DNA from: Bacteroidales bacterium
GTDB lineage: Bacteria > Bacteroidota > Bacteroidia > Bacteroidales > UBA932
Direction of reading: 5' to 3'
DNA length: 32,617 bases
NCBI GenBank assembly: GCA_028708215.1
Contig: JAQVZL010000014.1
Location: forward strand, 1-32,617
Shown here: piece after piece, positions 1-32,617 of the stretch
Position numbering within the stretch: position 1 is the stretch's first letter
How the letters are laid out: each line of letters begins with the position of its first letter
The notes under the pieces: generated by a model
Told to the model about the DNA's origin: nothing
What the model saw: the letters and a program-made list of their open reading frames with translations, nothing else
Database searches by the model: none
Made by a program: the position numbers and the translations under genes

Positions 1-1350
1 TGTTGGGAATGCATATGACCCTCTCATATTGTGCATCAATCCTAATGTATGACCTATTTCGTGCGCTATTAAATATCTTAATAGTGGGCCCATTACATCC
101 ATTTCGTAAACCTTATCTCTAGCTTTTGGGTCTACTGTAGAAGTTTGGATAAACCTCCAGTTATGTAAGAGGCTTAAAACGTTGTGGTATACATAAACAG
201 CTCCTTGTAGAATCTCTCCCGAACGAGGGTCGGTCCAAGAGGGGCCCATTGCATTTGCGAAATTAGAGGTTGCATATACTATGCAGGAGTAGCGGATATC
301 TGAAGGGTTAAAGTCTGGGTCGTTTTCTGGGAAATCTTTTGCAATAATTGCATTTTTGAATCCAATCTCTTCAAATGCCACTTGCCAATCTTCTACTCCC
401 TCTTTCATAAATGAGCGCCACTCTTCTGGGAAGGAGGGGTCTAAGTAGTAGATTATTTGTTTTTTAGGTACTACTAATTCACCATTCTTGTGTTTTTCTA
501 TTTCTTCTTCTTTGGGCTCTAACCTCCATCTGTTTGCAAATTTTAGATCTTTTATATAGTTCTCTTTTGCAGTAAAATTCTTTTTGTTATCTGTAAAGTA
601 ACCTACTCTTCTATCGCTGTAGCGTGGTCTCATTGGCTCTTCTGGAAGTAGTATCATAGAAGAGGTCACTACAGCTGTAAAAGGCTCTTTTTTAACAGCA
701 TATCCTAATCTAGCAGTAACGTTAACGTTTTGTGGGAATGAGTTAAAAGAGAGAATAGATGAGTGATCTTGTTTAAAACTGCCGCTCATTCTTTTGTTAC
801 CAACAAATGCATCGTATGCAGAAGCTTGTAAAAATGGAGAGAATGGTTTTTCGTCTGAAATAAAATATTTAGTAACATCAATAACTATTGCCGAAGAGTC
901 TATATTATAGCATTTAATTGGGAATGCCTTTAGAATAGGAGTAATATTATTTCTTTTAAAGCCATAATAAATTGACTCATTGGGGTCACAGATATTACTA
1001 TTAATGTTTTCGTGAATATATACTCTTTCGGTATCGTAAGACCATTTAATCATAAGTGGGTCAATTGGCATTTGACCAGCTATTACATCTCTGTTGTCAC
1101 TTATTTCAGAAACCTTCGCTCCAAATAACATGGGTTTACCCATTAAATCAATAGGAATCTCAAAATAGAGAGTGTTTTTAACCATGTGTATATCAATTAC
1201 CCCTTTTGTGCTGTTTGCCTCTGAGGTTATAATGCTACTGTAATTATTCCCGTTGTTTTTAGATATACTTTTAGACTCTTCTGTTTGACCAAAAAATTGG
1301 GCAGAACAGAAGAGTAAAGCAACAACTAAGTAAGCTGTTTTTTTTAACAT
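1..1350 (-). CDS. Secreted zinc-dependent metalloprotease (DUF5117/DUF5118 type), N-terminal 450 residues, cut by left edge
   Basis: The frame opens at an ATG (1350-1348) and stays open to base 1, so the C-terminal part is outside the window. The N-terminus is a Sec signal peptide ending near FFGQ (about residues 1-22). Residues 430-440 read HEIGHTLGLMH, the metzincin-type zinc site HExxHxxGxxH with ligands H430, H434, H440 and catalytic E431. The flanking residues (LGLMHNMRGSYAFP) match by recall the large Bacteroidota metalloproteases carrying DUF5117 and DUF5118 domains, which are usually around 800 residues. It starts 35 nt downstream of the putative metallohydrolase-like lipoprotein and is probably the last visible gene of the fecR-susC-susD operon. 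It likely cleaves peptides or proteins in the periplasm or at the cell surface. The family call is from memory of motifs. Catalytic competence is supported by the intact zinc motif. Confidence 0.87.
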   Translation of the reverse strand, partial: MLKKTAYLVVALLFCSAQFFGQTEESKSISKNNGNNYSSIITSEANSTKGVIDIHMVKNTLYFEIPIDLMGKPMLFGAKVSEISDNRDVIAGQMPIDPLMIKWSYDTERVYIHENINSNICDPNESIYYGFKRNNITPILKAFPIKCYNIDSSAIVIDVTKYFISDEKPFSPFLQASAYDAFVGNKRMSGSFKQDHSSILSFNSFPQNVNVTARLGYAVKKEPFTAVVTSSMILLPEEPMRPRYSDRRVGYFTDNKKNFTAKENYIKDLKFANRWRLEPKEEEIEKHKNGELVVPKKQIIYYLDPSFPEEWRSFMKEGVEDWQVAFEEIGFKNAIIAKDFPENDPDFNPSDIRYSCIVYATSNFANAMGPSWTDPRSGEILQGAVYVYHNVLSLLHNWRFIQTSTVDPKARDKVYEMDVMGPLLRYLIAHEIGHTLGLMHNMRGSYAFPT

Positions 1351-1385
1351 ATATATATTATTGGAATTATTTAAAATTAACTTTA

Positions 1386-2264
1386 TTACTCTAAAACGGT
1401 TGGTTTGTTATTGCCAATGGCCTGTAGGTCTAGCCCATATTCAGATTTAAAATAGTTGGTAAGAATAATATATTTGTTATATAATATTGGGTAGCCTTCC
1501 ATTTTTGGTATTAGCTCTTCTTTACTGTGGCTTGTTATCATCTCTATAAACTGACTAATATCTCCTTCTTTCCTTGGCGCCATGTGAGTGGCACTAGAGG
1601 TACTCTCGTCTCTCTCCCAAAAACCAAAAGTCTTTGAATCGAAATTGGGATTTTCAGATTTAGACCCTATCTTGTACCCATATAAATCTTCGCAAGGGGC
1701 AAAAAAATCTGCTGGAAATGTCATTAGCCCATTTAGGTAAATTGTATAGCCCCAGAGTTCTCCATTAATAATTCCTTTTAATTCTGTGAGTTCTTTGGCT
1801 GTTTTGCTCTTTAGATTGCTGTTAATTTGCCCTATTGCTATGTAATTTCTTCCGGTTAATATGGGGTCGCTATTACTTCTATCTATTACTGTTAAGCTGT
1901 CGCATAAAAGAATATTTAGAGGGAAATGTTTTTTCTTAAAATCGGTATTATAATTTCCAATAAGAACTTTTTCTAAGTATTTTATACCGTCGTTTAATAT
2001 ATCGCGATCTTCTTGTAAGTTCAGCTTGAAATTCGAGAGGGAGTTAGATCCTAAATTCCATTTATAATCTAGCTCAGAGAAGTTGTATAGAATTGCAACT
2101 CCTGTGTTTGTATACATTTCGTAGATATATTTATCTACAGGGTTGTCTTTAAACTCTATTTGGTGGTGTGGCTTTCCTAGTTCAGATTCAATTTTATCTT
2201 CTTTATAACAAGAAGTTAATAAAATTGTTAGAAAGAGTATAGTGGTTATTTTAATATATTTCAT
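1386..2264 (-). CDS. SusCD-associated zinc metallohydrolase-like lipoprotein with a degenerate HExxH site
   Basis: This 292-residue product starts at the ATG at 2264-2262, which gives a clean lipoprotein signal (hydrophobic run, then LTSC with lipid-modified C19). An in-frame ATG upstream at 2381 would overlap susD and bury the signal peptide, so I rejected it. Length, position directly after SusD, and a C-terminal segment ending in MITSHSKEE resemble the 'substrate import-associated zinc metallohydrolase lipoproteins' of Bacteroidota. Those proteins carry HExxH in mid-protein. Here the matching place (residues 168-172) reads GELWG: the glutamate is kept but both zinc histidines are glycine, so the protein is probably a pseudoenzyme, perhaps a substrate-binding accessory of the SusCD channel. 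The alignment is by eye. If the family assignment is wrong, it is simply an unassigned lipoprotein. Confidence 0.7.
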   Translation of the reverse strand: MKYIKITTILFLTILLTSCYKEDKIESELGKPHHQIEFKDNPVDKYIYEMYTNTGVAILYNFSELDYKWNLGSNSLSNFKLNLQEDRDILNDGIKYLEKVLIGNYNTDFKKKHFPLNILLCDSLTVIDRSNSDPILTGRNYIAIGQINSNLKSKTAKELTELKGIINGELWGYTIYLNGLMTFPADFFAPCEDLYGYKIGSKSENPNFDSKTFGFWERDESTSSATHMAPRKEGDISQFIEMITSHSKEELIPKMEGYPILYNKYIILTNYFKSEYGLDLQAIGNNKPTVLE

Positions 2265-2286
2265 TTTAATAATTTTAGATCTATTA

Positions 2287-3750
2287 TTAATTTTTTTCTC
2301 TATTGGGCCTTGCATTGTTTGGCATGTCTGGTTGGTAGTCAATAACCGAAACTGGAATAGGAAGAGTATAGGCATTGTCATTTTTATTTAATGTATATGT
2401 GCTTGTAGTATAAGGGCTATACTCCTCTACAAACTCATGAACAATTTGGGGCTGATCCCATCTTCTTAGGTCGAACCAACGGTGTTGTTCGTAGCAAAGC
2501 TCAAGACGTCTCTCTTTTTTGACTAGCTCAATGGCCTCTTCTTTGTTATTTGCAGTTACATCTGAGTAGGAGCTAGACTTTATTCGAGCTCTTCTTAGCC
2601 TGTTAATATCTTCCATAGCCAACTCTACTTTCCCTTGCATTGCATAGGCTTCTGCTCTGTTAAGATAAGCCTCGGCAGTTCTCACTGCAAAGCCATAAAC
2701 TTGAGTTGTTGTTTTAGAGCCACTTTTAAAGGTGGTGTACTGCTTGCCAAAGAAATTACCCTGCTCTCTCACAAATGCTCCAGTTGTCCTATTGTACCTT
2801 AAGTCATTAGCTGCAAAGGCACTCTTTAGAGATTCAGATGCTGGGAAACATCCATTTGGTGCAGATGAGTAGTAAACGATGTAGTAATCGCCATATGAAA
2901 ATAAAATCTCTGGGTTAGAAGAGTTTAAGAAGTTCTTTGCAGCAGCAGTTGCATCGGCTGCCTTTATGTTTAAATCGTATAGAGATGGGTTGGTCTCCAT
3001 AATCTTAGTGGCATAAAATTCTGCTTTTTGGTAATCTTTCATATAGAGATATACTCTAGAAGCGAAAAGCTGAGCAGCACTTAGGTTCCAGCGAAATATA
3101 TTTTTTTCGCCAGGTGCGTCTTTAAAATAGTTTATAGCTGTCTCCATCTCTTTTATGATGTAGTTGTAGTTAGCCAATACACTTTCTCTAACTAATTTAA
3201 CATCTGCCATATAGGTCATCTCGTTTATTGGAACTCCTAAATCTTCGTCTGCGGTGTTTGCATTGTATGGTTTTCCATATAAGTTTACTAGCATAAAATA
3301 GGAGTAGGCTCTAATCATGTGTGCTTCTGCTTTGAGTCTAATTATATCTGATTTGTCTCCTCTTATTTTATCTGAATCATTTAAAACCATATTACTAATT
3401 AAAATACATCTGTAATATGTTTGCCAGGTTTTATCGCTTTTTATTACACCACTAAGTGAAGTCTCTGGGTGTTCTTGCCATGTGTAATAGCCAAAACCAC
3501 TTTCTCTGGTGTCATTTGCAATAACTCTAGGTCTGCTATAGTGGCTTTGAACATCGTCTGTCATTAACTCTAGATATTCATGAACAACTTTGTAGTCTCT
3601 TAAGTAGGCTTCTCCAAATAGAAACTCGCTGTAGTCATTTACGGTTTTTGGGATAATCTCGTCTTGAGAGGTCTCTTCTAGAAACTTATCGCAGGAGCCT
3701 AGTAGTATAATTAGACTTAGTATGAGTATATATTTAATGTTATTTTTCAT
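2287..3750 (-). CDS. SusD/RagB-family nutrient-binding outer-membrane lipoprotein
   Basis: The 487-residue product has a lipoprotein signal (LLGSC, C20) followed by the typical SusD opening CDKFLEETSQDEI. It shows the alpha-helical TPR-like repeats of the family (for example YFMLVNLYGKPY and AEAYLNRAEAYAMQGK) and the C-terminal signature with RLELCYEQHRWFDLRRW. SusD proteins cap the SusC barrel on the cell surface and bind the ligand before import. The gene begins 18 nt after susC and ends 22 nt before the next lipoprotein gene, so it is translated from the same operon. The substrate cannot be read from the sequence. The neighbouring protease-type genes suggest peptides or proteins rather than a glycan, and no glycoside hydrolase is visible. 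Confidence 0.95.
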   Translation of the reverse strand: MKNNIKYILILSLIILLGSCDKFLEETSQDEIIPKTVNDYSEFLFGEAYLRDYKVVHEYLELMTDDVQSHYSRPRVIANDTRESGFGYYTWQEHPETSLSGVIKSDKTWQTYYRCILISNMVLNDSDKIRGDKSDIIRLKAEAHMIRAYSYFMLVNLYGKPYNANTADEDLGVPINEMTYMADVKLVRESVLANYNYIIKEMETAINYFKDAPGEKNIFRWNLSAAQLFASRVYLYMKDYQKAEFYATKIMETNPSLYDLNIKAADATAAAKNFLNSSNPEILFSYGDYYIVYYSSAPNGCFPASESLKSAFAANDLRYNRTTGAFVREQGNFFGKQYTTFKSGSKTTTQVYGFAVRTAEAYLNRAEAYAMQGKVELAMEDINRLRRARIKSSSYSDVTANNKEEAIELVKKERRLELCYEQHRWFDLRRWDQPQIVHEFVEEYSPYTTSTYTLNKNDNAYTLPIPVSVIDYQPDMPNNARPNREKN

Positions 3751-3768
3751 TGTTTTATCTATTACTTG

Positions 3769-6700
3769 TTAGAGAGTTATATCTATACTTAGTGAAAATG
3801 ATGGTAGTGGTGGAGATGCTTGCGCACCCAATGCAATTTGGTCTGGGTCTTGTCCATTAAGCTTTTTAGAAGCTATTACAAATAGGTTGTTTCCCTCTAG
3901 TCTTAAGCTCGCATTATTTATGCCAATTTGGTTGCAAAACTTTGTAGGTAGCTGATATCTTAAAGAGGCGCTTCTTAATCTTAGGTTATCTCCAGAGACT
4001 ACTCTCAAGTCGCTCTTGTTATACATTTCCCACATATTGTTTGCAATTACTATCTCTCTACCAGAGGCAGAACCTGTCATTCTAAGGTCTTGATCTGAAA
4101 GTACAGGTATGTTAGTTATTAGTTCGTCTCCTGGATTTCTCCATCTGTTAACAAATTCATCTGACATGTTTTGTTGAGGTTGAGGCAGTTTTTGGCCGCT
4201 ATCGCTATATAGATTGTTTAATCTTATTTTTGAGCCAATACTATATGAGAAGAATAGATTTACAGACCAATTTTGGTATTTAAACATAGTGCCTATACCT
4301 CCTTGAATATCGGGAATACGGCTACCAGATAGTGCAAATACTTTATTGTACATACTCTCTTTTGTTTCTCCTTCGTTCTCTTCTGTATCTAAGAAAGTAG
4401 GGAATCCGTTTATGTCTAAGCCTCCATATTTATATGAGTAAAAAGTATTAATTGGAACTCCTTCTAGAATGGCTGTTCCGTTAAGATACTCAAGGTAGCT
4501 ATAATCGTCTTTTACTCCAGATTTAACTACACTATTGGTGTTTTTTGCTCCGTTAACAGAGAAAGACCAAGTAAACTTATCTGTTCTTACAGGTATAACA
4601 TTTACTATTAACTCATACCCTTTGTTTGTTATATCTCCTGCATTTAGAGACATACTTGTCATACCTGTTGTTGGAGATACTTTTTTAGAGATTATTTGGT
4701 CGTGACCTTTTTTGTAATAATACTCTACAGTACCAGATACTCTGTTTTTAAAGAGAGAAAACTCTGCAGCTACGTTATATGCTTTTGTTTTTTCCCATTT
4801 TAGCATTGGGTTTGGTAATTTAGAGAGGTATGAAAGGTACTCCTGTGAGAGTGTTTCAAGTGGGCCTCCTTCAATTATTAGGCTTGGGGTTTGATCGTCT
4901 GAGACATTACCTTGAACCCCATATGAGCCTTTTATTGCTAATTCGTTCATCCATCCAATATCTCTCATAAATGATTCGTTGTAGATGTTCCACTTTCCAG
5001 AGAGTGACCATATTGGTAAAAACCTTGCACTTTTGTCTTGACCAAACTTGTTGGAGCCGTCTGCTCTTATGTTAAAGTTTATTATATACCTGTGTTTGTA
5101 TGAATATGTTGCTATACCGTAAAAAGAGGCAACGTTTGTAAGTCTGTTTGTTACTACATTGGGATTTGCTAAAAGCATGTTGTTGTATTGAGGCCAAAAG
5201 GCTGGGTCAATAGCAATAAATTTCTCTCCTCTATCTGGCATATATCCAAATTGGTTAGACCTTATTCCTGCATATTTGCTAGACCTAGTCTCGGTACCAG
5301 CTGCTCCAGATATTTCGTGGTGGTTATTTAGGGTTGTTCTATAATCTACCTGGGCCCTAGCTGTGTAACTAAAGTTATTTGTGTTGTTGCTATTTAGACC
5401 ACCTCCATAAGGGAGTTTACATTGGGTTTTTACAAATGGCGATTCGGGGTCCATGCTAGGAAACTTTGTACCGTAGTTTAGATTTCTAAGGTTGGCAGCA
5501 TAATAGCTCCTTTCACTGAACCACTCTTTCTCTTGTGTGTCTGAGTTGTTTAGACCTAATGTTCCAGATACTCTTAATTCTGGGGTTATTCTCCACTCTA
5601 AATTTGAGATAAAATTTAAAGAGCTGTTATTAATTGTTTTTTCTGAATTGTCTATTTCATTTAAGATGTTGTATACAAGTTGCTGTTGATTCCCTTGTCT
5701 CATATTATAATACTCTAGCTCTCCATCTTGGTTGTACAAAGAGATGGCGCGAGATGTATTGTAACCATATTGGTATGGCGAGATTGAAGAGTGGAGGTAA
5801 GTTTTTTTAGCAATTGAACCTCTTAACTGAATGTTTGCAGTAACTTTCTCTGAGAGTTTTACAATTAGCTTCATGTTTGCATTATACTGTTTTAACCCAG
5901 AGTTTTTTACTGTGTTATTTGCATCTGTATAGGCTTCTGAAAAATAGTAGTTCACTTTGTCTGACGCACCTGAAACAGATAAATTGTGTTTGTTGCTGAA
6001 AGATGTTCTAAAGAGAGCATCGAACCAATCTGTATTTACCTCTTCCATCCTTTTTACTTTAGCGAGAAACTCATCTTCTGTAATTATTCTATCGTAAAGG
6101 TCAAAAAGGGCCCCTTCATATCCAACTCTTGCAGGTGAAAAGCCGTATAAAAGGCCTCTTTGCTCTATCTCTTTAGATACTTCAATTCTCTCTTTAGAGT
6201 TCATTCTATGTAGGTTGCCGTAGTGGGGTCTCTCGGTAGCTGTGAGAGTAGTTGAATAGCTTACTCTTGCCTCTCCTTTCTTTCCTTTTTTAGTAGTAAC
6301 TACTATAACTCCATTTGCTGCTCTAACTCCATAAATTGCTGTGGAGGAGGCGTCTTTTAGAACGTCTACACTCTCTATATCCATTGGGTTTAGTCCAGAA
6401 ATAGCATTACCAATTAAGTTTACATTGTCTAAGCTATTAATCTCTTCTGTAGAGAGGGGAACAGGGTCGTCTAAAATAATTCCATCTACAACCCAAAGTG
6501 GTTCTCTATTTCCAGAAATTGTAGATACTCCCCTAATTCTAATTTTTGTAGTTGCTCCAGGAGTAGAGGAGTTGTTTAATACGGTCATACCAGGGATTTT
6601 ACCCATAAGCATGTTGTCTAATGAGATAGCATTAGATTCTTGAATTTTGTCTCCACTTATAGATGCAATAGAAGAGGTAGAGAGTCTACGGTCTATCTTT

Positions 6701-7314
6701 TGATAACCAGTGCTTAAAACAACAGCCTCCGATATTACAAATGAATCATCTTCCAAAGTAATCTCTAGAAATTGGTTTATTCTAGTTACTTCTTTAGTTT
6801 TCATTCCTATAAATGAGAACTGTAAAATTCTTGGCGCTCCTTTAGGTATTGTAATGGTAAAATTACCGTTGAGATCTGTGGCTACAGCTGTTTTAGTCCC
6901 TTTTACCATAACAGTGGCACCCGGGAGTGATTCCCCGTCTGCTCCTTTCACTATCCCTTTAACAATTATAGGCTTTGTAGAAGGGGCCTGTTGCTTTATG
7001 TAAATAACTCCATCTTTTTTCTCGTAAAATAGATTTGTCCCCTTGAGTGCAATATCTAGCACGTTTAAAACAGGTTCTTTTTTTACATTAATAGAGAGGT
7101 CTGTTACCTTCTCTATATCTTGTGTGCCATACACAAATTTCACATTTGTCTGCTTTTTAATTTCCCATAACAGTTGTTCTAAAGAAATTGACTTTGAAGA
7201 AATAGTCACTCTTTGATCTTGAGCATTTTGTGTGGCACTAATTTTATTAGGCATAAAAATGCTTTGAAGAGATAAAAGTGCTACCATTAAAAGTAGGTAG
7301 TTTCGATTAATCAT
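3769..7314 (-). CDS. SusC/RagA-family TonB-dependent outer-membrane channel with STN signalling domain
   Basis: This 1181-residue protein has a signal peptide (about 1-27), then an STN (secretin/TonB N-terminal) domain at roughly 34-108. A carboxypeptidase-regulatory-like domain follows at about 117-188 (GIVKGADGESLPGATVMVKG). The plug is at about 200-340 with the family motifs RIRGVSTISGNREPLWVVDG and DVLKDASSTAIYG. The rest is a long beta-barrel ending in an aromatic-rich strand (PSFSLSIDITL). It imports a ligand across the outer membrane using TonB energy, together with SusD. The STN domain normally signals through a FecR anti-sigma factor, and fecR lies 24 nt upstream, so channel and regulator form a trans-envelope signalling pair. 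Length and motif order are normal for the family. The substrate is unknown. Confidence 0.96.
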   Translation of the reverse strand: MINRNYLLLMVALLSLQSIFMPNKISATQNAQDQRVTISSKSISLEQLLWEIKKQTNVKFVYGTQDIEKVTDLSINVKKEPVLNVLDIALKGTNLFYEKKDGVIYIKQQAPSTKPIIVKGIVKGADGESLPGATVMVKGTKTAVATDLNGNFTITIPKGAPRILQFSFIGMKTKEVTRINQFLEITLEDDSFVISEAVVLSTGYQKIDRRLSTSSIASISGDKIQESNAISLDNMLMGKIPGMTVLNNSSTPGATTKIRIRGVSTISGNREPLWVVDGIILDDPVPLSTEEINSLDNVNLIGNAISGLNPMDIESVDVLKDASSTAIYGVRAANGVIVVTTKKGKKGEARVSYSTTLTATERPHYGNLHRMNSKERIEVSKEIEQRGLLYGFSPARVGYEGALFDLYDRIITEDEFLAKVKRMEEVNTDWFDALFRTSFSNKHNLSVSGASDKVNYYFSEAYTDANNTVKNSGLKQYNANMKLIVKLSEKVTANIQLRGSIAKKTYLHSSISPYQYGYNTSRAISLYNQDGELEYYNMRQGNQQQLVYNILNEIDNSEKTINNSSLNFISNLEWRITPELRVSGTLGLNNSDTQEKEWFSERSYYAANLRNLNYGTKFPSMDPESPFVKTQCKLPYGGGLNSNNTNNFSYTARAQVDYRTTLNNHHEISGAAGTETRSSKYAGIRSNQFGYMPDRGEKFIAIDPAFWPQYNNMLLANPNVVTNRLTNVASFYGIATYSYKHRYIINFNIRADGSNKFGQDKSARFLPIWSLSGKWNIYNESFMRDIGWMNELAIKGSYGVQGNVSDDQTPSLIIEGGPLETLSQEYLSYLSKLPNPMLKWEKTKAYNVAAEFSLFKNRVSGTVEYYYKKGHDQIISKKVSPTTGMTSMSLNAGDITNKGYELIVNVIPVRTDKFTWSFSVNGAKNTNSVVKSGVKDDYSYLEYLNGTAILEGVPINTFYSYKYGGLDINGFPTFLDTEENEGETKESMYNKVFALSGSRIPDIQGGIGTMFKYQNWSVNLFFSYSIGSKIRLNNLYSDSGQKLPQPQQNMSDEFVNRWRNPGDELITNIPVLSDQDLRMTGSASGREIVIANNMWEMYNKSDLRVVSGDNLRLRSASLRYQLPTKFCNQIGINNASLRLEGNNLFVIASKKLNGQDPDQIALGAQASPPLPSFSLSIDITL

Positions 7315-7338
7315 AAAATGTTTATTTATAGTTAAATG

Positions 7339-8523
7339 TTATATTTTCTTTTTACCAAAAATTAATGTTTTTCCTCTTTTTTCTAATGAGAAGAGTCCAG
7401 AGTTTTTTAATGTCTCAAATATTTTGTCAAAACTCTCTTCTCTTTTGATATTCATTCCTATGCGAATATCTTTGCACTCATTGTCTCTAAATATAAAGTT
7501 GAAGTCATACCATCTGTTAATAGACTTTATAATATTAATAAGTTTTTCATCTTTGAATACAAAGTCTCCTTGACTCCAAGAAGAGTAAATATCTGTCTCT
7601 ACTTCTTTTACTGTAATGGAAGAGTTCTCTTTGCTATATATTGCTTGTTGGTTAGGGCTTAATATAACAGAGTTTTTAAAGTCTGTAACCTTAAGAGAAC
7701 CAGATATTAAGGTTGTGTAAACAGAGTTGTTATCTTCGTATGAGTTAACGTTAAACGATGTACCCAAAACTTCAATTAACATACTCTTTGTTTTTACTAT
7801 AAAGGGCCTATTAACATCTTGTTGTACGTCAAAAAGAACCTCTCCTGTAACCTCTACTTCTCTTAAGTCATTAGAGAAAATAGAGGGGAATTTTAGAGAG
7901 CTACCAGAGTTTAGATGGGCAATAGTTCCCTCTGGGAGTATTATTTTATAGTCTTTACCAACATCTGTAGATATTGTGTTTAGCTCTAATGTTTTACTCT
8001 GGTGGGAAGCAGCTGCATCTAAATTAGATTTATAAAAAACCGTTTCACTTGTTATGTCTACTATAAAATTAGATAGCTTGTTTGCACAGGAGGTATCTTT
8101 GGATAGATCTATAACATCTCCATTTGCAAGGGTAAGGCTGGCCTTAGAAGAGATTAGGCTAATGGGGCTCTCTTTAACCATGAGTGACGTATTATTAAAA
8201 ACGTAATATGTAGAGAGACCTATAGTGAGCATCAATAGTGAAATAGCCGCATACTTGTAGAAACCAAACGTAATGGTTCTTTTACTATTAGATTCTAGTA
8301 ACTTGTACTCTATATTTTCCCAAGCTTTCTTAGAGTCATATTTTTCTAAATTTTTATTATATGAATCTCTATAGGTGGGATTGTCTAGTTTTTCGAAAAG
8401 ATCTCTATTAGACTTTCCTTGATAGAGCCAATCTTCTACTTGCTTATTATCTTTGGAATTGCTTACCCCTAGTATTTTAGAGGCAATAATTGACGAGATT
8501 TTAAATATTTTTTTCTTAATCAT
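7339..8523 (-). CDS. FecR-family anti-sigma factor
   Basis: The 394-residue product has a cytoplasmic N-terminal segment with an 'EDWLYQG' motif of the anti-sigma region and one transmembrane helix at about 88-108. A periplasmic FecR domain lies at about 180-290 (GKDYKIILPEGTIAHLNSGS, then VEVTGEVLFDVQQD). The C-terminal domain at about 320-392 has the pattern of DUF4974. FecR proteins hold an ECF sigma factor until the STN domain of the partner SusC reports bound substrate. It is the first gene of the minus-strand operon. No sigma gene lies upstream in the window, because the next gene at 8671 is divergent. The partner sigma factor must therefore be encoded elsewhere or is missing. The start at 8523 is the first ATG after an overlapping 10-codon upstream frame. 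Confidence 0.93.
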   Translation of the reverse strand: MIKKKIFKISSIIASKILGVSNSKDNKQVEDWLYQGKSNRDLFEKLDNPTYRDSYNKNLEKYDSKKAWENIEYKLLESNSKRTITFGFYKYAAISLLMLTIGLSTYYVFNNTSLMVKESPISLISSKASLTLANGDVIDLSKDTSCANKLSNFIVDITSETVFYKSNLDAAASHQSKTLELNTISTDVGKDYKIILPEGTIAHLNSGSSLKFPSIFSNDLREVEVTGEVLFDVQQDVNRPFIVKTKSMLIEVLGTSFNVNSYEDNNSVYTTLISGSLKVTDFKNSVILSPNQQAIYSKENSSITVKEVETDIYSSWSQGDFVFKDEKLINIIKSINRWYDFNFIFRDNECKDIRIGMNIKREESFDKIFETLKNSGLFSLEKRGKTLIFGKKKI

Positions 8524-8552
8524 ATTTGCTTTTCTATATATATAACATTCAT
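8520..8552 (-). other. Ten-codon upstream open frame overlapping the fecR start
   Basis: An ATG at 8552-8550 opens a 10-codon frame whose TGA (8522-8520) overlaps the fecR ATG as ATGA. The arrangement results from a perfect 13-bp direct repeat (8521-8533 and 8550-8562) that copies the sequence around the fecR start codon 29 bp upstream. It could couple or damp fecR translation, or be an accidental by-product of the repeat. No translation evidence is visible. Confidence 0.3.
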
Positions 8553-8620
8553 ATTTGCTTTTATGGGTACTCTGCCTCTAAAATTTCTCACTTATCTAAA
8601 TTAATAAAAGCGCGAGTTTC

Positions 8621-8652
8621 TTTGCTCTTATTTTTAAAAAGCTCTATATTTA
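8621..8652 (+). promoter_or_regulatory. Bacteroidota-type promoter of the gene at 8671
   Basis: TTTG at 8621-8624 and TATATTTA at 8645-8652 (one mismatch to TAnnTTTG) are separated by 20 bp, the standard spacing of the Bacteroidota housekeeping promoter. Predicted transcription would begin near 8658, leaving a leader of only about 12 nt before the ATG at 8671. Confidence 0.5.
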
Positions 8653-8670
8653 CACAATTACTGTGAGTTT

Positions 8671-9507
8671 ATGAAATATGTTAAGAGGGCAATATTACTT
8701 ATTGTAGGAGCTTTTGTTTTTAGCATCCTATTCTCTCTTCTGTTTCCTCGTAAAGTTAAGGTAGTAGATAGTGTAAGAATGGTTGCTCAAAAACCATTAA
8801 TAAAATGGATTGGGACTATTAAGATTGATCAAATTCCTATGATGGAACTTATTGATAGCAATCAAAATATAGATATTGAATATAAAGAACTTCTACCAAT
8901 TATTGAGTCTTTACCCCCAGGTACTATTTTTCTCACTCGTACAAGAAACTACGCAATTTCTGAATTTATACCAGGGAAATGGCAACATTCGGGTATTTTC
9001 TTGGGAACTAAATTGCAAGTTGCCAACTATTTTGGAGAGGAGACCCAGCTCTATCAAAAGTTAGATACACTCATGAATGAGACAGATATTTATGTTTTGG
9101 ATAGTACTGCAGATGGTGTGCAGGTCCATCCAATTAAAAATCTTTCAAACATGAGGTACTCCTCTTACTTAACCCACTTTACCTCATTTTCTTTTAACCA
9201 ACCATCGCATGAGGTCTCTCCATTTATAGAGGGGGCTTTGAACTACTTAGGTAGGGAGTATGACTATGATTGGTTAACTGAAGATAGTGAAGATATATTC
9301 TGCTCCGAGCTTTTGTATCATGCATTCAAACACATTGGTATAAATATTGCCAAGAGAACTACAACTGTTAGTAGAGATATCTTTACCCCAGATAATTTAT
9401 TTCTCTATTTACTATTAAATTCTGGTGAAGAGAAGCAGTTTGTTTTTAATGGGAGCTTCTCTAAAAAAGATGGTGCAATTGTGAAGTTTTTGCAAAAAGA
9501 GCTTTAA
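8671..9507 (+). CDS. Membrane-anchored YiiX/YebB-like permuted NlpC/P60 cysteine hydrolase
   Basis: The 278-residue product begins with an N-terminal transmembrane or uncleaved signal helix (about 6-25). The catalytic domain shows the permuted NlpC/P60 order, with histidine before cysteine: PGTIFLTR leads into KWQHSGIFLG (H106), and the nucleophile lies in FCSELLYHAF (C211). This is the arrangement of the YiiX/YebB-like (peptidase C92) group. Known members of the wider superfamily cut amide bonds in peptidoglycan peptides or act on lipids, so the substrate is open. The start is fixed by the promoter and the first ATG. It is the first gene of the plus-strand block and is separated by 53 nt from the NlpE-like lipoprotein, with which it may be cotranscribed. 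The role is inferred from fold motifs only. Confidence 0.8.
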   Translation: MKYVKRAILLIVGAFVFSILFSLLFPRKVKVVDSVRMVAQKPLIKWIGTIKIDQIPMMELIDSNQNIDIEYKELLPIIESLPPGTIFLTRTRNYAISEFIPGKWQHSGIFLGTKLQVANYFGEETQLYQKLDTLMNETDIYVLDSTADGVQVHPIKNLSNMRYSSYLTHFTSFSFNQPSHEVSPFIEGALNYLGREYDYDWLTEDSEDIFCSELLYHAFKHIGINIAKRTTTVSRDIFTPDNLFLYLLLNSGEEKQFVFNGSFSKKDGAIVKFLQKEL

Positions 9508-9560
9508 GATTAAACAATAGAAAAAATTTAGGGTTATTACTGTATAAATTAAAAACAATA

Positions 9561-10340
9561 ATGAAAATTAAAAAAATACTAACTCCACTTATATTGGCCT
9601 TAGGGCTAATAGTAACCTTCTCTTGCTTGAACAATAATAACCAGAAAGAGGTAGATGAACATACCTCTATTAACTCCTTAGATTGGTATGGAGTTTATAA
9701 GGGATTAACTCCTTGTGCAGATTGTGAGGGTATTGAGGTTAAAATTACTCTTAAGCGAGATACTACATTTAGTAGAGTTCTAAAATATTTAGGGAAAGAA
9801 GAAAATATTTTTGTAGATGAGGGTTCTTTTATTTGGGATAGCACAGGCTCTATTATAACGCTAATGGCAGAGAGTGACAGACCTATGTATAGGGTTGGAG
9901 AAAATGTTCTTTTTCAATTAGATAGTGAAGGAAATCAAGTAAGAGGGGAGTTAGCTCCTATGTATACTATTCATAAAAATAGAAGTGATTATTCGCTGGA
10001 AGATAAAAAGTGGATTCTTGCCGAATTGAATGGCAATCCTATAAAGAATAGTAGTGAAGAGAGAACAGCTTTTATTATATTTAATATGGAAACAGGTAGG
10101 TTTTCTGGGAGCAATAGCTGTAATAGATTCTTTGGTGAGTATGAGATATTAGAAGGGAATAAAATAAAGCTAGGCCCAGCTGGTGCTACTTTAATGGCTT
10201 GTCCAGATGCGCAAAATGAGCAAGCTTTTATGGATATGTTACGTTTAGTAGACAACTTTAGAGTGGCAGATGGTGTGCTCTCTTTGTGCAGAGCAAAGAG
10301 GCCCCCTCTAGCTCGTTTCAAATTAGATATAGAGGAGTAA
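9561..10340 (+). CDS. NlpE-like / META (HslJ) two-domain lipoprotein
   Basis: The 259-residue product has a signal peptide ending at FSC (C22), a loose lipobox acceptable for this phylum. Residues about 40-135 match the NlpE N-terminal domain, with the diagnostic PCADCEG (C52 and C55, the CxxC pair). Residues about 145-255 match the META/HslJ domain (WILAELNG, FSGSNSCNRFFGEY, MACP, EQAFMDML). In E. coli, NlpE senses lipoprotein-sorting defects and copper at the envelope, and HslJ is linked to novobiocin resistance. This fusion sits 22 nt upstream of a TetR regulator that faces a drug-efflux operon, so a role in envelope stress or drug response is likely but inferred. Confidence 0.85.
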   Translation: MKIKKILTPLILALGLIVTFSCLNNNNQKEVDEHTSINSLDWYGVYKGLTPCADCEGIEVKITLKRDTTFSRVLKYLGKEENIFVDEGSFIWDSTGSIITLMAESDRPMYRVGENVLFQLDSEGNQVRGELAPMYTIHKNRSDYSLEDKKWILAELNGNPIKNSSEERTAFIIFNMETGRFSGSNSCNRFFGEYEILEGNKIKLGPAGATLMACPDAQNEQAFMDMLRLVDNFRVADGVLSLCRAKRPPLARFKLDIEE

Positions 10341-10362
10341 TCTAAATCAAATTAATTTTTAA

Positions 10363-10944
10363 ATGATTAGTGCTAGGCAACAAGAGATAATTGATGCTAC
10401 AATTATGCTCATTAACAGTAAGGGGATTCAAGGGTTTACAATAAAGAATATATCTAAAATTGTGGGTGTGTCTGAACCAGCTATATATAGACATTTCCAG
10501 AGTAAAACAGCTATTTTGGTTACTTTACTAGATCTTTTAAAAGAGAACAGTAGTAAGATTTATGGTGGAGAAATTAATTTAGAGGGGAGTGTTATCTCAA
10601 ATATTGAAAGGATATTTGAGAGCCATTTTGCGACATTCGCTAAAATGCCCTCGCTCTCTTCTGTGGTTTTTTCAGAGGAGCTTTTCCGTAATGATAAATC
10701 TTTAACAGGGAAGATATCTGAAGTGATAGATTTTAATAATAAGATTTTTTTAAGTTATGTAGTTGAGGGGCAAAAGAGGGGTGAGTTGAGAGACGATGTA
10801 GATGCCTCTCATATTGTTACAATGTTAATGGGTTCACTACGCCTGTTTGTAAAAAAGTGGCAATTCTCTGAATTTAATTTTGACCTTGTTTCTAATGGTA
10901 AACTGCTTACTAGCTCTTTAATACAGTTAATTTCTAAAAAATAG
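10363..10944 (+). CDS. TetR/AcrR-family transcriptional repressor of the adjacent RND pump
   Basis: The 193-residue product has the TetR helix-turn-helix at about 9-53 (IIDATIMLINSKGIQGFTIKNI, then VSEPAIYRHFQSK). A variable helical ligand-binding and dimer domain follows. TetR regulators release DNA when a small molecule binds. The gene lies 88 nt upstream of the tolC-adaptor-RND operon. A 22-bp near-perfect inverted repeat covers the -7 box of that operon, so it probably represses the pump. It follows the NlpE-META gene by 22 nt and has no clear promoter of its own, so it may be expressed from 8621. The inducer is unknown. Confidence 0.92.
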   Translation: MISARQQEIIDATIMLINSKGIQGFTIKNISKIVGVSEPAIYRHFQSKTAILVTLLDLLKENSSKIYGGEINLEGSVISNIERIFESHFATFAKMPSLSSVVFSEELFRNDKSLTGKISEVIDFNNKIFLSYVVEGQKRGELRDDVDASHIVTMLMGSLRLFVKKWQFSEFNFDLVSNGKLLTSSLIQLISKK

Positions 10945-10977
10945 AATTTAGTTTTTAATCTCTTTAGTTTAAAAATA

Positions 10978-11009
10978 ATTGCATAGTTAGTGAACATTAA
11001 CTAACTTTG
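10978..11009 (+). promoter_or_regulatory. Promoter of the RND efflux operon
   Basis: ATTG at 10978-10981 and a perfect TAnnTTTG box (TAACTTTG, 11002-11009) are 20 bp apart. Transcription would start near 11015, just before the ATG at 11033. The -7 box is overlapped by the inverted repeat at 10985-11006, so repressor and RNA polymerase would compete. Confidence 0.7.
10985..11006. promoter_or_regulatory. Probable TetR operator (22-bp inverted repeat)
   Basis: The halves AGTTAGTGAAC and ATTAACTAACT are inverted repeats with 20 of 22 bases symmetric; only the pair at 10992/10999 and the central pair 10995/10996, counted across the dyad, need checking by eye. It lies between the tetR gene and the tolC-fusion gene and covers the first part of the -7 box. 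Length, even symmetry and AGTGAACATT-like core are typical of TetR operators. Confidence 0.72.
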
Positions 11010-11032
11010 AGTTGTATTTAGAAATAAAGAGC

Positions 11033-13267
11033 ATGAAAACAGTTGTAATATATTTAATAATTCTTCTTCTATTACCTCTTTCACTTTTAGGTCAAACTTT
11101 AAATGTTGGAATAGTAAATGATGCCTCAAGCTCTTTTCCAAGTGAAATGAGCACTCTTATAAAGGAGGAAATTACCAATCTTATGCAGGCCAAAGGGGGA
11201 GTCACCTTTACAGAACTTTATTCAAATTGGCATAGCCAGAGTGTAGTAGCAAATTTCGATTCGCTTTTGAATAGTTCCCAAATAGACATTGTTATTCCAG
11301 TAGGAGCAATCTCTTCTAGCTTAGCAGGGGAGTATGATAATGCTCAAAAGCCTATTCTCTCAAACAATAGATTCCTTTTTAACTTAAAAGAAGAGATAGA
11401 GTATTTCTATGAATTTCTAAACTTTAAACATCTTGGGGTAATAATCCCTTCTCAAATGCACAATTCTTCTGTATGGCTTAAAAAGCAGTTATATACAAGT
11501 GAGCATGAATACTCTATAGATATTATTGAAGCTAATAACAGTAGCTTTGCTTTGGGAGACAGTGTAGATGCTGTTGTGATTTTCCCTCTTTTTAACTCTC
11601 CATTAAGTAGAGTTGTTCACATAATGGATTCTTTATCTTCTAAGAAAATTCCTGTTTTAGCTACTAATGGACTTGAATACTTGGAGTTAGGTGCAACTGT
11701 TGCTTTTAATACTCAAGAGCAGTTGAACAAAATTGCTAGAGAAATAGCTGTAGCTGTTTCAAGAATAGGAGAGGGTCTTGTTATGAACCTAAAAGAGGGA
11801 GCAGAGAGAACTCCCTATATAAATATGGAGAGTTTAAGAAAAACCGAAAAATACCCTAACTGGTCTTTACTTGAAAATTCAGTAATGATTAATGTTGTGA
11901 ATCACTCTAAAGATGAGCTAACTCTAAAGGAGGCAATAGCTATTGCGCTAGAGAATAATTTAAGTGGAAAGATATCAAATCAAGATCTTTTGCTAGCAAA
12001 CAAAGAGGTGCGCTTAGCTAAATCTGCTATTTTGCCAAAATTAGAACTTTCTGGAACAGCAATGCAGTTGAGTGAGAACTTAGCCCGAGCCTCTATGGGG
12101 CAAAGAGGGGAGTTTACATTTACAGGATCACTCTCACTAAAGCAGGTAATCTATTCAGAAGCGGCCTATGCAAATATTGCAATAAAGAAGCTTGTTTCTC
12201 AAATGGAAGAGCACGAAAACTCAAAAACATCTTTAGATATAATTCTCAATGTTTCAAGCGCATATATGGCGTTAATGTTCTGTGCAAATAATCTTAAAGT
12301 TATGAACCAGAATGTAAATGCCACTATTAAAAATTTAGAATTGGCAAAGTTTAGGGAAAAGAGTGGAGATATTCATTTTTCCGATGTAAACAGGTGGGAG
12401 AGTGAGTTTAGTATGAACAAAATGGCATTTAATGATGCGCAGGCTCAATATAAATCTGCAATGTATAATTTGAACGAAGTTCTGGACATGCCTTTAAACA
12501 GCCCCATATCTACTCCAGCTAATTTCACTATCTCTGAAATAGCTATGGAGAATCAAGAGGTAATGGAAATGTTTATGAGTAGTGCAGAGAGTATAGATAA
12601 ATATGCGCAGCTAATTATTGACCAGATGTATATAAACTCTCCTGAACTAAAGGTTGTTGAGAGTGCAGGTTATATTGCAGATAGAAAGTTAAGTATGTAC
12701 CAGGCCCAACAATATATACCCGAGGTGGCGCTCATTGCTGGAGCAGACCAGGCATTTATTAGAGAGGGAGTTTACCGTAATGCACAACTACCTATACCTC
12801 CGCCACCAGATGATATTACTTGGAATGTGGGCATAAGGCTATCTCTTTCACTTTTTGATGGGGGAAGAAAAAGAGAAGAGGTTAAAAAAACCAAGATAGA
12901 ACAAGAGAAAATAGCTTTAGAAGAGAGAAATCTCTTGAATAAGTTAAGTAGAGCTGTCTTCTCAAATGTTCAGTTTTTAAGCGCTTCCTATAAAGAGGTA
13001 AAGCTAGCAGAAAGGGCTTTTAATGCTGCCCAAGCAAATTACAATATGGTGCAAGATGCCTATTTGACAGGAGTAGTAAATATATCGCAATTGATAGATG
13101 CTCAAAATGCAATGTTAAAAACTAAAATTATGGCGTTGAGTGCTCAATACCAGTATGCTTTAGATTTTATAAAAACAGAACGTTTGCAAGGAAGATACAC
13201 TTTTTTAGATAGTAAGAACGAAAAAAATAGATATAGAAATTTAATGTTAACTTATTTAAATAGATAG
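11033..13267 (+). CDS. TolC-family outer-membrane efflux protein with an N-terminal periplasmic-binding-like domain
   Basis: The 744-residue product starts at ATG 11033, which gives a clean signal peptide ending LSLLGQ. A TTG 21 nt upstream is in frame but lies at the predicted transcription start. Residues about 22-270 resemble a type 1 periplasmic-binding fold of the ABC_sub_bind type (DIVIPVGAISSSLAGEYD, then FNTQEQLNKIAREIAVAVSR). Residues about 300-740 are an outer-membrane efflux protein with two TolC repeats (LTLKEAIAIALENN; SLFDGGRKREE; YLTGVVNISQLIDAQ). At about 420-450 residues the TolC half alone is of normal length, so the first half is an added domain. It forms the exit duct for the RND pump encoded by the next two genes. 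The extra domain may sense or deliver substrate, which is inference. Confidence 0.9.
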   Translation: MKTVVIYLIILLLLPLSLLGQTLNVGIVNDASSSFPSEMSTLIKEEITNLMQAKGGVTFTELYSNWHSQSVVANFDSLLNSSQIDIVIPVGAISSSLAGEYDNAQKPILSNNRFLFNLKEEIEYFYEFLNFKHLGVIIPSQMHNSSVWLKKQLYTSEHEYSIDIIEANNSSFALGDSVDAVVIFPLFNSPLSRVVHIMDSLSSKKIPVLATNGLEYLELGATVAFNTQEQLNKIAREIAVAVSRIGEGLVMNLKEGAERTPYINMESLRKTEKYPNWSLLENSVMINVVNHSKDELTLKEAIAIALENNLSGKISNQDLLLANKEVRLAKSAILPKLELSGTAMQLSENLARASMGQRGEFTFTGSLSLKQVIYSEAAYANIAIKKLVSQMEEHENSKTSLDIILNVSSAYMALMFCANNLKVMNQNVNATIKNLELAKFREKSGDIHFSDVNRWESEFSMNKMAFNDAQAQYKSAMYNLNEVLDMPLNSPISTPANFTISEIAMENQEVMEMFMSSAESIDKYAQLIIDQMYINSPELKVVESAGYIADRKLSMYQAQQYIPEVALIAGADQAFIREGVYRNAQLPIPPPPDDITWNVGIRLSLSLFDGGRKREEVKKTKIEQEKIALEERNLLNKLSRAVFSNVQFLSASYKEVKLAERAFNAAQANYNMVQDAYLTGVVNISQLIDAQNAMLKTKIMALSAQYQYALDFIKTERLQGRYTFLDSKNEKNRYRNLMLTYLNR

Positions 13268-13268
13268 T

Positions 13269-14345
13269 ATGAAAATTAATTACATATATATATTTGCTCT
13301 CTTGTTATCAACTGCAGGGTGTAGTAGTAAAAAAGAGGTAGGCCAGTTTGTACCTCCGGTATTTTATGAAAAAGTGGGGCAAATTAGTAGTTCTAGTACC
13401 CTCTCTTTTCCTGGTGTAGTACAATCTTCTCAGGAGCCAAGGCTCAGTTTTAAAGTAGCTGGCACAATAGATAATCTAAGAGCAAAGTTGGGAGATACCC
13501 TAAAAAAGGGAGCTGTAATAGCTACTTTAGATAATTCAGATTATGCTTTGAATTATAATAGGTCGCTCTCTGCTTTAAAGGGTGCCGAGGCTAATTTTGT
13601 AGCTGCTAAAGCGGCATTCGCCAGAGTAGAAAAGCTGTATATAAATGGGAATCTCTCTATAAGTGATTACGAGAAGTCAAAAATGCAGTTGGCCTCTACA
13701 GAGAGTATGAGAAATAGTGCTGCTTTACAGGTAGAGGGGGCTAGAAACCAGTTGGATTACACCTATTTAAGAGCGCCTTTTAGTGGGATAGTCTCTGCTC
13801 TCTTTGTAAAAGAGAGGGAGATTGTTGGGGCTGGGATGCCTATTGCTGTGCTCTCTGGACTGTCTGCTATTGAGGTTAAAACTTCTGTGCCAGAAAACTT
13901 AATTGGCAAAATCAAAAGAGGAGATAGTGTGAATATCTATCTTAACTCTGCCACAGATAAAAGATATTGTGGTGTTATTAAAGAATTGAGCTTGGGCGTT
14001 GCCAACACCCAGGCATACCCTGTTGTTATTGAGGTTAATAACCCTGTGGGTGAGTTGTTTTCTGGGATGAGTGTTATGGTAGAGATGGTTGTGCAAAATA
14101 GTGAGGCTGTAGAGTATGTTGTGAGTGCCCATGCTGTGGCGCATGACTATTCGGGAGATCATGTTTATGTTGCTGTAAAGGACTCTTTAGAAGAGTTTTA
14201 TCATGTATCTAAAAGGGGTGTTGTGTTGGGAGATTTAAAACAGAGTGGATATGTGATTTTAGATGGGTTAGAGAGAGGAGAACTTGTGATAACAGCTGGG
14301 CTCTCATATTTATTTGAGGGTAAAAAAGTACGTTTAATATTATGA
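13269..14345 (+). CDS. RND efflux periplasmic adaptor (membrane fusion) lipoprotein
   Basis: The 358-residue product has a lipobox (STAGC, C18). The adaptor layout follows: half-lipoyl (SFKVAGTIDNLRAKLGDTLKKG, about 60-82), a short alpha-helical hairpin (about 90-150), second half-lipoyl (YLRAPFSGIVSALFVKEREIV) and beta-barrel. The C-terminal membrane-proximal domain ends GLSYLFEGKKVRL. It bridges the inner-membrane permease and the TolC duct. The start codon is 1 nt after the tolC-fusion stop, and its end overlaps the permease start by 4 nt, so all three are translationally linked. This is a standard efflux adaptor; the substrate is not identifiable. Confidence 0.93.
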   Translation: MKINYIYIFALLLSTAGCSSKKEVGQFVPPVFYEKVGQISSSSTLSFPGVVQSSQEPRLSFKVAGTIDNLRAKLGDTLKKGAVIATLDNSDYALNYNRSLSALKGAEANFVAAKAAFARVEKLYINGNLSISDYEKSKMQLASTESMRNSAALQVEGARNQLDYTYLRAPFSGIVSALFVKEREIVGAGMPIAVLSGLSAIEVKTSVPENLIGKIKRGDSVNIYLNSATDKRYCGVIKELSLGVANTQAYPVVIEVNNPVGELFSGMSVMVEMVVQNSEAVEYVVSAHAVAHDYSGDHVYVAVKDSLEEFYHVSKRGVVLGDLKQSGYVILDGLERGELVITAGLSYLFEGKKVRLIL

Positions 14346-17300
14346 ATCTTACAAAACTCACATTAAATAATAGCAGAATTACCATTATAGCTATTTTATT
14401 GGTGGCTGCGTTTGGAGTCTCTAACTATTTTAAAATGGAGAGAGACAGTATGCCTCCATATACCGTGAGGTTTGCTACTGTTGTTACTGGGTTCCCGGGT
14501 GCTAGCCCTATTGAGGTGGAGTCTTTGGTAACAGACCCTCTTGAAGAGGTTCTTAGGGAAATTCCGCAGGTTAAGACAATTAGTAGTGAATCTAGGCCAG
14601 GGCTATCTGTGATTACTTTAGAGCTTATTACAGATGTAAGTGGTAGCGAGTTGCAATCTGTATGGACTGTTCTAAGGAATAAGGTTGCCGATAATAGAAT
14701 GTATCTGCCACAGAACATTATGGGGCCTATTGTTAAAGATGAAGATATTGGTACTGTTTATGGAATTATATTGGGAGTTACGGGCGATGGTGTCTCATAT
14801 AAGTTATTGGAAGATTATGCAAAGGATGCGAGGGAACAGCTTCTCTCTTTGCCCGATGTTTCTAAAATTAAGTATGGAGGCATCCAACAAGAGATAATCT
14901 ATATTGAATTTGAAGATAAGAAGCTTGCCCATTATGGGGTAGATGTTAATAAGATTAGAAATATTATTTATGCGAGTAATATTTTGCAACCTGGTGGAGA
15001 GGTAAATATTGGTAGGCAGCGTATTTCTTTGGTTCCTTCGGGCAATTTTGACTCTTTAGAAGATATTAAAAAGATAATGATTCCAACTTCTGGGGGGGTG
15101 TTTGTCTATTTAGAAGATTTAACCAAAGGGATATATAGAGACTATTTCTCTCCAAGGGAAAAAGTTGTAACAGTAAATGGACGGCCTGCAATTGCTCTTT
15201 TCTTGTCATTAAAAGATGGTGCAAATATTGTTCGTATGGGCAAAGAGGTAGATGAAAGTATAGAGCAAATTAATAGGAGTATGCCTCTTGGGGTAGAGTT
15301 GGTGAGGTCTGCTTCTCAAGACCGTGTTGTAGATGGGCAGGTAAATGACTTCTTGGTTAATCTTGTACAGAGTATAATAATTGTACTTTCTGTTATGCTT
15401 GTTTTTCTTGGGCTAAGAACTGGTTCTTTGGTGGCATCTCTATTGCCAATGGTTATTTTGACTTCATTCTTTTTCTTGGGATTGCTAGATTTAGGTTTTA
15501 ACAAAGTCTCTTTGGCTGCTTTGATTATCTCTTTGGGGTTGCTTGTAGATAATGGTATTGTGGTCTCTGAGTCTATTTTGGTAAGCATGAAAAAGGGGAT
15601 GACAACTCTTGAGGCTAGCATCTATTCTGGGAGGGTGCTTGCTATTCCTCTGCTAATCTCTTCACTTACAACATCGGCTGCATTTCTTCCGTTTGCTCTT
15701 GCCAATACACCTATGGGAGAGATCTCTTCTCAGTTATTTTGGGTTGTAAGTACTACTTTGCTTGCATCTTGGGTGCTTGCGTTTACTTTGATTCCTATGT
15801 TGGCTATTCTTATTGTAAAGTCTAGTAATAAGAGCAAGGGTAAATGGGGTGTTATAGTAGATGAAGCTATTGTTAAGGCAAATTTATGGTATAATAAGTT
15901 GTTGGTTAGAGTTTTGAAGAGACCCGCAAGATTTCTTTCTCTCATTATTGCTCTGTTTGCATTGGCCCTCTTTTCAATTCAGTTTATACCGTTTAAGCTT
16001 GTTCCAGATAGTAATCGTAATTTGGTTACTGTAGATATTGAGTTTCCTTCGGGCACTCAAATTGAGTATACAGAGAAGGCTGTTAAAGATATTGGAAACT
16101 TTATAGACCAGCATCTATTAGTTGATTCTAAGTTAAGTGCCAGTGATAAGGGAGTTCTTGACTACTCGGCATTTATTGGAGAAGGGCCTGAACCCTATGA
16201 TTTGGGTTATTTTAAAAATGAGGCAAAATCTAGTTATGCCCATATGTTACTTAATACTTCGGGAGATAAAGACAATGATTATATAATAGCAAAGGTAGAT
16301 AGCTTCTGTATGAATAGTATTCCCGATGCTCTTATTAGAGTGAATAGGCTCACTGGTGCGGGTGCTTCGGGTACTCCTGTAGAGATAAGGATTTCTGGTA
16401 GTGACTCAGACAAGCTTCAGTTTATCTCTGAGCAGGTAAAGGGTAGGTTGCGTGGAGTAAATGGGACTAAAAATGTTAGTGATAACTGGGGGCCTAAGAT
16501 TAAAAAACTCTATATAGATATAGACCCCCATAAGGCTAGAAGAGCTGGGCTAACAAATATGGAGACAGCTATGGCTTTGAACAGTGGAATGTCTGGGATG
16601 AGGGTTGGTGAGTTTAGAGAAGAGAATAAGAGAATTCCTATTTTTTTAAAGAGTGATTATGGTGTAGATAATAATATTGAAGAGTTAACTGCTTTTAATA
16701 TCTACTCTGCCCAAGCTGGGCGTTATGTTCCTTTGGCAGAGATTGCTACTATCTCTACAGAGTGGCAGTTTTCTAAAATTATTAGAAAAGATCTTGAAAG
16801 GAGTTTAACTGTGGGGGCATATCTTATAGAGGGTTACACAGCAGCAGATATCTTTAAAGAGATGGACTCATATATGGAAGAGCAAAAAGCTACTTGGGAT
16901 ATAGGTTATGAATATGAATTTGGTGGTGAAGATGAAGATAAAGCAGAGAACTTAGGCGCTATTTTTGCCAACTTACCTTTTGCTTTTTTTATAATTATAT
17001 TTTTGCTTGTGCTTCAATTTAACTCTATTCGTAAAACAATTATAATTGGTATCTCTATACCTCTTGGTATTATTGGGGTTGTTGTTGGTTGGTTTATAGG
17101 TGGCTCTTTTGTTAGTTTCTTTGGTGTGCTGGGGGTAATTGCATTGGCTGGGATTGTTGTAAACAATGCAATTATTTTGATTGATAGAATAGATGTAGAG
17201 TTTGCAGAAGACCCCAGTGCCAATAAAAGAGATCTTATTATTAGGGCTGCTCATAATAGGTTTAGGCCTGTGTTGCTTACTACTTTAACAACGTCGCTTG

Positions 17301-17491
17301 GTATGTTGCCTTTGTGGTTTTCTGGAGATTTACTTTGGGAGCCGCTTGCGCTTGCAATAATATTTGGGCTTCTTTTTGCTACGGTAATAACACTGCTCTA
17401 TGTACCTGTTTTATACCGTTTGTTTTATAAAATAAATTTTAGCGATTATAAATTTGACTCGGCACTCTTTAACCTACCTAAAACAGAGTAA
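14342..17491 (+). CDS. RND-superfamily efflux permease (HAE1-like)
   Basis: The 1049-residue product has a first transmembrane helix (about 12-29) and the porter motif FPGASPIEVESLVTDPLEE. A second transmembrane bundle lies around 340-490, and the duplicated C-terminal half ends with helices at about 875-1030. It exports compounds by proton antiport together with the adaptor and TolC. In TM4 the AcrB Asp407-Asp408 pair aligns with D403-N404 (LGLLVDNGIVVSES). In TM10 the AcrB Lys940 position aligns with N941 (GIVVNNAIILID). One of two relay acids and the lysine are therefore changed, a pattern found in some RND subfamilies. Start codon overlaps the adaptor stop (ATGA). Function as a pump is near certain from architecture; the class is less so. 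Confidence 0.94.
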   Translation: MNLTKLTLNNSRITIIAILLVAAFGVSNYFKMERDSMPPYTVRFATVVTGFPGASPIEVESLVTDPLEEVLREIPQVKTISSESRPGLSVITLELITDVSGSELQSVWTVLRNKVADNRMYLPQNIMGPIVKDEDIGTVYGIILGVTGDGVSYKLLEDYAKDAREQLLSLPDVSKIKYGGIQQEIIYIEFEDKKLAHYGVDVNKIRNIIYASNILQPGGEVNIGRQRISLVPSGNFDSLEDIKKIMIPTSGGVFVYLEDLTKGIYRDYFSPREKVVTVNGRPAIALFLSLKDGANIVRMGKEVDESIEQINRSMPLGVELVRSASQDRVVDGQVNDFLVNLVQSIIIVLSVMLVFLGLRTGSLVASLLPMVILTSFFFLGLLDLGFNKVSLAALIISLGLLVDNGIVVSESILVSMKKGMTTLEASIYSGRVLAIPLLISSLTTSAAFLPFALANTPMGEISSQLFWVVSTTLLASWVLAFTLIPMLAILIVKSSNKSKGKWGVIVDEAIVKANLWYNKLLVRVLKRPARFLSLIIALFALALFSIQFIPFKLVPDSNRNLVTVDIEFPSGTQIEYTEKAVKDIGNFIDQHLLVDSKLSASDKGVLDYSAFIGEGPEPYDLGYFKNEAKSSYAHMLLNTSGDKDNDYIIAKVDSFCMNSIPDALIRVNRLTGAGASGTPVEIRISGSDSDKLQFISEQVKGRLRGVNGTKNVSDNWGPKIKKLYIDIDPHKARRAGLTNMETAMALNSGMSGMRVGEFREENKRIPIFLKSDYGVDNNIEELTAFNIYSAQAGRYVPLAEIATISTEWQFSKIIRKDLERSLTVGAYLIEGYTAADIFKEMDSYMEEQKATWDIGYEYEFGGEDEDKAENLGAIFANLPFAFFIIIFLLVLQFNSIRKTIIIGISIPLGIIGVVVGWFIGGSFVSFFGVLGVIALAGIVVNNAIILIDRIDVEFAEDPSANKRDLIIRAAHNRFRPVLLTTLTTSLGMLPLWFSGDLLWEPLALAIIFGLLFATVITLLYVPVLYRLFYKINFSDYKFDSALFNLPKTE

Positions 17492-17536
17492 TTAGATATT
17501 TAAATAATGAAAGCTTTTTTGAACATTCAAACAACT

Positions 17537-18448
17537 ATGAAGAGAGTGCCCATTCTATTTGTCATTGTTTTTTTTGCTCATACTTCTTTATTTGCGCAGG
17601 AAGATTCTCTTTTATTGAATGAGAACTTTTTCTTTAAGGCAATTAGAGCTAACCAGGCCGATAGTTATATTACATTTAGCCAGGGGTTTGGTAATGTTGA
17701 GCCTCTAATTTTTGAAGCTCTTATTTCGCCCTATTTTCTCTTAAGAACTAGTAAGGACTCTAGATGGGGAGCTACTCTCTCTCCGGCTATAATGATTAGG
17801 ATGTATTCAGAGAAATCTTTTCCTGTAAGAACTCCTAGTTACATGCCTCATATTACTTTCTATCATCAGCTAAGTAGTAGAGCTGTAGAAAATGTAAAAT
17901 ATCTCTTTTTAAATATTGCTCATCACTCTAATGGGCAGGATGGGGAGTTTTTTAATAAAGATGGGAGTTATAATGTTATCACTGGTAATTTTGCTACGAA
18001 TTACTTGGAGTTAGGGATGTTTTTTAATAAAAATATAGTCCCTTTTACTAATACAAATGAGTATTTTCAAACTTCTTTAGAGTACCATTTAGATTTGGGG
18101 CATGAAGAGGAGTTAAGGGGTAGATATAGCAACTTGAGATGGCATAATAACTTGAGAATTTTTAGGTTCCCCAGTTATAAAAGTTATAAAAAACTTATTC
18201 TAGATAAGACTCCTGCTATTCAAACACGTATAGAGACAACTTGGATGTTTGGCGATTTCAACAATGCCTCTTTTTTTAATATTAAAGAGCGTCTTAATTT
18301 TTCATTTACAATTGCCTATAAACCAAAGTTCCTATCCGATGTGAGCCTCTTTGCAAATATCTATATTGGGCAAGATTACTACAATATGTATTTTTTCAGA
18401 CGAATCTCTGTTTTTCGTATAGGCTTACAGGCATACTCTTTTAAATAA
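17537..18448 (+). CDS. Outer-membrane phospholipase A-like beta-barrel protein
   Basis: I chose ATG 17537 (303 residues) because it opens directly into a signal peptide (MKRVPILFVIVFF, cut near LFAQ); ATG 17507 adds ten residues in front of it. The mature part is rich in alternating aromatic strands and ends in IGLQAYSFK, as an outer-membrane barrel would. Residues 129-133 read HHSNG inside NIAHHSNGQDGE, matching the HxSNG catalytic motif of outer-membrane phospholipase A (His and Ser of its dyad/triad). The supporting Asn of that enzyme is not obvious at the usual spacing. It follows the RND permease by 45 nt and probably belongs to the TetR-controlled operon. It might remodel outer-membrane lipids. 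The enzyme call is tentative. Confidence 0.6.
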   Translation: MKRVPILFVIVFFAHTSLFAQEDSLLLNENFFFKAIRANQADSYITFSQGFGNVEPLIFEALISPYFLLRTSKDSRWGATLSPAIMIRMYSEKSFPVRTPSYMPHITFYHQLSSRAVENVKYLFLNIAHHSNGQDGEFFNKDGSYNVITGNFATNYLELGMFFNKNIVPFTNTNEYFQTSLEYHLDLGHEEELRGRYSNLRWHNNLRIFRFPSYKSYKKLILDKTPAIQTRIETTWMFGDFNNASFFNIKERLNFSFTIAYKPKFLSDVSLFANIYIGQDYYNMYFFRRISVFRIGLQAYSFK

Positions 18449-18543
18449 TTTTTTTGCTAATATTATTTGGCTCTATTGGGAGTAAATCTTACTATAAAGT
18501 TGGTGAAAAACTGGGAGATGCCTACTCAATTGGGAAATCAATT

Positions 18544-18558
18544 TCACATTAATTGTGA
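18544..18558. promoter_or_regulatory. Inverted repeat at the -33 region of guaB
   Basis: TCACA, five bases, TGTGA forms a 15-bp dyad overlapping the ATTG of the predicted -33 element. A related CACA-N5-TGTG dyad is at 8653-8665, just after another promoter. It may be an operator, but the arms are short. Confidence 0.25.
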
Positions 18559-18584
18559 TTTAGCAAATGATTTTGATATTTTTG
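18552..18584 (+). promoter_or_regulatory. Promoter of guaB
   Basis: A perfect TAnnTTTG box (TATTTTTG, 18577-18584) stands 21 bp after ATTG (18552-18555). Transcription would start near 18590, about 17 nt before the ATG at 18607. The 158-nt gap before guaB contains no other gene I can support. Confidence 0.6.
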
Positions 18585-18606
18585 TAAAACTTATCACAAG
18601 AATATT

Positions 18607-20103
18607 ATGGCAAATATCTTTAATGAAGTTTCTAGAACTTTCAACGAATATCTTATAATCCCCGGATTAACAACAAAGGAGCACACTCCAGATGGGGTCT
18701 CTTTAGTTACACCTTTGGTGAAATTTAAAAAAGGCCAGAAGCCTAAAATTTCACTGAACGTCCCTTTTGCTTCGGCAATAATGCAATCTGTTTCTGATAG
18801 TAACTTAGCAATAGCATTGGCTAAAGAGGGTGGAATTTCATTTATTTTTGGCTCTCAGCCTATAGAAAACCAGGTAAAAATGGTGCATGAGGTAAAAAAA
18901 TATAAGGCGGGGTTTGTAGAGAGCAGAGCCAATATTTCTCCTGAAAGCACTTTAGCAGATTTGCTAGCACTTAAAAAAGAGACAGGTTTCTCTACAACAG
19001 GAGTTACAGATAATGGTTCTCCTACTGGCGTTCTGAGGGGTTTGGTTACAAGTAGAGATTACAGAGTAGATGTAGACCCTTTAGATAAAAAAGTTAAAGA
19101 GTTTATGACTCCTTTCGAGAAGCTTGTTACTGCAAGAGATGGTGTGACCTTAACCGAGGCCAACGATATTATTTGGGACAATAAATTAAATACTTTACCA
19201 ATTATTGATAAAAACAACAAATTAAAATATTTTGTTTTTCGTAAAGATTACGATAGTCATAAAGAGAACCCCAATGAGCTCCTAGATGCAAATAAAAGAT
19301 TAATTGTTGGAGCTGGAATTAACACTAAAGATTATAGAGAGAGGGTTCCGGCATTAGTAAAGGCAGGAGTAGATGTAATGTGTATTGACTCTTCAGATGG
19401 TTTTTCTGAGTGGCAACAAGAGACTATTGCTTTTATAAGAGAGAATTATGGGAGTGATGTTCTGGTTGGAGCAGGAAATGTTGTAGATAAAGATGGGTTT
19501 CTCTATTTGGCCGAGGCTGGTGCCGATTTTGTAAAAGTTGGTATTGGAGGAGGCTCTATCTGTATTACCAGAGAGCAAAAGGGAATAGGCCGAGGCCAGG
19601 CAACTGCTTTAATTGAAGTTGCTAAGACAAGAGATAAGTACTTTAAAGAGACTGGTGTTTATATTCCTATCTGCTCAGATGGAGGTATTGTTCAAGACTA
19701 CCATATGACGCTAGCATTAGCTATGGGGGCAGATTTTTTAATGATGGGCCGTTATTTTGCACGTTTTGATGAGAGCCCTTCAAGAAAGATGATAGTTGGG
19801 GGTAGTTATGTAAAAGAGTATTGGGGAGAGGGTTCTAACAGAGCTCGTAACTGGCAACGTTACGACATGGGAGGAAAAAACAGTCTTAAGTTCGAAGAGG
19901 GAGTAGATAGCTATGTACCTTATGCAGGAAAACTTAAAGATAATCTAGAGATAACTCTCGGGAAAATAAAATCTACTATGTGCAGTTGTGGTTTAACTAC
20001 ATTGCCAGATTTACAGGCCAATGCAAGAATTACTATGGTATCTTCTACTAGTATAATAGAGGGTGGAGCCCACGATGTAATTGTTAAAGATGTGAACAAT
20101 TAA
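18607..20103 (+). CDS. guaB: IMP dehydrogenase, Tritrichomonas-like type
   Basis: This enzyme oxidises IMP to XMP with NAD+, the committed step of GTP synthesis. The 498-residue product has the (beta/alpha)8 barrel interrupted by a CBS pair at about 105-225. The catalytic loop reads [13 protein letters not shown] with nucleophile C319. The mobile flap carries the Arg-Tyr dyad in NWQRYD (R418, Y419). The start motif [11 protein letters not shown], the long stretch around SSDGFSEWQ and the numbering of C319, R418 and Y419 coincide, by recall, with the enzyme of the protist Tritrichomonas foetus. The usual bacterial GuaB instead has GPGSICTTR. It is transcribed from its own promoter and ends 9 nt before the asnA leader promoter region. 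All catalytic residues are present. Confidence 0.95.
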
Positions 20104-20111
20104 TTTAAATT

Positions 20112-20143
20112 GTTGGATATTTAAAATATTAGTTATACTTTCG
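20112..20143 (+). promoter_or_regulatory. Promoter of the asnA leader transcript
   Basis: GTTG at 20112-20115 is 20 bp upstream of TACTTTCG (20136-20143), one mismatch from TAnnTTTG. Transcription would begin near 20150, about 17 nt before the leader-peptide ATG at 20167. The -33 to -7 spacing is ideal. Confidence 0.6.
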
Positions 20144-20166
20144 TAGTTAGATAGAAACACAGTAGA

Positions 20167-20244
20167 ATGATAAATCTTAACAATAATCTTCTTAATAACA
20201 ATCTGAATAATAATCATATTCGGGCTGGGAGATTATTGCATTAG
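20167..20244 (+). CDS. Asn-rich leader peptide of the asnA attenuator
   Basis: A 25-codon frame with ATG at 20167 and TAG at 20242. Asparagine occupies positions 3, 5-7, 10-12 and 14-16, so 10 of 25 residues, with leucines between the runs and a C-terminal tail HIRAGRLLH. It lies 78 nt upstream of asnA, whose product makes asparagine, and is followed by a strong terminator hairpin. This is the layout of the trp and his leader peptides with the end-product amino acid of the downstream enzyme. The ribosome would stall here when charged tRNA-Asn is low. It is too short for routine gene callers. Translation is inferred. Confidence 0.8.
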   Translation: MINLNNNLLNNNLNNNHIRAGRLLH

Positions 20245-20264
20245 ATAGACTAAATATTAATGTT

Positions 20265-20300
20265 AAATAGCCTCCCAATCTTTGGGAGGCTATTTTTGTT
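20265..20300 (+). terminator. Intrinsic terminator of the asnA attenuator
   Basis: AAATAGCCTCCCAA (20265-20278) and its exact complement TTGGGAGGCTATTT (20282-20295) form a 14-bp perfect stem with a 3-nt TCT loop, followed by a T-rich tail ending TTGTT. It lies 23 nt before the asnA ATG and is on the same strand, so it acts as a premature terminator for asnA. It could not be the guaB terminator alone, because it lies downstream of the asnA promoter. Confidence 0.9.
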
Positions 20301-20322
20301 ATAAACTATAAGCAACAAAACT

Positions 20323-21330
20323 ATGATTAACGTACAAATGCTAGAAACCGAAGTTGCAATCTCTTTTGTTAAGGAGAGATTTGCAGAGCATCTCTGCCAG
20401 AATTTAAACCTTGTAAAGGTATCGTCTCCTATTGCAGTGCTTGATGGAACTGGTATTAACGATGAGCTTAATGGAGTAGAGCGCCCTGTCTCTTTTCCTG
20501 TGAAAGCTTTAGGTGGGCAGCAGGCCCAAGTGGTTCACTCTCTAGCAAAGTGGAAAAGGATTAGATTAATGGATTTAGGAGTAGAGAGAGAAAAGGGCAT
20601 TGTAACAGATATGAAGGCTTTAAGACCAGATGAAGAGTATACAAATTTACACTCTGTTTATGTAGATCAATGGGATTGGGAAAAGTGCATGAGTGAGTCT
20701 TGTAGAACTTTAGATTATTTGAAAACTGCTGTTAATTTAATTTATAAGGCTATGAAGTGTACTGAGCAAGAGGTTTATAAAGCCTATCCAGATATAGAGC
20801 CTGTTTTACCTGAAAATATAAAATTTATTCACTCTCAGGAGCTTTTAGATGAGTACCCGCTTTTAACTCCAAAAGAGAGAGAGAGGGCAGCCTCTATTAA
20901 ACATGGGGCTATTTTTATTATTGGGATAGGGAATAAGCTCTCTAAGGGAGAACCTCACGATGGCCGTGCTCCCGATTACGACGATTGGAGTACCCTTAAT
21001 GAAGATGGATATTATGGATTGAATGGAGACATTATTGTTTGGCACCCTACTTTGGAGTGTGCTCTTGAACTCTCTTCAATGGGTGTTAGGGTAAATAGAG
21101 ACTCTTTAATGCGCCAGCTATCTCTAAAGAGGTGTGAAGAGAAAGCAGGTCTTCATTTTCATAAGATGTTGCTTTCTGGGATGCTCCCACAAAGTATAGG
21201 TGGAGGGATAGGCCAATCTAGAATGTGTATGTTTATGCTTAAAAAAAGACATATTGGAGAGGTTCAAGTAGGAATATGGTCTCAAGAAGAACGTGTTAAA
21301 ATGAGAGAGACAGGAGTAGTGTTGCTGTAG
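20323..21330 (+). CDS. asnA: Aspartate-ammonia ligase (asparagine synthetase A)
   Basis: AsnA makes asparagine from aspartate, ammonia and ATP in the cytoplasm. The 335-residue product is close to the 330 residues of the E. coli enzyme. It is related to the catalytic core of class II aspartyl-tRNA synthetases. Recognisable blocks are SSPIAVLDGTGINDELNG, FPVKALGGQQAQVVHSLAKW, LHSVYVDQWDWEK and the motif-3-like GGGIGQSRMCMFML. No glutaminase domain is present, which separates it from AsnB. It is preceded by its own promoter, an Asn-rich leader peptide and an attenuator, which predict induction during asparagine limitation. The MBL-fold gene follows after 56 nt. Confidence 0.97.
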   Translation: MINVQMLETEVAISFVKERFAEHLCQNLNLVKVSSPIAVLDGTGINDELNGVERPVSFPVKALGGQQAQVVHSLAKWKRIRLMDLGVEREKGIVTDMKALRPDEEYTNLHSVYVDQWDWEKCMSESCRTLDYLKTAVNLIYKAMKCTEQEVYKAYPDIEPVLPENIKFIHSQELLDEYPLLTPKERERAASIKHGAIFIIGIGNKLSKGEPHDGRAPDYDDWSTLNEDGYYGLNGDIIVWHPTLECALELSSMGVRVNRDSLMRQLSLKRCEEKAGLHFHKMLLSGMLPQSIGGGIGQSRMCMFMLKKRHIGEVQVGIWSQEERVKMRETGVVLL

Positions 21331-21386
21331 TTTTTTACTATCTTTAAGGTGTAAATAATTATAGTAACTAATTTAGGATAGATATT

Positions 21387-22040
21387 ATGCTAGCTGTTAA
21401 GAGCTTTGTTTTCAATAGTATGAGTCAAAATACATACATTGTGTGGGCTCAAAATAGAGAGTGTGTTATTGTAGATGCGGGCTGTAACTCAGAGCTAGAG
21501 CAAGAGCAGCTTAAAGAATTTATTTATGGTAATAACTTAAAGCCTTTAGCTCTATTACTTACACACGGCCATTTCGATCATATTTTAGGAGCTGCTTTTA
21601 TTTGCAAGGAGTTTAATATTGAGGCGTGGCTGCATAAAGAAGATGCAATAGAGTTATTAACAGCACAAAAGAGTGCTTCTATTTACAATGTTAATATGAT
21701 TCACCCTTTTACTAAATCTCACAATCTTTTTGAAGAGAATATAGAGTTGAATTTTGGTACTATTAAAGTGGAAGTAATGCATACTCCTGCACATTCAGAA
21801 GGCTCTGTCTGCTTCTATTTTCCTTCAGAGAAGTTGTTGTTTTCGGGGGATACTATTATAAAGGGAGGGCTTGGGTTTTCTAATAATGGATATGCTTCTT
21901 TAATTGAAATTTTGAAGCAGAAAATTGTGAGACTTCCTAAGGAGACTAAAATTTATTGTGGTCATGGAGAGCCAACCTCTCTTAAGGAGGAGTGTGAAAG
22001 TAACCCTTTTTTTAAAATTATGCTCAAACAAATCTCATAA
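21387..22040 (+). CDS. Metallo-beta-lactamase-fold hydrolase (glyoxalase II-like)
   Basis: The 217-residue cytoplasmic protein has the metal-binding motif THGHFDH at residues 59-65. Further ligands follow in MHTPAHSEGSVCFY, in FSGDTI (bridging Asp) and in YCGHGEPT (last His). Members of this small, single-domain group (about 210 residues) are often annotated as hydroxyacylglutathione hydrolase-like, but Bacteroidota often lack glutathione, so the substrate is open. It lies 56 nt after asnA without a clear promoter or terminator between, so it may be cotranscribed. It converges with the ketoreductase gene, leaving 16 nt between stop codons. Confidence 0.88.
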   Translation: MLAVKSFVFNSMSQNTYIVWAQNRECVIVDAGCNSELEQEQLKEFIYGNNLKPLALLLTHGHFDHILGAAFICKEFNIEAWLHKEDAIELLTAQKSASIYNVNMIHPFTKSHNLFEENIELNFGTIKVEVMHTPAHSEGSVCFYFPSEKLLFSGDTIIKGGLGFSNNGYASLIEILKQKIVRLPKETKIYCGHGEPTSLKEECESNPFFKIMLKQIS

Positions 22041-22056
22041 CTGTAGTTTATTGGCT

Positions 22057-22761
22057 TTATATTCCCATCCAATGGCCTCCATTTGTCTCTATTACAGTTC
22101 CATTAATGTAAGAGGAGTCTGGGTTGCAAAGGAAACGAACCACCTTTGCTACATCTTTAGGAGAGCCCAGTTTGCCAACTGCATTTAGTTGTTTTATCTG
22201 TTCTTCGGTTACACTACCCATACGCTTTAATGTTCCAGAGTTAATACTTCCAGGAGCAACGCAGTTGCTTCTTACTCCTTTTTTCCCATATTCTGCAACA
22301 ATTGCTTTAGTGAAAGCCTCCATATATGCCTTAGAGCCAGCGTATATTGCTTGACCTCTATATACTTTTTTAGCTGTTACAGAAGAGATGTTTATTATAT
22401 TTCCTCTTCTATTAATGCACATCTTAGGAATTACGGCTTGAGTTATTTTAGTAAATGCAACTATATTTATTTGAATTGTTTTGTTTAGAGACTCGCTTGT
22501 AATATAGGGAATTAGGTTAGTATCGGTAGAAGCTGCAGCATTTACCAATATCTCTACATCTCCAAGTTTAGAAATAAAAAAATCTAGCTCACTATTAGAG
22601 GAAAAATCGGCAGAGATTATTGTAGCTCTCTCTTCCCACTCTTTGAGGGCTTCTCTGTTTTTACTGCAGTGCAAAATCATTGGTTTATCTAATACTGAAA
22701 GCTCTTTAGTTATTGCTAAACCAATGTCTGAACTCGCTCCTGTAATTACAATATGTCCCAT
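22057..22761 (-). CDS. 3-oxoacyl-ACP reductase-like SDR (ketoreductase of the acyl/polyene cluster)
   Basis: The 234-residue product is a classical short-chain dehydrogenase/reductase. It has the cofactor motif TGASSDIG (7-14), the NAA motif (74-76), and catalytic S127, Y140 and K144 in YAGSK. The FabG-like C-terminus includes VAPGSINSGTL and an ending with INGTVIETNGG. It would reduce the beta-keto group on the ACP-bound chain to a hydroxyl. It is the last gene of the six-gene minus-strand operon, 11 nt after the ketosynthase. The context makes a dedicated ketoreductase more likely than the housekeeping FabG. Confidence 0.9.
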   Translation of the reverse strand: MGHIVITGASSDIGLAITKELSVLDKPMILHCSKNREALKEWEERATIISADFSSNSELDFFISKLGDVEILVNAAASTDTNLIPYITSESLNKTIQINIVAFTKITQAVIPKMCINRRGNIINISSVTAKKVYRGQAIYAGSKAYMEAFTKAIVAEYGKKGVRSNCVAPGSINSGTLKRMGSVTEEQIKQLNAVGKLGSPKDVAKVVRFLCNPDSSYINGTVIETNGGHWMGI

Positions 22762-22772
22762 ATTATTAAAAC

Positions 22773-23978
22773 TTATTCATATTTTTTAATTATAAGTGCA
22801 GTGTTTTCACCTCCAAATGAGGAGTTTAATTTTAATATATAATTGATTGGAATAGATAGTGGTTTCTCTTTTATTACATAAAGAGGTGCATGGGGGTCTT
22901 GTTCAGAAAAATTAATTGTAGGTAATACAACTTGGTTTTGAATTGAGTAGATAACACCCAGCATTTCCATTGCTCCACAGGAGCCTATCATATGGCCTAT
23001 TTGCCCTTTTAATGAGTAAACAGGGAGCTCTTTCACTCTCTCTTTAAATATTTGCGCAAGAGCTTTATATTCTGCGGGGGCATTTTTGTAGGTGCCAGTC
23101 CCGTGAAGATGTACACAATCTATCATTTCTGGAGTAATTGAGGCGCTTTTAAGAGCGTTTGAAATTGCTCTGGCTAGAGATTTTGCAGAAGGGTCTGGGT
23201 CTGTTACTGCATAGGCATCCATAGTAGAAGCATAACCAGCAATTTGTGCAATTATTTTCTCTTGTTTTACTTTTTTGCTATTTTCTAACAGTATTACTAT
23301 GGCACCCTCTCCTAATATAGTTCCACTCCTGTTTTTATCAAAAGGTTTACAGATATATGGAGCTTCACCCTCTTTTGCGGTGGCCATTGCTCCTAAATTG
23401 TAAAATCCCAGATAGTTTATTTGATTTACCATGGAGTCTGCTCCTCCAGTTATTACTGCCTCTTTTATTCCCCTGTTCACCATCTTATATGAGAGCCCAA
23501 TAGCCTGAGTAGATGCAGCACAAGCTGCTACAAAAACATTACACCCTCCTTTGATGTTGTTTTTTGCTGCTATCTCTGTAATTTGCTTGTTACTTTTATA
23601 ATGAGAAGGTAGGTGAGCTGTTTTTGGATATGTAAACTCTCTATTTTTATATAAGTTTTCTATATCTACATAGTCTAGCCCGCTTCCAATATTCATTGCA
23701 ATTTCCGAGGGATTATACTTTTTATCAAATGAGGTAGAGTTTCTTAATTCGGTAGTAATTTGGTCTAAGAAAAAATTTTTGCGATCTATATTTGGCTCTG
23801 TAATTACTACTTTGCCGTTACACCTAATCTCTCCCGCTGCCGTTGTCTGGAAACCAGCTGTGTTAAAGTTTTCAATAGTACTAATACAACGTTTTCCTAA
23901 TTCTATGTTTTTCATGCACTCCTCTAGAGTACATCCTAATGGAGATCTAACTTTGATTGATGTAATTACAACTGCCAT
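22773..23978 (-). CDS. Beta-ketoacyl-ACP synthase (FabF/type II PKS KS-alpha-like)
   Basis: This 401-residue protein condenses an acyl chain with a malonyl-type extender on ACP. The complete catalytic triad is present: nucleophile C153 in VAACAASTQAIG, H292 in HLHGTGTYKNAP and H329 in KGQIGHMIGSCGAME. The family elements GGADSMVNQ and PFDKNRSGTILGEGA are also intact. Sequence around the Cys (AACAAST) differs from the housekeeping TACATSTH, which fits a specialised ketosynthase of a secondary pathway. It begins 6 nt after the Cys-less ketosynthase-like gene, an arrangement seen for KS/chain-length-factor pairs. Elongation function is well supported; chain length and starter are unknown. Confidence 0.92.
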   Translation of the reverse strand: MAVVITSIKVRSPLGCTLEECMKNIELGKRCISTIENFNTAGFQTTAAGEIRCNGKVVITEPNIDRKNFFLDQITTELRNSTSFDKKYNPSEIAMNIGSGLDYVDIENLYKNREFTYPKTAHLPSHYKSNKQITEIAAKNNIKGGCNVFVAACAASTQAIGLSYKMVNRGIKEAVITGGADSMVNQINYLGFYNLGAMATAKEGEAPYICKPFDKNRSGTILGEGAIVILLENSKKVKQEKIIAQIAGYASTMDAYAVTDPDPSAKSLARAISNALKSASITPEMIDCVHLHGTGTYKNAPAEYKALAQIFKERVKELPVYSLKGQIGHMIGSCGAMEMLGVIYSIQNQVVLPTINFSEQDPHAPLYVIKEKPLSIPINYILKLNSSFGGENTALIIKKYE

Positions 23979-23984
23979 TATAGA

Positions 23985-24566
23985 CTATTTAAAGTTGTGA
24001 AATTGTCTAAAAAAATTGATAGCCTCGCTATTAGAGTCTAACATTCTGTGGTTTTTGAGTTCATAAGGTAGTAGTATGCCAAAACCTGCTTCGGCAGTGC
24101 CGTTTACATGAAGTTTTCCTGCTCCTATATAGACCTCTTTATCTGTATCTGCTAGAAGTGCCGAGTAGAGGAGCCCCGAAGCAGATCCTAAAAGGGCAGC
24201 ATTATCTCCTTTTAGCCCATATTCAATAGAGATAAAACAGTGAGCCATATTTCGCATCATTTTGAAATGAGATAGAGGAGAAATAGAGGGTACTGCTATT
24301 TTTATGAAATCGTGAGTAGTAAATGGGATTCTCTTTTGATCAAAAGCTATACATGCATCTCTATAGTAATCCATCATTTCACTTTCTGAATTAGAGAAGA
24401 AGAAAGGAGTCTCTTCAGACACTTCTTGGCCCTTAAGAAGTAATCCAGTGCATACTACTGCAGCCATTGTATCTCGTGTATAATATTTAACAAGCTTCCG
24501 TTTTCTTACGAAATCATAGACAGGAATATCTTCTTTAGGGAGGTATTTTTTGTATATTATTCTCAT
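23985..24566 (-). CDS. Ketosynthase-like protein lacking the active-site Cys (chain-length-factor-like)
   Basis: I place the start at ATG 24566, 2 nt after the dehydratase stop, giving 193 residues; the longer frame to 24698 would run inside the dehydratase gene. The segment KMMRNMAHCFISIEYGLKGDNAALLGSASGLLYSALL resembles the N-terminal half of beta-ketoacyl synthases (the 'beta-ketoacyl synthase, N-terminal-like' group of aryl polyene clusters). The nucleophile region, normally TACATS, reads LLGSASG with no Cys, and the C-terminal half carrying the two His is absent. It probably pairs with the intact KS just downstream to set chain length. The homology is judged by eye and should be read as moderate. 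Confidence 0.6.
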   Translation of the reverse strand: MRIIYKKYLPKEDIPVYDFVRKRKLVKYYTRDTMAAVVCTGLLLKGQEVSEETPFFFSNSESEMMDYYRDACIAFDQKRIPFTTHDFIKIAVPSISPLSHFKMMRNMAHCFISIEYGLKGDNAALLGSASGLLYSALLADTDKEVYIGAGKLHVNGTAEAGFGILLPYELKNHRMLDSNSEAINFFRQFHNFK

Positions 24567-24568
24567 TG

Positions 24569-25039
24569 TTAAGAAATAATCTTTGCGTTTTGAAATGCTT
24601 TTTCCATTAGTCTTTTTGCTTGTTCTTTCATTTGAGCATCCATAATGTCTACAAAACCAAACATTAGTTCCCCCTCGGCACAAACTTTTCCTTCGCATGT
24701 TGCTGTTACGGCTACTACAGCATATTCATCTGGGTAGAACACCTTAATATCTGCTCTATATGTTAGACAATCTCCGGGAACAACCATTCGTCTATATTTC
24801 ATTCTATTAACCAAGGTGAGAGCAGCTCGTTTTTGGCTAAGATTTTGTTGAACTATCATATACTCAAAGAATAGTCCAGATATTTGTGCTAGCCCTTCTA
24901 AAATAAGAGATCCTGGGAATATTGGGAAACTAGGAAAATGTTCATTGAAAATATCGTCGCTCATAGAGACACATTTGCGCCCTATAACATATTTACCTAG
25001 GAATGCTTCATCTATACGATCTACCAAATAGAATCTCAT
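24569..25039 (-). CDS. FabZ-like 3-hydroxyacyl-ACP dehydratase (hotdog fold)
   Basis: The 156-residue product carries the FabZ signature EHFPSFPIFPGSLILEGLAQ at about 33-52. Catalytic H34 is in NEHFP and the acidic partner is E48 in ILEGLAQ. A hotdog-fold strand pattern follows (MKYRRMVVPGDCLTYRADIK). It would remove water from the 3-hydroxyacyl-ACP made by the SDR, leaving a trans double bond. There is 2 nt between its end and the chain-length-factor-like gene, and 2 nt from the ACP gene, so the three are tightly coupled. No enoyl reductase is nearby, so double bonds are probably kept. Confidence 0.87.
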   Translation of the reverse strand: MRFYLVDRIDEAFLGKYVIGRKCVSMSDDIFNEHFPSFPIFPGSLILEGLAQISGLFFEYMIVQQNLSQKRAALTLVNRMKYRRMVVPGDCLTYRADIKVFYPDEYAVVAVTATCEGKVCAEGELMFGFVDIMDAQMKEQAKRLMEKAFQNAKIIS

Positions 25040-25041
25040 GG

Positions 25042-25419
25042 TTATTTGTCTTGAGAGTTAATTTTTCTTTCAATAAGTACTGCAAAGTCTCTAATGGTAA
25101 ATGATTCAAATAGGTCTTTTACAGATTGCCCCTCTTCAAATTTAGACGTCTTAAAATCTTCATTCATTTTGGCTGCAATTTCTGCTGTTATTTTACCACC
25201 TTCTAGGTTGTCTACTTGAGCTGAATATTCTGTAAGGGCTATCTCTTGAATTTTAATTTTAACTCCAAATTGAGTTTCTATCATATAGAGGATCTCTACA
25301 AAATCTATACTCTCTGCTCCAAGATCTTTAACCAGAGATTTCTCTGGCCCCAGCTCTTCAATGGTTTGAATGCCTAAAATTGGCATTAAAATTTCTCTAA
25401 GTTTATACTCTATGTTCAT
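25042..25419 (-). CDS. Acyl carrier protein, extended (125 residues)
   Basis: The N-terminal part is a standard ACP: LVKDLGAESIDFVEILYMIE holds the phosphopantetheine serine (S37). Helices II and III follow. The protein is about 45 residues longer than a typical ACP of about 80. An inserted charged segment lies at about 66-100 before a final helix (IRDFAVLIERKI). It would carry the growing chain for the neighbouring ketosynthase, reductase and dehydratase. The gene is 22 nt after the nitroreductase and 2 nt before the dehydratase. No phosphopantetheinyl transferase gene is in the window, so activation would rely on a cellular one. Confidence 0.88.
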   Translation of the reverse strand: MNIEYKLREILMPILGIQTIEELGPEKSLVKDLGAESIDFVEILYMIETQFGVKIKIQEIALTEYSAQVDNLEGGKITAEIAAKMNEDFKTSKFEEGQSVKDLFESFTIRDFAVLIERKINSQDK

Positions 25420-25441
25420 AGTTTATTGTTTAATAAAGATA

Positions 25442-26020
25442 TTAATTGTTGCAGTATCCAACGGGTATTATAGATCCAATTAACCTTCCTGTGGGTAGTT
25501 TTAAAATTTGGGCAAGCTCTTCTTGAGCTAGCAGAGGGCCTGTCATATAACATGAGTTAAGCCCCAAGCTCTCTGCAGCAAGTATTAGTAGCATAGATAC
25601 ACAAGAGATAGATTTAACCGAATTGTCTCTTTCCCACAGCAACATCTCTGGGGTAATATTATCTTTTAAAATAGACTGTATAGTTGGCGAAATACGAAAT
25701 ATTGGAATGAAAATAACAGGAGCTTTGTTAAAGAAGGTGAAGTTTTTACTGTAGTTCTTAAAGAGAAAAGAGAGATCTTGGTCCATTTGATCACTAATAT
25801 TCTCTATTGAAGAGATTACTGTTTTTGACATCAATTCAATAATTGGCTTCTCTCTTATTACAATCACCTCCCAGTTCTTTCTACCGTTTGCATAGGGAGA
25901 TTTATGTGCAATATTTAGAATTTGCTCAATACACTCCTCTGGGAACATATCTGGCTTGAAGCTCCGGCAACTTTTCCTAGTTTCGCATATAGATTTAAGA
26001 ACTTCGTATTTCTTCTCCAT
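25442..26020 (-). CDS. Nitroreductase-family flavoprotein
   Basis: I chose ATG 26020 (192 residues) because the longer frame begins at a GTG at 26062 with no better context. The FMN-binding start ETRKSCRSFKPDMFPEE and the KNWEVIVIR strand are typical of nitroreductase-family proteins. So is the C-terminal segment ILAAESLGLNSCYMTGP with a final IGSIIPVGY. Members are NAD(P)H-dependent FMN oxidoreductases, and some act as tailoring oxidases in natural-product pathways. It is the first gene of the acyl/polyene operon, so a redox step on the product or its starter is likely but inferred. It might instead be unrelated and only share the promoter. Confidence 0.86.
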   Translation of the reverse strand: MEKKYEVLKSICETRKSCRSFKPDMFPEECIEQILNIAHKSPYANGRKNWEVIVIREKPIIELMSKTVISSIENISDQMDQDLSFLFKNYSKNFTFFNKAPVIFIPIFRISPTIQSILKDNITPEMLLWERDNSVKSISCVSMLLILAAESLGLNSCYMTGPLLAQEELAQILKLPTGRLIGSIIPVGYCNN

Positions 26021-26090
26021 AGAGTTGTTTGAGTAGGTTTTTAATGTGGGTTTTACTTTCACTAAGATATAATTTTTTTACTTTTTATCC

Positions 26091-26098
26091 CAAAGATA
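26091..26098 (-). promoter_or_regulatory. Candidate -7 box of the acyl/polyene operon
   Basis: On the minus strand this reads TATCTTTG, a perfect TAnnTTTG, about 70 nt before the nitroreductase ATG. No good TTTG is seen at the usual distance upstream, so confidence is limited. The 183-225 nt divergent gap to 26246 otherwise holds no gene. Confidence 0.35.
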
Positions 26099-26205
26099 TC
26101 TCTATTGTTCATTGCCATTTCTATGAAAGTTATAACCAAAATGTACAATAGCCTCTAATTTACAAATTGGTGATAGTTTTTTTTAAAAATCATCTATAAT
26201 AGTGT

Positions 26206-26213
26206 TACTTTTA
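26206..26213 (+). promoter_or_regulatory. Candidate -7 box of the exporter operon
   Basis: TACTTTTA is one mismatch from TAnnTTTG and lies 32 nt before the ATG at 26246, with a T-rich stretch (26177-26184) near the -33 position. It is the only reasonable plus-strand promoter in the divergent gap. The evidence is weak. Confidence 0.28.
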
Positions 26214-26245
26214 ATTCAGTTTTAATCTTAATTAAATTATAAGCT

Positions 26246-26797
26246 ATGAAAAAAATTATTTCGCTATTGATGGTTTCACTGCTCTGTATTGGCACACTGC
26301 AGGCGCAGTTAGTACCAAAAGGGAGTAAGATTTTAAGTACTCAACTTACGAATCTAGGTTTTAATAGTGTCTCATATAAAATTGGAGATTCAGATGAGAG
26401 CATTAAAATGAACCGTATAGGGCTCTCTCTTTTGGGAGGATATGCTATACTAGACAATGTTGTGATTTTAGGCTCTTTTGCATTACAATCACTTAAATTA
26501 GATGAAGATAAATTGTCTGCAGTTACTCTTGGAGGAACAGCTAGGAAGTACTTTGACAATGGTTTTTTTGCAGGTGCAGGCCTAAATTTATTGAATGGTA
26601 AAATAGTGGAAGAGAGTACAACTTTGATTGATGGGCTGGTGCACGCTGGCTTTTCTCATGAGATATTTCCAAAACTAACTATTGAGCCTATGGTAACTTT
26701 TAGTACTAAGTTAGCTGGAGGTAACTTAGAGGGGTACGACCATAAATTAAAATATACTCAAATTAGTATTAATATTGGTTTTAGCTACTACTTTTAA
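26246..26797 (+). CDS. Small outer-membrane beta-barrel protein
   Basis: The 183-residue product has a signal peptide (MKKIISLLMVSLLCIGTLQAQ). About eight alternating beta strands follow, with the last ending ISINIGFSYYF and a C-terminal Phe, the outer-membrane sorting pattern. Size fits an eight-stranded barrel of the OmpW/OmpX/OmpA-transmembrane type, but I do not recognise a specific family. It is the first gene of the exporter operon, 9 nt before the tolC gene and divergent from the acyl/polyene genes. It might help place or receive the exported product in the outer membrane, which is inference from position only. Confidence 0.72.
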   Translation: MKKIISLLMVSLLCIGTLQAQLVPKGSKILSTQLTNLGFNSVSYKIGDSDESIKMNRIGLSLLGGYAILDNVVILGSFALQSLKLDEDKLSAVTLGGTARKYFDNGFFAGAGLNLLNGKIVEESTTLIDGLVHAGFSHEIFPKLTIEPMVTFSTKLAGGNLEGYDHKLKYTQISINIGFSYYF

Positions 26798-26806
26798 TCT
26801 AGTTAT

Positions 26807-28093
26807 GTGAGATTTTTTTCGACTATTTTTTTGCTAATAATATCTCTACATTTCTCTAAAGATTTATTGGGGCAGAGCTCTTTTACTCTTAAGCAATGTA
26901 GAGATTATGCTATTAACAACAGCTCTATTACAGATATGAGTGCTGTTGTATCAACTATTTCTGATTCACAAGGGGAGTTGTTGCGGAAGTTGGTTACTCC
27001 CTCTGCAACTGGTTTTGCAATATTCTCATATCAATCAGACACGCCCAACCCCAATAGCGCTTTGAATGCTGGGTTCGATTTTATTCCTCTCTCTAAAGAG
27101 CAGTATAGGACAGGTATAGTGGTAAAGCAGAATATTTACCTAGGTGGCGAGTATATTATTAAAAAGGAGTTGATTTCAAATGAAAATGCTATAGCCAATC
27201 TCAATTTAGAGCAGCAAAAAATTATTTTGGAAAATAGTTCAGATAATCTTTTTTTCTCTCTCCTTTTACTTAATGAATCTCTTAAAATATTAGAGAGCAA
27301 TAAGGCTATTTTAGAGGTAGATTTAAATAAGTTGAAAGAGAGTTTCAATCAAGGCAAAATTTTTTATGTAGAAGTTTTAAAGATAGAGGCAGCTTTGGCC
27401 GAGTTAGAACTTAAAGTAGAAGAGCTAATGAGTGATGGAGTGAGATTGAGAAGGCTGTTATCTGTTCTAACAGGAGTGGAGGTTAAGGAAGAGGATACCT
27501 TTGAAAGACCTACTATTTACGAATTAGATGGCTATGAAAACAATTTATTATATAGGCGTCTAATGCTAGAATCTCAAAAAAACAGTCTCTCTCAAAAGTT
27601 GTCTAAAGCATTGGTAATGCCCAAAGCATATCTGTTTGGAGTGACTGGCTTTGCTAGGCCAGCTCTAGATTTTTTCTCTAACAACCCAGATGTTTATGGA
27701 GTGGTTGGGCTTTCTATTAATATTCCAATTACTGGGTGGAGAGATTATAAAAAGCAGAGCAAAATAGCCACTTTACACCAGAGGCAGCTTAATCTAATAC
27801 ATTCAGATTTAGAGCGTGAAAGTATGCTAAAAAGAGCTAGTTTTCAAGAAGATGTTAAAAAGTATAAAAAATTAATTGTAAAAGATAGTTTGCTTATAGA
27901 TAAGTATAAGAGCATAAGAGAGCAGACACAACTTCTTTTAAATGCTGGTGAAACAGGCTCTTCTGAATTGGTGAAAGTACTCTCCCAGGAGTCTAAAGTA
28001 AAAATCAACATGGAGTATCATAAAATTGAGCTTATTAAAGCTTCTATAAATAGTAGTAGAGTTGTAAATGAAAAAGTATCTTTATTGGAATGA
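26807..28093 (+). CDS. TolC-family outer-membrane efflux protein of an ABC exporter
   Basis: The 428-residue product starts at a GTG (26807); the ATG two bases earlier is followed at once by TGA. The GTG frame gives a signal peptide ending KDLLGQ and the opening SFTLKQCRDYAINNS, typical of TolC proteins. Two long helical repeats follow, with the hallmark segments RTGIVVKQNIYLGGEY and VYGVVGLSINIPITGWRDYKK. It forms the outer-membrane duct for the HlyD-type adaptor and ABC transporter encoded after it, and overlaps the adaptor start by 4 nt (ATGA). It differs from the 744-residue TolC of the RND operon in lacking the extra N-terminal domain. Confidence 0.9.
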   Translation: MRFFSTIFLLIISLHFSKDLLGQSSFTLKQCRDYAINNSSITDMSAVVSTISDSQGELLRKLVTPSATGFAIFSYQSDTPNPNSALNAGFDFIPLSKEQYRTGIVVKQNIYLGGEYIIKKELISNENAIANLNLEQQKIILENSSDNLFFSLLLLNESLKILESNKAILEVDLNKLKESFNQGKIFYVEVLKIEAALAELELKVEELMSDGVRLRRLLSVLTGVEVKEEDTFERPTIYELDGYENNLLYRRLMLESQKNSLSQKLSKALVMPKAYLFGVTGFARPALDFFSNNPDVYGVVGLSINIPITGWRDYKKQSKIATLHQRQLNLIHSDLERESMLKRASFQEDVKKYKKLIVKDSLLIDKYKSIREQTQLLLNAGETGSSELVKVLSQESKVKINMEYHKIELIKASINSSRVVNEKVSLLE

Positions 28094-28992
28094 ATTATAA
28101 AACATTATTAATCACATTTTTTACTCTGTTTTTATTGTGCCAATGTAGCAATAATTTAGATTTTATCTCTACTGGCAGCTTTGAAGCAGAAGAGTGGATA
28201 GTTCCAGCCGAAGGAGAGGGGAGAGTTGCTAGTCTCAACATTATTGAGGGAGGTTTTTATGAGAAAGGTGCTCTATTAGGCCATTTAGACACAACTTTAC
28301 TCTCAATACAGAAGGAGCAGATAGTAGCTCAAATAGCTGCTCTAATAGCCTCTATTCCCAACAGTGATATACAACTTAATGTACTTAAAGAGAAAGGTGC
28401 TATTCTTGAAAATGAATTGAAGCGTGTAACCACTTTAGTAGAGAGTGGAAGTGCTAGTGTAGAGATGGCCAATGCAGTTAAAGATAAAATTAGTGTTACT
28501 AATATGGAAATTAGTGCTTTGAGAGCTACACTTAACAGCAATAAAAAGAGTACTTTGGCAAAGGCTAAAGCTTTACAAGCGCAGTTGAAACTGCTAGAAG
28601 AGCAGATAAATAATTGCATTATAGATAATCCCGAAAGTGGAACCATTTTAGCTAAATATGTTAAAGAGCATGAGTTTGTTCAAATAGGAATGCCTCTCTA
28701 CAAAATATCAAATACCAAAAAAATGATATTTACCACATGGATTACTGGAGACTACCTATCTCAAATATCTGTTGGAGACTCACTCTCTATAATTTTTGAC
28801 CTACCTAACAACAGAGATGATAGAGTTGAAGGTGTTATATTATCTATAGCAGAAAAACCACAATATACACCCTCCAATGTGCAAACAAAAGAGAATAGAA
28901 TAAAACAGCACTATAAAGTTAGGGTAATGGTTCACAACAATGGGAAAATAAGATCTGGTATGCCTGGAGAGGCAAACTTCCGTTTTTTGTAA
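28090..28992 (+). CDS. HlyD/YbhG-type periplasmic adaptor lipoprotein
   Basis: The 300-residue product has a hydrophobic N-terminus and a cysteine pair (C17, C19), one of which is probably lipidated. The first half-lipoyl motif is at about 38-65 (VPAEGEGRVASLNIIEGG). A long helical hairpin runs about 70-180, and the second half-lipoyl lies near NPESGTILAKYVKEHEFVQIG. The last part is a beta-barrel with TWITGDYLSQISVGDSL. This matches the YbhG/EmrA-like adaptors used by ABC-2 exporters. It starts inside the tolC stop codon and its stop TAA shares a base with the next ATG, so the three genes are translationally coupled. Confidence 0.87.
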   Translation: MNYKTLLITFFTLFLLCQCSNNLDFISTGSFEAEEWIVPAEGEGRVASLNIIEGGFYEKGALLGHLDTTLLSIQKEQIVAQIAALIASIPNSDIQLNVLKEKGAILENELKRVTTLVESGSASVEMANAVKDKISVTNMEISALRATLNSNKKSTLAKAKALQAQLKLLEEQINNCIIDNPESGTILAKYVKEHEFVQIGMPLYKISNTKKMIFTTWITGDYLSQISVGDSLSIIFDLPNNRDDRVEGVILSIAEKPQYTPSNVQTKENRIKQHYKVRVMVHNNGKIRSGMPGEANFRFL

Positions 28993-29921
28993 TGGGAGGG
29001 GAGATGATAGTTGCTAATAATATAGTTAAAAATTACTCTCAAATACCTGTGTTGAGCAATGTTTCATTTACTCTTGCTCCAGGATTAATCTTGGGTGTTA
29101 TGGGAGCTAATGGTGCTGGGAAATCTTCTCTTTTAGATATAGTTGCCACTTTTGATTGCTCCTTTTCTGGGGAGGTAGAGGTTATGGGTTACAATGTAAA
29201 AAAAGAGCCTTTAAAAATAGCAGAGCTAATAGGTTATGTACCAGGTGTTTTTTCTCTTTACGGCCATCTTACAGTTAAAGAAAATATTCTTTTTTTTGCA
29301 AATATGTATGGCTGTTCTGGCGAAGTTGTTTTAAATAGTAGTAATAGGTTGTGGCTCTCCTTAGAACCATTTTCCAACTCTTTAACTAAGAACCTATCTG
29401 GTGGGATGAGGCAGAAACTAGCAATTTTATGTGCACTAGTGCACTCTCCCAAGCTTTTAATATTAGATGAACCTACAGTTGGTATAGACCCAGCTACCCG
29501 AGTAGAAATTTGGAAAGAGTTTCTAACTCTAAAAAAGAGTGGAATTTCAATTATTATAGCTACTCATAATTTAGAAGAGATAGAGTATTTAGATAAACTT
29601 CTTTTTTTGCATGAAGGGAGTAGATTATTATATGGATCTCCAATAGATTTAGTTGAGAGATTTCAAAAGAGGGTTTTTAAAGTTACGGGTTGTAGACCTT
29701 ATATTATTTACAAAGAGCTTAAAGAGAGAGAGAAATTAGGTTTCAGCTACATCTCTCAAGGGTGTGTAAATGTTGTTTCAGAGGAGTATGTTAAAAATAA
29801 TATAGAGAAGTCTCTTGAAAATGCAGGATTGAGTAATTGTGTTGTACAGCAAGTGCAACCAACCTTTGAAGATCTGTTTGTTAATTTTCTTTTAGAGTAT
29901 AAAGCAGAAAAAGAGATTTAG
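28992..29921 (+). CDS. ABC transporter ATPase 1 (YbhF first-half-like, altered Q-loop)
   Basis: The 309-residue protein powers export by ATP hydrolysis. Walker A is GANGAGKS (38-45), the signature is LSGGM (135-139), Walker B is LLILDEPT (155-162) and the switch His is in ATHN (H192). The Q-loop, usually IGYMPQ, reads IGYVPG, so the glutamine is replaced by G85. A C-terminal domain of about 80 residues follows the ATPase. ATG 29004 (after a GGAGGGGAG run) is an alternative start, five codons shorter at most. Paired with the next gene it resembles the two halves of YbhF split into separate genes. Confidence 0.9.
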   Translation: MGGEMIVANNIVKNYSQIPVLSNVSFTLAPGLILGVMGANGAGKSSLLDIVATFDCSFSGEVEVMGYNVKKEPLKIAELIGYVPGVFSLYGHLTVKENILFFANMYGCSGEVVLNSSNRLWLSLEPFSNSLTKNLSGGMRQKLAILCALVHSPKLLILDEPTVGIDPATRVEIWKEFLTLKKSGISIIIATHNLEEIEYLDKLLFLHEGSRLLYGSPIDLVERFQKRVFKVTGCRPYIIYKELKEREKLGFSYISQGCVNVVSEEYVKNNIEKSLENAGLSNCVVQQVQPTFEDLFVNFLLEYKAEKEI

Positions 29922-29925
29922 TGTT

Positions 29926-30582
29926 ATGAAAGATAATGAGATAGTTATTGCTAAAGGGTTAACTAAATATTATGGCAAATTTGCGGCAGTTAACAATGTC
30001 TCATTTTGTGCATATAGGGGAGAAATTTTAGGTATTCTGGGAGAGAATGGAGCAGGGAAGACAACTCTTATTAAAATGCTAAGTGGCGTGATTATCCCAA
30101 ATGAAGGGAGTGCAACAGTTTGTGGTTATAATATTATTGATGAATGTTATAAAGTTAGAGAGAGCATAGGCTATATGAGTCAAACGGTTTCATTATTAGA
30201 GAATATGACAGTAAAAGAGAACCTGTTTTTTTATGGAGCAATCTACAAAATGGAGAGGGGGGAGGTAGAGAGAAAGTATGCCGAGTTTAAAAACAAATTC
30301 GCTTTTGATAAGTTTGAAAATAAATTAACAGCAGAGTTAACTAATGGGTGGCGTAGGTTGCTAGCGTTTGCAATAGCTGTTTTAAACTCTCCATCTGTGT
30401 TGTTTTTAGATGAGCCCTCTGGTGGGCTAGATGCTCTGTCGAGAATTGATTTATGGGAGCATATTTATAACATATCACATTTGGGCACAACAGTTATTAT
30501 CTCTTCACACTATATGAATGAAATAGTGCTATGCGATAGGCAACTTGTAATGAAAGATGGCCAAATAGAGACAATTAGGTGA
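29926..30582 (+). CDS. ABC transporter ATPase 2 (YbhF second-half-like, degenerate signature)
   Basis: The 218-residue product has Walker A GENGAGKT (39-46), a normal Q-loop (IGYMSQ, Q86), Walker B VLFLDEPS (157-164) and switch His H195 (ISSH). The signature is LTNGW (138-142) instead of LSGGQ, a change that recurs in the second ATPase of YbhF/YhiH-type transporters (LPLGW by recall). It begins 4 nt after ATPase 1 and would form a heterodimer with it. Because it has no C-terminal extension it is the shorter partner. The two permeases follow in the operon. Confidence 0.9.
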   Translation: MKDNEIVIAKGLTKYYGKFAAVNNVSFCAYRGEILGILGENGAGKTTLIKMLSGVIIPNEGSATVCGYNIIDECYKVRESIGYMSQTVSLLENMTVKENLFFYGAIYKMERGEVERKYAEFKNKFAFDKFENKLTAELTNGWRRLLAFAIAVLNSPSVLFLDEPSGGLDALSRIDLWEHIYNISHLGTTVIISSHYMNEIVLCDRQLVMKDGQIETIR

Positions 30583-30600
30583 GACAAGTTTTAATTAAAT

Positions 30601-31674
30601 ATGATTAAGAGAATAATAACTATTGCAAAGAAAGAGGTTATCTTAATTTGGCGAGACAAGTTAAGTATGATAATTCTCATAGCTCTGCCAGCAGTTATTA
30701 TTGCGATTTTAGGAGGTGTCCTAAGTTTTGGACTTGAAGATTCAAAGTTTTATCTATTAGATTACGATAATAGTACTGCTTCTAAAGAGTTTGCACAAAA
30801 TTTAGATATTAGTTCTGAGTTTGACTTTGCAGGTTATCTCTCAACAGAGAGTGAGTTAGAATCTTTGTTAAAAAATGGAGAAGCTAAAATAGCTATTATT
30901 CTCCATAAAGGTTTTGAGAAAGATATTTTGTCTAACAACTCTAGAGTAGATGTTTTTGTAGATGCATCTGACTTACTCTTCTCACTAGCAGTAGAACAGA
31001 GAATAAAGCTATCTTTATCTAAAAGTAATCTCTTAAATTATTCATATGAATTTAACCCAGAGTTAAAAAACGAGGTGAGGTCTGTTCCAGGGTTAATAAT
31101 GATTGTACTTATTATAATCTCTTCTGTTATGCTTAGCTTAAGCGTAAATAGAGAGAGGGAGAGAGGGACATCTAGATTGTTAATTTTAACCCCAATCTCT
31201 ATTGATGGAATAATTATTGGCAAATCTGTCCCTTATATTTTTATTGCTCTACTTCATAGCTTGTCTGTGTTATTTGTGAGTAAATGGATTTATGGAATTG
31301 AATTGCAAGGGGCAGGGTTTAACTATTTTGCAATGTGTATGCTTTTTATAATTAACTCTATCTGTTTTGGACTTCTTATTGCTGCCTGGGTAAAGTCTGA
31401 GGTAGAGCTGCTTATAGGTTGCTGGTTATTTCTATTTATTCCTAATGTCTTTTTTTCTAGCTTTATATACCCTATAGAAACTATGGCAGAAGTTACAAGG
31501 AGTATTGCCTCTTTTTTGCCGAGTACACTTTTTCTGGACTCCTATAAAAATGTTCTTTTTCGTAATGCTCAAGCTAGTTCTACCTATTTTAATTTTTTAA
31601 TCTTATTTGCTCAAAGTGTAATTATATATCTTTTTGCAAAAGTAGGATTTGCTAAAAACTTTGGCCGCAAATGA
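30601..31674 (+). CDS. ABC-2 type permease 1 (YbhS-like)
   Basis: The 357-residue inner-membrane protein has an N-terminal helix (about 20-45), a periplasmic loop with a FAGYLSTESELESLLKNGEA segment, then five more helices to the end. The family landmark before TM2 is NPELKNEVRSVPGLIMIV, followed by the cytoplasmic NRERERGTSRLLILTPIS, the pattern of YbhS/YhhJ permeases. It forms the membrane path with permease 2 and is driven by the two ATPases upstream. Its TGA overlaps the next ATG (ATGA). Substrates of this group include drugs and lipids; nothing in the sequence fixes it here. Confidence 0.92.
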   Translation: MIKRIITIAKKEVILIWRDKLSMIILIALPAVIIAILGGVLSFGLEDSKFYLLDYDNSTASKEFAQNLDISSEFDFAGYLSTESELESLLKNGEAKIAIILHKGFEKDILSNNSRVDVFVDASDLLFSLAVEQRIKLSLSKSNLLNYSYEFNPELKNEVRSVPGLIMIVLIIISSVMLSLSVNRERERGTSRLLILTPISIDGIIIGKSVPYIFIALLHSLSVLFVSKWIYGIELQGAGFNYFAMCMLFIINSICFGLLIAAWVKSEVELLIGCWLFLFIPNVFFSSFIYPIETMAEVTRSIASFLPSTLFLDSYKNVLFRNAQASSTYFNFLILFAQSVIIYLFAKVGFAKNFGRK

Positions 31675-32617
31675 GAATTATTCTAGCTATAATAAAAAAA
31701 GAGTGGTTACAGCTTATGCGCAATAGGGTGTTAGCTTTTTTTATTTTTGCTGCACCAATTGTAATTCTAGCTATAATCCCTTTCTCTTTAGAGGGCGAGG
31801 TTAATATTAAGGCAGGCATAGTAGATGAAGATGAATCTAGCGCAAGTAGAGGGTTAATAGCGCAAATGAACAATATAGAGCTGTTTCAAAAGGTTATATT
31901 ATTTAACTCTAGAGAAGATGCTCAACTTAATCTTAGCAACGGAAACATAGAGATGTTATTGGTTATTACTTCTAACTTTGAGTATTTATCTGTTAGAGAG
32001 CAGAAACCAGAACTTTTAATGCTACTAGATGGTACAGCTCCATATAGGGCTAAAAGCATTTTTTCTGTTATCTCTGGTTTGTTGGAGAGCAATGAATATA
32101 ATATTCATTTTCATAAGTTGTTCAATAGAGCTCAGAGTCACAAACACTATTTTCTGTTATCACTTATTATACTTGTTATACTTTTGGTTGGCACATCTCT
32201 TATGACTTTAAATATAGTAAATGAGAAGGAGAGTGGTATTTTAGAGCAGTTTAATGCTACTTTACTTAATAGATATCTCTATATTTTTAGCAAATATCTT
32301 TTTTTTATAATTCTCTCTCTATTTGAGTTAATTATATGCCTGTTTTTTTGCTTTTTTGTATATAAGCTAACTATAACTGGTACTATATTTGAGGTATTTA
32401 TATCTGTAGCTATTTTTATGTTTCCCATGTTAAGTGTTGGGTTTTTAATTGCAGTACTCTCTAGCAATCAAGTTCAATCTGTTTACATGCTTACATTTAT
32501 TCTTTTGAATTTAATTTTATTAGGAACAATGTTTACTCAATTGAGTAGTCTGCCAATGTGGGCTCAGAACCTCACACTAATAAACCCACTCTACTACATA
32601 TTAGAGATCTCTAGAAA
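31671..32617 (+). CDS. ABC-2 type permease 2 (YbhR-like), cut by right edge
   Basis: The frame opens at ATG 31671 and is still open at the last base, giving about 315 visible residues. It has an N-terminal basic helix start (MRIILAIIKKEWLQLMRNR), a membrane helix at about 23-39, and a periplasmic domain. Later helices begin near SHKHYFLLSLIILVILLVG, followed by NEKESGILEQF, the cytoplasmic motif corresponding to RERERGT in permease 1. The ABC-2 end segment SLPMWAQNLTLINPLYYILE is near the edge. The NPE motif of permease 1 is not clearly conserved. It should pair with permease 1 as the heterodimeric channel. Confidence 0.88.
   Translation, partial: MRIILAIIKKEWLQLMRNRVLAFFIFAAPIVILAIIPFSLEGEVNIKAGIVDEDESSASRGLIAQMNNIELFQKVILFNSREDAQLNLSNGNIEMLLVITSNFEYLSVREQKPELLMLLDGTAPYRAKSIFSVISGLLESNEYNIHFHKLFNRAQSHKHYFLLSLIILVILLVGTSLMTLNIVNEKESGILEQFNATLLNRYLYIFSKYLFFIILSLFELIICLFFCFFVYKLTITGTIFEVFISVAIFMFPMLSVGFLIAVLSSNQVQSVYMLTFILLNLILLGTMFTQLSSLPMWAQNLTLINPLYYILEISR

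Follow-up and report, generated by a model that had tools for sequence, protein, structure and literature searches.

The short region that separates the IMP dehydrogenase (IMPDH) and asnA genes of a Bacteroidales bacterium raises the question of whether asparagine synthesis can be controlled by a leader peptide rich in asparagine codons. In an earlier note on this DNA (the whole stretch of 32,617 nucleotides analysed here, contig JAQVZL010000014.1 of assembly GCA_028708215.1, is called the window), the region was read as a four-segment attenuator of the trp/his type. The present analysis supports that reading through the recurrence of the frames, terminators and pairings in relatives. We put at roughly 0.88 the probability that the leader is an asparagine-specific transcription attenuator of the classical, ribosome-mediated type, that is, an RNA switch that probably turns asnA on when asparagine is low.

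Anatomy of the asnA leader region

The features of the locus are the following.

20113-20143, + strand: promoter-like site, with TTG at 20113-20115 and a Bacteroidota -7-like TACTTTCG at 20136-20143
20167-20244, + strand: leader peptide frame MINLNNNLLNNNLNNNHIRAGRLLH, 25 codons, 10 of them Asn
20181-20192, + strand: segment 1, Asn codons 5-7 plus Leu codons, partner of segment 2
20203-20223, + strand: nested hairpin P1b, arms 20203-20209 and 20217-20223, inside an 8-bp hairpin
20226-20238, + strand: segment 2, putative partner of either segment 1 or the terminator left arm (antiterminator)
20242-20244, + strand: stop codon TAG of the leader frame, from sequence reading
20265-20278, + strand: segment 3, the terminator left arm, from sequence and folding
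20282-20302, + strand: segment 4, the terminator right arm (20282-20295) followed by a T-rich tail
20323-21330, + strand: asnA, aspartate--ammonia ligase (ammonia-dependent asparagine synthetase), TIGR00669

The sequence agrees exactly with the frame described in the earlier note, with Asn at positions 3, 5-7, 10-12 and 14-16, and the hairpin behind it is indeed a perfect terminator of 14 pairs with a 3-nt loop and a T-rich run (-20.7 kcal/mol). The two competing pairings proposed there could also be reproduced: 1:2 (20181-20192 with 20227-20238) consists of 12 contiguous pairs, two of which are G-U, and 2:3 (20226-20237 with 20266-20277) of 11 out of 12, one of them G-U, the remaining position being an A-C mismatch. 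To these we add the P1b hairpin. The downstream gene encodes, as claimed, the maker of the counted amino acid, since its product scores 389 bits against TIGR00669 (cut-off, 292.8). The leader region of the window holds one attenuator cassette only. The promoter-like site was recognized by TAnnTTTG, which we take to be the Bacteroidota -7 consensus, and a motif scan scored at least 5/6 within 60 nt upstream in 22 of 24 leaders, as compared with 53% of shuffles, which lends weak support to a promoter at this position.

The IMPDH gene (18607-20103, + strand) lies directly upstream of the leader. Starting 56 nt past asnA there is a gene for an MBL-fold hydrolase (21387-22040, + strand), for which the best model, hydroxyacylglutathione hydrolase, and all the others among the 25 models listed stay below their cut-offs, and which is possibly co-transcribed with asnA. 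A run of minus-strand genes follows (22057-26062), which by eye resemble genes for ketoacyl synthase, reductase, dehydratase, acyl carrier protein and nitroreductase and may form an aryl-polyene-like set.

The source genome (1.9 Mb, 112 contigs) encodes AsnS and AsnA. For AsnB, TIGR01536 gave one match at E 4e-7 and none above the cut-off among the matches listed for this genome, where the sole PF00733 (Asn_synthase) match is an MnmA-like protein; GatB was not found in the genome, which is rated 90% complete. By these gene searches AsnA appears to be the only asparagine route seen in the source genome, and charged tRNA-Asn would be a sensible signal for its control.

The leader compared with shuffled and recoded sequences

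None of 5000 dinucleotide shuffles of 20104-20322 contained a short frame with 10 Asn codons, the shuffle maximum being 8, and the second-best Asn count among the 677 short frames of the whole window (10-40 codons, both strands) was 6. Folding of the leader RNA gave a z of -4.7 against shuffles, 0 of 200 being equally good. Taken alone, the 1:2 pairing was equalled by none of 200 shuffles; it was also equalled by 206 of 5000 synonymous recodings (4.1%) and is thus partly a by-product of the Asn codons. The 2:3 pairing alone is modest, with 15 of 200 shuffles equally good, and its strength comes from the relatives rather than from the window by itself.

Ribosome position and folding of the leader RNA

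In the attenuator that we propose, RNA polymerase would begin near 20149, a start site that is a guess, and a ribosome would translate the Asn-rich leader. With Asn-tRNA charged, this ribosome would get to the stop codon at 20242 and cover segment 2, the 3:4 terminator would form and transcription would stop near 20300. When charged Asn-tRNA is scarce, the ribosome would stall at one of the 10 Asn codons and keep segment 1 unpaired, and the free segment 2 would pair with the terminator left arm, letting the polymerase continue into asnA. Folds with the ribosome masked fit this scheme. For RNA reaching 20281, the antiterminator probability was 0.99-1.00 whichever of the 10 Asn codons the ribosome occupied, and 0.00 when it was placed at the stop. 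Without a ribosome, the same model, which describes equilibrium folding without kinetics, also gave 0.99, because 2:3 (-20.4 kcal/mol) and 1:2 (-19.4 kcal/mol) are nearly equal in energy. Since this ribosome-free fold resembles that of the stall, repression of untranslated RNA would depend on folding order, with 1:2 forming first, and only the ribosome at the stop codon separates the states in this model. When the full RNA was folded with no ribosome, with one at Asn 7 and with one at the stop, the terminator prevailed each time, so that the choice must fall during RNA synthesis, as in known attenuators.

It could be argued that asnA is controlled by some other route, be it a T-box-like RNA, a protein of the AsnC/Lrp type or Rho, and that the Asn frame plays a minor part. 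One AsnC/Lrp-family protein is in fact encoded elsewhere in the genome, on another contig; in the window asnC is not adjacent to asnA, whose neighbours are IMPDH upstream and the MBL-fold hydrolase. No Rfam family reached its gathering score in the window. For T-box there was no match in the window at that score and none with an E of 0.1 or less in six leader loci, and no Rfam amino acid leader family was above its gathering score in the window or in those six loci. A laxer scan of the six loci returned a single weak match, that of Phe_leader (RF01859) to relative L160 at 415-517 (35.8 bits; gathering score, 55), where, unlike in Phe_leader, the codons are Asn; the five other loci had no match. 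These scans lead us to reject a T-box or a known Rfam leader, and, as regulation would need no more than the repeated Asn codons and an intrinsic terminator, we give the alternative route little chance of being the right explanation and keep the Asn-specific attenuator as the preferred one.

Occurrence in relatives

A family search found an asnA match in 80 of 199 genomes, including 14 matches beside the window with an AsnA at least 60% identical. Upstream DNA was available for 13 of these relatives, near copies (L002/L003 and L009/L010) included, and in all 13 asnA was preceded by an Asn-rich frame and a terminator; the fourteenth, L008, has 50 nt upstream only and is outside this count. We then applied a fixed leader test, which asked for 5 or more Asn within 14 codons and, behind them, a hairpin and T run. 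From the 86 asnA match rows of the family search it took the 69 with at least 200 nt upstream, of which 15, counting the window, were positive; adding L327-L329, which have no more than 4 Asn per 14 codons, made this 15 of 72, and 13 family rows (partial genes or fragments) lie outside the test. Seven of 77 named GTDB loci were positive (77 of 80 had at least 200 nt upstream), namely the Hymenobacter and Solirubrum loci L072-L075 and L077, the Bacteroidales MAG L082 and Mesonia L136. So were 4 of 22 phylum-sample matches: the window, two that on the AsnA tree are Hymenobacter-like, and L230, which is distant.

Six of the eight named loci with at least 60% identity (L071-L077 and L082) carry the leader. 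L071 has none though its AsnA is 65% identical to that of the window, and L076 has a weak candidate of 4 Asn codons only. In L226 (Sphingobacteriaceae), whose AsnA is identical to that of L076, we noticed MSNIYNSLLNYPCNLAGS, with 4 Asn in 18 codons, followed by a terminator; it is a possible weak Asn leader with a 2:3 pairing no better than chance. A further leader was recognized by eye in L069, where a mismatch in the terminator makes it fail the fixed test.

The fixed test was negative in 54 of 69 family, 70 of 77 named and 18 of 22 phylum-sample asnA loci, and it found nothing in 730 shuffled asnA upstream regions. The idea of an element general to Bacteroidales is rejected, the leader being absent from most of the asnA loci examined in that order. 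The comparison across Bacteroidales put forward in the earlier note came out in favour of its reading as regards the recurrence of Asn-rich frames and terminators before asnA. The leader also exists in Hymenobacteraceae and in a small number of further Bacteroidota lineages, sometimes in doubled form. Both the Asn codons and the pairings recur in relatives, and the lack of conservation that the earlier note named as a refutation was not observed.

A covariance model extended the search. Within the window's genus, its matches were Asn leaders in 18 of 25 genomes (E 5.2e-9 or better), 8 of the 18 belonging to the training set of the model and one, G199, having a contig that ends with no asnA seen. 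Across the phylum, 102 of 395 genomes had a match. Two of the 29 locus-bearing phylum matches outside the window stand before asnA (E 1e-14 and 8e-14), and the remaining ones inspected are leaders that serve other amino acids, simple terminators or ambiguous cases. As the Ile-rich leader L183 scores 66.6 bits, the model is unspecific below about 67 bits.

The recurrence with asnA bears on a second explanation, according to which the hairpin is the terminator of the upstream IMPDH gene and the Asn-rich frame a product of chance in AT-rich DNA. IMPDH does end at 20103 on the same strand, and from there to 20265 no other strong terminator hairpin was seen. The shuffles, however, never gave 10 Asn codons, and IMPDH is upstream in the window only, being found in 0 of 20 other leader loci whose upstream DNA was examined and where genes of several kinds take its place; leader and terminator therefore stay with asnA. 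Moreover, such a frame and terminator were found in 0 of 80 asnB and asnS loci (30 asnS, 30 asnB-family and 20 more asnB-family hand-picked, from many more matches). On the shuffles, these controls and the differing upstream genes we reject this explanation as very improbable.

Conservation of the pairings

Pairs were counted on 12 of 17 aligned leaders; L006, L007, L010 and L012, whose right arm was staggered by MAFFT, and the divergent L082 were excluded. For 1:2, P1b and 3:4 together, 84.8% of cells were paired as compared with 39-59% when the structure was slid, and for 2:3 the values were 83.9% and 37-58%, the slid control being in both cases biased toward a structure derived from one of the alignment's rows. 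In the first set 8 pairs showed changes on both sides, with P1b contributing two of its 7 pairs. Its covariation score was equalled by 1 of 500 within-column shuffles, while the count of pairs changed on both sides was reached by 30 of 500 and that of further pair types by 124 of 500. Covariation of 1:2 and 3:4, which the earlier note had proposed to look for, was thus found as compensatory changes, also in the nested hairpin. As to 2:3, the pairing is kept in relatives and 3 pairs are changed on both sides, although its covariation alone does not exceed that of within-column shuffles (over five measures, the observed value was attained by 30 to 149 of 500).

Single-leader tests covered 26 of 29 leaders, with near relatives among the 26. 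L181, L182 and L004b were dropped, the last having no terminator by script, though one of 7 bp was found, and the start codon of L230 was chosen by hand. In 21 of the 26, no more than 5 of 200 shuffles equalled the 2:3 pairing (the exceptions were L001, L050, L136, L241b and L226). The same held for 1:2 in 16; this pairing was weak in the other 10, among them L082, where it is absent and 192 of 200 shuffles were equally good. The mean 2:3 duplex energy in 25 leaders was -14.2 kcal/mol for native and -10.3 kcal/mol for swapped partners (Wilcoxon p 2e-5, over leaders that are non-independent); swapped partners were about as good as native ones for L007, L050, L077 and L241b.

L072, L073 and L077 carry an additional base that puts segment 2 into another reading frame, and the bases of segment 2 are kept, as expected if this segment works at the RNA level and the Asn run alone at the peptide level. 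In the alignment, 86 of 110 Asn codons are still Asn and the residue is retained at 105 of 162 other codons, figures to which misalignment leaves little weight. That the peptide or the short terminated RNA acts in trans, as a small protein or sRNA, asnA expression being read-through only, is hardly credible: the short transcript would often be made and a trans-acting leader peptide is reported elsewhere (PMC7298713), but the C-terminal part lies in a different frame in these three loci and the peptides diverge outside the Asn run, so that a conserved peptide function is unlikely.

Evolution of the leader and tandem arrangements

The AsnA tree had 131 rows, with L326 and L226 included and L008, L092, L107 and L142 (less than 200 nt upstream) excluded. 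Its 28 leader rows require 5 changes, at least 2 of them forced by well-supported branches; without the long-branched L230 there are 4 changes, 2 of them forced. One group of 33 rows contains 24 leader rows and brings together the window's relatives, Hymenobacteraceae, L082 and L136. A second group is placed among leaderless AsnA and consists of L326 (behind leader L050), L166 and L167, two of the three being from the window's genus. L230 stands apart with an unsure placement. This distribution indicates that leaders are present in at least two separate AsnA lineages.

Of 24 leader loci, 6 have, in series with the first leader, another Asn-rich frame that is followed by a terminator of its own:

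L002, L003 and L004: NNNNNNNRPPP, L002 and L003 being near copies
L168: NNNNNNGSPP
L082: MINLNINNRNNSPPLSPV
L136: MKKSINNNNNNNST, the first frame having 5 dispersed Asn

The tandem scan flagged 7 of 24, and L013 was excluded because its second frame overlaps the first terminator and asnA and has no terminator of its own. The simplest guess is that the second attenuator makes a two-step gate. In a wider form, Asn-counting attenuators would be recurrent before asnA in Bacteroidota, having reached at least two AsnA lineages by transfer or by arising anew, and several lineages would have two unlike Asn attenuators in series, with the polymerase passing two independent Asn tests; we hold the chances of this whole proposition to be about even. 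If the serial gate is real, the response would be steeper or wider in range than that of one leader-peptide attenuator.

Relation to known systems

Leader-peptide transcription attenuators of the trp/his type are known from Proteobacteria. The asnA leader is like them in its short frame rich in codons for the product, its mutually exclusive segments 1-4, its intrinsic terminator and the biosynthetic gene downstream. It differs in counting Asn, in belonging to Bacteroidota, in the second serial cassette of some relatives and in a stop codon just past segment 2, so that a ribosome at the stop hides segment 2. The asnA gene of E. coli is under AsnC and the asparagine genes of Firmicutes are under T-box control; these systems share with the asnA leader the gene or pathway and an asparagine-linked control, whereas their sensors are a DNA-binding protein or an RNA that binds uncharged tRNA directly.

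Closer in phylum and in proposed mechanism is Flavobacterium psychrophilum, for which PMC9723704 describes leader-peptide attenuation upstream of amino acid operons, with pheA and hisG among the structured 5' elements; asparagine is not mentioned in its main text. For Actinobacteria, PMC1262725 describes codon-specific leader peptides for trp, ilv, leuS and cys found by comparison, with terminators for most and not for cys. The comparative evidence is alike and the phylum differs, and the main text of that paper has no word starting with asparagin or asn. The authors of a 2010 survey (PMC2965389) state that, to their knowledge, until they came upon a case in bacilli no such attenuator had been shown beyond Proteobacteria and Actinobacteria. 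The attenuation mechanism is of a known type, and leader-peptide attenuation in Bacteroidota is not in itself new (PMC9723704). No published Asn leader peptide was found in the open-access literature, and within that literature the Asn specificity and the tandem layout look new.

The asnA leader would add asparagine to the amino acids sensed through leader-peptide attenuation and would mean that Bacteroidota have well-developed attenuators of the classical type. With one and the same enzyme preceded by a single leader, by two in tandem or by none, the loci form a natural series for testing what a serial attenuator contributes and for learning how often such devices arise or move. The leader could also serve as a reporter of Asn starvation for Bacteroidota.

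Other amino acid leaders in Bacteroidota

Several other leaders were noticed in the window's genus. L170, L174 and L175 (about position 1506, reading strand) have a His leader (HHHH) with a terminator, followed by a gene that is hisG-like by eye, the 64-residue fragment of L174 having no family match. A Tyr-rich leader, NSLYYYYHR, with a terminator is found in L176 (1493), with a near copy in L179. The gene after the L176 leader belongs to the tryptophanase/tyrosine phenol-lyase family (PRK13238, 578 bits), and it is odd to see a codon-counting leader ahead of a normally catabolic enzyme. L178 (1506) has a Trp-containing leader, VWWWL, before a trpE-family gene, and L180 (about 1500) a Phe/Tyr leader, FFYYYFFY, before an aminotransferase gene.

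In other Bacteroidota, Ile-rich leaders with terminators were seen in L183-L186, L195-L198, L200 and L203; the gene after that of L184 matches threonine ammonia-lyase IlvA, and that after the leader of L196 matches dihydroxy-acid dehydratase models. Further leaders are Met/Cys-rich before PAPS reductase (L187), Cys-rich before uroporphyrinogen-III C-methyltransferase (L188), Ile/Thr-containing before an aspartate kinase family gene (L194) and Cys-containing before a cysteine synthase family gene (L207).
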